From Mucilaginibacter sp. (GTDB taxonomy: Bacteria; Bacteroidota; Bacteroidia; Sphingobacteriales; Sphingobacteriaceae): 64,000 nt of DNA. Under the pieces are notes generated by a model. That model was given only the letters and a program-made list of their open reading frames with translations, was not told the DNA's origin and searched no databases. Shown here one piece after another: positions 1-64,000 of this stretch (position 1 is its first letter; each line of letters starts with the position of its first letter). The translations under genes were made by a program, and so were the position numbers. The stretch spans positions 62,001 to 126,000 of the forward strand of contig JAQBOA010000022.1 in NCBI GenBank assembly GCA_028288305.1, in the 5' to 3' direction.

Positions 1-795
1 TGCGACGTCAATTTGTCCTAAATGCTCGCCTTTAGTTTTATTCTGTCCAATTTCAGAATCAAAATTAGTTAACTGTCCGTCAACAGGCGCCCTTACTGTA
101 AGATCGCTTACTTTTTTTCTCAACAGGTCCAATGTGTTTTTCATTTGCGCAAATTGCTCTTTTGTCTGACTATCCTGTTGTTTAACTACGGCTGTGTCCT
201 GTTGCAAAATTTGTGCTGCTAATTTTTTGCGGCTCAGTTGATACTGGTATTGATTTTGGGCCGACTGAAACTCCTGCAGTCCAATAGCCTTTTTTCCAAA
301 AAGATCTTTATCAAGCCTATAAACCCTTTCAGCTTCTTTAAAGGCTATATCCACATCGGCCATGTTGTTCAGTTTGGTAATGGTATTTTGCTGAGCCTGG
401 TTATGCGAGATTTGCATTTGTGTTTGATTGGCATAAACCGCTGTTTCTTCATTAGCCAGACTAAGTTCAAGATCGGTATTTGATAACCTTAAAATAGGCT
501 CACCTTTTTTAAGAGTTGCACCATCCTCAACATATTTTTGTTCAACCCGTCCGCCATCAGAAGCATCAAGGAAAATAGTAGTAAGCGGCATCACTGCGCC
601 GTTAACCGGGATAAACTCCTGAAATGGGCCTTTTGTTATTGTGCTTATCGTTAATCTTTCGGTATCTACATCCAATTTGCTTTTGCCCGACGTAAAATAA
701 ATGCTTCCTGCAATTAGTAAAACAATGCCTGTTATGCCGGCAATAGTCAATAGTCTTTTTGTACTCCAGGTCTTTTTTTCAATTACTCTATCCAC
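1..795 (-). CDS. HlyD-family efflux periplasmic adaptor subunit (3' part outside the window)
   Basis: Reverse-strand reading from GTG at 795: VDRVIEKKTWSTKRLLTIAGITGIVLLIAGSIYFTSGKSKLDVDTERLTISTITKGPFQEFIPVNGAVMPLTTIFLDASDGGRVEQKYVEDGATLKKGEPILR; TM helix then lipoyl/biotinyl-like adaptor motif. Absent from the ORF track because it is truncated. Confidence 0.85.
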   Translation of the reverse strand, partial: MDRVIEKKTWSTKRLLTIAGITGIVLLIAGSIYFTSGKSKLDVDTERLTISTITKGPFQEFIPVNGAVMPLTTIFLDASDGGRVEQKYVEDGATLKKGEPILRLSNTDLELSLANEETAVYANQTQMQISHNQAQQNTITKLNNMADVDIAFKEAERVYRLDKDLFGKKAIGLQEFQSAQNQYQYQLSRKKLAAQILQQDTAVVKQQDSQTKEQFAQMKNTLDLLRKKVSDLTVRAPVDGQLTNFDSEIGQNKTKGEHLGQIDVA

Positions 796-824
796 TGTTA
801 TTATTTTATATTTTGTTATTAGTT

Positions 825-840
825 ACAAAAAGATATGCCA
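825..840 (-). promoter_or_regulatory. candidate sigma-54-like promoter (TGGCATATCTTTTTGT) upstream of the HlyD gene
   Basis: Minus strand TGGCA at -24-like position and TTTTTG at -12-like position, about 30 nt upstream of the GTG; spacing is one base off and GC is GT, so a weak match. Confidence 0.3.
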
Positions 841-868
841 CAAATTAAATAGCTGTTTTTCAGTTGCT

Positions 869-889
869 TAAACTTAAAATACAAGTTTA
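869..889. promoter_or_regulatory. 7-7-7 inverted repeat TAAACTT-aaaatac-AAGTTTA, candidate regulator binding site
   Basis: Perfect 7-bp arms between divergent HlyD and response regulator genes. Confidence 0.35.
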
Positions 890-939
890 GGGCGTACGCT
901 TCTGTTACAGCAAGTGTTCGGTTATGATACAATCCATTT

Positions 940-1222
940 GGTCATTAGTCATTGTGTCATTGGTCATTGAGTCATTAAACTATTTAAGTCATTTGTTATT
1001 TGTTTATTGGTAAACAGGTTAATAGTTATCGTCAATTGTTTATAATGAAAATTTATTGTTCATATTTATTGCCTTGATGGTATTTAGCATAAAAATTGCA
1101 GCACTTGGGGGAAATGTTTACAGTCAGATAAATTAATGAACACAATTTATAAAGTAAATTTACGATTTTACATCCCATAACTACCATAACAATGACTAAT
1201 GACACAATGACAAATGACTAAC
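940..1222. repeat. inverted short-period repeat (GTCATTR units), arms 940-976 and 1191-1222
   Basis: GTCATTAGTCATTGTGTCATTGGTCATTGAGTCATT versus AATGACTAATGACACAATGACAAATGAC; 14-bp exact inverted core GTCATTGTGTCATT. Confidence 0.8.
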
Positions 1223-1226
1223 AAAG

Positions 1227-2582
1227 ATGATATTAAAAAAAGCTACTGTTTTAATTGTTGATGATGATCCGGATGTACTTACGGCAGTTAAACTTTTGCT
1301 AAAAACTGAAGTACAGGAAGTAATTACTGAAAAGAACCCTGAAAATTTAAACTGGCTCCTTCAGCGAAACGAGGTTGACATTGTTTTGCTTGACATGAAC
1401 TTTAACAGCGCTATTAATACCGGCAATGAAGGTTTATACTGGCTTCGAAAGATTAAAGAATGGAAGCCCGGCGTTTGTATTATTATGATAACCGCTTATG
1501 GTGATATTGATCTTGCAGTCCGCTCGTTAAAAGAAGGTGCAAATGATTTTATTGTAAAGCCATGGCATAATGAAAAGCTTATTGGAACTATAAGGGAACT
1601 GCTTGACAAAAAAGAAGGTGTTAAAGCAGTTAAATCATCTGTAAAAAGTACGTCAGGGGATACTTCCATACTGGGAGAATCGGAGGTGATGCAGGACATT
1701 TTTCATAAAGTAAATAAAATTGCTCCCACCGATGCCAACATTTTGCTTCTGGGCGAAAACGGTACTGGCAAGGATTTGATGGCAAAAGCAATTCATGAAC
1801 GATCCCTGCGGGCCGATAAACCTTTTGTAAAAGTTGATGTAGGGGCATTGACAGATACGTTGTTTGAAAGTGAGTTGTTCGGGCACAAAAAGGGCGCTTA
1901 TACGGATGCAAGAGAAGACAGGCCAGGCAGGTTTGAAGACGCTCATGGCGGCACCTTGTTTTTAGATGAGATTGGTAATATTTCCCTACAACAGCAGGCA
2001 AAGTTGTTAACCGTATTGCAAAACCGGCAGGTAACCCGGCTTGGTACTAATAAGCCTGTGGATGTAGATATCCGCCTTATCTGCGCCACCAATCTGCCGC
2101 TGTATGAGCTGGCCAACGAAAACCGTTTTCGTAAGGATTTGATTTATCGTATAAATACTGTTGAAATTAATATGCCGGCTTTACGAAAACGCAATGAAGA
2201 TATTGTGATTTTAGCCCGCCATTTTGCGAAACTATACGCAGGTAAATATCTTAAACCTTCTGTTGATTTTGACGCTACGGCTTTGCAAAAATTGAAGGCC
2301 TATAATTATCCTGGAAACGTAAGAGAACTCCAATATACTATTGAACGGGCGGTAATTATGGCAGATGAATCTTTGTTAAAAGCTGATGACCTTATATTTT
2401 CTATTATGGAAACGCAGGCAGATATAGTTGTTGATGATGATAATGTTCCATTAAGCACCATGGAAAAAAATGCCATTCTGCGTGTAATCGAAAAACACAA
2501 CGGCAATATTACCAGGGCCGCAAAAGAACTTGGATTAACCCGTACCGCTCTTTACCGCAGATTAAGCAAATATGATATTTAA
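1227..2582 (+). CDS. sigma-54-dependent response regulator (REC-AAA+-Fis HTH, NtrC family)
   Basis: REC domain (VLIVDDDPDVL, VLLDMNF), AAA+ motifs GENGTGKD and ELFGHKKGAYTDA, C-terminal Fis-type HTH. Confidence 0.95.
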   Translation: MILKKATVLIVDDDPDVLTAVKLLLKTEVQEVITEKNPENLNWLLQRNEVDIVLLDMNFNSAINTGNEGLYWLRKIKEWKPGVCIIMITAYGDIDLAVRSLKEGANDFIVKPWHNEKLIGTIRELLDKKEGVKAVKSSVKSTSGDTSILGESEVMQDIFHKVNKIAPTDANILLLGENGTGKDLMAKAIHERSLRADKPFVKVDVGALTDTLFESELFGHKKGAYTDAREDRPGRFEDAHGGTLFLDEIGNISLQQQAKLLTVLQNRQVTRLGTNKPVDVDIRLICATNLPLYELANENRFRKDLIYRINTVEINMPALRKRNEDIVILARHFAKLYAGKYLKPSVDFDATALQKLKAYNYPGNVRELQYTIERAVIMADESLLKADDLIFSIMETQADIVVDDDNVPLSTMEKNAILRVIEKHNGNITRAAKELGLTRTALYRRLSKYDI

Positions 2583-3930
2583 CCGATACGAATGGCGGCT
2601 GGTTTTGCGTGTAATATTCCTGTTTATCACGCTTACCTTAACATCAATATTGGTGGTAAAGGATTTGTACTTGTTTTTAGTGATCACCATTCCGTTAGTA
2701 GTGTATGAGGTGCTGGATCTGATCAGGTTTCAGAAAAAGGCGCAGGACGAGGTGAGCCAGTTTGTGGAGTCGATACACTACCGTGATTTTTCAAGACACT
2801 TTGATGTGCGGAAAGCACCAAATGAACTGAAACCACTACGCAAAGGGTTTAATGAGATCAATACTACCTTTAAGCTTATCAGCCGCGAGCGAGAAACACA
2901 GTATCATTACCTGCAAAAGATTTTGGAACTTGTGGACACAGGAATACTATCATACGAACAGGATAACGGCGAAACCGGCTGGATAAATGAAGCTTTTAAA
3001 AACCTGATAGGGGTACCTTATTTGAAAACCATCCATTCGCTGGAAAAACGGGAAATTGGTTTATACCAGGAGATCATCAAACTAAAACCTGGCGACAGCA
3101 AAATTGTGACCATGACCCGTAATCAGCAGTTGGTAAAAATTTTGGTGACGGCAAGCGTTCTCCGCAGCGATGAAAAAATATATAAGCTGGTGGCCTTTCA
3201 AAATGTGAGCGAAGCCCTGGATGAAACAGAATCAAAGGCATGGCAAAAATTGCTGAACGTAATGACTCATGAGATCATGAACTCTGTAGCGCCGATCTCT
3301 TCACTGGCGGATACATTGAAAAACAGATTGCAAAGCCCGGAAATTGCCGGTTGTGTAGCGAGCAGTCAGCTGGAAGACCTGGAACTGGGCATCGATACCA
3401 TAAAACGGCGAAGCGAAGGCTTGCTGAAATTTACAGAGAGCTACCGGAGCCTTAATAAAATTACCAAGCTCGACCTTACCAAAATACTTGTGCGTAACCT
3501 TTTCGAGAACCTGAACAGCCTGATGCGGCCCACGCTCGAAAAAAAACACATAGAACTGGAGATCATCCTGCGTGACCCTGCCCTTGCCATAGAAGCCGAC
3601 TTAAACCTGATTGAACAGGTGCTGATTAATTTAATGGTAAACGCGGTTGAGGCAGTGAAAGACACGGAAAACCCGCGCCTCACCCTTTCGGCCGAAATAC
3701 AGAGCAATAATAAAACCCTTGTAAAGGTAATGGATAACGGCATGGGTATGCCACCCGAATTGCTGGATAAAATATTTATCCCATTTTTCAGCACCCGTAA
3801 AAGCGGGAGCGGCATTGGGCTTAGCCTATGCAAGCAGATTATGCTGCTACATAAGGGGAATATACAGGTACAATCAACAAACGGGGTAGGTTCTGCGTTT
3901 ATTTTGCAGTTTAGTCCGTCGGGGACTTGA
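2572..3930 (+). CDS. sensor histidine kinase
   Basis: Two N-terminal TM segments, H-box VMTHEIMNSVAPI, N/G boxes (NLMVNAVEA, DNGMGMP, GSGIGLSLCKQI); overlaps the regulator by 11 bp. Confidence 0.93.
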   Translation: MIFNRYEWRLVLRVIFLFITLTLTSILVVKDLYLFLVITIPLVVYEVLDLIRFQKKAQDEVSQFVESIHYRDFSRHFDVRKAPNELKPLRKGFNEINTTFKLISRERETQYHYLQKILELVDTGILSYEQDNGETGWINEAFKNLIGVPYLKTIHSLEKREIGLYQEIIKLKPGDSKIVTMTRNQQLVKILVTASVLRSDEKIYKLVAFQNVSEALDETESKAWQKLLNVMTHEIMNSVAPISSLADTLKNRLQSPEIAGCVASSQLEDLELGIDTIKRRSEGLLKFTESYRSLNKITKLDLTKILVRNLFENLNSLMRPTLEKKHIELEIILRDPALAIEADLNLIEQVLINLMVNAVEAVKDTENPRLTLSAEIQSNNKTLVKVMDNGMGMPPELLDKIFIPFFSTRKSGSGIGLSLCKQIMLLHKGNIQVQSTNGVGSAFILQFSPSGT

Positions 3931-3935
3931 GGCTG

Positions 3936-4055
3936 TTGTCTGAACTAAGATGTCTGAACTAGGATTTATAGGATTTTTAGATTTTAGGATTCAGGGAGTA
4001 TTCTTTAATATTAAATCCTGTCATTCTTTAATCCTAAGAATCTTAGTTCAGACAA
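3936..4055. repeat. inverted repeat of TTGTCTGAACTAAGA family
   Basis: TTGTCTGAACTAAGA (3936-3950) and exact reverse complement TCTTAGTTCAGACAA (4041-4055), with AGGATTT-like units between them. Confidence 0.85.
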
Positions 4056-4452
4056 TCTTTCTTTTGTATTCAGCATTATCAGGATGTTTGGTATTAAATA
4101 CTCTTTTAAACTCCATGCTTTTACTTCCAAAATTTATGAGTAATCCGACCGGTAAGTCATATGCTTCTAAATAATTCATGGCTTGTGCGAGGTGCAGATC
4201 ATCCAAAATTGAAACTGCTTTTAACTCAACCATAATTTTTTCTTCAACAAAAAAATCAACACGCCTTGTCCCAATATCCTGACCATCATAAAATATTGTC
4301 ATTTCTATTTCTCTTTCAAATCCTAACCCTTGTTTCTCCATTTCAATTGACAAAGCTCTTTGATAAATAACCTCCTGAAAACCGTTGCCAAGTACATTAT
4401 GGACTTTCATGGCACAGCCTATAATTTTACGTGTAAGGGCTTCGTGTTGCAT
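4048..4452 (-). CDS. GxxExxY family protein
   Basis: 134 aa with LGNGFQEVIYQRAL (GxxExxY) and DFFVEEKIMVELKAV core. Confidence 0.92.
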   Translation of the reverse strand: MQHEALTRKIIGCAMKVHNVLGNGFQEVIYQRALSIEMEKQGLGFEREIEMTIFYDGQDIGTRRVDFFVEEKIMVELKAVSILDDLHLAQAMNYLEAYDLPVGLLINFGSKSMEFKRVFNTKHPDNAEYKRKIV

Positions 4453-4640
4453 TTGTTTGAACTAAGATTTGTTGGATTTTAGGATGATAAGATTAAAATG
4501 TATGTGTATGTGTATGTAAGATATATAATATTCACAGTATCCTGATGAAAAATAATCCTATAATTTTTTATTCCTAAAAATCTTAGTCAGACAAAATAAT
4601 CCTATAATTATCTAATCCTATAAATCTTAGTTCCGACAAT
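4453..4640. repeat. second copy of TTTGAACTAAGATTT / AATCTTAGTT inverted repeat family
   Basis: tttgtttgaactaagatttgttggattttaggat ... cctaaaaatcttagtcagacaa ... aatcctataaatcttagttccgacaat. Confidence 0.8.
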
Positions 4641-4840
4641 TTAATTAATTTAACACTTTAAACAAATTTTATATATACATCATTTACAATGATATATTTT
4701 ACAATACAACAAAATTGTTATATTTAAAATCTAAGAAAGTTTGACCGATCCGCTAAAATCTGCGTCAGCTTCTTATCATATTTTAAGAAAGTAAAACTGG
4801 CTTTCCACTTAAAAGGTAATATTGTTTAAATTACTTATAC

Positions 4841-5377
4841 ATGCAATCCTCATCATCCAAAAAGATCCTGGCCATTTCCGGCAGCTTGCGCACAGGTTCA
4901 TCAAACCATGCTATTCTTCGTTTTTTGGGTGAAATGGCACACGCAGGTTTTGAATATAATATTTACGATGGTCTGGCACAACTACCGCATTTTGATCCGG
5001 GCTTAGATAATGACGATCCTCCCGCAACAGTAAGCTCCTTAAGAAAACTATTAGCTGAAGCAGACGGCATCATCATTTGTGCCCCCGAATATGCATACGG
5101 CGTACCTGGATCACTTAAAAATGCGCTTGACTGGACGGTTTCGAGCGGTTCGCTGTATGATAAACCGCTTGCACTGATCACTGCCTCGACAGGTGGTGAA
5201 AACGCTCATGCCGCCTTGCTGTTAATATTAACTGCTTTAAATGCAAATGTAGTTAAAGATGCTACCCTGTTGATCCCTTTTATCCGCTCAAAAATGGATG
5301 GGGAGGGAAAGATAACTGATATTGAAACCTCTGAAAATTTAAAGAAGGCGTTTGATTGTTTGTTGAAAGAGTTGTAA
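4841..5377 (+). CDS. NADPH-dependent FMN reductase family protein
   Basis: ISGSLRTGSSNHAIL, APEYAYGVPGSLKNALDW motifs. Confidence 0.93.
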   Translation: MQSSSSKKILAISGSLRTGSSNHAILRFLGEMAHAGFEYNIYDGLAQLPHFDPGLDNDDPPATVSSLRKLLAEADGIIICAPEYAYGVPGSLKNALDWTVSSGSLYDKPLALITASTGGENAHAALLLILTALNANVVKDATLLIPFIRSKMDGEGKITDIETSENLKKAFDCLLKEL

Positions 5378-5459
5378 ATGTTAAGATAGGTTGTAAATGT
5401 TAAAATAGTTGTAAAGTCTAACACTCTTACAACGTTTACAACAACTCCAACCTATTCAA
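5373..5459. repeat. GTTGTAAATGTTAA short repeat with inverted partner
   Basis: gttgtaaatgttaagataggttgtaaatgttaaaatagttgtaaag ... cttacaacgtttacaacaactccaacc. Confidence 0.65.
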
Positions 5460-5558
5460 CTAATATAGACTGTCAATTTGTCAAACTATGCCTGTTTGGA
5501 ACAACCATTGATGAGCGTAGTTATCACTAAAACATTAACTCAAAAAAGATAAAAGATT

Positions 5559-7442
5559 ATGCAAGAAAAAGGCACAATTTCGATCCATACCGAAAATATT
5601 TTTCCAATCATTAAGAAGTTCTTATACTCTGATCACGAGATATTTTTGCGTGAGCTGGTATCAAACGCTGTTGATGCTACCCAAAAGATAAAACGTCTAA
5701 GCTCATTAGGACAATACACCGGTGAGCTCGGCGAGCTGAAAATAGAAGTAGCTTTTGATGAAAATGCAAAAACTATTACTATTTCTGACCATGGTTTGGG
5801 CATGACTGCGGATGAGATCAAAAAGTATATTAACCAGATTGCATTTTCGGGCGCAGAAGAGTTTATGGAGAAGTTTAAGGATTCCAAAGATGCCAATGAA
5901 ATTATCGGCCGTTTTGGATTGGGCTTTTACTCCGCTTTTATGGTAGCTGACAGCGTGGAGATACAAACATTGTCATACCAGGAGGGCGCTGAACCAGCCC
6001 GTTGGATTTGTGATGGCAGTACTGAATTTGAGATAACCGAAGGCAACCTGGCAGAAAGAGGTACCGAAATAACCCTTCATGTCAATAAGGATAATGAAGA
6101 ATTTTTGAGTAAACATCGTTTACAGGAAATACTGGACAAATATTGCAAGTTTTTGCCTGTGCCGATCAAATTTGGTACAACTGCTCAAGAAGAAGAAGAT
6201 GGCGTAGATGAAGAAGGCAAGCCAAAATATAAATCAATTGAGGTTGATAATATTATTAATGATACCAACCCGATCTGGACTAAAGCACCTGCCGACCTGA
6301 AAGATGAGGATTACCTTAACTTTTACAAGCAACTTTATCCTTTCTCAGAAGATCCATTATTTTGGATACACTTAAATGTTGATTATCCATTTAACCTGAC
6401 AGGCGTATTATATTTCCCAAAACTTAAAAACGATTTTGAAATCCAGCGCAATAAGATCAAGCTTTTCTCGCGCCAGGTATTTATTACTGATGAAGTAAAG
6501 GACATTGTACCTGAATTTTTAATGTTGTTGCACGGGGTGATTGACTCACCTGATATTCCGCTGAATGTGTCACGAAGCTTTTTACAGGCCGATGGTAACG
6601 TTAAAAAAATCAATAGCTACATCACCAAAAAGGTAGCTGATAAATTGGCAGACCTGTTTAAGAGCGATCGCAAGACCTATGAAGAAAAATGGACCGATAT
6701 TGGTTTGTTTGTAAAATATGGCATGGTAAGCGAAGAAAAATTTTATGATAAAGCCAAGGACTTTGTATTGCTAACCAACACCAAAAAAGAGAACTTCACT
6801 TTAACTGAGTATAAAGATAAGGTGGCCCCTGAACAAACCGATAAGGATGGTAACCTGGTGTATATCTATACCAATGATCCGGATAAGCAGGATGCATTTA
6901 TTCAATCGGCAAACAAAAAAGGTTATGATGTTTTGCTGATGAACTCCCCTATCGATAATCATTTTGTTGGCAACCTGGAACATAAGCTTGAAAAGACATC
7001 ATTCAAACGTGTTGATGCTGACGTGGCTGATAGACTGATCAAAAAAGAAGACGCACCTGAGCATATCCTGACTCAAGAACAGACTGACAAAGTAAAAGTT
7101 ATTTTTGAAAAAGCCATTAACAAACCGGCCTATAAAGTTGAAATAGAAAGTTTGAACCCGGATGAACTGCCTGTAACCGTAACCATGGATGAGTTTATGC
7201 GCCGCATGAAAGAAATGGCTGCTATGGGTGGCGGCATGAGCTTTTACGGCAGCATGCCCGATAATTACAAAGTAATAGTTAATGGTAATCATAAATTGAT
7301 CAGCCGCATTGTACAGGAAGAAAACGAAGAGGTGCAAACCAAGCTTTCTAAACAGGCCTTTGATTTGGCCCTGCTTTCTCAAGGCTTACTTACCGGTGCA
7401 GAATTAACAGAATTTGTTAACCGCAGCGTTAATTTGATATAA
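5559..7442 (+). CDS. htpG: molecular chaperone HtpG (Hsp90)
   Basis: EIFLRELVSNAVDATQKIK, GRFGLGFYSAFMVAD, SPDIPLNVSRSFLQ. Confidence 0.98.
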   Translation: MQEKGTISIHTENIFPIIKKFLYSDHEIFLRELVSNAVDATQKIKRLSSLGQYTGELGELKIEVAFDENAKTITISDHGLGMTADEIKKYINQIAFSGAEEFMEKFKDSKDANEIIGRFGLGFYSAFMVADSVEIQTLSYQEGAEPARWICDGSTEFEITEGNLAERGTEITLHVNKDNEEFLSKHRLQEILDKYCKFLPVPIKFGTTAQEEEDGVDEEGKPKYKSIEVDNIINDTNPIWTKAPADLKDEDYLNFYKQLYPFSEDPLFWIHLNVDYPFNLTGVLYFPKLKNDFEIQRNKIKLFSRQVFITDEVKDIVPEFLMLLHGVIDSPDIPLNVSRSFLQADGNVKKINSYITKKVADKLADLFKSDRKTYEEKWTDIGLFVKYGMVSEEKFYDKAKDFVLLTNTKKENFTLTEYKDKVAPEQTDKDGNLVYIYTNDPDKQDAFIQSANKKGYDVLLMNSPIDNHFVGNLEHKLEKTSFKRVDADVADRLIKKEDAPEHILTQEQTDKVKVIFEKAINKPAYKVEIESLNPDELPVTVTMDEFMRRMKEMAAMGGGMSFYGSMPDNYKVIVNGNHKLISRIVQEENEEVQTKLSKQAFDLALLSQGLLTGAELTEFVNRSVNLI

Positions 7443-7465
7443 ATTATTTAAAACATTTTTTAAGA

Positions 7466-7496
7466 AAAGCCGCTTTAAAAATAAGGCGGCTTTTTT
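7466..7496 (+). terminator. intrinsic terminator downstream of htpG
   Basis: aaagccgc-tttaaaaataag-gcggcttttttatt hairpin plus T tract. Confidence 0.8.
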
Positions 7497-7558
7497 ATTT
7501 ATATTTATTTATATAATAAGAAATCATTAATCCGTTATTATTATTTAAACCATTAATT

Positions 7559-8080
7559 ATGAAAACTTTAATAAAACTACTTATAGTAACTGCAGTGGTT
7601 TTTAGCGGAATAAATAAAACTTTCGCCCAGGCTACCAAAGAGACAAAAAAAATTGCCAAACATGCGGAAATAACCAAGATGATTATTGATGCCAGTTACA
7701 TCTTTGAGGCAAATTATGCAAATCCTATGAGAGGCGGACAAAGACAATTAACTTCACCGTACGACTTGAAAGTTACTAAAGATACCATAACCGCTTTTTT
7801 GCCTTATTTTGGACGGAGTTATATGGCGCCTGACCCTGCCACTACTGAAGGCGGCATAAAATTTACCAGCACTAATTTTAGTTACAGCTCAAAGCAAACT
7901 AAAAACGGGAACTGGAACATTTTAATAAAACCGAAAGACAAAAATATAACTGACTGGAGAGATGTTGAACAATTAAGGTTAAGTATTTCCACAAACGGTT
8001 ATGCCACCCTTGATGTTGTTAGCACTCATCGTGATCCTATTTCATTTTATGGAACTGTTGAACCGATAACTAAAAGGTAA
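7559..8080 (+). CDS. DUF4251-like secreted protein
   Basis: Signal peptide then LTSPYDLKVTKDTITAFLPYFGRSY, typical of DUF4251. Confidence 0.75.
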   Translation: MKTLIKLLIVTAVVFSGINKTFAQATKETKKIAKHAEITKMIIDASYIFEANYANPMRGGQRQLTSPYDLKVTKDTITAFLPYFGRSYMAPDPATTEGGIKFTSTNFSYSSKQTKNGNWNILIKPKDKNITDWRDVEQLRLSISTNGYATLDVVSTHRDPISFYGTVEPITKR

Positions 8081-8160
8081 AAGGCGAATGGTCAAAGCTG
8101 AAAGGTAAATAATACAATAACTTAATGACCATTCTACCAATGAACAAGTGAACCAATAAA

Positions 8161-8952
8161 CTAACCCAGCAAACCGGCATTATCCTTTAATGTGACTCCT
8201 GATACTTTTCTTTTAAAAGCTTCATTAACCAAGTATAATATTTTATCGGCCGCGGGTTTATGTGTTAAACCCTGCGGCCTTATGTTAGATATGCAATTGC
8301 GTGATTCATCTGTTAACCCTGGCCGGGGGTTATAAGTAAGATAAGCTCCCATACTGTCTGCTGAACTTAAACCGGGCCTTTCACCAATCAGCACAATAGA
8401 AAATTTTGCATTTAGGCCATAAGCGATATCATCACCAATAGCAACTCTCCCCTGCTCCACTAGGCATAAAGGAGATAATTTTAATTTGGCATCCAAAAAC
8501 ATCGGTATTAATAATTCCAATAAATTGAAGGCATTTTCATTTACTGCTGTTGCCGAAAGACCATCGGCTATAATAATTGCTATATCGGCACTTGTGGAAT
8601 AGTCTTTTAATTGGCTTGTTGATTCTTCATCTAATTGCCTCCCAAAATCAGGCCGTGTCAAATATTTATGGCGGCTTATAGCATTACTATGCAAATGCAA
8701 AATAGGTAACTTAAAAACTTTAAGACTATTTAATAACCCTCCAATATCTAACACTGAATATACTGCATCCCTGGCATGGGCATGTGCCAGTTTAAATTCC
8801 TGAAATTCTTTTAAAGGGATACTTGTACCTACCCGCCCAATAGCTATACGTGCGGCAGTAAATTCCTTTAAGGAAACTAATGGATCGGGTTTTATTATAG
8901 ACACGAATTTCACGAATTGATAAACACGATTGAATATTAATACGAATTTCAC
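8161..8952 (-). CDS. eutC: ethanolamine ammonia-lyase small subunit EutC
   Basis: FTAARIAIGRVGTSIP, HLHSNAISRHKYLTRPDFGRQLDEES, GERPGLSSADSMGAYLTYNPRPGLTDESRNCISNIR. Initial ~20 residues come from repeat sequence; the true start is uncertain. Confidence 0.95.
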   Translation of the reverse strand: MKFVLIFNRVYQFVKFVSIIKPDPLVSLKEFTAARIAIGRVGTSIPLKEFQEFKLAHAHARDAVYSVLDIGGLLNSLKVFKLPILHLHSNAISRHKYLTRPDFGRQLDEESTSQLKDYSTSADIAIIIADGLSATAVNENAFNLLELLIPMFLDAKLKLSPLCLVEQGRVAIGDDIAYGLNAKFSIVLIGERPGLSSADSMGAYLTYNPRPGLTDESRNCISNIRPQGLTHKPAADKILYLVNEAFKRKVSGVTLKDNAGLLG

Positions 8953-8958
8953 GAATTA
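8895..8958. repeat. ACGAATTTCACGAATT direct repeat overlapping the annotated eutC start
   Basis: acacgaatttcacgaattgataaacacgattgaatattaatacgaatttcacgaatt. Confidence 0.65.
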
Positions 8959-8990
8959 AATCCGGTTTCATTGAGTAATTTTTATTAATC

Positions 8991-10370
8991 TCATTTTAAT
9001 AATTTAGTGACCTTCCCAATAAATTCGTGCAATTGGTTCCCATTCGTGAAATTTATACTATTAATTCCTTGTTTCATTAGCCATTGTTCAAATTCAGGTG
9101 CCGGTCTTAACCCCAAAACTTTCCTTAAATATAAGGCATCATGAAATGAAGTGGACTGATAATTCAGCATAATATCATCCGAACCGGGTATCCCCATTAT
9201 AAAATTGCAGCCGGCTACACCCAATAAGGTAAGCAGGTTATCCATGTCATCCTGGTCGGCTTCAGCATGATTGGTATAACAAATATCGACACCCATTGGC
9301 AAGCCGAGCAGTTTACCGCAAAAATGGTCTTCCAGGGCCGCGCGGATAATCTGCTTGCCATCATATAAGTATTCAGGTCCGATAAAACCGACAACCGAAT
9401 TGACAAGGAGTGGTTTATATTTCCTGGCAATGGCATAAGCGCGTGCTTCGCAGGTTTGCTGGTCAACACCATGATGGGCATTTGCCGAAAGTTCGCTCCC
9501 CTGCCCTGTTTCAAAATACATCACATTGTTTCCAACTGTTCCCCGCTTAAGGGATAAAGTTGCCTCGTATGCCTCATCAAGCAAAGCCAGATTAATACCA
9601 AAACTGCTGTTTGTTTTCTCGGTGCCTCCTATTGATTGAAAACAAAGATCAACCGGTGCACCTTTATTTATTAACTCTAATGTTGTAGTAATATGGCTCA
9701 ATACGCATGATTGTGTTGGAATATCAAACTGCTGCCTAACTGTATCTATTAATTTTAACAAATTCATCACCACCGCAGGACTATCTGTAGCGGGGTTAAT
9801 ACCAATCACCGCATCACCGCTGCCATATAGCAAGCCCTCAATCATACTGGCTGCTATGCCTTTCAGATCGTCAGTTGGGTGGTTGGGCTGTAAACGGGTG
9901 GAAAAATGCCCCTTCAACCCAATTGTGTTACGAAAACGGGTAGCTACTTCACATTTTTTTGCTACAGCGATTAAATCCTGGTTACGCATTAGTTTTGATA
10001 CTGCCGCAGTCATCTCTGGAGTAACTCCTGCTTCAATACTTTTTAAAATTGCGGTATCTGTTTCATCACTCAAGAGCCAGTCACGAAATTCACCAACAGT
10101 TAAGTTGCTTATTGAATTGAATGATTCGGCATCATGATTATCAATAATTAATCTTGTAATTTCATCCTGTTCATAGGGAATAATTACTTCATTTAAAAAG
10201 GTTTTTAAAGGTACATCTGCCAATGCAATCTGGGCGGCAACACGCTCTTCATAACTCACAGCACAAACCCCTGTCAGCACATCGCCAGTACGGTAGGGCG
10301 ACGCTTTGGCCAGTAATGTTTTAAGGTCATCAAACCGGTAAACTATATTACGAACGGTGAACTTATACAC
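8991..10370 (-). CDS. eutB: ethanolamine ammonia-lyase large subunit EutB
   Basis: Full-length similarity by motif: FSTRLQPNHPTDDL, GDAVIGINPATDS, MYFETGQGSELSANAHHGVDQQTCEARAYA, GLPMGVDICYTNHAEADQDDMD. Confidence 0.97.
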   Translation of the reverse strand: MYKFTVRNIVYRFDDLKTLLAKASPYRTGDVLTGVCAVSYEERVAAQIALADVPLKTFLNEVIIPYEQDEITRLIIDNHDAESFNSISNLTVGEFRDWLLSDETDTAILKSIEAGVTPEMTAAVSKLMRNQDLIAVAKKCEVATRFRNTIGLKGHFSTRLQPNHPTDDLKGIAASMIEGLLYGSGDAVIGINPATDSPAVVMNLLKLIDTVRQQFDIPTQSCVLSHITTTLELINKGAPVDLCFQSIGGTEKTNSSFGINLALLDEAYEATLSLKRGTVGNNVMYFETGQGSELSANAHHGVDQQTCEARAYAIARKYKPLLVNSVVGFIGPEYLYDGKQIIRAALEDHFCGKLLGLPMGVDICYTNHAEADQDDMDNLLTLLGVAGCNFIMGIPGSDDIMLNYQSTSFHDALYLRKVLGLRPAPEFEQWLMKQGINSINFTNGNQLHEFIGKVTKLLK

Positions 10371-10433
10371 GGGGTTAATTATTGATTTAATGAATTATTG
10401 ATTTAGTGAATTATTGTATTAGTGATTGCATGG

Positions 10434-10493
10434 ATCGGTGAAATCATAATGCAATCGGTGAAATCATATTACAACCGGTGAAATCATATGTTC
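10434..10493. repeat. three tandem 20-bp repeats (RYCGGTGAAATCATAWTRYA-like)
   Basis: atcggtgaaatcataatgca / atcggtgaaatcatattaca / accggtgaaatcatatgttc; spans the permease stop codon. Confidence 0.85.
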
Positions 10494-11801
10494 TTCTATC
10501 AGCTTCACTTTATGTTTTCCCATCAGCACAAAAATAACAATCACTAAAGCGAGCCCAGCAAAAAAGATAAGGCTTAACATAAAATTATAATACATCATAG
10601 CGAAAAGTGTTATCGCCGAGATGATCAGCGCTATTGCCGGGAATACTGGATAAAAGGGGGAAATAAATGGCCTGTTTAAATCGGGCTCTTTTTTACGCAA
10701 TATAAACAGGCTGATCATGCTCATCATGTACATCCAAACCGCCCCCATAACAGAAAGTACGATGATCTGGTTTGTAGTACCAGTAAAGAGCGCGGCAAAG
10801 CTAACTACCCCACCTGCTATAATACTCCAATGGGGAGTTTTAAATTTGTGGCTAACATTTGATAAAAACCGCGGCAGATAACCACTTCTGGCCATGGCAA
10901 ATACCTGCCTGGACGATGCCAGTATTGTACCATGAAAAGATGCAATTAAACCAAACAGGCCTATACTTGCGAATATTTTGGTAAGGCTGCTTGCTTTTCC
11001 TAATGCTACGCTTATAGCAGCTGGAAGCGGATAATCAAGGTTACTTAATTTGCGCCAATCAGTAATTCCCCCGGTAAATATCATCACTCCCAGGGCTAAA
11101 AACACAAGTGTTGCTAAACCTGAAATATAACCTTTGGGGATATTACGTTTGGGATCTTTTACTTCTTCGGCAACCATTGCTACTCCTTCAATGGCCAAAT
11201 AAAACCAAACAGCATAAGGTAATGCTGCAAAAATACCTGTCCAGCCGAAAGGCATAGGATGACTTAAAAAATTATTCATTTTAAAATGGGGGGAAACAAT
11301 CCCCATAAAGAGTAATAATTCTACAACTGCCAGAATAGTAATAAACACTGAGAATGTAGCCGATTCTTTTACTCCTAAAATATTAATGCAAATAAATAAT
11401 ACATTAAAAAACAAGGCAGAATACAATACTGGTATAGCGGGATATAAAAAATGCAAGTATGCGCCCAATGCGAAAGCGATAGCCGGTGTGGCAAAAAGGA
11501 AATCAATAAGGGTAGCGTATCCGGCTACCAAACCGCCAAATGGCCCCATGGCCCGGTAAGCATAAGCAAATGCCCCGCCTGCATGAGGAATAGAGGTTGT
11601 TAACTCGGTATAACTAAATATAAAGGTAATGTACATCAGGGTGATGACTAATGTCGCTATGAGGAAGCCAATAGTACCGGAAACAGCCCAACCCAAATTC
11701 CATCCAAAATATTCCCCGGATATAACCAATCCTACTGCTATGGCCCATAGGTGAACCGGTTTTAATACCCTTTTTAAATGTTCTGTATTTGTATTTGCCA
11801 T
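10464..11801 (-). CDS. eat: ethanolamine permease, APC family
   Basis: 12-TM amino acid permease; starts HLKRVLKPVHLWAIAVGLVISGEYFGWNLGW, typical of ethanolamine permeases; adjacent to eutBC. Confidence 0.9.
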   Translation of the reverse strand: MANTNTEHLKRVLKPVHLWAIAVGLVISGEYFGWNLGWAVSGTIGFLIATLVITLMYITFIFSYTELTTSIPHAGGAFAYAYRAMGPFGGLVAGYATLIDFLFATPAIAFALGAYLHFLYPAIPVLYSALFFNVLFICINILGVKESATFSVFITILAVVELLLFMGIVSPHFKMNNFLSHPMPFGWTGIFAALPYAVWFYLAIEGVAMVAEEVKDPKRNIPKGYISGLATLVFLALGVMIFTGGITDWRKLSNLDYPLPAAISVALGKASSLTKIFASIGLFGLIASFHGTILASSRQVFAMARSGYLPRFLSNVSHKFKTPHWSIIAGGVVSFAALFTGTTNQIIVLSVMGAVWMYMMSMISLFILRKKEPDLNRPFISPFYPVFPAIALIISAITLFAMMYYNFMLSLIFFAGLALVIVIFVLMGKHKVKLIEEHMISPVVI

Positions 11802-11990
11802 AGACCCCTTATTGTAAATTATTGCGCCTTAAAATAGTTAAAGCTAAGGGTATTTCAAAATGAAGAAATATTTCAATTAATGGATGAGAGTTACCAGAGA
11901 TTCAGTTTTTGAAAAAATATAGATTTTATTAAAACAGCTTTGCTTTTGGCATGTTCATTGCATATCATATACTAGTAATATTACATAAAC

Positions 11991-12269
11991 ATGTTACAAA
12001 TAATCGTACCTTCAACGGGCCGCTCACAATTAACTTTCTCTACATTTGAAAGGTTTGATTTGCCTGCCCCGCCGAATGGTGCTGACGCTGAAATTAATGA
12101 CGACCTGATATTGAAGTTTGAGGATGAAGAAGAAGCCATTTCTTATGCTGATGAGTTGGAGGATATGTCTAACCTGATTAAAGACAAAGACGCCCCTCAA
12201 TACAGAGCCATCGGAGATATTATTATGGCCATAAGGAATGACGAATTTGTACAAAGCTATTCAAGATAA
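11991..12269 (+). CDS. hypothetical small protein, paralog of the following gene
   Basis: 92 aa ORF aligning with 12293..12655 (FxFEDEEEAISYADELED / VFDNEYEAVIYADELEE; AIRNDEFVQSY / AIRNDDTIRNY). Confidence 0.7.
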   Translation: MLQIIVPSTGRSQLTFSTFERFDLPAPPNGADAEINDDLILKFEDEEEAISYADELEDMSNLIKDKDAPQYRAIGDIIMAIRNDEFVQSYSR

Positions 12270-12292
12270 AAATAAGTATAATAATTTATGTT

Positions 12293-12655
12293 ATGTTAAG
12301 TATCAGTATACCTCCAACCACAAAAAGTCCCATAACATTTGCCGACTTTATTAATTATCAGCTTCCCATACCATCAAAAGGCCTTAAAGCACTTAACAAG
12401 AATACTGTTTTGGTATTTGATAACGAATACGAAGCGGTTATTTACGCAGATGAACTGGAAGAAATAGTTACAACCATCAGCAAGGGCTCGCCATTAAGAA
12501 ACATATTGAGAGATATGGCAACCGCCATACGTAATGACGATACCATAAGGAATTACCTCGAAAACTCCACAACTTTGACATGGCTTAAAAACTGTATGAA
12601 AACTATTCGTTTTGCTATTAAACCTTATGTATATCTGTCAAAAAATCGATTTTAG
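12293..12655 (+). CDS. hypothetical small protein, paralog of the preceding gene
   Basis: See 11991..12269; tandem duplicate with ~25% extra C-terminus. Confidence 0.7.
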   Translation: MLSISIPPTTKSPITFADFINYQLPIPSKGLKALNKNTVLVFDNEYEAVIYADELEEIVTTISKGSPLRNILRDMATAIRNDDTIRNYLENSTTLTWLKNCMKTIRFAIKPYVYLSKNRF

Positions 12656-12738
12656 TTTCAGATAGGAAAGCTTTATGTTATAGTTGTAAAAATTTACTAT
12701 TAGATCGCAAAGCTTTCCCTACGATAATTTAAAGGTTT

Positions 12739-13668
12739 TTACGCTTTTAACGTTTGGGTTAAATACTTATAACTGCTTTCAATACTTGTGTAAGCATCTT
12801 TGGGCATATCATGTTCAACAAAAAAGTGTTTCATCCCTGCAGTTGAGCTGTTTTCAAATATTCGTTTAAAATCGATAGTGCCGCTGCCTACTGGTAAAAT
12901 TTCATTATGACTGGCATCTAAATCCTTTACATGCCATAAAGGGAAACGCCCCGGATGCTGCTTAAATAATTCTACCGGATCTTGTCCGCCTTTAACGGCC
13001 CAGGCCAGGTCCAACTCCATTTTCACATTGTTCGGGTCAGTTTCCGATAGTAACAAATGATAAGGAACTTTACTTTCCACTTCATGAAACTCCATATCAT
13101 GATTGTGGTAGCAAAATTGAATACCCACTTTTTTGGTTGCTTCGCCGGTTTTATTTAATGTTTCAACTGTAGATTTAATCTCATCAAGTGTACCAGTCGG
13201 AGCATTAGCGCAAACCAGGTATGGAATTCCGCCTTCAGCTGCTTCATCAACCAATTGCTGCATATTGTCTCTAAGGTTCATCATTGGCGGTATCACCATT
13301 GGTTTACCATCAGCACCCACAGGCATTTTATAACCTTTAGGCATTTTAAATGGTGCCCCAATAACATGATGCGATTTCCACGACATGCCTAAATCATTAA
13401 CCAAAGCTTTAAACTCCTTGGGTTTCATACCATAATAGCCACCTTTTTTACTAAAAGCCGATTCAATTTCCTTGTATCCAATAGCGGCGATTTTAGTTAA
13501 AGTTCCCTTTACGTCATCATCTATCACACCAAAAAAGGTAAAAAGCTGCAATCCAACCGGATGCGGAGCTATAAAATTTAATATTGAGCCGGCTTTTCCC
13601 GATAAAGCCATACTGCCAAGTACAAGCGTACCTGTGCTTTGCAAAAACTTGCGCCTGTTGTAATTCAT
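12739..13668 (-). CDS. sugar phosphate isomerase/epimerase (TIM barrel) with Tat-like signal
   Basis: MNYNRRKFLQSTGTLVLG; FCYHNHDMEF, MELDLAWAVKGGQDPVELFKQHPGRFPLWHVKDLD. Confidence 0.9.
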   Translation of the reverse strand: MNYNRRKFLQSTGTLVLGSMALSGKAGSILNFIAPHPVGLQLFTFFGVIDDDVKGTLTKIAAIGYKEIESAFSKKGGYYGMKPKEFKALVNDLGMSWKSHHVIGAPFKMPKGYKMPVGADGKPMVIPPMMNLRDNMQQLVDEAAEGGIPYLVCANAPTGTLDEIKSTVETLNKTGEATKKVGIQFCYHNHDMEFHEVESKVPYHLLLSETDPNNVKMELDLAWAVKGGQDPVELFKQHPGRFPLWHVKDLDASHNEILPVGSGTIDFKRIFENSSTAGMKHFFVEHDMPKDAYTSIESSYKYLTQTLKA

Positions 13669-13862
13669 GTTTCTTGATAATTAAGTTTACGTGGTTACGT
13701 AAAGCTAAATGATAAAAAGGGGATTTGGAAATTTTATTGTGTTATTTTGACACAATAAGAGGAATAAATTGAGCATTCTTAATTGATGTTATCAATTGTG
13801 TTTTAATACTCTAATCGCCAAGAAAAATTTTTAAATTTATTTAATCCTTAAATATTAATAAA

Positions 13863-14729
13863 ATGATACGCTTTCCTCAATTATTGCGACACTTTGAAGA
13901 TAAATATTTTCTATTGTTCGGGGATCGGCCTTATGCTAAATATAATGTACTAACTGAACCCGATAGTACTAAAAAAGTAGGCTTTCTTACGGAAAATACT
14001 ATCTTCCTAATATTTAAAGGTGCTAAGACTTTTTATTTTGAAGACCATAACATAATTGTTAATAAAGATCATTTCGTTTTATTGAAAAAAGGTATTTATA
14101 CAATGTCTGAATATATAACAGAAACGGAAGAATTTGAAGCATTAATGATTTTTGTACCGGACAATTTTTTAAAGCAATTACGATTTAATGAATCTAATAG
14201 ACAGGTTAGTAAAACCAATAAAACTTATGTTTTAATTAAACCAAATGAATTGTTAAACAGCTTTAAAATTCAATATATGAATTATTTCAACAAATCATTA
14301 CATAACATGGAGGTTTTACTTCAGTTAAAGTTACAAGAGCTTTTTATGTTACTCTCATCGGGCGTTGATCAATATTCGATTATGGATTTTATTCATTCTG
14401 CAACTTCAGACCAGCCTGTTGATATTGATTTTATTTTAAAAAAACATCTTTTACAACCTTTAACTATTGCTGAGTTGGCTGTTTTGTCCGGAAGAAGCCT
14501 GGCTGCATTTAAAAGAGATTTCCATGAAAAATATCATTGTTCGCCTAAGCAATGGATCAATCAGCAAAGACTTAATTATGCGCACAGGGCACTTTTGCAT
14601 ACTGAAAAAAACGTTGGCGAGATCGCCTATGAATGTGGATTTGAAAATATTTCACATTTTATTAAAATATATAAAAGACAATACGGTTTCACTCCCAAAT
14701 TTGCAAGAGCCGAAAAAGCTACTATTTGA
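13863..14729 (+). CDS. AraC family transcriptional regulator
   Basis: C-terminal HTH: LTIAELAVLSGRSLAAFKRDFHEKYHCSPKQWINQQRLNYAHRALLHTEKNVGEIAYECGFENISHFIKIYKRQYGFTPKFAR. Confidence 0.95.
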   Translation: MIRFPQLLRHFEDKYFLLFGDRPYAKYNVLTEPDSTKKVGFLTENTIFLIFKGAKTFYFEDHNIIVNKDHFVLLKKGIYTMSEYITETEEFEALMIFVPDNFLKQLRFNESNRQVSKTNKTYVLIKPNELLNSFKIQYMNYFNKSLHNMEVLLQLKLQELFMLLSSGVDQYSIMDFIHSATSDQPVDIDFILKKHLLQPLTIAELAVLSGRSLAAFKRDFHEKYHCSPKQWINQQRLNYAHRALLHTEKNVGEIAYECGFENISHFIKIYKRQYGFTPKFARAEKATI

Positions 14730-14790
14730 GCTTTTAACGTTAATATTAAATTCTAATGCCTGGTAATTTTGAAAAAAAAATTATCAGCAT

Positions 14791-15114
14791 ATGAAATGGT
14801 TTAATTATCCAGCTTGTTTGTTTTCAGGAGTATTTCTTACAAATTCCCTTTTACACTTAATACATGGTGTAAATGGTGATGCTTTTCCAACTCCATTTGC
14901 AAATCCACCCGGCACAGGTCTGTCTTCGCCAGTTATAAATGTTTTTTGGGCAGCAACAAATATAATTGTAGGAGCATTTTTTCTTAATTCAAGCAGGCTG
15001 TCTTTTAACAACAAATACACTGTAGTTTTATTTATTTCTGGTATTATCTTATTTAGTTTATTACTAAGTCTATTGTCGCCCGCCATATTAATTAATTATA
15101 AACATCAAAACTAA
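14791..15114 (+). CDS. small membrane protein of unknown function
   Basis: 107 aa with three hydrophobic segments, immediately upstream of the azoreductase-like gene. Confidence 0.7.
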   Translation: MKWFNYPACLFSGVFLTNSLLHLIHGVNGDAFPTPFANPPGTGLSSPVINVFWAATNIIVGAFFLNSSRLSFNNKYTVVLFISGIILFSLLLSLLSPAILINYKHQN

Positions 15115-15115
15115 A

Positions 15116-15754
15116 ATGAAAACTCTTATAGTAAAATATATTCCAAGATATGAAAGGTCTGTTACCAACAAACTTTTAAATGAATTTATAAAAAGCGCTG
15201 ATACTACTGAATTAGAGATTTTAGATTTATGTGAATCTATACCGGATTTTTTTAATCCTGAAAATATTGAAGCCTACTATTTACGCAATATGATGGGCAA
15301 GGAGCTTTCTGCTGCTCAAGCTGATTCCTTATTGAAAATGCAAATAATGACTCAGCAGTTAAAATCTGCTGACATAGTAATAATTGCATTCCCTATGTTT
15401 AATTTTTCTATGCCGGGTTCAATTAAAGCGTGGTTTGATTCAGTGCTGCATGTTGGAGAAACCATAGATCCAAGAGGAGGAGTTTACAAGGGACTAATGA
15501 GTGGAAAAAAAGCATTAATTCTTATTGCTGCAGGTGGAATTTATAGTCACGGTGACGGAATAGGTCCATATTTTGGTCCAGAATGGGAATATGCAATGTC
15601 ACTTGCAAAATTGGAACTTAAATTTATGGGATATTCTGAAGTTTTGGGAGTTATGGCCGAAGGTACTGCGGTACTAAATGAAGAAGCTAAAACAGATATG
15701 TTAAACCAAAAATTGAAAGAAATAAAAAAGATTGCTGAGGCTTGGTATAAATAA
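15116..15754 (+). CDS. FMN-dependent NADH-azoreductase-like flavodoxin-fold oxidoreductase
   Basis: IVIIAFPMFNFSMPGSIKAWFDSVLHVGETI, KALILIAAGGIYSHGDGIGPYFGPEW. Confidence 0.92.
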   Translation: MKTLIVKYIPRYERSVTNKLLNEFIKSADTTELEILDLCESIPDFFNPENIEAYYLRNMMGKELSAAQADSLLKMQIMTQQLKSADIVIIAFPMFNFSMPGSIKAWFDSVLHVGETIDPRGGVYKGLMSGKKALILIAAGGIYSHGDGIGPYFGPEWEYAMSLAKLELKFMGYSEVLGVMAEGTAVLNEEAKTDMLNQKLKEIKKIAEAWYK

Positions 15755-15761
15755 TAAAGTT

Positions 15762-15792
15762 GCTTTACGAAGTTTTGAAACCTTCGTAAAGC
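15762..15792. terminator. perfect 11-bp hairpin downstream of the azoreductase-like gene
   Basis: GCTTTACGAAG (15762-15772) and CTTCGTAAAGC (15782-15792); no long T tract. Confidence 0.5.
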
Positions 15793-15962
15793 CCTTTCCT
15801 CCAGCGCGCGAATGCGCGCAGGCCAAAGACGTTGAGTTCTCGTGCTCCGCTGATAGGTGCCAAACTATGCTGATTGCGTTAAAGTACTTATAAGAGGTAC
15901 ATAATACTGTCGACTATTGAGGAGTTCGATTAGGCTGCAGAAAACCTCAGACCACATTGGCT

Positions 15963-16176
15963 GCAATTCAAATCTTTGCTCCCACACGAAACGTTCCTAA
16001 CGGAACGTGAAAAAGGCTTTTCTACATTTTCTACCGACGATACGTCCCTATGGGACGAATATGACGTAAAACACGCCCATAGGGACGTTTGGTTGGTAGT
16101 AGTTGGTAGAAAAAATCAACAGTTGGCGAGTGCGTTCTATCGGAACGCCTGGTAAAAATGCGAAGATTTGAATTGC
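15963..16176. repeat. ~214-bp MITE-like element with terminal inverted repeats and four internal short palindromes
   Basis: Ends GCAATTCAAATCTTTGC / GCGAAGATTTGAATTGC (16/17 inverted match); internal ACGTTCCTAACGGAACGT, CGTCCCTATGGGACG, CGCCCATAGGGACG, GCGTTCTATCGGAACGC. Confidence 0.7.
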
Positions 16177-16827
16177 ACCCACAACATTTGGCAACTATTC
16201 AATTTTTTAGTAAATTAGTTAAGTGAAAAAAACATCCGACGCAGAACTTGATTTCATTATAGACAAGCAAAACGAGATTCATTAAAGAACCGAAAAATAT
16301 AGATTTATCCACAAAGTCTGAACCATGGACAGACAAGAACTTTCAGACTTTTGAAAAATAATGCGCGTAGTTAAAGCAAAGAATGCCGAACGTAAAGGAA
16401 AAGTGTTAGAACCTAATAGTGTAAAGTCACATCAGGATTAATCATTAAAAGGCAGCGTTCATTTTGTTTGTTCATTTGAACGCTTATGAACGATTTTTGA
16501 AGAAAACAATCGCTTCCTCTTTTTTACACCCCACAAATTTTTTTACATAAAGTATTGTAGGATAGTATTTTATTCAATTTATACCGGGATTTAAAAAACC
16601 TGCTAAAAACTGCATTTTTCTGCTTTTTTTCGTTAAAAAGTGCTGCCTTTGATATCAATTTAGAAAGCGTGAAAATAGCTGACTAATAGGTAGTTACTGA
16701 CTTTGGCATCAATAACTAAATGCAAACTTCTGATTATAAGTAATTTACGAGTATTTACCTATGTGTTCATCTGAAATGAACGTGAACACCGGTTAGCAAG
16801 AACCGGCGGGCAAGGAGAACGACGACG

Positions 16828-16902
16828 CGATTGCAAAATTGCATGGCGGTAATGCATGGTTCGCGATTGCTTCTCCGCCTATTGGCGGACCGCAATGACA
16901 AA
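16828..16902. repeat. degenerate 'TGTCATTGCGG...GCAATCGCG' type dispersed repeat
   Basis: aaggagaacgacgacgcgattgc ... cgcgattgcttctccgcctattggcggaccgcaatgacaa. Confidence 0.45.
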
Positions 16903-16980
16903 TTTGAAAGAACTCCTAAAAACCTGGCACCAATCTCCTTACTCTCGGACTTTACTGACTTTCCCGACTTTCGGACTCCT

Positions 16981-19578
16981 CTACTGATGTAAACAATTAG
17001 CAATCAACCCTGTCCAGCCGGTTTGGTGCGATGCCCCTACCCCACGGCCAGTATCGCCATCAAAGTATTCGTGAAACAAGATATAATCTTTAAAATCAGG
17101 GTCGGTTTGCATTTTGGAATAATTGTCAAAAACCGCTCTTTTACCGTCTTTATCCTTTAAAAAAATACCGGATATTCTGTTGTATAGCTCATTTGCTACC
17201 TGCTGCAAGTTCATGAAATTACCTGATCCGGTAGGGAATTCAATTTTGTAACCATCGCCATAATACTGGTAAAATTTATGCAGGCTTTCTATAAGCAAAA
17301 AATTAATGGGCATCCATATTGGGCCCCGCCAGTTGCTATTTCCGCCAAAAAGGCCGCTATCGCTTTCGGCGGGAGTATATTTAATGCTGAATTGCATGCC
17401 ATCAACACTAACGGTGTAAGGGTTATTTAAATGATATTTGGAAACAGAGCGGATACCATGCGGACTAAGAAACTCGTTTTCATCAAGCATATACTTCAAT
17501 AAACTTTTCATCCTGTACCCACGCAGCAAACTGATCAAATGTTTTCCCGTACCTTTTGTTTCGTTCCAGCGGGATACAAGTGAAGCCAGGTCAGGTCGGT
17601 TTTCAGCAAACCATTTCATACGGTTGCTGAAAATCGGATTATTAGTTATATCATCATCGTCAAGAACTTCAGCAGCAAATAAAGGTGTTAAGCCAACCAC
17701 GCTTCTTATGCGCATTTTCTGCGTGCTGTTATCAGGCAGCCGAAGCTGATCGTAATAAAATCCGTCAGTTTCATCCCAAAGACCTTCTTTATCCTGCCCG
17801 AGGCTATCCATAGCAGCAGCAATATAAATAAAGTGCTCAAAAAATTTGCTGGCTATATCCCTGTATGCGTGGTTAGTAATGGCAAGTTCGGCCGCTATCC
17901 GCAATAAATTAAGCGAATACATTGCCATCCAACTGGTACCATCTGACTGTTCAAGTTCTTCGCCCATAGGCAGCTGAGCATTTCTGTCGAACACGCCGAT
18001 ATTATCCAGTCCTAAAAATCCGCCTTCAAAAATATTATTACCAGAGGCATCTTTACGGTTAACCCACCAGGTAAAATTTAGCATGAGCTTATGGAATATC
18101 CTTTCTAAAAAATAGGTATCACCCTGTCCGTTATTTGCTGCTTTATCCTGCTGATAAATCTTCCATGTTACCATAGCATGTACAGGTGGGTTGGCATCCC
18201 CAAAGTCCCATTCGTAAGCTGGCAGCTGCCCATTGGGGTGCATATACCAATCTCTTACTAACTCAGTAAGCTGGCTTTTTGCAAAAACCATATCTACTGT
18301 TGCCAGCGGCAAACAATGAAAAGCAAGGTCCCATGATGCAAACCAGGGATACTCCCATTTGTCAGGCATAGAAATAATACTCTTTGTATTAAAATGTGTC
18401 CACTTACTGTTCCTTTTATTTAATCTTTCTTTTGGCGGGACTGGTCCGGCAGGGTCGCCATTCAGCCAGTGATTGATGTCAAAATAATAAAACTGCTTGC
18501 TCCACAACATTCCGGCAAAAGCCTGCCGTTGTACCATGCGCCGGTCAGTATCCTGATTTCCCTTCTGTATTTCTGCATAAAATTCATCGGCTTCAGCTAC
18601 CCTCGCATTAAACAAAGCATCAAAATCATCAAACCCGTTTGACGCGTTCTTTGATAACCTGAGCCGAAGCGCAACACTTTGCCTTGCGGGAACATTAATA
18701 TCGAAATTTACGCTTGCTTTAGTCCCGGTCTTCTTCGGATTTATGGTATCTGCACCGTGAACTATATAATCGTTGATACCGTCTTTATTAAATTTCCTAC
18801 CGTCATCATAATTATACAAACGATTTGTATTGGTTTCATTATTGCAAAATAATAACTCCGGCGATCCCTCGGCATTAAGCCAGAATTGCCCTAATTCTTT
18901 ATGATAAACCTCAATCACACCATGCGAATCGGCCAATAATTCAGGAACATAATTATCGTACTCCCATGCCCACGTATTACGAAACCATATCGTTGGCAGC
19001 ACATTTAAAGCGGCATCCTGGTTACCCCTGTTATGAACGGTTATCTTTATTAAAATATCTTCCTGTGTATTTTTGGCATATTCAACAAATACATCAAAAT
19101 AAGCATCATCGTTAAATATACATGTATCTATCAGCTCAAATTCGGGATCATTGCGCCCCCTTCTTTTGTTTTCATCAACCAGCCATGTATAAGGATATTC
19201 ACTTTGCGGATATTTATACAGCATTTTTTGATAAGAATGCGTTGGCGTATTATCAAGATAATAATATAACTCCTTTACATCCTCGCCATGATTACCTTCA
19301 GGATTACTTAATCCGAAATAACGTTCTTTTATGATAGGATCTTTTTTGTTCCACAACGCTAATGCAAAACAAAGTAGTTGCTCATGGTCGCATAGCCCGC
19401 CTATTCCTTCCTCGCCCCAGCGGTATGCTTTGCTGCGGGCCATATCATGATTAATGAAATTCCAGGCGTCACCGTTTTCACTATAATCTTCTCTTACTGT
19501 TCCCCATTGACGGTCACTTACATAAGGCCCCCACTTTTTCCAGGTTGGATCTTTTAGTCTTGATTGCTCTGCATTCAT
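16981..19578 (-). CDS. glucosidase, GH63/MGH1-like (alpha/alpha)6 glycoside hydrolase
   Basis: KKWGPYVSDRQWGTVREDYSENGDAWNFINHDMARSKAYRWGEEGIGGLCD, WEYPWFASWDLAFHCL, GGNSNWRGPIWMPINFLLIESL. Confidence 0.9.
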   Translation of the reverse strand: MNAEQSRLKDPTWKKWGPYVSDRQWGTVREDYSENGDAWNFINHDMARSKAYRWGEEGIGGLCDHEQLLCFALALWNKKDPIIKERYFGLSNPEGNHGEDVKELYYYLDNTPTHSYQKMLYKYPQSEYPYTWLVDENKRRGRNDPEFELIDTCIFNDDAYFDVFVEYAKNTQEDILIKITVHNRGNQDAALNVLPTIWFRNTWAWEYDNYVPELLADSHGVIEVYHKELGQFWLNAEGSPELLFCNNETNTNRLYNYDDGRKFNKDGINDYIVHGADTINPKKTGTKASVNFDINVPARQSVALRLRLSKNASNGFDDFDALFNARVAEADEFYAEIQKGNQDTDRRMVQRQAFAGMLWSKQFYYFDINHWLNGDPAGPVPPKERLNKRNSKWTHFNTKSIISMPDKWEYPWFASWDLAFHCLPLATVDMVFAKSQLTELVRDWYMHPNGQLPAYEWDFGDANPPVHAMVTWKIYQQDKAANNGQGDTYFLERIFHKLMLNFTWWVNRKDASGNNIFEGGFLGLDNIGVFDRNAQLPMGEELEQSDGTSWMAMYSLNLLRIAAELAITNHAYRDIASKFFEHFIYIAAAMDSLGQDKEGLWDETDGFYYDQLRLPDNSTQKMRIRSVVGLTPLFAAEVLDDDDITNNPIFSNRMKWFAENRPDLASLVSRWNETKGTGKHLISLLRGYRMKSLLKYMLDENEFLSPHGIRSVSKYHLNNPYTVSVDGMQFSIKYTPAESDSGLFGGNSNWRGPIWMPINFLLIESLHKFYQYYGDGYKIEFPTGSGNFMNLQQVANELYNRISGIFLKDKDGKRAVFDNYSKMQTDPDFKDYILFHEYFDGDTGRGVGASHQTGWTGLIANCLHQ

Positions 19579-20051
19579 GTGGAATTATATAATTTATGTA
19601 AGATGGCAATAATCTTCAATGGCCATTAGTTATAGGCGTAAATCTCCATAATGTTTATGGTAATTTCATTAAATGCAAAAGAGAAAGCAAAACTTTACCG
19701 TGTAGTGGTAGAACCCAAAGCTAAAAAGCAGGAAGCTCTAATGGTTTGAATAAGGATTATTACTATACTCGTAAGACAATCGCTTTTCATTTGTGCTATT
19801 GCCTATAGCATACAATAACACGACTTTCAACCCTCAAATTAATGTAAAAAAGCCGTTACGATTAAAATAAGGGCATTTTTTGCGTTTTTTTCAATTTAGA
19901 TATTGTAAAAAATACACTAAGTGAATTATGAAAGTTTAAATTTTGCATCAAAAAACGTATAACATTATGAAATATTCATAAAAATTCATTTTTATTTTAA
20001 TTATTGATAACAAACGTTTACTTTTGTTATGGATTTAAAATTTAAACAAAC

Positions 20052-20534
20052 ATGAAAAAAATATTTTTAACAATCGTAACCGCTGCTTTGTTCAGCGTAA
20101 GTGTATTTGCTGCTGATGGCGGTAAAAAAGCAAATGAGAGTTCAGCAACTGTTTCTTATGCTGTACAACAAGAGTTTATTGCAGATTTTGCAAACGCTCA
20201 AAATGTAACCTGGACTGTAACAAAAAGTTGCCAAAAGGCTGATTTTGTTATTGACGGAACTAAGAAAACAGCATTTTACAAATTAAACGGAGATTTCTTA
20301 GGAACTACTCAAGTTGTAGGATATAATGCTATCCCTGCAAAAACTCAAAAATTAATTGCCGATAGCTATAAAGGTTATGTAGCTAATAACGTTATTGTTT
20401 ATCAGGCTAACGAAGAATTAAACAGCGACATTGACCCAACTTCATACTTTGTTGATTTGAAAAACAGCGACCATGAAGTATTGGTAAGAGTAACAGGAAG
20501 TGGTAATCTTGAATTTTTTAAACAAGTAAAATAA
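20052..20534 (+). CDS. secreted PepSY-like/BLIP-like putative protein
   Basis: Signal peptide; FIADFANAQNVTWTV, TAFYKLNGDFLGTTQVV resembles small periplasmic PepSY-like proteins of Bacteroidetes. Confidence 0.6.
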   Translation: MKKIFLTIVTAALFSVSVFAADGGKKANESSATVSYAVQQEFIADFANAQNVTWTVTKSCQKADFVIDGTKKTAFYKLNGDFLGTTQVVGYNAIPAKTQKLIADSYKGYVANNVIVYQANEELNSDIDPTSYFVDLKNSDHEVLVRVTGSGNLEFFKQVK

Positions 20535-20555
20535 TAATTCCCAAAAATATTCTTC

Positions 20556-20588
20556 AAGCCATCAGCTCAAAACTGATGGCTTTTTTGT
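20556..20588 (+). terminator. intrinsic terminator after 20052..20534
   Basis: AAGCCATCAG-ctcaaaa-CTGATGGCTTTTTT. Confidence 0.85.
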
Positions 20589-20653
20589 TTTTATTTCATT
20601 AATCCAAACAACTTGGCATGGTTAAGCATTAATTAAATAAAGAATGCTTAAAA

Positions 20654-22855
20654 ATGTCAAAAACTATAATCGTATCAAACAGACTGCCAATAAAAATTTC
20701 TAAAAATAACGATGAATATAGTTTATCGCCAAGTGAAGGAGGATTAGCAACGGGTTTAGGTTCAATATACAAACGGGGGGATAATGTTTGGATTGGCTGG
20801 CCCGGCATGGAAATTATTGAAGAACAGGATAAAAATAAAGTTACGGCTCAACTTGCTGAACAAAATTTGCAGCCGGTCTTTTTATCCCAGGATGAAATTA
20901 ATGAATATTACGAAGGTTTTTCTAACGATGTTTTATGGCCGGTTTTTCATTATTATGCTTCCACCTATGCCAATTACAAAGAATCAAACTGGGATTTCTA
21001 TAAAACAGTAAATGAAAAATTTAAAGATGCCATATTAAAAATAGCCGAACCAGGTGATACTATATGGATACATGACTACCAGTTACTGTTGGTGCCTGCG
21101 TTAGTCAGAACTCACCTGCCTGATGTTTCTATCGGCTTTTTTCAGCACATTCCTTTTCCATCCAATGAAATGTTCAGGCTTATTCCATGGCGGGATGAAT
21201 TACTTGCAGGTATGCTTGGTGCGGACTTAATAGGTTTTCACACTTTTGATGATGTAAGGCATTTTTTAAATGCCGCTACCCGGCTCCTTCCTGTAACCGT
21301 CTCGTCAAATATTATCACCTATGGTGAAAGGTCAGTGGTTATTGAATCCTTTCCTATGGGTATTGATGACAAAAAATACGCATCACTACCATTAGAAAAA
21401 AGTGTACAATCACAGGCTGAGATTATAAAAGACACTTTTAAAGGTTGTAAACTGATAATTTCAATTGACCGGCTCGACTATAGCAAGGGAATATTGCAGC
21501 GTTTGCAGGCATTTGAACTTTTATTACAGCAACATGAGGAATATCATAGTAAAATAGCACTTTATATGATTGTGGTGCCTTCCCGTGACTCAGTACCTCA
21601 ATATGCACAATTACGTGATGAGATTGATAAAAGAGTAGGCAACATTAATTCGATATACCGTACTATTGAATGGAGTCCGATCCATTATTATTACCGGTCT
21701 GTACCGGTTGAACTATTATCTGCTTTATATAGTACCGCTGATGTTTGCCTGGTTACCCCGATGCGCGACGGGATGAATTTAGTAAGTAAAGAATTTGTAG
21801 CCAGCCGTATACATGATGACGGCGTTTTAATTTTAAGTGAAATGGCTGGTGCATCAAAAGAGTTGATTGACGCACTGATTGTAAATCCAAATAATACTAA
21901 AGAGGTATGCGATACCATTATAAAAGCAGTCAATATGCCATTGGAAGAGCAGCAATGGCGGATGCAAGCTATGCGGCAGATTGTGACAAAATTTAATATA
22001 TCACATTGGGTAAAGATATTTATGGACAAGCTTAAGGAGGTAAAACAATTTCAGCGCTCCATGCAAACGCGGCATGTTAGCGGTGCAACGGAGCAATCGA
22101 TTATAAATCGTTATCACAATACAAATAAACGGATCATATTTTTAGATTATGATGGTACGTTGGTTGGGTTTAGATCAGACATTGATCAAGCCAGTCCAGA
22201 CCAGGAGCTGCATTATCTTATAGATAACCTCGTTGCAGATCCGGCAAATGATGTTGTTTTAATTAGCGGTCGTAAACATGAAAACCTGGATGAGTGGTTC
22301 GGCGACAGTAAATTGTACCTTATTGCAGAACATGGTTCATGGTTTAAACAGAATAATACTACCTGGCATAAAATTTCAGGACTTAGTGACAATTGGAAAA
22401 ATGATATTTACCCGCTGATGGAAACCTATGTAGACCGTACTCCCGGATCGTTTATTGAGGAAAAAAGTTATTCACTGGTTTGGCACTACCGTAAAGCTCA
22501 AAAAGGCCTGGGAGAATTAAGAGCAAACGAACTGATGAACAACTTAAAATATTTAGCCAACGATAAAGGATTGCAGCTTTTGGCCGGAGATAAAGTACTT
22601 GAAGTAAAAAACATAGAAATAAATAAAGGAAGAGCCGCCCTTACCATTCTCGATAAAAAAAGCTACGATTTTATTCTTGCATTCGGTGACGACTATACCG
22701 ATGAAGACTTATTTAAAGCCTTGCCAGAAAGCGCAGTGACCATAAAAGTTGGCAGTAATTTATCGGCAGCTAAATTTTATTTACGTAACCCAACGGAAGT
22801 ACGCAAACTGCTGAAAAGCTTTATACAAAACATACCGGTAAATTATTCAATGTGA
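20654..22855 (+). CDS. bifunctional trehalose-6-phosphate synthase / trehalose-phosphatase (OtsA-OtsB fusion)
   Basis: GT20: NRLPIKI, GGLATGL, WIHDYQLLLVPALVR, DRLDYSKGI, RDGMNLVSKEFVAS; HAD phosphatase: IIFLDYDGTLVGF, GDDYTDEDLFKAL. Confidence 0.97.
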   Translation: MSKTIIVSNRLPIKISKNNDEYSLSPSEGGLATGLGSIYKRGDNVWIGWPGMEIIEEQDKNKVTAQLAEQNLQPVFLSQDEINEYYEGFSNDVLWPVFHYYASTYANYKESNWDFYKTVNEKFKDAILKIAEPGDTIWIHDYQLLLVPALVRTHLPDVSIGFFQHIPFPSNEMFRLIPWRDELLAGMLGADLIGFHTFDDVRHFLNAATRLLPVTVSSNIITYGERSVVIESFPMGIDDKKYASLPLEKSVQSQAEIIKDTFKGCKLIISIDRLDYSKGILQRLQAFELLLQQHEEYHSKIALYMIVVPSRDSVPQYAQLRDEIDKRVGNINSIYRTIEWSPIHYYYRSVPVELLSALYSTADVCLVTPMRDGMNLVSKEFVASRIHDDGVLILSEMAGASKELIDALIVNPNNTKEVCDTIIKAVNMPLEEQQWRMQAMRQIVTKFNISHWVKIFMDKLKEVKQFQRSMQTRHVSGATEQSIINRYHNTNKRIIFLDYDGTLVGFRSDIDQASPDQELHYLIDNLVADPANDVVLISGRKHENLDEWFGDSKLYLIAEHGSWFKQNNTTWHKISGLSDNWKNDIYPLMETYVDRTPGSFIEEKSYSLVWHYRKAQKGLGELRANELMNNLKYLANDKGLQLLAGDKVLEVKNIEINKGRAALTILDKKSYDFILAFGDDYTDEDLFKALPESAVTIKVGSNLSAAKFYLRNPTEVRKLLKSFIQNIPVNYSM

Positions 22856-22881
22856 TGAATCAGGGAATTTTGAAGAAGCTA

Positions 22882-23394
22882 CTAAATTTTCTTCTTCATT
22901 AGCAAGTCTTTCTGCCTGTCATCGCCTAATAAAAATTCATGGCTGCTAAATACTTCAAAGCCCGCGTGCTCGTAAAAGCCAATAGCTTTGTAGTTATGTT
23001 CCCATACACCAAGCCATACATAGTTAAAATTTTTATTTAACGCAACTTCAATGGCGAAATTCAAAAGTTGCTTACCTATTTTTTTACCATGATGTTCACC
23101 GGAAACATATACCCGTTCAATTTCTAAAGCATTTCTATCTTTAAATTCAGTTTGTGCGTCACCGAAGTTTAATTTTAAGTACCCTGCTAATTGATTATCA
23201 AGCATAGCAAAATAAAAATCGGAATTGGGATTGGTTAATTGCTCCAGCATATTTTGCTCCGTAAATGCTACAGAAGAATACGCCTCCATATTTGCCGGAT
23301 CATTTAAGTGAGCAAAAAAATCATAGAAAGTCTTTTTACTAAAGGCAAGCAATGTATCTGCTTCGGTAATATCAACCTTTTTTATTGTAAGCAT
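22882..23394 (-). CDS. GNAT family N-acetyltransferase
   Basis: LEIERVYVSGEHHGKKIGKQLLNFAIEVAL. Start placed at MLTIKK (23394), because upstream codons lie in an AATTTGAAGAT-type repeat. Confidence 0.88.
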   Translation of the reverse strand: MLTIKKVDITEADTLLAFSKKTFYDFFAHLNDPANMEAYSSVAFTEQNMLEQLTNPNSDFYFAMLDNQLAGYLKLNFGDAQTEFKDRNALEIERVYVSGEHHGKKIGKQLLNFAIEVALNKNFNYVWLGVWEHNYKAIGFYEHAGFEVFSSHEFLLGDDRQKDLLMKKKI

Positions 23395-23491
23395 ATAATC
23401 AATTTGAGAATTTGAAGATGTGACAATTTGAAAATTATTACTAAAGATTTTGAAGTTTAGCATCTTCAAATTAACGAATTTTCAAATTATC

Positions 23492-24082
23492 TTAATCAAA
23501 TTGTTCCTGCAAGCGGATTAACCTGTCTATCATCAGGTTTAGCTTTTCTTCTTCATTTTTAAACATCCTGGGCTTTAAATAAAAGGTGATGAATAAAAAC
23601 CATATAATTGTGGAGCCATAAGTGATCAGCTTAAAATAAACCGGCGCATTTTCCAATACCTCAATAAAATACAGGGCAAGGCCGGTGCTTATTAATAACA
23701 GAAAAAGGTAATAAAACCACCCGATAACTTTACTTCTCTTTTTTTGGTACTCTTTTAATGTATTAAGATAACCGGTTGGGTTTTGGGTAAGGTCGTGTTT
23801 GTTTAAAATGTGATAATGCCTCACTATAAGCGACAAGTACATGAGCATGGTGATTAAAATTATCAATATGCCAGCGGTAGTAGCAGGCGACCGGAAAGCA
23901 AAGAAGAAGGTTATTACAAATGCACATAAAATAAGCGCTATCATGGCTACAATACTCCAGTATAATTTGTTAGTTATACCGCGTATCCCTTTCTTCACCT
24001 GCTTTAGCGCCTCGTCCACCGAAAGCTTGTCGGTCGCTGGCTGTCCCTGCCATACCGACATTAAATGCTCAAACTCTTTCAT
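23492..24082 (-). CDS. membrane protein co-encoded with ECF sigma factor (putative anti-sigma role)
   Basis: 196 aa, four hydrophobic segments, 14-bp overlap with sigma factor gene. Confidence 0.7.
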   Translation of the reverse strand: MKEFEHLMSVWQGQPATDKLSVDEALKQVKKGIRGITNKLYWSIVAMIALILCAFVITFFFAFRSPATTAGILIILITMLMYLSLIVRHYHILNKHDLTQNPTGYLNTLKEYQKKRSKVIGWFYYLFLLLISTGLALYFIEVLENAPVYFKLITYGSTIIWFLFITFYLKPRMFKNEEEKLNLMIDRLIRLQEQFD

Positions 24083-24566
24083 AGTGGTTATATAATTCTG
24101 TTAACTTTTGTTTAATGCGATGTATCTTCACCCGCAAGTTCCCCTCTGATATCCCTGAAACCTCAGCGATTTCCGGATAAGGCACTTCATCCAAAACCAT
24201 AGTAATAATTATTCTTTCCGATTCTTCCAACTTCGATATACATTTATAAAGTAATGCTACCTGCTCATTTTTTTCAGACAACTCCTCTTTTTTATTTTCT
24301 GATATAAGTGGTGTAAGCTCATCCTTAGCCTGTCGTTTTTCTGAACGCAGATAGGTTAAACAAGTATTTACAGCAATGCGATATATCCAGGTGGAGATCA
24401 TAGCCTGGTTACGAAATTTATCAAGGTTTTGCCAAACTTTTAAAAATGTTTCCTGCAAAAGGTCGCTCGCAGCATCGTCATCACCGGTATAGCCATAACA
24501 CAAGTGGTAGATTTTTTTTGAATTGGCTTCATAAATCTTTTTAAAAGCTGCTTCTTTGTCTGCCAC
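24069..24566 (-). CDS. RNA polymerase sigma factor, sigma-70 family (ECF)
   Basis: YTGDDDAASDLLQETFLKVWQNLDKFR, STWIYRIAVNTCLTYLR, VPYPEIAEVSGISEGNLRVKIHRIKQKL. Confidence 0.95.
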   Translation of the reverse strand: MADKEAAFKKIYEANSKKIYHLCYGYTGDDDAASDLLQETFLKVWQNLDKFRNQAMISTWIYRIAVNTCLTYLRSEKRQAKDELTPLISENKKEELSEKNEQVALLYKCISKLEESERIIITMVLDEVPYPEIAEVSGISEGNLRVKIHRIKQKLTELYNHYERV

Positions 24567-24611
24567 TATCAGTTAATTTTTTATTGGTTAGATATGACTT
24601 TATATAAATTG

Positions 24612-25139
24612 TTACAACAGGTAGTCATTTTGGTAAAACCATGGGAATTTTTTTCCGGCTTCAGTCAATAACGAATTGTATTCGTGATTATAATCAAATT
24701 GAAGGTCTTCGTGCAACTTTTGTATCTGGCTACGTATTTTTTCTACTTGTCTTATCAAAATTAACCGCAAAGGTTTATAAGAAGTACGCCTGTCTGTGTA
24801 TTGCAAATAGTTATAGCAAAAATTTATAAGTAATTCAATTTCTGCCTGTTTTGAACCTATAAATTTAACGTATTTATTAATTAACCGTAAAATTTTTCGT
24901 ATGCTTTTGGCTGCTGCGTAATTTTGTGAGGGCAGCTGACTAAACATAAAACCAACCTCGGCCTTTATTTTTTCAATAAAAGCATGTTCGTTATTTGCAT
25001 CAAACAAAAGATAAGCAAGTAGCTCTTTATTTTCTTTTTTATATCTGGCAAGCCGAAGGCATAATTCAGCTAATTGCCCTTGCGACAAATGCTGTATTTC
25101 TTTTTTTATGTCCTGTAAGCCATAGGTGGTAATGCTCAT
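24612..25139 (-). CDS. hypothetical protein
   Basis: 175 aa ORF, charged and alpha-helical, no recognised family. Confidence 0.65.
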   Translation of the reverse strand: MSITTYGLQDIKKEIQHLSQGQLAELCLRLARYKKENKELLAYLLFDANNEHAFIEKIKAEVGFMFSQLPSQNYAAAKSIRKILRLINKYVKFIGSKQAEIELLINFCYNYLQYTDRRTSYKPLRLILIRQVEKIRSQIQKLHEDLQFDYNHEYNSLLTEAGKKFPWFYQNDYLL

Positions 25140-25441
25140 GGTATATTAATGGATGGCAAATTACCCAATTAAAAATAATCCAACTTTACTAATTAATTCT
25201 TTTTAGCGGCGCCTGCTGGAGTTTAAACTAATTCGTTATTGTATTTATTATATCACAAGGCTCTGATGGAGCTTAAAAGCTCTTATATTTATATATTCCA
25301 TAAACAGCTGCTCTTACCACCTTATTGCATTTGCATTGACAACGAGATACAATCGTTCTAAAATAAATTTTAATGCGTTTGCGTTTTCCTTTACGCTTTT
25401 ACTTTTCCGCATTAAGCTTTTTTACTTATTTTCGTCCAAAT

Positions 25442-26587
25442 ATGACACCCATTATTTCAAAGCTTCCAAATACAGGAACAACAATTTTTACGTTGATGTC
25501 GGCTTTGGCTAATGAAGTCGGTGCTATAAACCTTTCGCAGGGATTTCCTGATTTTGAAACCTCCCCTGTGCTGATTAAACTGGTAAATACAGCTATGAAA
25601 AAAGGGCATAACCAGTATGCTCCTATGGCGGGGGTATTGGCCTTACGTGAACAAATAGCTAAAAAGACCGAAAAACTGTACGGCGCTATTTACAATCCTG
25701 ATACAGAAATCACCGTTACTGCCGGAGGTACACAGGCCATTTTTACCGCTATAACTTCGGTTATCAATACAAATGATGAGGTGATTATTTTTGAACCTGC
25801 TTTTGATTGTTATGCACCGGCTATTAAGCTTGCAGGGGGCATTGTGAAATCATTGGAGCTGGAACCACCCAATTATCAAATTGATTGGAATATGGTAAGA
25901 AGGCTTACAAACAGTAAAACCAGGATGATTATCTTAAATTCCCCTCATAATCCTACAGCTACTATCCTAAATAAAAATGATATTGATGAATTAAGCGCAT
26001 TGGTTAAAAATCAGGATATTTTTATACTGAGCGACGAGGTTTACGAACATCTTATTTATGATGGTAAAACGCATGAGAGTATGGCACGTTATGAGGATTT
26101 AAGACCGCGGAGTTTTATTGTAGCATCCTTTGGAAAACCATTCCATGCAACCGGATGGAAAATCGGTTATTGTATGGCACCTGCCTTTCTAATGCAGGAA
26201 TTTAGAAAAGTACATCAATTTTTGGTGTTTAGCGTTAATTCACCAATACAACACGCTATTGCTGAATATTTGAAAGATGAAAATACTTATTTAAGTCTCC
26301 CTGCATTTTTTCAGGAAAAACGTGATTATTTCCGTGAGGGACTTAAAGAAACAAAATTTGAACTTTTACCCTCGTTTGGATCTTATTTTCAGTCGGTAAA
26401 GTATGACAAGATAACAGATGAAAAAGACTGCGACTTTGCGTTACAGTTAACAAAAGAAATTGGAGTTGCAGCGATACCTACTTCAGTATTTTATAGTAAA
26501 GGTACCGATTATAAAGTTTTGCGGTTTTGTTTTGCGAAAAAGCAAGAAACTCTGGACAAAGCCATTGAAAGATTAATCAAAATATGA
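25442..26587 (+). CDS. methionine aminotransferase-like PLP enzyme (YbdL type)
   Basis: MTPIISKLPNTGTTIFTLMSALANEVGAINLSQGFPDF, NSPHNPTATI, SDEVYEHLIYDG, SFGKPFHATGWKIGY. Start moved to the ATG at 25442. Confidence 0.93.
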   Translation: MTPIISKLPNTGTTIFTLMSALANEVGAINLSQGFPDFETSPVLIKLVNTAMKKGHNQYAPMAGVLALREQIAKKTEKLYGAIYNPDTEITVTAGGTQAIFTAITSVINTNDEVIIFEPAFDCYAPAIKLAGGIVKSLELEPPNYQIDWNMVRRLTNSKTRMIILNSPHNPTATILNKNDIDELSALVKNQDIFILSDEVYEHLIYDGKTHESMARYEDLRPRSFIVASFGKPFHATGWKIGYCMAPAFLMQEFRKVHQFLVFSVNSPIQHAIAEYLKDENTYLSLPAFFQEKRDYFREGLKETKFELLPSFGSYFQSVKYDKITDEKDCDFALQLTKEIGVAAIPTSVFYSKGTDYKVLRFCFAKKQETLDKAIERLIKI

Positions 26588-26704
26588 TTAATCCGTAGTC
26601 CATTATAGCTTTGTATTTTTGTAGCTTGCGATTGTTTAACTATAGATTAATTATTCCGAATGGACCCTATGCACTATAATTACTAAACCATACGTTAAAG
26701 AATT

Positions 26705-27484
26705 ATGGATAATCTTAAAATAACTGTATTCCAGGCATATCTTTTTTGGGAAAACATTGATAAAAATCTTCAAAATATTTCCACAAAATTAGCGGGTATC
26801 CGCGAAAAAACGGATCTCATTATTTTACCGGAAATGTTTAATACTGGTTTTTCTATGAATGCCGAAAAACTGGCTGAGCCAATGGGCGGTAAAACCATGA
26901 AATGGATGCATAAAATTGCTAAAGAAAATAATTGTGTGGTTACCGGCAGCATCATTATCAAGGAAAATGATCATTATTATAACCGTTTAATATGGATGCG
27001 CTCTGATGGCAGCTATGAACGTTATGATAAACGACACCTTTTTGCTTTGGGAAATGAGCATGAAACTTACACCGCCGGCAATAAAAAGCTTATTGTTGAA
27101 TTAAAGGGTTGGAAAATTTGTCCAATGATATGTTACGATCTTAGGTTTCCGGTGTGGCTTCGTAATGTTAACGGCGAATACGATCTGTTGCTTATTGTTG
27201 CAAATTGGCCTGAACGCCGCATTGCACATTGGTACACATTAATTAATGCCAGGGCCATTGAAAACCAGGCTTATGTAATAGGCGTTAACCGTGTTGGTCA
27301 TGATGGTAATGAGGTTTATCATTCCGGGGATTCTACAGGTGTTGACCCTAATGGTAAGGTGCTTTATCATAAAAAGGACGAAGAGGACCGGTACACACTT
27401 ACACTTATAGCCAGTGAAATATCAAAAACCAGGAAGGCATTGCCTTTTTTAAAAGATGCGGATGAATTCAACATATTTGTCTGA
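26705..27484 (+). CDS. omega-amidase-like nitrilase family hydrolase (YafV type)
   Basis: Glu-Lys-Cys triad: ILPEMFNTGF, YDKRHLF, PMICYDLRFPVWLRN. Confidence 0.93.
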   Translation: MDNLKITVFQAYLFWENIDKNLQNISTKLAGIREKTDLIILPEMFNTGFSMNAEKLAEPMGGKTMKWMHKIAKENNCVVTGSIIIKENDHYYNRLIWMRSDGSYERYDKRHLFALGNEHETYTAGNKKLIVELKGWKICPMICYDLRFPVWLRNVNGEYDLLLIVANWPERRIAHWYTLINARAIENQAYVIGVNRVGHDGNEVYHSGDSTGVDPNGKVLYHKKDEEDRYTLTLIASEISKTRKALPFLKDADEFNIFV

Positions 27485-27634
27485 AATAAGACTTAAGAAT
27501 GAACAGAATCTGATTCAATAAAATTCAATATAGCAGACAGCATCCTGAAAATCCTTTAATCCTGTAATCCTGATTCAGACAATAAAAAAATATTAATTTC
27601 ACTATAATCAAACGCCAACAACCTTACTAAGCCA

Positions 27635-30208
27635 ATGTTCCGTAAAATTATTTTACCAGTTTTTATTTTAGTTTTCGCTCTATCAGCATCAGCACAAAGG
27701 AAAAAAGATTATACGCAATTTATCGATCCATTTATTGGTACCGGCGGCCATGGACATACATATCCGGGCGCAGTCGTACCTTTTGGCATGGTTCAGCTAA
27801 GCCCCGATACGCGTTTAACCGGCTGGGATGGCTGTTCAGGTTATTATTATAGTGATACAGTTGTTTACGGCTTTTCACATACCCATTTAAGCGGAACAGG
27901 CATAGCAGATTATTGCGATATTTTGTTTATGCCAACAACAGGTACTCCCAAATTTAAAAATACTGATTATCAATCGGGGTTTAAAAAGAAAAATGAGACA
28001 GCAAGCCCCGGATACTATAAAACTTTACTTGATAAATATAATATTGGCGTTGAGCTGACCGCAACTACCCGTGTTGGCATGCACCGTTATAACTTTCCAA
28101 AATCACAGCAGGCCAATATAATTATTGACTTGCAGCATCGTGATATTGTACTCGACTCATGGATAGAAGTAATCAATGATCATGAAATCAAGGGGTTTCG
28201 TCGCTCAAAGAGTTGGGCAAAGGATCAGTCAGTTTATTTTTATGCCAAATTCTCCAAGCCTTTTAAAACTTACGGAATAGCCGGTAACGACACTTTGCAA
28301 ACAGGGAAAAACAAATTGCAGGGGAAAAACATAAAAATGTTTATTCAGTTTGATAATCCGGGTGAAGTAATATCCAAAGTAGGAATTTCATCAGTAAGTG
28401 CGGATGGGGCATTAAAAAATCTGGATGCAGAAGTTCCCGACTTTGATTTTAAACGGGTTCAGAAAGAGGCAAAAACATTATGGAATGCTGAACTTTCAAA
28501 AATAGCAGTTGAAGGTGGCGGCCCAAGTGCATCTGATCAGCAGCCTCAAAGCCGCCCAAGTCCAAGCAGCGGTTACAACAATCAAACCGGGTATCATAGG
28601 CCTAAATCTGTTGCTAAACAACCTGTTATTGATTATGCTAAAAGGAAACAGGTTATTTTTTATACAGCTTTATATCATGCCATGCTGGCGCCTAATGTTT
28701 ATAGTGATATTGATGGTCAATATCGGGGGATGGATCAGAAAATACACAAGGCAGATGGTTTTAAATATTATACGGTATTCTCCTTATGGGATACCTATCG
28801 GGCCGAGGACCCGTTACTAAACCTGATAGACCGTAAGCGCACGCTTGATTTTGTAAAATCTTTTTTAGCCATGTATGAACAGGGTGGACTGTTGCCCATA
28901 TGGCCTTTAGCGTCCAGTGAAACTTTTTGTATGGTAGGAAACCACTCCATACCAGTTATAGTTGATGCCTATGCAAAAGGCATCCGCGATTTTAATGCTG
29001 AAGAAGCATTTACAGCCATGAAAGCTGCAGTTAACCGTAACCAGTTCGGTTTAGATTCGTACCGGAAAAACGGCGTTGTTTTGTCAGATGATGAACATGA
29101 ATCAGTTTCGAAAACACTCGAATATGCCTTTGACGATTGGTGTATAGCCCAAATGGCGAAAATGCTGAATAAGCCCGAGGATTATAAAGAGTTTATCCAG
29201 AGAGCCCAATACTGGAAAAATCATTACAACAACCAAAATGGTTTTATGCAAGCCAGGGCAAATGGAGGCTGGTATACTCCATTTGATCCGACTGAAATTA
29301 ACAATAATTATACTGAAGGAAACTCCTGGCAATATTCCTTTTTGGCACCGCAGGATATTGAAGGTTTAATAGAGCGAATGGGTGGCAAAGAAGCTTTTGA
29401 AGCAAAACTGGATGAACTTTTTACCACAGATTTAAAATTAACCGGACGGCAAGTGGATGACGTTAGCGGCTTGATTGGCCAGTATGCACATGGAAATGAA
29501 CCCAGTCATCACATGGCCTATTTGTTTAATTTTACGGATTCTCCTGATAAAACCCAACTATATATCAACAGGATATTGAGTGAAGAATACAGTGATAAAC
29601 CTGATGGCTTATCGGGCAATGAAGATTGCGGGCAAATGTCGGCCTGGTATGTAATGAGCTCATTGGGAATTTACAATATAGCGCCAGGTCAGCAGCAATT
29701 CCAGATCGGAACACCGCAATTTGATAAGGCAGTAATTAATTTGGAAAATGGTAAAAAGTTCACCATTTTAAATCCGGGTGCAAGTATCAGTGGTAGCAAT
29801 ATCTATTTGCAGGGCATGAATTTGAATAAAAAATCATACAATAAGCTTTATCTTAACTATGAGGATATTGCTAACGGCGGCGAATTTGAAGTTTTTACAG
29901 GCCACCTGCCAAATAAGCTTTTTGTTCAGGACCTTGAAAAACCGACATCAAAAATCATCGACAATTTTATAGTTCCGAACCCGTATATTATCGGGCCATC
30001 AAAAATAATTAAACAACCTTTCAATATCGAAATAAAGTGCGCTGACGCTGCTGCTAAGATATATTATACATTGGATGGCGCCGCTCCTACTGTTAATTCA
30101 ACGTTGTACAGTTCGCCAATAACTATTTCATCTAACACAACTGTTAAAGCAATTGCTGTTGAAGGTGACAAATCAAGTTTTGTTGATGTTGGTACTTTCA
30201 CTAAATAA
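27635..30208 (+). CDS. GH92 family glycosyl hydrolase (alpha-mannosidase-like) with C-terminal CHB_HEX-type domain
   Basis: FIDPFIGTGGHGHTYPGAVVPFGMVQLSPDT, GFSHTHLSGTG, GNEPSHHMAYLFN, GNEDCGQMSAWYVMSSLG; tail KIYYTLDGAAPTVNSTLYSSPI. Confidence 0.96.
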   Translation: MFRKIILPVFILVFALSASAQRKKDYTQFIDPFIGTGGHGHTYPGAVVPFGMVQLSPDTRLTGWDGCSGYYYSDTVVYGFSHTHLSGTGIADYCDILFMPTTGTPKFKNTDYQSGFKKKNETASPGYYKTLLDKYNIGVELTATTRVGMHRYNFPKSQQANIIIDLQHRDIVLDSWIEVINDHEIKGFRRSKSWAKDQSVYFYAKFSKPFKTYGIAGNDTLQTGKNKLQGKNIKMFIQFDNPGEVISKVGISSVSADGALKNLDAEVPDFDFKRVQKEAKTLWNAELSKIAVEGGGPSASDQQPQSRPSPSSGYNNQTGYHRPKSVAKQPVIDYAKRKQVIFYTALYHAMLAPNVYSDIDGQYRGMDQKIHKADGFKYYTVFSLWDTYRAEDPLLNLIDRKRTLDFVKSFLAMYEQGGLLPIWPLASSETFCMVGNHSIPVIVDAYAKGIRDFNAEEAFTAMKAAVNRNQFGLDSYRKNGVVLSDDEHESVSKTLEYAFDDWCIAQMAKMLNKPEDYKEFIQRAQYWKNHYNNQNGFMQARANGGWYTPFDPTEINNNYTEGNSWQYSFLAPQDIEGLIERMGGKEAFEAKLDELFTTDLKLTGRQVDDVSGLIGQYAHGNEPSHHMAYLFNFTDSPDKTQLYINRILSEEYSDKPDGLSGNEDCGQMSAWYVMSSLGIYNIAPGQQQFQIGTPQFDKAVINLENGKKFTILNPGASISGSNIYLQGMNLNKKSYNKLYLNYEDIANGGEFEVFTGHLPNKLFVQDLEKPTSKIIDNFIVPNPYIIGPSKIIKQPFNIEIKCADAAAKIYYTLDGAAPTVNSTLYSSPITISSNTTVKAIAVEGDKSSFVDVGTFTK

Positions 30209-30280
30209 GAGAACAGACAAGACAACTTTAAAAAAATGTTTATCCGCTTTTCCTAACAATCAATTATTTATATTACTAAC

Positions 30281-31489
30281 TCAATTACTTAATAAGTGAA
30301 ACCATGCCAGCACATCCAGCATCATGGGTATAACACTTGTTTTATGCGTACCAAAAGGGATGGGAATAAAAGTTAATTGAGTTGATCCCGCGGCTATAAA
30401 TCTGTTATAGGTTGTTTGAGAAGTTTCAAAAAAAACAGCTTCATCAGCAGTTCCATGATACATCTTTGTTAAAGTTTTAGGATACCAATTGGGGAAACTA
30501 TTAGCCGTTAGTTGTGCTTTTAAAGTTGTTTCGCCGGATGGATTTGATAAATTACTGTAAAAAGTTGGATTAAATAACGAGTCGAGATTGGTAGTTAGCT
30601 GACTGTTTATTTGGCCGGTGTTTAATGTACCATTCAATAAAGTGGGAATTTTAGAAGCGTATGGTGTCATAAAAAAGTCGGTTAAGGGGCGGTTCCAGTT
30701 GTAAGTTATATCATAAGCATTTATAATTAAAGCAAGGAATGAAGGATCAGGATAAGAGTGCATCGTTCCGATTAAGGATAGTTGAGTATTTAAATCATAA
30801 CCGCCTGCTCCTTCTGCTGATGCAGTAAGTGTTAAATTATTGTCAGCATTAGTTTCAATTTCTTTTTGCGCTGCCATTGTAACGTATCCCCCTTCAGAGT
30901 AACCTACTAAAAATAATTTATTACTAATCGTTTTCTTTAATGTGGATAGATAATATTTAGAAGCTTTTAGCATATCCACAACTGCCGAACCGGAATATTG
31001 CATATCGTAATAAGGAGGAAAAATATCTTTAGAGGCGCCATATCCTATAAAATCAGGGATTGCTGTAATAAATCCGGTAGAAGCAAATAATTCAAAGCCG
31101 GTAAATGCAGTTGGAAAGTTGGATGGTGCATCTGCAAGGTTAAAAATTGTACCATGCTGTGCGCTTAGCAAAGCCGGGGCCGACAGTGTGTTTTTAGGAA
31201 TAGCCAATGACCCTGATGCTTCAATTTGCTTTCCATTATAGGTAGTTTTGTATATTATTTTGTAAAAATCAACATCATATTTTGCCAATGGCGCGTATAT
31301 AGCAAATCCCTTAGATACAGCTAAAGCCTGTAGCTGGATAGTAGTATAACTTCCTAATGAAGCTGCAGAAACAAAAACAGCCTTCCCGCCTGTTGTATCC
31401 GGAATTTCACTTGTAACAGAATGCTTCCTGCAACCAGCTATTACAAATAAAATTAACAATAAGCCTAAGCGTAAATTTTTTACTTTCAT
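30281..31489 (-). CDS. alpha/beta hydrolase lipoprotein (secretory-lipase-like)
   Basis: Lipobox-like LFVIAGC; GYSEGGY nucleophile elbow; C-terminal YHGTADEAVFFETSQ. Confidence 0.85.
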   Translation of the reverse strand: MKVKNLRLGLLLILFVIAGCRKHSVTSEIPDTTGGKAVFVSAASLGSYTTIQLQALAVSKGFAIYAPLAKYDVDFYKIIYKTTYNGKQIEASGSLAIPKNTLSAPALLSAQHGTIFNLADAPSNFPTAFTGFELFASTGFITAIPDFIGYGASKDIFPPYYDMQYSGSAVVDMLKASKYYLSTLKKTISNKLFLVGYSEGGYVTMAAQKEIETNADNNLTLTASAEGAGGYDLNTQLSLIGTMHSYPDPSFLALIINAYDITYNWNRPLTDFFMTPYASKIPTLLNGTLNTGQINSQLTTNLDSLFNPTFYSNLSNPSGETTLKAQLTANSFPNWYPKTLTKMYHGTADEAVFFETSQTTYNRFIAAGSTQLTFIPIPFGTHKTSVIPMMLDVLAWFHLLSN

Positions 31490-31647
31490 ATATTTTGTTT
31501 TATAATATCACAATATTAAAAATCTAATATAGAAATTAAATTTATTTATAATTAATTTTATTTAATAATGATTAATTTATTAAAAAATAATAAAAAGCAA
31601 AATATCTTAATACCTAAGCTCTTAACTCCAGACGCTAATCACTAAAC

Positions 31648-32208
31648 CTAATTTAACGCCGGGTTTTCGGGAAAATTAGCTATATGAGCGTACCGTTGGC
31701 CAAGGCTAATTACAATTTTGCGCCAAAGGTTTTCTTCATTGTATTTAAATATTAATTCCGGGCTTTTATCAGCAACTATCCAACTATCGGCTTTTATTTC
31801 ATTATCCAATTGTTTGGGTGTCCAGCCGGAATAGCCGGTAAAAAACCTTATTTCATTCGCAGTTAAACTGTAGTTAGAAATTAGTTCCTTAACCTTTTCG
31901 AAATCGCCGCCCCAAAATATTCCTTCACCAATCTCAATTCCATCTTCAATTTTTTCCGGGCAGCAATGAATAAAATGGAGTGTATCCGCTCCCACTGGTC
32001 CACCTTCAAAAACGGGTATTTCAGAATAAGATACATCTGGTAAAATATCGCCCAGTAAATATTCACTCGGATGATTCAAAACAAATCCCATTGCTCCCGC
32101 TTCAGAATACTCTGTCAATAAAATAACTGACCGTTTGAAATTAGGATCCATCATAAAGGGTTCCGAGATCAATAAGCGCCCGGCGGCGGCTGAAATGGTA
32201 TTAAGCAT
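31648..32208 (-). CDS. YqgE/AlgH family protein
   Basis: GRLLISEPFMMDPNFKRSVILLTEYSEAGAMGFVLNHPSE, YSGWTPKQLDNEIKADSWIV. Start set at MLNTISAAAGR (32208). Confidence 0.93.
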   Translation of the reverse strand: MLNTISAAAGRLLISEPFMMDPNFKRSVILLTEYSEAGAMGFVLNHPSEYLLGDILPDVSYSEIPVFEGGPVGADTLHFIHCCPEKIEDGIEIGEGIFWGGDFEKVKELISNYSLTANEIRFFTGYSGWTPKQLDNEIKADSWIVADKSPELIFKYNEENLWRKIVISLGQRYAHIANFPENPALN

Positions 32209-32313
32209 AAAGTTAATTTTGTTTAATATAACAAGTTTTACAATAATATGTTCGGTTAGGTCAATTTGAAATTCTATAATCATTATACGGAATAATTAAT
32301 TTGTAAGTTTGCA

Positions 32314-32964
32314 ATGATGAACCAGGAAGATATAAAAAATTTAAGAGTGGAATATACCACCGCCTCACTGTCAGAAACAACTACAAAAGCCGATCCTATA
32401 AAGCAATTTGAAATATGGTTTAATGAGGCGCAGGAGGCTCACGTACCTGAGCGAAATGCGATGACCCTTTCAACCGCAACCAATGACGGCCGGCCATCAG
32501 CCAGGGTTGTGTTACTGAAAGGATTTTATGATGCAGGTTTTATTTTTTTTACAAATTATCTTAGTCGTAAAGGAAAAGAGATTAACAAAAACCCGGTTGG
32601 CGCACTAACTTTTTTTTGGCCGGGCTTAGAAAGACAAATACGTATTGAAGGAACTATTGAGAAGGTAAGTAAAGAGGAATCTGAAAAATATTTTCATTCA
32701 AGACCAAAAAACAGTCAAATCGGCGCATTAGCTTCTCCGCAAAGCCAGGAAATTGCTGACCGTAAAATATTAGAGGACAAATGGAGTGAACTTGCAGCTG
32801 AATATGAAGATAAAGAGGTGCCCAAACCATCTTACTGGGGTGGTTACATTTTAAAACCACGCTTGATTGAATTTTGGCAGGGCAGGCCAAGCCGCTTGCA
32901 TGACCGTATCCTTTACAAAAAGATAGATAACAAAAACTGGAAAAAAGCACGTTTGGCTCCATGA
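32314..32964 (+). CDS. pdxH: pyridoxamine 5'-phosphate oxidase
   Basis: ERNAMTLSTATNDGRPSARVVLLKGF, FFTNYLSRKGKEI, SYWGGYILKPRLIEFWQGRPSRLHDR. Confidence 0.97.
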   Translation: MMNQEDIKNLRVEYTTASLSETTTKADPIKQFEIWFNEAQEAHVPERNAMTLSTATNDGRPSARVVLLKGFYDAGFIFFTNYLSRKGKEINKNPVGALTFFWPGLERQIRIEGTIEKVSKEESEKYFHSRPKNSQIGALASPQSQEIADRKILEDKWSELAAEYEDKEVPKPSYWGGYILKPRLIEFWQGRPSRLHDRILYKKIDNKNWKKARLAP

Positions 32965-33458
32965 ACTTTGAAGATATTAAAATATTGCTCACTGAAAAAT
33001 TAGGCTTAGAAGTTGTAACAGGCGAAGAAACCAGCGGCTTACAACCCGCGTTACTTATTGAACCGGACCATATTGCAGAAGTATGCCTGGAGCTCCGTAA
33101 TAATCCAAATACTTATTTCGACTTTCTTTCCTCTCTTAGCGGTGTTGACTACGGCACGGCAACAAATCGCTTTGGGGTGGTTTATCACCTTGCATCTATC
33201 CCCTATCAAACACAGCTAACTTTAAAAATAAGTAAAGAAAATAATAGGGATTTGAATGATTTGCCCACTTTCCCAAGCATAACATCTGTTTACCGTACTG
33301 CCGACTGGCACGAACGAGAAGCTTATGACCTTGTCGGAATATTTTTTAAAGGACATCCTGATTTACGCCGCATTTTATTACCTGATGATTGGGAAGGTTA
33401 TCCTTTAAGGAAAGATTATAAAACTGCTGAGTATTATAAAGGGATAAAGATAGACTGA
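32961..33458 (+). CDS. nuoC: NADH-quinone oxidoreductase subunit C
   Basis: YRTADWHEREAYDLVGIFFKGHPDLRRILLPDDWEGYPLRKDY; ATGA overlap with pdxH. Confidence 0.95.
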   Translation: MNFEDIKILLTEKLGLEVVTGEETSGLQPALLIEPDHIAEVCLELRNNPNTYFDFLSSLSGVDYGTATNRFGVVYHLASIPYQTQLTLKISKENNRDLNDLPTFPSITSVYRTADWHEREAYDLVGIFFKGHPDLRRILLPDDWEGYPLRKDYKTAEYYKGIKID

Positions 33459-33520
33459 TTTAGATTCAAGAAGTAAGAATTAAGAGCCAGGAAAAGAAAC
33501 ATCAAAAAATAAATTCGAAA

Positions 33521-34723
33521 TTGAACATCCGAAATTCGAAATACGATCACGCATTAGAAAATTACAGCAAGAAAATTGCTGATGCCAGCGTAGAGGATAT
33601 GGTGCTGAACATGGGCCCGCAACATCCGTCTACTCACGGGGTTTTACGCCTTGAGCTAATAACAGACGGCGAAATAGTTAAAGAAGTTATTCCGCATATA
33701 GGCTACTTACACCGTTGTTTTGAAAAACATGCCGAATCATTAACCTATCAGCAAACTATTCCATTTACCGACCGGATGGATTACCTGGCTTCGATGAATA
33801 ACAGCCATGCTTTTGTAATGGGTGTAGAACGAATGCTGGGTATCGATAAGGATATTCCAAAACGAATTGAATATATAAGAGTGTTGGTTTGCGAATTAAA
33901 CCGCATTGGCTCTCACTTGATTGCAATCGGCACTTATGGAATTGATATAGGCGCCTTTACTCCCTTTTTATGGTGTTTCAGAGATAGGGAACACATTATG
34001 GGTATGCTGGAATGGGCCTCGGGCTCAAGAATGCTATATAATTATATTTGGGTTGGAGGTTTATTTTACGACTTGCCCGTTGGTTTTGAAGAGCGCTGCC
34101 GTGAGTTTGTTGATTATTTTAAACCTAAAATGGTTGAGCTTAACCAGCTTTTAACAGATAACCAGGTTTTTATAAACCGTACTGCCAACGTTGGCGTTTT
34201 GCCGCTGGATGTAGCCATTAATTACGGATGCTCAGGTCCTATGCTGCGCGGGTCGGGATTAAAATGGGATTTACGCCGGATTGATAATTATTCTGTTTAT
34301 CCTGAACTGGAATTCGATGTGCCCATAGGAAAAGGTGAAATGGGAACAGTGGGCGATTGCTGGGACCGCTATAAGGTACGCGTTGATGAGATAGAACAAT
34401 CTCTTAAAATGATTGAACAATGCCTTGACCGCCTGCAAAAAGAATTAAAACGCACGCCTGATTTTGATCCACGCGCAAAACTTCCGCGAAAAACTATACC
34501 AAAAGCTCAAGACTATTATGTTCGTTGCGAAGGCGCAAAAGGAGAATTAGGGTTTTATTTTATAGCCGATGGAAAATCGGAAATACCAACCCGTGTAAAA
34601 GCACGTGCCCCAAGCTTTAACAATTTATCGGTATTACCCGAAATTGCGAAAGGCGTAATGATAGCCGACCTTATAGCGATAGTAGGTTCTATTGATTTTG
34701 TTTTAGGCGAAGTTGACAGATAA
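33521..34723 (+). CDS. nuoD: NADH-quinone oxidoreductase subunit D
   Basis: [63 protein letters not shown]. Listed start is TTG; ATG at 33599 is an alternative. Confidence 0.96.
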
Positions 34724-34791
34724 CAATTAAAAAAAGCAACCCAATAATATCGGACTGCCTTTAAATATATATTTATTATGTTCGGGGAAAG

Positions 34792-35889
34792 CTATTGATT
34801 GTAAACTCTAACCATAAAAACGTAATTCTGCAGTTTTTTTATCTGCTGAACACGGCTTAATCCAGCCAGCACATTTTTATTATTCAAACTTAAAGTCTCT
34901 TTTAAAGAATCAGCAGGGATATCCTGTATAGTCTTTAACAAATAATTTGATTTAACTGCGAATGCAGCACCCACCATGTGTGTTTCCCTGGCGTTTATAA
35001 TGCCAATTATATTACCCTTACTATCAAGCAAAGGGCCGCCGCTATTTCCAAAATCAACCGGTGTTGAAACCTGGTACTGGGTGGTATCGCCATTAAATCC
35101 GCTGCTGGCCGTTAAAAAACCTGGTCCTAGGACCATAACATCACGGGGATAACCAATAGTAAATACATTTTCGCCAATATCACTTTCCGATTTCTTAAAG
35201 TCATAAGGTATTGCTCCAAGGCCTTTAAAAGAAGGGTCATTTATTTCTAATATAGCTATATCTGTTTGAGGTTCTGAATAAATTACTTTGGTACGATATG
35301 ATTTTCCGTCGGCACTTTGTACATAAACCGAATCAGCATTGTTTATAACATGGTAATCGGTAACAATGTAACCATTAGAAGAAATTGCAAAACCCGTCCC
35401 CCGGAATTTTCCGGGATTGTTATTTTTTTTAACAGGTGAATTAAGATTATTAAATTTATTATTTAACAGATCCGTTTTTCTCTTTAATTGAGTTACTTCA
35501 CCTCTCAGTTTTACGTAATTTATTTCGCGGTTATTCAGATAACCAGTAAAGAACATAGTGCATAAAACTGCAAAAATAGCAATTGAAGCTGCCACAGAAA
35601 TTTTTGAATGATGGGTACGCCATAACTGCACTATCCACGAAGGATGTATCATCAGTTCCTCTTTTAGGGTATATACATCAATCTCATCATGAATAGCATC
35701 CAAACGTTTTTCCAATTCCAAACGCTCGCCATACTGTTTTATCAGCCCGGTAAAATGTTTATGCTCATTTACCAGGTTGTTAACATCCGGGTTTTCATTA
35801 CGCAGTATCTCAAAACGGGCACGCTCATCATTGCTCATTTCACCGTTAATATAATGTTCAATTACTTCTAATAGTTGGTTATCGCTCAT
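34792..35889 (-). CDS. membrane-anchored S1C/HtrA-like serine protease with N-terminal anti-sigma-like cytosolic region
   Basis: N-terminal zinc-finger-less anti-sigma-like segment (LLEVIEHYINGEMSNDERARFEILRNENPDVNNLVNEH), TM helix, coiled coil, protease with H (TDYHVI), D (QTDIAIL), S (FGNSGGPLL). Confidence 0.85.
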   Translation of the reverse strand: MSDNQLLEVIEHYINGEMSNDERARFEILRNENPDVNNLVNEHKHFTGLIKQYGERLELEKRLDAIHDEIDVYTLKEELMIHPSWIVQLWRTHHSKISVAASIAIFAVLCTMFFTGYLNNREINYVKLRGEVTQLKRKTDLLNNKFNNLNSPVKKNNNPGKFRGTGFAISSNGYIVTDYHVINNADSVYVQSADGKSYRTKVIYSEPQTDIAILEINDPSFKGLGAIPYDFKKSESDIGENVFTIGYPRDVMVLGPGFLTASSGFNGDTTQYQVSTPVDFGNSGGPLLDSKGNIIGIINARETHMVGAAFAVKSNYLLKTIQDIPADSLKETLSLNNKNVLAGLSRVQQIKKLQNYVFMVRVYNQ

Positions 35890-35904
35890 CGCTTTACTCT
35901 CTCC

Positions 35905-36474
35905 TTATTTCTGCTGAAAAAACAATTTCTTCAGCCTTTGCAGGCATTTATATTTTTGGGTTTTGGCATTATCTGCATTTGTATACCCAAAATTTTCACA
36001 GATCTCTTGCATCGATCTGTTGTTTATGTAAAAATCTTCTATAATCGTTTTACAGGGTTCGCCTAATAACTGAAGCGCATTTCCCATTTTATTAAACTGT
36101 AAATCCCTTTCATTGTTCTTTTCAGTTTCATCATCAACGGCTAAATATTCCTGAAAATCCTTAATATCACCGCCATACTTATTCATCTGGCTAAGTCTTT
36201 TTAGCCAAAGTCTTCTGCAAATTGAATATATATAGGTTTTTAGTTTACTGCTTAATTCAAAATTGCCGGTTTTAACTTTATTATAAAGTATAATTATGGC
36301 TTCCTGGTAAATGTCCTTAGCATCATCTGTGTTACCATTATTATTAATAATTAATTGTAACACCATCGGAAAATATGCAAGATATAACCTTTTTAAAACA
36401 CTTTCCGAATTATTAAGGATACCCAGGATAACTTCATTATCAGAAGGTATTCCGCTATTTGACTCTTTACTCAC
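35905..36474 (-). CDS. RNA polymerase sigma factor (ECF-like)
   Basis: DAKDIYQEAIIILYNKVKTGNFELSSKLKTYIYSICRRLWLKRL; C-terminal SMQEICENFGYTNADNAKTQKYKCLQRLKKLF. Confidence 0.9.
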   Translation of the reverse strand: MSKESNSGIPSDNEVILGILNNSESVLKRLYLAYFPMVLQLIINNNGNTDDAKDIYQEAIIILYNKVKTGNFELSSKLKTYIYSICRRLWLKRLSQMNKYGGDIKDFQEYLAVDDETEKNNERDLQFNKMGNALQLLGEPCKTIIEDFYINNRSMQEICENFGYTNADNAKTQKYKCLQRLKKLFFQQK

Positions 36475-36541
36475 TACTTAATACAATTTGTGCGAAATTG
36501 TAACCCATAATCGGTAAAAAAAAATTAATACGGAAATATTT

Positions 36542-36687
36542 TTAGTCCGAAAGACGAAAAAGTCAGGATGACCCGAAGAAATAGCCTTGGAAGGATCAAA
36601 TTAATAAATTCTACGAATAATAATAATGTGCGATGTTTTTTCTTTCTGGTTTTCGGACTTCCAGACTTTTCGGCCTTTCGGACTAAG
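36542..36687. repeat. inverted repeat, TTAGTCCGAAAG family
   Basis: TTAGTCCGAAAG (36542-36553) versus CTTTCGGACTAA (36675-36686), flanked by related units. Confidence 0.75.
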
Positions 36688-36742
36688 AAACAAACATTAA
36701 ACAACGAAAATTGATAACTATCAACAATTTAAATAATATACT

Positions 36743-37003
36743 ATGAAAAAAACATTCAAACTTCCTTTCTTAATAATTGCTGTTTCCTTATCTGTAGTTG
36801 CATGTAAGGGTAACCGATCTGGTAATTCTGCTGACTCAGCCAAAGTGGATTCTTCAACATCTTTGAAAAGCAGTACAGATACCATTAGGAAAGTTGACAC
36901 AACAGGACGTGTAACAGACACTTCAAAAGCTAAAACAGATACGGTTAGTAAGGTTGTCACCAAAACTACCCATGTTAAAAAAACAAAAGTGAAAAAAGAT
37001 TAA
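36743..37003 (+). CDS. small low-complexity lipoprotein (first of three)
   Basis: Lipobox SVVACKGN then Ser/Thr/Asp/Lys-rich tail. Confidence 0.7.
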   Translation: MKKTFKLPFLIIAVSLSVVACKGNRSGNSADSAKVDSSTSLKSSTDTIRKVDTTGRVTDTSKAKTDTVSKVVTKTTHVKKTKVKKD

Positions 37004-37173
37004 TAATAGTTGAGTTTAGTCTCTTTGTCCAAATTTCAGGAGATTAGTTTAAGATATTTTTCATTTTATAATCTGTTTAAAACGGATAATTCAATATTTT
37101 TTAAAAATATCGGGTTACCTTTTAAAAAATGTGGTATTAACATGAAACATTCACATTTTAAATTTTAATAAAA

Positions 37174-37380
37174 ATGAAAAATTCAATCAAAATGGGCGCT
37201 TTAGCCTTAGTTATCGCTGTTTCTTTCGCTGCTTGCAAAGGTAAAGGTTCTGCTGGTTCTGATTCAACTAAAGTTGATTCAACTGTAAAAGTTGATTCAA
37301 CCGTTAAAAAAGACTCTACTGTTAAAATTGATACAGCTAAAAAAGACTCTACTAAGAAAGATACTACCAAGAAAAAATAA
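37174..37380 (+). CDS. small low-complexity lipoprotein (second of three)
   Basis: MKNSIKMGALALVIAVSFAACKGKGSAGSDSTKVDSTVKVDSTVKKDSTVKIDTAKKDSTKKDTTKKK. Confidence 0.78.
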   Translation: MKNSIKMGALALVIAVSFAACKGKGSAGSDSTKVDSTVKVDSTVKKDSTVKIDTAKKDSTKKDTTKKK

Positions 37381-37515
37381 TCTCATTTTTTCAATTAATT
37401 TTTTTAGTTTTTAATTGTCAAAAGGTGACTTGTAATTTTTATTGAAATTACGGGTTACCTTTTGTTGTTTTAGGTATTAAAAGCAAAACTATTTAATCAC
37501 TTAAAAAAACTAAAC

Positions 37516-37743
37516 ATGAAAAATTCATTCAAAATGGGCGTATTAGCTTTAGCTATCGCTGTTTCTTTCGCTGCTTGTAAAGGTAAAGGTTCTGCTGGCG
37601 CTGATTCAACTAAAACAGATTCAGCTAAAATGGATTCAGCTAAAATGACTGATACAGCTAAAAAAATGGTAGACACAGCTAAAAAAATGACTGACACTGC
37701 TAAAAAAATGACTAAAGACACTGCTAAAATGAAAAAAATGTAA
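37516..37743 (+). CDS. small low-complexity lipoprotein (third of three)
   Basis: MKNSFKMGVLALAIAVSFAACKGKGSAGADSTKTDSAKMDSAKMTDTAKKMVDTAKKMTDTAKKM...; N-terminus near-identical to 37174..37380. Confidence 0.78.
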   Translation: MKNSFKMGVLALAIAVSFAACKGKGSAGADSTKTDSAKMDSAKMTDTAKKMVDTAKKMTDTAKKMTKDTAKMKKM

Positions 37744-37763
37744 TTTCATTTTTTGTTATAACA

Positions 37764-37796
37764 AAAGCGCTCCTGATTTATCAGGGGCGTTTTTGT
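37764..37796 (+). terminator. intrinsic terminator after lipoprotein trio
   Basis: aaagcgctcctga-ttta-tcaggggcgtttttg. Confidence 0.8.
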
Positions 37797-37851
37797 TTTA
37801 TAGGGTTTTTACACATTATTTTTATTATACGTTAACTATAAAAATTGTTTA

Positions 37852-37949
37852 TTTGTCATTCTGAACGAAGTGAGAATCTTCACTATAAAAGGAATAACGG
37901 ATTACTTATAATACGTTAAAGATCCTTCTCTATCGCTCAGGATGACAAA
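37852..37949. repeat. ~98-bp dispersed repeat with inverted ends TTTGTCATTCTGAACGAAGTGAGAATCTT / AAGATCCTTCTCTATCGCTCAGGATGACAAA
   Basis: Imperfect terminal inverted repeat read directly. Confidence 0.8.
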
Positions 37950-37961
37950 AACAGAACCCCT

Positions 37962-39476
37962 ATGCTTTCTATAACTCACGTAACTGTACGATTTCTTAAC
38001 AACACCTTATTTACTAATTTAAACTTTACTGTAAAAAAAGGAGAGAACTGGGCTTTGGTTGGCGAAAGTGGATCGGGCAAGAGTGCATTGTTGCAAACCA
38101 TTGCAGGTAGATTTAATATAACGGGAGGAACAATTGCTTATCATTTTTTTGATGATTATTTAAAACTGGAAGTTGATATTGATGATTATTTTACCTTTCA
38201 TAAGCTGATTGCCCTGGTAGAAAGTAAACACCACTTCAAAAACCTTTCCAATACAACTGAATTTTATTATCAGCAGCGCTTTAATTCATCCGATTCAGAA
38301 GATGCCTTAACAGTTACCCAATATTTGAATTCGGTAACATCAATTCCTCATGAAAACATTTACTGGACTTTTGAAAAAGTAATAACGCTGTTAAATCTTG
38401 AGTTGTTACAAGATAAACAACTGATAAAACTATCAAACGGCGAAACAAAACGCCTGATGCTTGCTGCGGCTTTATTAAAAAATCCAGTATTATTATTGCT
38501 TGATAATCCTTTAACAGGTTTAGATGTACAAACCCGTAAGGATTTCAATTTAATTGTTGACGAGATCATAGCATCCGGAATTACTGTAATTATGGCAACC
38601 TCAGCTCATGAAATCCCTGAAGCTATCACGCAGGTAGCAATTTTGCATGAGGGAAAAATAAAGGATCAGGTTTCTAAAGATCAGTTTAAACCTGAAATGG
38701 TTATACAAGAAACTAAAGATGAAATTGATTATTCAGAACTTAAAACATTATTGAATACCAATACTGATAAAACAACTTATCAGTATATAGTAAAGATGAA
38801 TAAGGTGCATATAAAGTATGGGGATAAAGTTATTTTGAATGATGTAAACTGGGAGATACTGCCAGGAGAACGTTGGGCTTTGCTTGGGCCAAATGGAGCC
38901 GGGAAATCTACTCTATTGAGTTTAATTAACGGTGATAACCCACAGGCTTATGCCAATGATATTGTTTTATTTGATAAGAAACGCGGCACAGGTGAAAGTA
39001 TCTGGGATATAAAAAGTAAAATTGGTTTTGTCTCGCCCGAATTACACCAGTATTTCCCTACGGATAACAGTTGTTTACAGGTTATTGAATCGGGATATTA
39101 TGATACTTTAGGATTGTTCAGGCCATCTCAAAAAATAAAATCAGAAACAGCATTACTATGGATGAAGGCATTGGAGATTGAAAAGTATGCTCGTGTTTTG
39201 CTGAAAAACATTCCGGCAAGCGCCCAGCGTTTATGCCTGCTTGCACGGGCCCTGATAAAAAATCCGGCCCTGCTTATTTTTGACGAACCGTGCCAGGGAT
39301 TAGACGATCATCAGCAGCATCACTTTAAAACTTTGATAGACACTATTTGCAGCTTAAGCAATGTTACACTCATTTATGTAACACATTATCAACATGAAAT
39401 GCCTGATAGTGTAACAAAGGTTTTGAGGTTAAATAACACGAATTCGCACGAATTTTTGCGAATTTCACAAATCTAA
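37962..39476 (+). CDS. duplicated-NBD ABC transporter ATP-binding protein (ModF-like)
   Basis: Two Walker A motifs GESGSGKSALL and GPNGAGKSTLL; LSNGETKRLMLAAALLKNPVLLLLDNPLTGLD and LLARALIKNPALLIFDEPCQGLD. Confidence 0.92.
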   Translation: MLSITHVTVRFLNNTLFTNLNFTVKKGENWALVGESGSGKSALLQTIAGRFNITGGTIAYHFFDDYLKLEVDIDDYFTFHKLIALVESKHHFKNLSNTTEFYYQQRFNSSDSEDALTVTQYLNSVTSIPHENIYWTFEKVITLLNLELLQDKQLIKLSNGETKRLMLAAALLKNPVLLLLDNPLTGLDVQTRKDFNLIVDEIIASGITVIMATSAHEIPEAITQVAILHEGKIKDQVSKDQFKPEMVIQETKDEIDYSELKTLLNTNTDKTTYQYIVKMNKVHIKYGDKVILNDVNWEILPGERWALLGPNGAGKSTLLSLINGDNPQAYANDIVLFDKKRGTGESIWDIKSKIGFVSPELHQYFPTDNSCLQVIESGYYDTLGLFRPSQKIKSETALLWMKALEIEKYARVLLKNIPASAQRLCLLARALIKNPALLIFDEPCQGLDDHQQHHFKTLIDTICSLSNVTLIYVTHYQHEMPDSVTKVLRLNNTNSHEFLRISQI

Positions 39477-39536
39477 TTCGAGAAAAATTCGGACAGACTT
39501 ATTCGTGAAATTCGCAAAAATTCGTGCGAATTCGTG
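39437..39536. repeat. 32-bp perfect inverted repeat CACGAATTCGCACGAATTTTTGCGAATTTCAC
   Basis: Arms 39437-39468 and 39505-39536, 36-nt spacer; left arm encodes the C-terminus of the ABC protein. Confidence 0.95.
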
Positions 39537-39556
39537 CTGATTCAATATATTTGTGC

Positions 39557-40681
39557 ATGAATACAGCCGATCTGTTGCAGCGCGCTTTGCGGTTTGAATT
39601 TTTAACTCAGGAAGAAGGGGTTTACCTCTATAATAACGCCTCCACCCCTGATTTAATGTACACGGCCAACGAGCTGCGTAAAGTACAGGTACCTCATGGT
39701 AAAGTAACCTGGCAGATAGACCGTAATGTAAATACCACTAATGTTTGTATTGCTAACTGTAAATTCTGCAACTTTTTCCGTCGTCCCGGTCACGAGGATA
39801 GCTATATAACAGATATTGAAACCTATAAACAGAAAATAGAAGAAACTTTCCGCTATGGCGGCGACCAGCTGCTATTACAGGGTGGCCACCATCCGGAGTT
39901 AGGTTTGAAATTTTATGCAGATACTTTCAGGCAATTAAAAGAGTTATATCCCACCTTAAAACTACATTCATTAGGTCCACCAGAAATTGCGCATGTCGCA
40001 AAGCTTGAAGGTATGAGCCATATCGACGTTTTAAGAGAACTGAAAGCAGCAGGGTTGGATTCATTACCAGGCGCGGGTGCCGAAATTTTAAATGACCGTG
40101 TTCGCCGCCTCATCAGCAAAGGAAAATGCGGCGGTAAAGAATGGCTGGATGTAATGCGTGCTGCACATAAATTAAACCTGCCGAGCTCGGCAACCATGAT
40201 GTTTGGCCATATAGAAACCATTGATGAGCGCTTTGAGCATTTAGTTTGGATCCGGGAAGTACAAGCTGAAAAACCGGAAGACGCCTACGGATTTGTGGCA
40301 TTTATACCTTGGCCTTTTCAGGATGATGGTACGCTACTTCGCAAAGTAAGGGGCATAACCAATAATGTTACCGGTGATGAATATATCCGTATGATAGCGC
40401 TTAGCCGCATTATGCTGCCCAACATAAAAAATATACAAGCCTCCTGGTTAACAGTTGGTAAGCAGGTAGCACAATTATGTCTGCATGCCGGTGCCAATGA
40501 TTTTGGTTCTATCATGATCGAAGAAAATGTGGTATCTGCAGCAGGCGCACCTCATCGCTTCACGGCAAAAGGCATACAGGAATCCATAAAAGAAGCCGGA
40601 TTTGAACCCCAATTGCGCACTCAAAAATATGAATGGCGCCAAATTCCGGCACAGATAGAAGAACAAGTAATTAATTATTAG
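39557..40681 (+). CDS. mqnC: cyclic dehypoxanthinyl futalosine synthase, radical SAM
   Basis: VTWQIDRNVNTTNVCIANCKFCNFFRRPGHEDSY (CxxxCxxC), LLQGGHHPELGLKFY, LPGAGAEILNDRVR. ATG at 39557 preferred over GTG 39524 inside the repeat. Confidence 0.95.
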   Translation: MNTADLLQRALRFEFLTQEEGVYLYNNASTPDLMYTANELRKVQVPHGKVTWQIDRNVNTTNVCIANCKFCNFFRRPGHEDSYITDIETYKQKIEETFRYGGDQLLLQGGHHPELGLKFYADTFRQLKELYPTLKLHSLGPPEIAHVAKLEGMSHIDVLRELKAAGLDSLPGAGAEILNDRVRRLISKGKCGGKEWLDVMRAAHKLNLPSSATMMFGHIETIDERFEHLVWIREVQAEKPEDAYGFVAFIPWPFQDDGTLLRKVRGITNNVTGDEYIRMIALSRIMLPNIKNIQASWLTVGKQVAQLCLHAGANDFGSIMIEENVVSAAGAPHRFTAKGIQESIKEAGFEPQLRTQKYEWRQIPAQIEEQVINY

Positions 40682-40702
40682 TAAGAGTCGCAAAAGTCCG
40701 GA

Positions 40703-40791
40703 AGTCAGTAAAGTCCGAAAGATGTTTGGTTATTCAAGATTGGAACTTATCAAAGTTGTTTTCTTTTCTTTACTTTCGGACTTTACTGACT
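40703..40791. repeat. 19-bp perfect inverted repeat AGTCAGTAAAGTCCGAAAG
   Basis: Arms 40703-40721 and 40773-40791; further AAGTCCG units on both sides. Confidence 0.9.
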
Positions 40792-40819
40792 TTCGGACTT
40801 TCAGACTGACCTAAAACAA

Positions 40820-41380
40820 ATGGAAGATATAGAACAATACATTGAAGCATTGATCTTTGTTTCGGAACAAAGCATACGTTCAGAAGAAATTATATATTGC
40901 CTTCAATCGGCATTTAGCCATGATTTTAATGAAGAAGAGATAAACCAGCATATTCAAAATATTACAAATAAATACCAGGATAAACGTTTTGCCATGGAAG
41001 TTGTTAAACTGAACAATGGCTATCAATTTTTAACAAAGAAAAATTATCACACCGTAATTAGCCTTTTGCAAGCCCAACGATCTAAAAAGAAATTAAGCCA
41101 GGCCGCGCTTGAAACGCTTGCAATAATTGCCTACAAACAACCGGTAACAAAACCGGATATTGAACAAATACGGGGCGTAAATTGTGATTATTCTATCCAA
41201 AAACTGCTCGAAAAAGAATTAATTTCTATAGTTGGCAAGTCGGAAGCTATCGGTAAACCTATACTTTATGGCACCAGCACCCTTTTTATGGATTATTTTG
41301 GAATTAACAATATAAATGATTTACCTCAAATTAAGGACTTTACAGATAACACTGCATCAATTGGCGAACACGCCGAATAA
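40820..41380 (+). CDS. scpB: SMC-Scp complex subunit ScpB
   Basis: LSQAALETLAIIAYKQPVTKPDIEQIRGVNCDYSIQKLLEKELISIVGKSEAIGKPILYGTS. Confidence 0.95.
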   Translation: MEDIEQYIEALIFVSEQSIRSEEIIYCLQSAFSHDFNEEEINQHIQNITNKYQDKRFAMEVVKLNNGYQFLTKKNYHTVISLLQAQRSKKKLSQAALETLAIIAYKQPVTKPDIEQIRGVNCDYSIQKLLEKELISIVGKSEAIGKPILYGTSTLFMDYFGINNINDLPQIKDFTDNTASIGEHAE

Positions 41381-41540
41381 TTATTTAAAAATAAATAAAT
41401 TAAAAATTGTTATTTTTAATGAAAATGATTTTGATTATTTTTACTTAACAAATGAGGTTAACCGCATCTTAAAAATTAAAATTTGCGTTTAAATGGATAT
41501 AAGTTAATATTGAAAAAAGTTTTACTAAAAAATTCATGGC

Positions 41541-41732
41541 ATGGGAACTCCAAAAAAACCTGTAAACAAGAAAGCTGATCCTAAAAGCTTGGGTGAAGAT
41601 GATGACGATGATAGCATACTTGATCAGAAAGCCCCAAAAAAAATAATTGATGAAGACGAAGATTTTGATGGCCCTTTGGATGACATTGGGTATGAGAATT
41701 TTGATGAATATGATGACGACGAAGATTATTGA
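41541..41732 (+). CDS. short highly acidic hypothetical protein
   Basis: 63 aa, Asp/Glu-rich, isolated with its own downstream terminator. Confidence 0.6.
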   Translation: MGTPKKPVNKKADPKSLGEDDDDDSILDQKAPKKIIDEDEDFDGPLDDIGYENFDEYDDDEDY

Positions 41733-41754
41733 TTTCTAACATATAGGATTGTTT

Positions 41755-41787
41755 AAAGCATTCAGACTAATCTGGATGCTTTTTTTA
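41755..41787 (+). terminator. intrinsic terminator
   Basis: AAAGCATTCAGACTAATCTGGATGCTTTTTTT. Confidence 0.8.
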
Positions 41788-41812
41788 TTAGCTTACTCTC
41801 TTAAATATACAC

Positions 41813-42934
41813 ATGACCATTATTGAGGTAAAAGACAAAGTCACGAAAAAAGAATTTTTAGACGTAGCGAGGGAAATTTATAAAAACGATAAAATTTGGG
41901 TTTGCCCGCTTGACAATGATGTTGAAGCAGTTTTCGATCCTTCCAAAAACAATTTTCATCAAGATGGCAAATGTACCCGGTGGATACTTAAGGATAATAA
42001 CGGTCAGTTAGTTGGCCGCATTTCAGCTTTTATAAATAACAAAAAAGCTTACAATTATGAACAACCGACAGGTGGAATTGGCTTTTTTGAATGTATAAAT
42101 AATGAAAAAGCAGCTTTTATTTTGTTTGATACTGCAAAAAGATGGCTTATTGAAAGTGGTATGCAGGCAATGGATGGCCCAATTAATTTCGGTGAAAATG
42201 ATACTTTCTGGGGCTTGCTGACAGAGGGTTTTACTTCTCCCCCATCATACGGCATGAATTATAATCCTGCTTATTATCAATCATTTTTTGATCATTACGG
42301 GTTTAAAACATTATATGCCCAAATCACCAATCATTTAGATATACTTAAACCATTTCCTGAAAGGTTTTATAAAATAGCAAAATGGGTTTCACAAAAACCT
42401 GGTTACGAATTTATACATCTCCGTGCTAAGGAAATTGAAAAGTTCGCTGTCGATTTTATGGAAATTTACAATGATGCATGGAAGGGTTTTGAAAATTTTG
42501 TTCCGATTTCTAACGACACTATTATCGAAAGTTTCAAAAAAATGAAACCGCTAATGGACGAAAAATTAATATATTTCGCTTATGCAAACGGAGAGCCGGC
42601 ATCGTTCCTCATCGTATTACCTGACGCAAACCCCATGCTTAAACCATTAAAAGGTAAGCTCGACCTACTAGGAAAGCTTACCTTTTTATACAAGAAATGG
42701 AAAGGGGTTTCAAGAATGAGAGCAATTGTAATGGGAACAAAACAAAAATTTCAAAATCACGGACTTGAATCTGCTCTTTTTATCACGCTTGGTGAGTATG
42801 TTTTACCTTTGAACCAATATACAGAACTGGAGCTATCATGGGTTGGCGATTTTAATGAAAAAATGATAGCTATGCATAATGCGATGGGTGCAGTATTTGG
42901 GAAAAAACACTTAACAATGCGTTATATTTTCTGA
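41813..42934 (+). CDS. GNAT-fold hypothetical protein
   Basis: 373 aa; DGKCTRWILKDNNGQLVGRISAFINNK and PINFGENDTFWGLLTEGFTSPPSYGMNYNPAYYQSFFDHYGFK. Confidence 0.8.
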   Translation: MTIIEVKDKVTKKEFLDVAREIYKNDKIWVCPLDNDVEAVFDPSKNNFHQDGKCTRWILKDNNGQLVGRISAFINNKKAYNYEQPTGGIGFFECINNEKAAFILFDTAKRWLIESGMQAMDGPINFGENDTFWGLLTEGFTSPPSYGMNYNPAYYQSFFDHYGFKTLYAQITNHLDILKPFPERFYKIAKWVSQKPGYEFIHLRAKEIEKFAVDFMEIYNDAWKGFENFVPISNDTIIESFKKMKPLMDEKLIYFAYANGEPASFLIVLPDANPMLKPLKGKLDLLGKLTFLYKKWKGVSRMRAIVMGTKQKFQNHGLESALFITLGEYVLPLNQYTELELSWVGDFNEKMIAMHNAMGAVFGKKHLTMRYIF

Positions 42935-42991
42935 AATCTTGGAAAGTTTGCTATTGTAAAATTAACCAATAATTAATACTGATTAATTTAA

Positions 42992-43333
42992 TCAAGCAGT
43001 CGCCTTACTATGGCGTAACTCTTCAAATAATTCTATAACTTTCTTTTGAAGATCAATAACTTCAGTTTCGCGGTCCATTAATTTTTTGTGAATGGTTTCA
43101 AGTTCAGTCACAAACTTTTGATCCTGTTCAGCATCGTTAAGTGTAAGCAATTGAACCACTGACATTTCAAACAACGTAGCGATCTGTTCAAGTCTCGACA
43201 GGTTAATGTCAGTAATGCCTGTTTCAATTTTTGAAAAGGCAGGAATAGAAATATCTAGTCTTTTTGCAACATCCTCCTGGCTCCATCCCTTTTGGTGACG
43301 TAATAATCTAATTTTTTTTCCAAGTGTCTTCAT
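42992..43333 (-). CDS. XRE-family HTH regulator
   Basis: KKIRLLRHQKGWSQEDVAKRLDISIPAFSKIETGITDINLSRLEQIATLFEM. Confidence 0.93.
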   Translation of the reverse strand: MKTLGKKIRLLRHQKGWSQEDVAKRLDISIPAFSKIETGITDINLSRLEQIATLFEMSVVQLLTLNDAEQDQKFVTELETIHKKLMDRETEVIDLQKKVIELFEELRHSKATA

Positions 43334-43585
43334 GTTCTATTTTTAAGGGTGTAGGTATTTCGCAAAAGTTAATAAAGTTACAAATACTATTTAAAATTTA
43401 CCTAATGTTATATAAAAAATAATTTTATGTTGTTAAATTATTACATATAAATTTAACAAGTTGATATATTATATAAATAATATATCTGTCAAATTAAATT
43501 TATTATTGCAAAACCTGGAATGTTATACGATTTACTTATCCAATAAGTTGCATAAACTTATCTTTATATTTAAATTAATGATGTT

Positions 43586-44434
43586 TCAATTAACCGAAAT
43601 ATTAATAAACTTTGCCGCTACCCAATCCTTGTTTTTTTTATGATCCTGGTACTTTAAACCCAATTTACTGGCCTCATCTGAGATTATAGACAGATCAGGT
43701 GTTTCATAAAAACCGCTCAAATAAATTTCTCCGCCCGGCTTAATTGCTTCCTTATAACGTGGTAATTGGTCGAGCAGAATATTCCGGTTAATGTTGGCTA
43801 AAATAATGTCGAACTGTTCATGCGGTATTACATCTTCGGATCCACAAATTGCTTTAACGTTAAGTACTTTGTTTAATTGTGTGTTTTCATTAGTGCTGGC
43901 GTAGCATATTGGGTCATAATCAATAGCTGTGATTTCATTAGCACCTAATTTAGAAGCCATAATTGCTAAAATACCCGTACCACAGCCCATATCAAGCACC
44001 TTTTTATTTTCAAGATCATTTTCCAGCATTAATTCCAGCATCATTGAAGTTGTTTGATGATGTCCGGTCCCGAATGCCATTTTCGGATCGATCACAATTT
44101 CATAAGGAAATTCCGGGTTTGGTTGGTGAAAAGTAGCACGTACGGAAATTTTATTGCCAATCTCTAATGGTTCAAAATTGCTTTCCCACACTTCATTCCA
44201 GTTTTTTTGAGGAATAAGTGTTGTCTCGTAACTAAACGAAAACATATCCTTATATAAAGATAAAGCGTCATCCAATTTATCCTGGTTAAATTCAGCGGAA
44301 GGAATATAAGCCTTAAATCCAAAATCAACTTCCTCAAAAGTATCAAAACCAATTTCACCCAAAGTATTGATCAGTAAATCCTGCTGATAATCTTCTGTAG
44401 TTATTGTGGTGAAAAGTAGTTCGTAATAATTCAT
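43586..44434 (-). CDS. prmA: ribosomal protein L11 methyltransferase
   Basis: MAFGTGHHQTTSMMLELM, VLDMGCGTGILAIMASKLGA, DIILANINRNILLDQL. Confidence 0.95.
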   Translation of the reverse strand: MNYYELLFTTITTEDYQQDLLINTLGEIGFDTFEEVDFGFKAYIPSAEFNQDKLDDALSLYKDMFSFSYETTLIPQKNWNEVWESNFEPLEIGNKISVRATFHQPNPEFPYEIVIDPKMAFGTGHHQTTSMMLELMLENDLENKKVLDMGCGTGILAIMASKLGANEITAIDYDPICYASTNENTQLNKVLNVKAICGSEDVIPHEQFDIILANINRNILLDQLPRYKEAIKPGGEIYLSGFYETPDLSIISDEASKLGLKYQDHKKNKDWVAAKFINISVN

Positions 44435-44461
44435 TTGTTAAATGTAAGATTGAATATATTA

Positions 44462-44884
44462 TTATTTTAGTAAACGCAATATGAATAAATTAATCATCCA
44501 ATAAATCATCTGTACGGATGTCATAAAGATTAATAATTTGAAAAAATGTTTAACACTATCATTTAAATCAGATATAGCGTAACTTATACTAAAGGCAAAT
44601 AATAAACAAATAAAACCTGAGTCTATAACAGCATTTAATTTATCAACTCTTGATTTGGCTTTAATGCTATCAAATACGGGGACTATAATTAATAATTGTG
44701 TTAACACAGCTACTGTAAATAATAATGGCAACATATACCTATAAAAAGCCATAAAACTGATCAGATTACCTTCACCCATTTCATCAATCTTCAGCGTAAA
44801 ATACAAGGTACTGTACCTGACAGCTAAAAAGAAAACTACAAATCCTGTAAAAGGAGGTAAAAATATTTTGAGCAGTTTTGTCAT
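44462..44884 (-). CDS. small membrane protein of unknown function
   Basis: 140 aa with four hydrophobic segments. Confidence 0.65.
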   Translation of the reverse strand: MTKLLKIFLPPFTGFVVFFLAVRYSTLYFTLKIDEMGEGNLISFMAFYRYMLPLLFTVAVLTQLLIIVPVFDSIKAKSRVDKLNAVIDSGFICLLFAFSISYAISDLNDSVKHFFKLLIFMTSVQMIYWMINLFILRLLK

Positions 44885-44894
44885 CGGCTGGAAC

Positions 44895-45037
44895 GTAGAG
44901 ATTAGAGATTGGCTAATTAGAGATTAGATGTCATAAGTATGAAAAGTTCCAAATTTTATCTCCCCCATCAATTTTCATTTCATCTACTGGATTCTTGCAT
45001 GGTTTCTAATCTCTAACCTCCGGCCTCTAATCTCTAC
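44895..45037. repeat. inverted repeat of 7-bp AGAGATT units
   Basis: GTAGAGATTAGAG (44895-44907) versus CTCTAATCTCTAC (45025-45037), extended by imperfect units. Confidence 0.88.
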
Positions 45038-45038
45038 A

Positions 45039-45803
45039 TCAATTAAACACCTTAACAATATCCACAAAATCCCGTGATTTTAAGGATGCTCCGCCAATTA
45101 ATCCGCCATCAATATCAGGTTGAGCAAAAAGTTCAGGTGCATTTTTGGGGTTACAACTCCCACCGTATAAAATTGTGGTATTGTTTGCAATCTCATGGCC
45201 GTATTTTGCGGCAATTTCTATGCGGATAAATGCATGAATTTCCTGCGCCTGATCTGATGATGCCGTTTTACCGGTACCAATTGCCCAAACTGGTTCGTAG
45301 GCTATAGTTAATTGTTCAAATTGTTCCTCATCTAAATGAAAAACGCCTTCTTCCAACTGACTTTTTATAATGCTAAAATGCTGATTGGCTTCACGCTGCT
45401 CCAACGTTTCGCCGATACAGAAAATTGGCTTTAAACCGTTATTTAAAACAGTATCTGTTTTTTTGGCCAGCAATTCGTTGCTTTCGCCAAAATACTGGCG
45501 ACGCTCTGAATGTCCTAAAATAACGTATTCAGCACCTATAGATTTGATCATTTTTGCTGATATCTCGCCAGTATATGCTCCGGATTCGACCTGATGGGCA
45601 TTTTGTGCGCCTAATGATATTTTATCATAACCTTTTGCCATTTGGACGAGACTATGTAAATGAATAAACGGACTGCAAACAACAGCTTCCTGCTTACCGG
45701 TTACTTCGTCTTTAATCATGTTTATGATTTCAGAAAACAAACTTAACCCTTCATTATAGTCAAGGTTCATTTTCCAGTTTCCGGCAACAATTTTTTTTCG
45801 CAT
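45039..45803 (-). CDS. tpiA: triose-phosphate isomerase
   Basis: RKKIVAGNWKMNLD, YVILGHSERRQYFGE, IAYEPVWAIGTGKTAS, LYGGSCNPKNA. Confidence 0.98.
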   Translation of the reverse strand: MRKKIVAGNWKMNLDYNEGLSLFSEIINMIKDEVTGKQEAVVCSPFIHLHSLVQMAKGYDKISLGAQNAHQVESGAYTGEISAKMIKSIGAEYVILGHSERRQYFGESNELLAKKTDTVLNNGLKPIFCIGETLEQREANQHFSIIKSQLEEGVFHLDEEQFEQLTIAYEPVWAIGTGKTASSDQAQEIHAFIRIEIAAKYGHEIANNTTILYGGSCNPKNAPELFAQPDIDGGLIGGASLKSRDFVDIVKVFN

Positions 45804-45844
45804 TTTAATTAGTTGGTTAAGTTATTTTAGTTGGGTTATAATTT

Positions 45845-45942
45845 GTAGACGCAATATTTTACGTCTCGGACCTTAATATTTTCTTTACTAATTTCACACT
45901 TTCCGTTCGGAGACGCAAAGTATTATGTCTCTACTCAAAAAC
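45845..45942. repeat. two inverted copies of a GTAGAGACGYAAARTATTRYGTCTC palindrome
   Basis: tgtagacgcaatattttacgtctcgga and tcggagacgcaaagtattatgtctctac. Confidence 0.8.
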
Positions 45943-47119
45943 GTCTGAATTCCTCCGTCAGCTCAAACACTTTCCTCAATATATTTTGCTCAATTTCATT
46001 AAATTTACGGTGTTCGCGGCGGGCAAAAACTTTTTCAGCTGTTTCAAACATCTTTTTTACAGAATAAACTTCGAAGCCCTGGTTTCCGCCCCACGCAAAA
46101 TCAGGTATAAAATTGCGTGGGAAACCCGATCCGAAAACATTGGCACTCACCCCTACTACAGTACCTGTATTAAACATGGTATTTATGGCGCATTTGGCAT
46201 GATCGGCCATAATTAATCCGCAAAATTGAAGCCCAGTTCTACGGAAACGCTGTGTAGTATAATCCCATATTTTTACCTCAGCATAATTATTTTTAAGGTT
46301 TGAGTTGTTTGAGTCGGCTCCGATATTACACCATTCGCCCAAAACAGAGTTTCCAAGATAACCCTCATGTCCTTTTGACGAATACCCCCACATCACTGCA
46401 TTGTTCAGCTCGCCGCCAACTCTCGAATACGGTCCGACGGTTGTTGCGCCATATATTTTTGCTCCCATTTTTACCTGCGAATGTTCACATAGTGCAAATG
46501 CCCCGCGAATATGTGTCCCTTCCCAAACTTCAGTATTATTTGCAAGGTAAATAGGACCGTTTGTAGTATTGAAGGTTGAACATTCGGCAACAGCACTATC
46601 CTCAGCAAAAAAATCATTGCCTATAATTGTATTTGTTGAACTAATGACTGCACTTTTACGGCCTTTGGTAATCAGCTTAAAATCCTTACGTAGCTCTATA
46701 TCGTTGTTCCTGAAAATATCTTCGGGGAAATTTATTACTACTGGTTTATAATCGAGGTTAACAGTGTGTTCAAATTGCGCTTTAGGGTCAAAACATCGGG
46801 CATCTATTTCATTTAGCTTTACAGCCACCAGGTGGTCGCCATAAATTAGGGCTACATTTCCATGTAAAGGTTTTATAGCTTCTATCAGGGCCTCATCCGG
46901 GCAAAATGAGCCATTTATAAACAAATTCCTTTCTTCAATTTTAGCAGGGAATTTTTCCTGTAGCCAGGATTGCGTATGCCACGAAAAATCGAGATCTAAA
47001 TATTTAGCCCATTTTTCCGCAATGGTAAGTATGCCTATACGCAGGTCGGCAACCGGACGAGTAAACGTTAAAGGCAGCAGTGTCTGATGCGCACTATCGT
47101 CAAAGAGGATTATTGCCAT
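45935..47119 (-). CDS. GlmU-family / putative sugar nucleotidyltransferase with left-handed beta helix
   Basis: MAIILFDDSAHQTLLPLTFTRPVADLRIGILTIAEKW; C-terminal hexapeptide-like region. Start set at 47119. Confidence 0.88.
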   Translation of the reverse strand: MAIILFDDSAHQTLLPLTFTRPVADLRIGILTIAEKWAKYLDLDFSWHTQSWLQEKFPAKIEERNLFINGSFCPDEALIEAIKPLHGNVALIYGDHLVAVKLNEIDARCFDPKAQFEHTVNLDYKPVVINFPEDIFRNNDIELRKDFKLITKGRKSAVISSTNTIIGNDFFAEDSAVAECSTFNTTNGPIYLANNTEVWEGTHIRGAFALCEHSQVKMGAKIYGATTVGPYSRVGGELNNAVMWGYSSKGHEGYLGNSVLGEWCNIGADSNNSNLKNNYAEVKIWDYTTQRFRRTGLQFCGLIMADHAKCAINTMFNTGTVVGVSANVFGSGFPRNFIPDFAWGGNQGFEVYSVKKMFETAEKVFARREHRKFNEIEQNILRKVFELTEEFRRF

Positions 47120-47188
47120 GGTGCAAAAATAAAAAAATCCCCCTGCCAAGTAGCGGAGAGATCTTTAAATATTTTATTAAACAAATAC

Positions 47189-47437
47189 TTATTTCTTGTT
47201 ATAACGGGTACGGAATTTATCGATACGTCCTGCGGTATCAACCAATTTCATCTTACCGGTATAAAAAGGGTGCGAAGTATGTGAAATTTCTAATTTTACT
47301 AACGGATAATCGTTACCATCTTCCCATTTAACAGTTTCGCGGGAGTCGATGCATGATTTTGTTATAAAAGCATAGTCGTTTGACATATCTTTAAAAACAA
47401 CTAATCTATAATTTTTTGGATGCAAGTCTTTTTTCAT
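47189..47437 (-). CDS. rpmE2: 50S ribosomal protein L31 type B
   Basis: [29 protein letters not shown]..., [28 protein letters not shown]. Confidence 0.97.
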
Positions 47438-47518
47438 CGTGTCTTTTTCTTATAAAAGAGGTGCAAAGATAATTAAAAATTTAAAAGTAAAAAGTCAAAA
47501 ATAAAAATAGTTTTCTCA

Positions 47519-47926
47519 CTACAAACTACCTATTTCCTGGCATAATTCAATCAAAACCCCATTCACACCTTTAGGATGTACAAAACAAACCAACTTATTA
47601 TCAGCCCCTAATTTCGGCTCATCATTTAACATAATAAAACCTTCTTTTTTTAAGCGTTCCATTTCGGCTTTAATATCGTCGACCTCAAAAGCAATATGAT
47701 GTATCCCCTCCCCTCTTTTTGCTATGAATTTTGCTATGGGGCTATCGGCAGATGTTGCCTCCAGCAGCTCAATTTTATTAGGACCATTTTGTAAAAATGC
47801 TGTTGTCACACCTTCTGTCAGCACTTCTTCAACTTTATATACTAATGAATTCAGAAGCTTTTCATATGTATTTGACGCAGTTTTCAAGTCATTTACGGCT
47901 ATACCAATGTGCTCTATCTTCTTCAT
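47519..47926 (-). CDS. mce: methylmalonyl-CoA epimerase
   Basis: MKKIEHIGIAVNDL, RGEGIHHIAFEVDDI, HPKGVNGVLIELCQ. Confidence 0.95.
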   Translation of the reverse strand: MKKIEHIGIAVNDLKTASNTYEKLLNSLVYKVEEVLTEGVTTAFLQNGPNKIELLEATSADSPIAKFIAKRGEGIHHIAFEVDDIKAEMERLKKEGFIMLNDEPKLGADNKLVCFVHPKGVNGVLIELCQEIGSL

Positions 47927-48023
47927 GTCCAAATATTGTAAATTAATACCGCCTCTTAATAATTTCCCCTTATTTTGAATGATTTTAAATAAAAACTACT
48001 TACCTTTGTGATTGTTAATACAT

Positions 48024-49241
48024 ATGAATATGAACCTCCCGATTTATTTAGATAATAACGCTACAACCCCAATGGATCCGCGTGTGCTGGATGCTATGAT
48101 GCCTTATTTTACTCAAAAATTTGGTAACGCAGCAAGCCGTAATCATCCTTTCGGATGGGTAGCTGAAGAAGCTGTTGATTACGCACGTGAACAAGTAGCT
48201 AAATTAATTGGCGCCAGCGAAAAAGAAATCATTTTTACATCAGGCGCTACAGAATCAGATAACCTGGCTATCAAGGGTGTATTTGAGATGTATAAAGAGA
48301 AAGGCAATCATATTATAACTTCGGTTACTGAACATAAAGCAGTGCTTGATGCTTGTAAACATGTTGAGAAATTAGGTGGAAGAGTAACTTATCTGCCTGT
48401 TAAAGAAGATGGTTTGATCGACCTTGAACTGCTTGAGCAAAGCATGACCAGCGATACTATTTTAGTTTCCATCATGTATGGAAATAACGAGATCGGTGTT
48501 ATTCAGCCAATAAAAGAAATTTCAGCAATAGCACATAAATACGGTGCTTTATTTATGACTGACGCTGTGCAAGCTGTTGGAAAAATACCTGTTAATGTTA
48601 TTACTGACGGTATTGATCTGTTAGCCTTATCGGCACATAAAATATACGGTCCTAAAGGCGTTGGCGCTTTATATGTACGCCGTAAAGGCCCAAGGGTAAA
48701 GGTGACAGCACAAATGGATGGCGGCGGTCACGAACGCGGTATGCGTTCAGGTACTTTAAATGTACCTGGTATTGTTGGTTTAGGCAAGGCATGCGAATTA
48801 TGCCAGCAAGAAATGGAAAGCGAAGCAAAACGTTTATCAGCTTTACGCGATAAACTGCAGTCTTCATTGCTGGAACTGGAAGAAAGCTATGTAAATGGAA
48901 ATACAGAACATCGTTTACCGCATGTAGCTAATATTTCTTTCAAATATGTTGAAGGAGAAGGTTTAATGATGGCCATGAAAGATCTTGCTGTATCATCGGG
49001 TTCAGCATGTACATCAGCTTCACTGGAGCCATCGTATGTGTTAAAAAGCTTAGGCTTATCCGATGACCTGGCGCATTCATCTATTCGCTTTGGTTTAGGC
49101 AGGTTTACTACTGAAGAAGAAGTAAATTATGCTATCGAGGTAACTAAAAAATCGGTTTTACATCTTCGTGAGCTTTCTCCGCTATGGGAAATGTTTAAAG
49201 AAGGTGTAGACTTAAGTAAAATTGAGTGGGCAGAACACTGA
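48024..49241 (+). CDS. iscS: cysteine desulfurase IscS
   Basis: [71 protein letters not shown]. Confidence 0.97.
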
Positions 49242-49351
49242 AGTATTTCGGATTTACGATTTACGATTTCGGATTTATTAGAGGTTAATTAATCACTAAC
49301 TCGATAATTCACTAATTCAAAACTATAACTAACTATTAAAGATAAAAAACA

Positions 49352-49765
49352 ATGGCATATTCAGATAAAGTAATCGATCACTATACCAATCCCCGCAATG
49401 TGGGCACTTTGGATAAAAGCAGCCACAAGGTAGGTACAGGCTTGGTTGGTGCCCCTGAATGCGGCGACGTTATGCGCCTGCAGATACAGGTTGATGATAA
49501 TAATATGATCACCGATGCTAAATTTAAAACATTTGGCTGCGGTTCGGCTATCGCTTCATCATCGTTGGCTACAGAATGGCTTAAAGGCAAAAGCATTGAT
49601 GATGCTATGAAAATCGACAATATGGATATTGTTGAGGAATTAGCATTGCCGCCTGTAAAAATCCACTGTTCAGTACTGGCAGAGGATGCTATTAAAGCAG
49701 CAATAAACGATTTCCGTGTAAAAAACGGCATGGCAGCAATTGAAAGCGAAAAAGTACATCACTAA
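49352..49765 (+). CDS. iscU: Fe-S scaffold protein IscU
   Basis: MAYSDKVIDHYTNPRNVGTLD, GAPECGDVMRLQIQV, FKTFGCGSAIASSS, KIHCSVLAEDAI. Confidence 0.97.
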   Translation: MAYSDKVIDHYTNPRNVGTLDKSSHKVGTGLVGAPECGDVMRLQIQVDDNNMITDAKFKTFGCGSAIASSSLATEWLKGKSIDDAMKIDNMDIVEELALPPVKIHCSVLAEDAIKAAINDFRVKNGMAAIESEKVHH

Positions 49766-49766
49766 G

Positions 49767-49883
49767 AAGTATCAAGTACATGGTATCAAGTATCAAGATA
49801 TTATGTACAATATTAGTTTAAGAGCAGTGGTATAGTTATGGATGATTAATTGTCTTGATCTTAATACTAACTACTTGATACTT
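49767..49883. repeat. inverted repeat of AAGTATC 7-bp units between iscU and iscA
   Basis: AAGTATCAAG at 49767-49776 and 49788-49797; CTTGATACTT at 49874-49883. Confidence 0.8.
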
Positions 49884-49913
49884 AAACTAATTGATACTAA
49901 ATACTAATAATAC

Positions 49914-50240
49914 ATGGTAACTGTAACTGATAAAGCAAAAAGTAAAATTGAACACCTGATGCAGGATTCTGGGCTTGATGCTTCATATTTTCTGCGTGTT
50001 TCTGTTCAGGGAGGTGGTTGTTCCGGCTTGTCATACAATCTGGATTTTGATAATGAAATAAAAAAAGGCGACCAGTTTTTTGAAGATAAAGGTATTCGAA
50101 TGACTTTGGATATGAAATCATTCTTGTACCTGGCCGGCACAGAACTAGACTTCTCCGATGGTCTTAATGGAAAGGGTTTTAACTTTCATAACCCTAATGC
50201 AACCCGTACATGTGGTTGCGGGGAAAGTTTCTCTGTTTAA
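49914..50240 (+). CDS. iscA: IscA/HesB-type iron-sulfur assembly protein
   Basis: SVQGGGCSGLSYNLDFD, NPNATRTCGCGESFSV (three conserved Cys). Confidence 0.93.
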   Translation: MVTVTDKAKSKIEHLMQDSGLDASYFLRVSVQGGGCSGLSYNLDFDNEIKKGDQFFEDKGIRMTLDMKSFLYLAGTELDFSDGLNGKGFNFHNPNATRTCGCGESFSV

Positions 50241-50262
50241 TATTATATCTGATGTTAAAGAA

Positions 50263-50304
50263 ATTAAACAACAAAGGCGTCGTAAGGCGCCTTTGTTGTT
50301 TAAT
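50263..50304. terminator. bidirectional terminator, 17-bp perfect stem
   Basis: ATTAAACAACAAAGGCG (50263-50279) / CGCCTTTGTTGTTTAAT (50288-50304), between convergent genes. Confidence 0.85.
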
Positions 50305-50314
50305 GATAAGTAGC

Positions 50315-51049
50315 TTAAAACATACCGTTTACATGAGCCATTGACTCAGGTACCTCCTGCTCCACACTCCAATGCTCCGCAATTTTATCATCCTCAATTT
50401 TGAATATATTGAACTGAGCAAAAGTTCTATCTGCACTTTTACACTCACATTGAGTTACTATAAAATTGCCTTCACCTATAATTCTATGAATTTTAATTTC
50501 CCTGGCAGGATTACTTAATAAACCAGCATTGGGATTATGTTCAATAAAACCGGGAGTAATATATTTACCTGCTTCTGCAAAGTTTGCTGAAATTAATTCT
50601 TTGTAAAATTCACGTACTAATTTCTTGTTTTCAATTACATCAGCAGATTCCTCAATTACAGTTATACTATTTGTCATAGTTATCAGGTTATCTTTTTGTT
50701 CTGATAGAACCTGCCCTGCATCCCAATGTTCAGCCAACTGACCATTTTCTAACCTATACAGATCAATTACCGCAACTCTTTTCCCCATAAATTTAACATT
50801 CAGGTGAACAGCTACATAATCTCCTTCTGCTATAACTCGTATAACAGGTGATGGTGATAATTCCTTCGGTTTCGGCAAGGTTTTCAAAAAAGCTAACATT
50901 TCTAAAAGACCGGCCTTACCATTTTTAACGGTGGGACTATGCTGTATATAATCTTCTCTTATATAGGTATCAACCAGGGAAAGATCAAGGTCGCGGATAA
51001 TTTTACGGTAACATTCTAATACTATAGTTTTATTTGATTTTTGTTCCAT
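50315..51049 (-). CDS. tandem SnoaL/NTF2-like domain protein
   Basis: Two repeats: IREDYIQHSPTVKNGKAG...DLYRLENGQLAEHWD and ITPGFIEHNPNAG...NIFKIEDDKIAEHWS. Start set at MEQKSNK (51049). Confidence 0.88.
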   Translation of the reverse strand: MEQKSNKTIVLECYRKIIRDLDLSLVDTYIREDYIQHSPTVKNGKAGLLEMLAFLKTLPKPKELSPSPVIRVIAEGDYVAVHLNVKFMGKRVAVIDLYRLENGQLAEHWDAGQVLSEQKDNLITMTNSITVIEESADVIENKKLVREFYKELISANFAEAGKYITPGFIEHNPNAGLLSNPAREIKIHRIIGEGNFIVTQCECKSADRTFAQFNIFKIEDDKIAEHWSVEQEVPESMAHVNGMF

Positions 51050-51341
51050 GATTTTTTCTTTGAATGGAGCGAAGCATATAATTATGCAATAACTCCATAT
51101 GTTTAAATGAGCTTGTATTAAATAATAATAATAAAATTGTTGAAGAAAACAGGTAATACAAATTGAGTTACTGATTAACAATCAGCATTCGTATACCTAT
51201 TTAACAGGCCGGATTTTTAATGATCCGTATTTGATATGTTGTGTGAGTAATTATGCTATAAATCTAATAAATTAACAACAGATTTATTGTTATATTAAAA
51301 GATTAATTTACGCAAAGCAACCTAAAAATGTGTAATAACAA

Positions 51342-52112
51342 TTAGGGTCGTATCGATTTAACAAACCCTTGTATCTTTTCTAAGTAATTCTCGGTACCTA
51401 AAAGTTTAACAAAAGCTGTACCTACAATTGCGCCATTTGCATATTCGCATGCTTTTTTGAATGATTCGTTATTTGTTATTCCAAACCCGAAAATTGTCGG
51501 ATTTTTTAATTGCATGGCTTTGATACGTTTATAATAGTCTTCAATACTGTTTGATAGTTGCAAGTTTATTCCTGTTATGGTTGATGAGGAAAGCAAATAA
51601 ATAAAGCTATTGCTCAATTCATCTATTTTGCAGATCCTTTCTTCGGAAGTTTGTGGTGTAACCATGAAGATATTGCTCAGATTATTATCCTTAAAGAACC
51701 CGGAATATAATTTTTCATACTCATAAATAGGCAGGTCGGGTACAATAATGCCGTCAACACCAACTTCTGCAGCCTTTTTACAAAAACGTTCTACTCCATA
51801 TTGAACTATGGGGTTAACATAGCCCATCAGCATAATGGGAATGCTAACATGCTTGCGCAAATCCTTTAATTGTTCAAAAAGAACGTTTAAAGTCATACCA
51901 TTTTCCAATGCTGTTTGTGAGCTATGCTGAATTGCTGGGCCGTCCGCCACCGGATCAGAATAAGGGAACCCGATTTCTAAAAAATCAACACCCGCTTTTT
52001 CCAGCGCTTCGGCAATATCAAGAGTAGTATTAAGTTGCGGATAACCTGCAGTAAAGTAAATGGATAATAGGTTATCCTTTTTGGTGTTGAATAATTGGTT
52101 TAAGCGGTTCAT
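51342..52112 (-). CDS. trpA: tryptophan synthase alpha subunit
   Basis: FTAGYPQLNTTLDIAEALEKAGVDFLEIGFPYSDPVADGPAIQHSS, GIIVPDLPIYEYE. Confidence 0.97.
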   Translation of the reverse strand: MNRLNQLFNTKKDNLLSIYFTAGYPQLNTTLDIAEALEKAGVDFLEIGFPYSDPVADGPAIQHSSQTALENGMTLNVLFEQLKDLRKHVSIPIMLMGYVNPIVQYGVERFCKKAAEVGVDGIIVPDLPIYEYEKLYSGFFKDNNLSNIFMVTPQTSEERICKIDELSNSFIYLLSSSTITGINLQLSNSIEDYYKRIKAMQLKNPTIFGFGITNNESFKKACEYANGAIVGTAFVKLLGTENYLEKIQGFVKSIRP

Positions 52113-52127
52113 TTAAAGTTCATTATT

Positions 52128-52278
52128 TGTCTGAATCAGGATTTTTCACTTGTTGTCTGTTTTCAATGGAGTTCAAGAGGGCTACGCTGTTTGCAGGATT
52201 TAAGGATTTGCAGGATTATTTTAAACCCATCACAGATAGCATCTTGTAAATCTTAAAATCCTGTAAATCCTGATTTAG
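52128..52278. repeat. TTGTCTGAATCAGGATTT-family inverted repeat between trpB and trpA
   Basis: ttgtctgaatcaggattt ... gcaggatttaaggatttgcaggatt ... aatcctgtaaatcctgattta. Confidence 0.8.
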
Positions 52279-53456
52279 AAATTAAAATATTTTATATACG
52301 TATCCAAATCCTTATCTCCCCTACCCGAAATGCAGATCACCACATTATCGCCCGGTTTGAATTTCATTTTTTCAAGCTGGGCTAGCGCATGAGCTGTTTC
52401 AATTGCTGGGATAATCCCTTCCAGTTGCGAACAGAGCAAACCAGCCTGCAGTGCCTCATCATCAGTAATACTCACATACTGTGCGCGATTAACTTTATAT
52501 AAATAAGCATGTTGTGGACCTATTCCCGGATAATCCAGTCCTGCCGAAATGGAATAAGGCTCCACTACCTGTCCGTCATCAGTTTGCATAAGCAACGTAC
52601 GGCTACCATGTAAAACACCTTCACGACCTAAAAAGGTAGTGGCAGCAGAGAGGCCACTTTCAACACCCTTACCGGCGGCTTCGACAGCTACCAGCTTAAC
52701 ATTTTCATCATCTAAAAAATGGTAAAACATTCCCATGGCATTACTCCCCCCTCCTACACAAGCCATTACATATTCAGGTAATTCTTTGCCGGTTTTTTCT
52801 AGCAACTGCTTTTTTGTTTCAAAAGATATAATGGATTGAAATCTTGCAACCATATCAGGGTAAGGATATGGCCCAACAACAGACCCTATAATGTAATGGG
52901 TATCAACCGGGTTGCCAATCCAATCGCGCAGGGCTTCGTTAGTGGCGTCTTTTAGTGTTTTACTTCCTGACGTAGCCGGAACCACCTTTGCCCCGAGCAT
53001 TTTCATACGCGAAACATTTGGAGCTTGGCGTTCCATGTCAATTTCGCCCATATAAACCACACATTCAATACCTTTTAATGCGCATACTGTAGCGGTGGCT
53101 ACCCCATGCTGCCCCGCACCGGTTTCGGCAATAATGCGTTTTTTGCCCAAACGCATTGCTAAAAGTATCTGGCCAATTGCATTATTGATCTTATGTGAGC
53201 CGGTATGGTTTAAATCTTCGCGTTTAAAAAATATGTTAGCCCCGTATCTTTCCGAGTATCTTTTAGCATGATATAATGGAGAAGGCCGGCCCACGTAATC
53301 CCTTAAAAGCTGGTCAAATTCGGCCTTAAAATCAGCATCATTAATGATAGATAAATATTTCGTCCGCAATTCTTCTACATTGGGATAAAGCATTTCAGGG
53401 ATATAGGCTCCGCCAAAATCTCCATAATAGCCCAGTTCATTAACTCCGTAGTTCAT
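52275..53456 (-). CDS. trpB: tryptophan synthase beta subunit
   Basis: [63 protein letters not shown]. Confidence 0.97.
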
Positions 53457-54081
53457 TGGTAATATTTTGTTTAATAATGTCAAATGCCTTTTCTAACTTT
53501 TCTATATTTTTTATTCCGGGTTCAGTTTCAAACTTACTATTCAAATCAACACCATAAAATTGAGGATGACTTATATTTTTTATTTCTTCCAAATTATCAA
53601 GACTTAACCCTCCGCTTAAAAAGAAAGGAACATCGAGTATATATTTATTAAGTATAGACCAGTCAAATGTTTTACCTGATCCTCCATGAATATCCGTTTT
53701 CGTATCAAAAAGAAAAAAATCCACTTTATTTTTGTACGCTGCTAGCTGTTCAAAATTAAAACTATTATTCAACCCAAAAGCTTTGATCACTTTCACTTTA
53801 TCTTTAAATGAGTTACAAAATTCCGGGCTTTCATTCCCATGTAACTGAATTGCATCAAAACTATATTTATCAATCAATTCGTTAATTCTTTCAGCGCTTT
53901 CATTTACAAATACGGCTGTTTTAAAAATTGAAGCAGGGATATTGTTTAACTGTTCAAAAGGCACATCATTAATAAATCTCGGTGAATTGCCATAAAATAT
54001 AAAGCCCATATAATCAGGGACAAAATTTGAAACAGCTCTAATATTCTCCGGATCTTTTAATCCGCAAACCTTTATTTTCAT
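53440..54081 (-). CDS. trpF: phosphoribosylanthranilate isomerase
   Basis: [71 protein letters not shown]. Confidence 0.96.
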
Positions 54082-54082
54082 G

Positions 54083-55072
54083 TTAATTTTCTACCAAAGT
54101 TTTAAAGCTTTTTAACGCTTTTTTGCTGATTAATGCTTCCTCAGCCTCATAAAAACAATCAGAAAAGCTTTTTTCAGGGCCAATTGTTTTAATTGCCAGG
54201 GCTGCGTTCGCTAAAACCACATTATTCTGTGCGCTCGTAGCCTCACCATTAAGTACTTTCATAAAAATAGCTGCTGATTCGCTTATACTTTTGCCGCCTA
54301 AAATTTCTATTGAATCTAATTTTTTAAACCCCAGGTTTTCAATACTGTTTATTTTTTCGCCATCGGCAGAAAAAGTTTTGAAGTCGCAGGTAAGAGAAAC
54401 TTCATCATAACCATCCAAGGCATTTACAATAGTATATTTTACATCCGATTTTTGATATAGGTAAGCATAAATACGCGCTAGCTCTAAATTAAAAACGCCA
54501 ACGAGCTGGTTTTTTGGTTTTACCGGATTAACCATTGGCCCGAGCATATTAAAAAATGTTTTTACACCAAGTTCTTTGCGTATTGGCGCTACAGTTTTCA
54601 TCGCAGGATGGAACAAAGGTGCATGCAAAAAGCAGATATTAGATTTATTAATATTGTCTTTAAGTTTATCGTTGTCATTTGTAAAACGATAACCTAAAAA
54701 TTCCATTACATTAGATGAACCGCAACCTGATGAAACACCATAATTACCATGTTTAGCAACTTTATAGCCTGCACCAGCAACAACAAAAGAAGCAAGAGTA
54801 GAAATGTTAAATGTATCTTTTCCGTCGCCACCGGTACCGCAAAGATCAATTAGTTCGTTTGTTTCCAGATCAACAGGCAGGCAAAGTTCAAGCATTGCGT
54901 CACGAAAGCCTTCAAGTTCATTAACTGTAATACTACGCATACAATAAGCTGTCATAAAAGCAGCCATCTGCGAATTATTGTATTTGCCTTGTGCAATGGC
55001 TATCAATATCTCTTTCGATTGATCCCTTGTAAATGTCTTATTCTCAAAAAGATAATTTAATATTTGTTTCAT
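54083..55072 (-). CDS. trpD: anthranilate phosphoribosyltransferase
   Basis: DLCGTGGDGKDTFNISTLASFVVAGAGYKVAKHGNYGVSSGCGSSNVMEFLG, FFNMLGPMVNPVKPKNQLVGVF. Confidence 0.97.
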   Translation of the reverse strand: MKQILNYLFENKTFTRDQSKEILIAIAQGKYNNSQMAAFMTAYCMRSITVNELEGFRDAMLELCLPVDLETNELIDLCGTGGDGKDTFNISTLASFVVAGAGYKVAKHGNYGVSSGCGSSNVMEFLGYRFTNDNDKLKDNINKSNICFLHAPLFHPAMKTVAPIRKELGVKTFFNMLGPMVNPVKPKNQLVGVFNLELARIYAYLYQKSDVKYTIVNALDGYDEVSLTCDFKTFSADGEKINSIENLGFKKLDSIEILGGKSISESAAIFMKVLNGEATSAQNNVVLANAALAIKTIGPEKSFSDCFYEAEEALISKKALKSFKTLVEN

Positions 55073-55073
55073 A

Positions 55074-55158
55074 CCCCCTAACCCCCTAAAGGGGGAATTT
55101 TTTTGTTAATTATTTTAATATTTACCACCTGATAACTCCCCCTTTAGGGGGTAGGGGG
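55074..55158. repeat. CCCCCTAACCCCCTAAAGGGGGA inverted repeat abutting the trpD start codon
   Basis: Left arm 55074-55096, right arm 55137-55158 TCCCCCTTTAGGGGGTAGGGGG; one-base indel between the arms. Confidence 0.9.
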
Positions 55159-55159
55159 C

Positions 55160-55192
55160 AAAAAAAAGGGCTACCAAATCTGGCAACCCTTC
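55160..55192 (-). terminator. trp attenuator terminator
   Basis: Minus strand AAGGGTTGCCA-GATT-TGGTAGCCCTT followed by T tract; 9 core pairs (two G-U), tetraloop. Confidence 0.88.
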
Positions 55193-55216
55193 TGAATATT
55201 TAAAAAAACAAAAATG

Positions 55217-55242
55217 GAATTGCCTTACGATCAATCGTTAAG
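55217..55242 (-). promoter_or_regulatory. trp leader pause hairpin / antiterminator segment
   Basis: CTTAACGA-T-TGATCGTAAGG can form the 1:2 hairpin; GGCAATTC (55217-55224 complement) can pair with GGGTTGCC of the terminator 5' arm (8 pairs, two G-U). Confidence 0.7.
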
Positions 55243-55278
55243 CCACCACCAATTATTGTTTAGTATTTTCACTATCAT
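55231..55278 (-). CDS. trp operon leader peptide MIVKILNNNWWWLND
   Basis: ATG ATA GTG AAA ATA CTA AAC AAT AAT TGG TGG TGG CTT AAC GAT TGA; three consecutive Trp codons (55243-55251) just before the attenuator hairpins and trpD. Confidence 0.88.
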   Translation of the reverse strand: MIVKILNNNWWWLND

Positions 55279-55357
55279 TATATCCCACAAATATGGAAAT
55301 AGTTTTTCCTAAAAGCAAGCAGAATGATATTTTTACATGGTGATTAAATTAGTGATT

Positions 55358-55458
55358 AGTTGATTGTGTGAGTAGTTAATTAAGTTAGGTTGTAAAAACA
55401 TTTAACCTAATGCCATTAATATAATCAAACACCCAATCAACCACTCACACAATCAACT
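55358..55458. repeat. 16-bp perfect inverted repeat AGTTGATTGTGTGAGT with extra units
   Basis: Arms 55358-55373 and 55443-55458. Confidence 0.88.
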
Positions 55459-55478
55459 ACTCACGCAATCAACCAAAT

Positions 55479-56429
55479 ATGGCCATACATACAAGAAAAA
55501 TCAACCCGGAAGACGACCTCGGCTTTGGTCTGCAGCCTGTTATTAAAAGCCAGCCACTAATAAATAAAGACGGGTCGCCAAATGTTAAACGCATAGGCTT
55601 GCCATTTTTTAATACAGCCAACAACTACCATATGCTAATAACCATGAGCTGGACAAAATTCTGGCTTTTGGTTTTAAGTGGTTATTCAATAGTAAATATG
55701 ATTTTTGCTGTAGTCTACATATCACTGGGCACGGATAGTCTTAATGGAACATTAGGAAATACTTCCTTTGATCACTTTATGAATGCCTTCTTTTTTTCGG
55801 CCCAAACCCTTTCAACTGTAGGATATGGCCATATTTACCCCAGAGGCATGTGGGCAAATAGTGCGGCTGCATTAGAATCAATGATGGGTTTGCTTGCATT
55901 TGCATTGGCTACGGGCTTATTATACGGACGTTTTTCAAGACCTTCAGCTCGAATAGTCTACAGTAAAAATTTATTAGTTGCCCCATACCTTGAAAATAGT
56001 AAAGGCATTATGTTTAGGCTGGCAAATTTTAGAAGGAACATATTGATTGACCTTCAAATAGAGATAATTTTTTCATTCAATGAAACCGTGAATGGAAAAA
56101 CAGAGAGAAGGTTTTACCCGCTCGAATTAGAACGGCGCAATGTTAGTGTGCTTACTACAAGCTGGACCATTGTTCATCCGCTTAACGAAAAAAGTCCGCT
56201 TGTAGATATGACAAAAGAAGACCTTGAAAATACAGAAGCCAGCTTTGCGGTTTTATTAAAAGCATTTGACGATACATTTTCACAAACAGTACATTCCCGT
56301 ACTGCTTACCAGCATCACGAAATTGTATGGGGCGCTAAATTTAAACCTGTTTTTGACAGGGCGCCTGATGGACGGATTGTATTGGATTTGAGCAGGATTA
56401 ATGATCATGAATTGGTAGTAAATATTTAG
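55479..56429 (+). CDS. inward-rectifier (Kir-type) potassium channel
   Basis: Two TM segments, filter TLSTVGYGHIYPRG, C-terminal Kir-type beta domain (FRLANFRRNILIDLQIEII). Confidence 0.92.
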   Translation: MAIHTRKINPEDDLGFGLQPVIKSQPLINKDGSPNVKRIGLPFFNTANNYHMLITMSWTKFWLLVLSGYSIVNMIFAVVYISLGTDSLNGTLGNTSFDHFMNAFFFSAQTLSTVGYGHIYPRGMWANSAAALESMMGLLAFALATGLLYGRFSRPSARIVYSKNLLVAPYLENSKGIMFRLANFRRNILIDLQIEIIFSFNETVNGKTERRFYPLELERRNVSVLTTSWTIVHPLNEKSPLVDMTKEDLENTEASFAVLLKAFDDTFSQTVHSRTAYQHHEIVWGAKFKPVFDRAPDGRIVLDLSRINDHELVVNI

Positions 56430-56446
56430 TCCATGGTCGATAGACC

Positions 56447-56488
56447 ATAGTCCATAGTTATCTGAAACATTAAAAATCTATGGACTAT
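56447..56488. repeat. inverted repeat ATAGTCCATAG / CTATGGACTAT
   Basis: 11-bp perfect arms within larger tagtccatggtcgatagaccatagtccatag array. Confidence 0.8.
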
Positions 56489-56512
56489 TGACCATGGGCT
56501 ATGGGCTTTATT

Positions 56513-57328
56513 CTATTTCAGCAGCGAATTTTTCTCTTTTGCAATTGTATTATAAACCAACTTGTCCAGTAAGCCCGGCAAAAATTTATTGAGAAAAACC
56601 GTCAATTTTCCCTGGCCGGTCATAACTAATGTTCTTGACCTGTTTTCAACACCTTTAACTATTATTTTAGCTACCTCATCAGCGGTCATCATTTTTTCTT
56701 CGTGCAATGTGCTTTCTCCTTGTTGGGTTCCATCTGCTGCTAAAGCAGTATTGCGAATATTTGAAGCAGTAAAACCCGGACTTGCAGTTAAAATGTGGAT
56801 GCCTGTTTTTAAATTTTCAACCCTTAAAGCGTCTAAAAAACCATTCATTGCAAACTTAGAGGCCGAATAACCTGTACGTCCGGGCAAGCCTTTATATCCG
56901 GCTATTGATGAAACCCCTACTATGCTGCCTTTTGTCTGCAATATTTCGGGAAGGGCATATTTTGTGCAGTAAACAGTTCCCCAAAAGTTTACATCCATTA
57001 CTGTTTTTAAAACTTTAATGTCTGCATCCTTAAATAAGGCCCGCATAGATATACCTGCGTTGTTTACCAAAACATCTATTTTGCCAAAAGTTAAAAGGGC
57101 TTGTTTAATTAAATGTTCGCAATCTTCTTCAATGGTAACATCGCATTGAACAGCTACAGCCTTTATTTTAAATTGCTTTTCAAGATCTTGCGTTATCTCA
57201 CATAGTGTAACGAATTGCCGTGCAGCTAAAACAAGATTTGCTCCGTGTTTAGCAAATTCTACTGCCAGTGATTTTCCAATCCCTGAGGATGCGCCGGTGA
57301 TGATTACAGTTTTATCATTTAACTTCAT
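56513..57328 (-). CDS. SDR family oxidoreductase
   Basis: VIITGASSGIGKSLAVEFAKHGA, NNAGISM, SSIAGYKGLPGRTGYSASKFA. Confidence 0.95.
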   Translation of the reverse strand: MKLNDKTVIITGASSGIGKSLAVEFAKHGANLVLAARQFVTLCEITQDLEKQFKIKAVAVQCDVTIEEDCEHLIKQALLTFGKIDVLVNNAGISMRALFKDADIKVLKTVMDVNFWGTVYCTKYALPEILQTKGSIVGVSSIAGYKGLPGRTGYSASKFAMNGFLDALRVENLKTGIHILTASPGFTASNIRNTALAADGTQQGESTLHEEKMMTADEVAKIIVKGVENRSRTLVMTGQGKLTVFLNKFLPGLLDKLVYNTIAKEKNSLLK

Positions 57329-58145
57329 ATGAGGAATGGAATAGCTGAGGTATGCCTAATTTTACTTCAGGCATTTTTAATAAATATTTAAAGGCGAATA
57401 TAAACATAGCGCCATAAAAATACTTAATATAATTCCAGCTAAATTTAGCCACAGGTTGGCTCTCGAAGTTTATGATATATGTTTTTGGAAAATAGAAGTT
57501 TTTGTACCCTGCAAGTCTGATCCGGTAGGAAAGATCGATATCGTAGCCATACATAAAAAAACGTTCATCAAAGAAACCGGTTTCATTTAAAACTGATCGA
57601 CGCAGCATCATGCAAGCACCGTTTAACAAGTCAACTTCGGCAATTTGAAACTCTTCAACCCAATCTTTACGGTTCCTGTTGTATAAACGCGTTTTTGATA
57701 AATGTTTAGCAAAACCAATAAATTTAAAAAAAGTAATCCAGGGTTTTGTTAAACCATGCTTTGATTCAGGTAAAAAACGTCCCTTTGGTGTAATCATTCT
57801 TATGTCCATGCCACCGGTATCAGTATGCGCATCCATAAATGAGATCATTTTATCTAAAGAACCATTGATGCAAATTGTATCCGGGTTGACCAGTAAAACA
57901 TACTCCCCACTGCACAGTTGTAATGCCTGGTTGTTTGCTTTTGCTATTCCTAAATCTGTTTCATTTGAGATAACATGAAACCCGCTAAAATCATTTTTAA
58001 GCATTGCTAATGATCCGTCCGCCGAAGCATTATCAACTATAAATAATTCATAATCAATGTCCTTTGCCGCATTAATTAAAGAGTTTAAAGTTTGTTTTAA
58101 TAATAAACAGTTATTGTGGTTAACAACAATTAAGGAAAGCTTCAT
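57315..58145 (-). CDS. glycosyltransferase family 2 protein
   Basis: LSLIVVNHNNCLLLKQTLNSL, VDNASADGS, LVNPDTICINGSL, GFFDERFFMYGYDIDLSYRIRLAGY. Confidence 0.94.
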   Translation of the reverse strand: MKLSLIVVNHNNCLLLKQTLNSLINAAKDIDYELFIVDNASADGSLAMLKNDFSGFHVISNETDLGIAKANNQALQLCSGEYVLLVNPDTICINGSLDKMISFMDAHTDTGGMDIRMITPKGRFLPESKHGLTKPWITFFKFIGFAKHLSKTRLYNRNRKDWVEEFQIAEVDLLNGACMMLRRSVLNETGFFDERFFMYGYDIDLSYRIRLAGYKNFYFPKTYIINFESQPVAKFSWNYIKYFYGAMFIFAFKYLLKMPEVKLGIPQLFHSSYEVK

Positions 58146-58146
58146 A

Positions 58147-58764
58147 TTACCTGGATAATGAATTTAAATACGGAACACGGGTAGCAATGGATCTCCCTAA
58201 AGTGATTTCATCGACATACTCTAATTCCCCTCCAAAAGCTATGCCACGGGCAATGGTTGAAATAATTATTTCGAAATTTTTTAATCTTTTATGTAAATAA
58301 AACAAAGTAGTGTCACCTTCCATAGTCGCACTTAGTGCAAAAATTATCTCTTTAGTAGAATTTGTTTTTAAACGCTCGACCAATGAGTCTACCTCAAGGT
58401 CTGTTGGTCCGATGCCATCCATTGGGGAAATTAATCCCCCCAAAACGTGATAAACCCCGTTATATTGGTTAGTATTTTCTATAGCCATCACATCACGGGT
58501 GTCTTCCACAACACAAATTGTGCTGTGATCACGTTTAGGTGAAGAGCATATCTGGCAAACAGGATGATCGGAAATATTTAAACAAACCTGGCAAAACTGT
58601 ATTTCATTGCACAGTTTAGTAATTGTTTGGCTAAACCTTTCCACATCACCTTTATCCTGGTTAAGCAGATGCAATACGAGGCGTAAAGCGGTTTTTTGTC
58701 CTACTCCCGGCAGTTTAGCAAATTCAGCAACTGCATCTTCCAGCAACTTTGATGAAAAGTTCAT
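58147..58764 (-). CDS. recR: recombination mediator protein RecR
   Basis: LPGVGQKTALRLVLHLL, CQVCLNISDHPVCQICSSPKRDHSTICVVEDTRDVMAIE, ALSATMEGDTT, GGELEYVDEITLGRSIATRVP. Confidence 0.97.
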   Translation of the reverse strand: MNFSSKLLEDAVAEFAKLPGVGQKTALRLVLHLLNQDKGDVERFSQTITKLCNEIQFCQVCLNISDHPVCQICSSPKRDHSTICVVEDTRDVMAIENTNQYNGVYHVLGGLISPMDGIGPTDLEVDSLVERLKTNSTKEIIFALSATMEGDTTLFYLHKRLKNFEIIISTIARGIAFGGELEYVDEITLGRSIATRVPYLNSLSR

Positions 58765-58774
58765 TGTTCAAAGA

Positions 58775-59022
58775 TAGTCCGAAAGTCGGGAAGTCCGAAA
58801 GTCCGAAAGATATTTTTGGTAAGATAGTCGGAAAGTTTTATTTGGGTTACTTTATTTTGTTTAGTAAGGTACTATACATAACTTGTCGGCGAGAATCTTA
58901 ACTGATAAATGAGCTTCAAATTTGAGAAGTTAACCTTATTAAAATAATAAAAAACAAACAATTTATTTAAATCGTACAAATCATCTTTCGGACTTATCGA
59001 CTTTCGGACTTCCGGACTAAAA
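58775..59022. repeat. AGTCCGAA unit arrays in inverted orientation in divergent recR/symporter intergenic region
   Basis: tagtccgaaagtcgggaagtccgaaagtccgaaagat ... atctttcggacttatcgactttcggacttccggacta. Confidence 0.85.
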
Positions 59023-59029
59023 AAACAAC

Positions 59030-60532
59030 ATGTCGCCAGGAATACTACTGTCATTCATCATAGGTTACTTTTTAGTGTTGCTGATTATATCGTGGCTAAC
59101 ATCACGAAAATCATCTGATAATGATACTTTTTTTGTTGCTAACCGCAATTCAAAATGGTACCTGGTGGCTTTTGGGATGATTGGTACAGCCTTGAGCGGT
59201 GTAACTTTTATTTCAGTTCCTGGTAAGGTTGGCGCACCAACCGGCGATCAATTTGAATATTTTCAGTTTGTTTTAGGGAATGCCGCCGGCTTTATCATTA
59301 TCGCTACTGTTTTACTGCCACTTTATTACAGGCTTAAATTAACTTCCATTTACAGCTACATCGAAGGCGCTTTAGGGATATGGAGTTATAAAACTGCGGC
59401 AGGCATCTTTTTGATCAGCCGTATCATTGGTTCTTCCTTCAGACTTTACTTGGTGGTTATTGTACTACAAAAGTTCATTTTTGACAGTTATCATGTCCCA
59501 TTTGCAGTTACCGTTTTAATATGCCTGGTGCTCATATGGTCGTACACTTTTAAAGGGGGATTAAAAACCATTATTATTACCGATAGCCTGCAAACGCTGT
59601 TCCTGGTTTCTTCTGTTTTTTTATCGATATACTTTATTTGCAATAGTTTGAATTACAATATTTTTGAAGCTGTTGAAGCTATTAAGAAAAGCAGTTACTC
59701 TAAAATTTTCTTTTTCAATGATTTTTTAGGAAACAAATTTCACTTTGTTAAAGCCTTTTTGGGCGGCCTATTTATAACTGTAGCTATGGTGGGCCTTGAT
59801 CAGGATTTGATGCAAAAAAACCTAAGCCTCAAAAATATTCATGAAGCAAAAAAGAATATGTTCAGTTTTACGGCTGTATTTGTAGTGATCAATATTTTCT
59901 TTTTAAGTGTTGGAGCATTGCTTTGGTTATATGCCAATCGGTATGGCATAAAAGTTGAAAAAACCGACTACCTCTACCCTACTATAGCCTTAAAGTATTT
60001 AGGCCTTATACCGGCAATGGTATTTATGCTGGGTTTAACTGCCGCTACTTTTGCAACAACCGATTCGGCTTTAACAGCGCTCACCACTTCTTTTTGTGTT
60101 GATTTTTTGGATTTTAATAAAAACAAGGATGTTAACAGTAAAAAAATGGTGAATACCCGACACTATGTTCACATAGCTTTTTCAGGGTTCCTGTTTATAA
60201 CCATTATTATATTTAACTCCATAAACAATGGTGCTGTTGTCAGTGCCATTTTTAAGGTTGCCTCCTACACTTACGGCCCGCTGTTAGGTCTGTATGCTTT
60301 TGGGTTATTTTCAAGTAAAAGACAAGTTAACGACAAACTGGTGCCTTTTATTTGTGTCATTTCTCCGGCAGTATGTTATTATCTTAGCACAAATTCAGCA
60401 AAATTTATGGGCGGTTATGTTTTTGATAATGAACTTATCCTTGTAAACGGATTGATTACTTTTGCAGGCTTATTATTATTCTCAAAGTTGAAAATAAGGG
60501 AAGCAACAATCAATAAATCATTAATTCAATAA
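59030..60532 (+). CDS. sodium:solute symporter family protein
   Basis: 13-TM-like SSS profile; FGMIGTALSGVTFISVPGKVG, GLTAATFATTDSALTALTTSFCVDF. Confidence 0.93.
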   Translation: MSPGILLSFIIGYFLVLLIISWLTSRKSSDNDTFFVANRNSKWYLVAFGMIGTALSGVTFISVPGKVGAPTGDQFEYFQFVLGNAAGFIIIATVLLPLYYRLKLTSIYSYIEGALGIWSYKTAAGIFLISRIIGSSFRLYLVVIVLQKFIFDSYHVPFAVTVLICLVLIWSYTFKGGLKTIIITDSLQTLFLVSSVFLSIYFICNSLNYNIFEAVEAIKKSSYSKIFFFNDFLGNKFHFVKAFLGGLFITVAMVGLDQDLMQKNLSLKNIHEAKKNMFSFTAVFVVINIFFLSVGALLWLYANRYGIKVEKTDYLYPTIALKYLGLIPAMVFMLGLTAATFATTDSALTALTTSFCVDFLDFNKNKDVNSKKMVNTRHYVHIAFSGFLFITIIIFNSINNGAVVSAIFKVASYTYGPLLGLYAFGLFSSKRQVNDKLVPFICVISPAVCYYLSTNSAKFMGGYVFDNELILVNGLITFAGLLLFSKLKIREATINKSLIQ

Positions 60533-60545
60533 CTCAAAACTTAGA

Positions 60546-61253
60546 ATGACTGGTGAAGAAAAGATAAGACAAGCTTTTGAAAACAAAAACTGGCAGGAAA
60601 TTAAGGTAACAGACTCCTGGCAAATATTTAAAATCATGGCCGAATTTGTAGAGGGCTTTGAAAAGCTGGCTAAAATTGGTCCTTGCGTTTCTATATTTGG
60701 TTCTGCCCGAACACATAACGACAGCAATTATTACAAATTGGCAGAAGATACAGCCCGCATTTTAACTGAAAGAGGATACGGTGTAATTTCGGGAGGCGGT
60801 CCGGGTATTATGGAAGCTGCTAATAAAGGAGCCTATGAAGCTGGCGGGAAGTCGGTTGGTTTAAATATTGAACTTCCTTTTGAACAATTTCATAACAAAT
60901 ACATCGACAGGGATAAAATACTGGAATTTGATTACTTTTTTATCCGTAAGGTAATGTTTATGAAATACTCACAGGGATTTATAATTCTACCGGGTGGATT
61001 TGGCACAATGGATGAATCTTTTGAGGCAATAACTCTTATTCAAACCGGTAAAATTGCCCGGTTTCCAATTGTATTTGTAGGGACTGATTATTGGGGAGGG
61101 CTTTTTAAATGGGTAGAGGAAAAAATGCTTAACGAGGAACATAACATCCATCCGGATGATCTTAACCTGTACAGGCTGGTTGATACTGCCGAAGAGGCTA
61201 CTGAGCATATCTTCCGGTTCTATAATAAATATGTGCTGAAACCGAATTTTTAA
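60546..61253 (+). CDS. LOG family / TIGR00730-type Rossmann protein
   Basis: SIFGSARTHNDSNYY, VISGGGPGIMEAANKGAYEAGG, GFIILPGGFGTMDESFEAITLIQTGK. Confidence 0.94.
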   Translation: MTGEEKIRQAFENKNWQEIKVTDSWQIFKIMAEFVEGFEKLAKIGPCVSIFGSARTHNDSNYYKLAEDTARILTERGYGVISGGGPGIMEAANKGAYEAGGKSVGLNIELPFEQFHNKYIDRDKILEFDYFFIRKVMFMKYSQGFIILPGGFGTMDESFEAITLIQTGKIARFPIVFVGTDYWGGLFKWVEEKMLNEEHNIHPDDLNLYRLVDTAEEATEHIFRFYNKYVLKPNF

Positions 61254-61307
61254 ATTATTTAATTTTATTTGTGAATTAATAAGTTCAAAATTCCACTACT
61301 TTGCAGC

Positions 61308-62519
61308 ATGATTCAACCTAAAGGACAGGCCGCATTAGGCTTTATTTTTGTCACATTATTAATTGATGTTATGGGGTTTGGTATTATTATACCTGTTTTA
61401 CCTAAACTAATAGAGCACCTAATCCATGGTAATATAAGCGAAGCTGCTGCCTATGCTGGACTATTAACACTGGCTTATTCTTCTACGCAATTTCTCTTTT
61501 CCCCGCTGATAGGTAATTTGAGCGACAAATTTGGCCGTCGCCCTGTATTATTGAGTTCATTGTTTGGTTTTGGGGTTGACTATCTATTTTTGGCTTTTGC
61601 CCCATCAATAGGTTGGTTGTTTGTTGGAAGATTAATAGCCGGGATAACCGGTGCAAGTTTTACTACTGCTTCAGCCTACATTGCTGATGTAAGTGAACCA
61701 GAAAAAAGGGCCGCAAACTTTGGAATGGTTGGGGTGGCTTTTGGGGTGGGTTTTATTATAGGCCCAGTAATTGGTGGTATATTGGGTAAATATAACGTGC
61801 AATACCCGTTTTTGGCAGCTGCCGGCTTGGCTTTTTTAAATGTTATTTATGGCTATTTTATTTTACCCGAATCATTGTCAAAAGAAAACCGCAGGCCACT
61901 CGACTGGAAACGGTGTAGTCCCTGGGGATCATTGCTGCAATTAAGCAAGTATAAAGCGGTTTTTGGATTAGCTGTTTCACTTTTCCTGGTATATTTTGCC
62001 GCTCAGGCCGTTCAAAGCGTTTGGACATTTTATACCATTAAAAAATTCAATTGGAACGAGGCGGTAATAGGATATTCATTAGGGGTAGTTGGCTTGTTGG
62101 TAGCAATTGTACAAGGCGGTTTAATAAGGATAATTTTACCGAAGCTTGGGCAGAAAAGGAGCATTTGGATTGGCTTGTTACTTTACAGCATCGGCTTATT
62201 ACTATTTGCTTTTGCAACAGAAGGTTGGATGATGTTCGCTTTTTTAATTCCTTATTGCTTAGGTGGGATAGCAGGGCCTGCACTACAAGGGTATATGAGT
62301 AATAGTGTACCGGCAAATGAACAGGGCGAATTACAGGGTGGCCTTACCAGTCTGGTGAGTTTGAGTTCTATTTTTGGACCATTATTAATGACCTGGTCAT
62401 TTTACTTTTTTACTAAACCAGGCGCGCCATTTCACTTTCCGGGAGCGCCGTTTGCAATAGGCGCAATTTTAATGCTTTTGAGTGCGCTATTAGCTGTTAG
62501 AAGTTTTAAAAAGAATTAG
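61308..62519 (+). CDS. TetA-like MFS transporter (first of tandem pair)
   Basis: [44 protein letters not shown]. Confidence 0.93.
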
Positions 62520-62611
62520 AATTTTGATGGTAGTGATTACTCATCAAAAAGTATTTAATTAAAAATCAAAACTTTTTTTCCAAAACTGGCATTTACACAC
62601 TGATTAATTAT

Positions 62612-63823
62612 ATGGATAAACCCAAACAATCAGCTGCCCTTGGATTTATTTTTATTACTATTTTTATAGATGTGCTTGGTTTAGGCATTATTATACCTGT
62701 TTTGCCGAAGCTATTGCAAACATTAGGACATATTGATGTAAGTACGGCTTCAAAATACAGCGGGTGGTTAACTACTGATTATGCAGTATTTCAATTGTTT
62801 TTCGCATCAATATTGGGCAGCCTAAGCGATCGGTACGGCCGCAGACCCGTTTTATTAATATCACTTTTTGGCTTTAGCATTGATTATATGTTTATGGCTT
62901 TTGCGCCATCCATTGCCTGGTTATTTGTCGGACGAATGATTGCAGGTGTTTCTGGCGCAAGTAATTCTACCGCTACGGCATATGTAGCTGACGTAAGTAC
63001 CGGCGATAACAGAGCGGCAAATTTTGGATTAATCGGTGCAGCTTCGGGGTTAGGTTTTATAGTTGGTATAGGATTAGGAGCATACATTGGAGCTATAAAT
63101 ATTAAATATCCGTTTATGGCAGCAGCAGCCCTGGCATTTTCGAACGGGATTTATGGTTTATTTGTTTTGCCTGAATCATTATCGCTCAGAAACCGACGGA
63201 AGTTTGACTGGAAACGGGCAAACCCAATAGGCACATTAAGCACTTTTTTTAAAAAGCCTGGTTTGGCCGGACTTTTAAGTGCAATAATCTTGGTTTACAC
63301 CGGCCAGAAAGCGGTTGAATACTTGCTGTCATTTTTCCTATATGAGAAATTTAACTGGACGCTTAGCAGCGTTGGCACCTTAGGCATTTTTATCGGGGTA
63401 GTTCTTGTTGCCATACAGGGTGGATTAATAAGATTTACTATTCCAAAATTCGGGCAGGAAAAAAATATTATTGCCGGTTTATTATTTTATGCACTTGGTT
63501 TAACGCTGATTGCTTTTGCAAGTAAAGGGTGGATGATGTACTTATTTATTATACCTTATTGCCTTGGCGGGATATCAGGCCCGGCTTTACAGGGCTTAAC
63601 AACAAGTAAGGTAGCACAAAATGAACAGGGTGAATTACAAGGTGTTATAACTATAATTAACAGTGTAACTGTAATAATAGGCCCGCTTATATTCAGCTAC
63701 GTGTTTTATCATTTCACCAATAAAAATACCAATATGTATTTTCCGGGTGCACCTTATATTATGGCTGCTGTATTAATGCTAGTCAGCGTTTTTATAGCTG
63801 TAAGAAGTTTTAAAAAGGCATAA
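62612..63823 (+). CDS. TetA-like MFS transporter (second of tandem pair)
   Basis: [44 protein letters not shown]; paralog of 61308..62519. Confidence 0.93.
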   Translation: MDKPKQSAALGFIFITIFIDVLGLGIIIPVLPKLLQTLGHIDVSTASKYSGWLTTDYAVFQLFFASILGSLSDRYGRRPVLLISLFGFSIDYMFMAFAPSIAWLFVGRMIAGVSGASNSTATAYVADVSTGDNRAANFGLIGAASGLGFIVGIGLGAYIGAINIKYPFMAAAALAFSNGIYGLFVLPESLSLRNRRKFDWKRANPIGTLSTFFKKPGLAGLLSAIILVYTGQKAVEYLLSFFLYEKFNWTLSSVGTLGIFIGVVLVAIQGGLIRFTIPKFGQEKNIIAGLLFYALGLTLIAFASKGWMMYLFIIPYCLGGISGPALQGLTTSKVAQNEQGELQGVITIINSVTVIIGPLIFSYVFYHFTNKNTNMYFPGAPYIMAAVLMLVSVFIAVRSFKKA

Positions 63824-63834
63824 GTTTAACCAAA

Positions 63835-64000
63835 TTAATATAACCCACTTACCCCGCCTGATATCACGAACTTCATCATATCAGCAGCACTTTTGTCAAT
63901 TGGTTTTACCTTATCTGCAGATATAATAACCACCTGTCCTGCAAACGAATAAGAATACGGAAAGTAAACCGCTACCTCTCCGGGCAGGTTCAATTCGGAA
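63835..64000 (-). CDS. DUF502-like membrane protein, C-terminal end (truncated by window)
   Basis: Minus-strand ...ELNLPGEVAVYFPYSYSFAGQVVIISADKVKPIDKSAADMMKFVISGGVSGLY*. Confidence 0.7.
   Translation of the reverse strand, partial: SELNLPGEVAVYFPYSYSFAGQVVIISADKVKPIDKSAADMMKFVISGGVSGLY

Follow-up and report, generated by a model that had tools for sequence, protein, structure and literature searches.

A probable leader-peptide attenuator of the Bacteroid-trp kind before trpDFBA in Mucilaginibacter sp.

Attenuators in the Bacteroidetes/Chlorobi were reportedly mentioned by Vitreschak et al. in 2004. The closest described element is Bacteroid-trp (Rfam RF01692; Weinberg et al. 2010, PMC2864571), designated 'Bacteroidete tryptophan peptide leader RNA', which has been likened to the E. 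coli attenuator and was found before the trp operon of Flavobacterium psychrophilum (PMC6414381). Leader-peptide attenuators of F. psychrophilum have also been proposed from transcript structures (PMC9723704). The literature searched yielded no paper on trp attenuators in Sphingobacteriaceae. The element analysed here lies within 64 kb of Mucilaginibacter sp. DNA, the whole of which we refer to as the window. It is like Bacteroid-trp in phylum, trp-gene context and Trp-codon leader, and differs from it in standing before trpD of a split operon. By description, it also resembles the F. psychrophilum attenuators (PMC9723704, PMC6414381), which are of the same phylum and proposed mechanism and belong to another order.

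At gathering threshold, Rfam models gave no match at the site. RF01692 aligned over its full model length (1–131) with positions 55298–55182, at 39.3 bits and E = 0.0028 in a 351-nt scan; as its gathering threshold is 49 bits, the site had gone unannotated. The original prediction had called the element unannotated, which holds at the Rfam threshold; the novelty this implied was overstated, since RF01692 has been known since 2010 and matches the same site below threshold. We regard the element as a putative divergent, sub-threshold member of the RF01692 kind, which by the strict Rfam cut-off is not a member though it would work like one. Across the order RF01692 matched in 14/101 genomes, over threshold in 3, and in 13 of the 14 matched loci trpD followed a WWW leader. 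Homologous trpD leaders (L118/L003 and L116) were over the RF01692 threshold, at 53–54 bits.

The features of the locus, from the promoter to the end of the operon, are as follows.

55316–55318, minus strand: TTG, the -33 element of a predicted Bacteroidetes promoter (TTG stands 19–20 nt before the -7 box in 65/71 relatives).
55288–55295, minus strand: -7 box CATATTTG of the same predicted promoter (consensus TAnnTTTG), predicted +1 at about 55283 (an 8-mer ending in TTTG in 71/71 leaders).
55278–55231, minus strand: trp leader peptide ORF MIVKILNNNWWWLND, 15 codons, from ATG at 55278 to TGA at 55231 (sequence, and homologous WWW, rarely WW, leaders).
55243–55251, minus strand: three tandem Trp codons, the control codons (in relatives the middle codon is TGG in 71/71 and the outer two in 70/71).
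55235–55242, minus strand: segment 1 CTTAACGA, forming the pause/anti-antiterminator hairpin with segment 2 (pairing and compensatory changes).
55217–55230, minus strand: segment 2 TCGTAAGGCAATTC, its 5′ part pairing with segment 1 and GGCAATTC (55224–55217) with segment 3 (2:3 duplex energy).
55189–55181, minus strand, with an extended arm from 55191: segment 3 GGGTTGCCA, the 5′ arm of the terminator and 3′ arm of the antiterminator.
55160–55176, minus strand: segment 4 TGGTAGCCC (55176–55168) and the T-tract (55167–55160), an intrinsic terminator (3:4 pairing).
54083–55072, minus strand: trpD, the first gene of the operon (TIGR01245, 305.8 bits against a cut-off of 199).
53440–54081, minus strand: trpF, phosphoribosylanthranilate isomerase (top NCBIfam match PRAI, E = 2.9e-50, under the equivalog cut-off).
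52275–53483, minus strand: trpB, given as the longest ORF, the real start probably lying more downstream (TIGR00263, 581 bits).
51342–52112, minus strand: trpA (TIGR00262, 232.7 bits).

Read on the minus strand, 55278–55231 opens with ATG ATA GTG and AAA ATA CTA, continues with AAC AAT AAT and TGG TGG TGG, and closes with CTT AAC GAT TGA. Tandem Trp codons in a short, presumably translated ORF ahead of trp genes are what a ribosome-mediated trp attenuator calls for. The ORF, three Trp codons, four segments and T-tract of the original prediction agreed base for base with this reading. Segment 1, which had been placed one base beyond the Trp codons, adjoins them directly, the codons ending at 55243 and segment 1 running from 55242. 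The terminator stem was longer than first noted (AAGGGTTGCCA/TGGTAGCCCTT, 55191–55181 / 55176–55166), and 1:2 pairing took in 7/8 positions with one A.A mismatch.

The best explanation of this arrangement is very probably a ribosome-mediated transcription attenuator for trpDFBA, and we infer that it responds to tryptophan. Transcription would start directly in front of the leader ORF, judging from the promoter, and a ribosome would translate the 15-codon leader peptide. With charged tRNA-Trp scarce, the ribosome would stall on the three Trp codons and hide segment 1, so that segment 2 could pair with segment 3 while segment 4 has yet to be synthesized, and transcription would continue into trpD. 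With tryptophan plentiful, the ribosome would reach the stop codon and cover the start of segment 2, leaving the 3:4 terminator to form; with no ribosome at all, 1:2 and then 3:4 would pair and transcription would stop as well.

The computation of this scheme hid the RNA upstream of the ribosome leading edge and left out segment 4, as if it had still to be transcribed. Under these conditions the window element had its segment 3 bound by upstream RNA with a probability of 0.87 with the ribosome on any Trp codon and 0.16 with none, and at the stop codon, a state sensitive to the assumed footprint, at 0.27 with the edge at +12 nt and 0.88 with it at +9. The same computation for the E. coli trp leader (sequence verified in a comparison with 5,406 genomes) gave 0.62, 0.00 and 0.05 (Trp codons, stop, no ribosome), and the means of 71 relatives were 0.80, 0.34 and 0.30. 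Equilibrium folding with a masked ribosome gave no switch; as the terminator always won, the switch must operate kinetically, like that of E. coli. The window element is like E. coli trpL (RF00513) in its tandem Trp codons, four segments, mutually exclusive 2:3 and 3:4 pairings and three-state behaviour. It differs in having no sequence match to trpL, no Shine-Dalgarno site and a predicted 5′ UTR of about 5 nt, in having its stop codon in the 1:2 loop, and in preceding trpD rather than trpE. Comparative evidence and the three-state folding logic support the classical E. coli-type architecture originally proposed.

Pairing was assessed across relatives. Among 71 distinct trpD leaders, segment 1 had a downstream pairing partner for 6.9 of its 8 positions (4.6 after shuffling), and segment 3 paired with the segment-2 region at a mean of -11.3 kcal/mol (shuffled, -6.0). 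In an alignment of 42 distinct leaders the 1:2 and 3:4 stems had 91.7% standard pairs; 9/17 of their pairs had changed on both sides, with 39 double-changed cells against 13 in shuffles, covariation counts that are inflated by the kinship of the sequences. The 3:4 stem taken by itself had 96.7% standard pairs and both-side changes in 5/10 pairs, and all slid-stem controls were clearly worse than the real 1:2 and 3:4 stems. Compensatory sets were visible in the alignment for 1:2 (CTT/AGG, CAC/GTG, CCT/AGG) and for 3:4 (GGGTT/AACCC, GGATT/AATCC, GGCTT/AAGCC). RNAalifold recovered the terminator and nothing else, 1:2 being short and out of register by a column in some rows; for this reason the test of 1:2 used named pairs and an alignment-free scan. 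The mutually exclusive 2:3 and 3:4 pairings, together with 1:2, were borne out by pairing, covariation and folding before segment 4 is made.

A TrpD search provided 80 named loci. Those of Mucilaginibacter were closest, at up to 87% identity, followed by those of Pedobacter, Pelobium, Sphingobacterium and Cytophagales. A short WWW ORF was present before trpD in 59/60 of the loci L002–L061, at a distance of about 95–500 nt. No WWW leader was found in L060, where the contig begins about 1.3 kb before trpD, and the leaders of L011 and L040 have two adjacent Trp only, as against WWW elsewhere. A covariance model built from the trpD leaders of the relatives (R1) matched in 150/151 genomes of the order, in most of them at a single place; for the 42 sequences that went into the model, themselves from this order, a match is built in, which does not hold for the rest. 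Lack of conservation of the WWW leader and its pairing had been named as evidence against the element, and is contradicted by the 150/151 genomes, the covarying 1:2 and 3:4 stems and the strong 2:3 pairing. The single order genome with no R1 match is 1.7 Mb and has just a distant TrpE relative. In the wider class, R1 matched in 38/198 genomes. Twenty-five of these loci were read, and 23 had a short ORF with WW or WWW; the gene after the leader was usually trpE, twice trpB and once trpD (in the same family). In another family, R1 and RF01692 coincided at a single locus (L159, 90.7 bits).

The codons before the Trp run are also conserved. Asn occupied 153/213 positions at codons -3 to -1 (55252–55260 in the window, and the relatives), with AAT and AAC mixed, and in other families the Asn run was seen again in trpE leaders such as LNNNWWWLNS. 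Part of this conservation may reflect pairing, AACAA lying opposite UUGUU in the modelled minimum-energy fold.

The predicted promoter conforms to the Bacteroidetes consensus of TTTG near -33 and TAnnTTTG at -7 (PMC7366714); in F. psychrophilum the box lies at -12 to -5 (PMC9723704). The predicted 5′ UTR of about 5 nt would make the transcript near-leaderless, and in nearly all relatives a 5′ UTR of about 1–13 nt is predicted. Such a start would be unusual for the phylum, since about 3.7% of Bacteroides thetaiotaomicron 5′ UTRs are below 10 nt (PMC7366714) and 5.5% of F. psychrophilum mRNAs are leaderless (PMC9723704). A precedent for a leaderless Trp leader is trpL of Sinorhizobium meliloti (PMC7298713). 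Upstream of the promoter is a near-perfect inverted repeat, ACTCACACAATCAACTA(A/C)TCAC (55352–55373 and 55443–55464), unique to this place in the genome.

A chance origin of the leader and its segments is excluded. Counting both strands of the 64 kb, TGGTGGTGG is present a single time, against an expectation of 0.27. The 406-nt intergenic region was dinucleotide-shuffled 20,000 times; any short WWW ORF turned up in 33 of the shuffles, and one plus a T-run at the correct distance in 13. The 119-nt leader folds at -33.5 kcal/mol (z = -4.4), which 0/200 shuffles equalled. Conservation in relatives settles that the observation is real.

Intrinsic terminators are common in intergenic regions, and a hairpin scan here would give about 0.5 by chance, so the hairpin and T-tract could be no more than the terminator of an upstream transcript, with a WWW ORF beside them by coincidence. 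We consider this highly improbable: the nearest upstream gene (55479–56429) is divergent and reads away from the leader and hairpin, only the 13 of 20,000 shuffles imitate the arrangement, and WWW, 1:2, 2:3 and promoter are conserved jointly across the order. Conservation and shuffles together rule out a chance ORF or a plain terminator. The divergent neighbour bears a weak resemblance to a potassium channel, and was also found beside the trp operon in the Mucilaginibacter and Pedobacter loci read out.

It is equally hard to credit that tryptophan is sensed by another device, be it a T-box, a Trp riboswitch or a TRAP-like leader-binding protein. The trp genes of Firmicutes are controlled in such ways; what is conserved here is a run of Trp codons in a leader that would be translated, and a 2008 survey counted T-boxes as absent from Bacteroidetes/Chlorobi (PMC2494555), which speaks against a T-box. 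The window had no match to the covariance models of the T-box leader (RF00230) or the proteobacterial Trp_leader (RF00513), nor to any Rfam riboswitch, and with zero matches these identities were rejected. Somewhat less remote, yet still improbable, is an attenuator whose short terminated RNA, or its peptide, has a second target in the transcript of the other trp half. S. meliloti offers a model for this, since its leaderless trpL RNA (rnTrpL) works in trans on trpDC (PMC7298713). The window element is like S. meliloti trpL (peTrpL/rnTrpL) in its Trp leader ORF, here predicted to be near-leaderless, and in both organisms the trp genes are divided among operons. In S. meliloti it is the trpE(G) leader that reaches trpDC in trans, whereas here each half has a leader of its own; trans action is unneeded, because both halves carry their own attenuator.

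The trp operon of this genome is split into trpDFBA and a separate trpE-trpG-trpC cluster. A further leader, MIKINHNNNWWHQLILAAG, equipped with a promoter and a terminator of its own, precedes trpE of trpEGC (own genome, locus L083, 733–876). RF01692 did not match this leader up to E = 1, so its assignment came from its WW codons, promoter, terminator and position; its folding logic was weaker (0.55 stalled against 0.23). Every trpE in 30 family genomes (this one and 29 relatives) was preceded by a short leader ORF with Trp codons, as WW or WxW in 27. In the Cytophagales loci read out, trpD lay within an undivided trpEGDC... operon with the WWW leader before trpE. In Fulvivirga marina (L064, about 1670–2000), trpE is preceded by two complete tandem WWW leader-plus-terminator units spaced about 150 nt apart.

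A dispersed G/C-rich palindrome, CCCCCTTTAGGGGGTTAGGGG (55074–55151), of which the genome contains 11 exact copies, has its two arms in the stretch that separates the attenuator from the trpD start codon, where they could pair into a large stem at the very start of trpD. Elements like it were present at the equivalent place in L003, L007, L009 and L021. Matches of the window to Rfam miRNA families correspond to this palindrome and are not real miRNAs.

The kind of element is already known (RF01692, 2010), and the finding is solid but ordinary; what is added to the original prediction is the putative trpE attenuator, the predicted promoter and the near-leaderless start. A bolder reading, which we think rather unlikely though worth stating, is that with trp split in Sphingobacteriaceae each half has a near-leaderless attenuator and the trpD leader has kept its Asn-rich stretch as amino acids, the setting of the switch depending in part on initiation at the extreme 5′ end of the RNA and perhaps on the nascent peptide. 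If true, this would be a Bacteroidota variant of attenuation that dispenses with both a Shine-Dalgarno site and a 5′ UTR of normal length. Most such elements in the order escape the curated Rfam model. The leaders described here would place an attenuator on each half of a split trp operon, and provide a firm and testable regulatory annotation for the trp genes of an entire order, within a phylum that has seen hardly any tests of attenuation.
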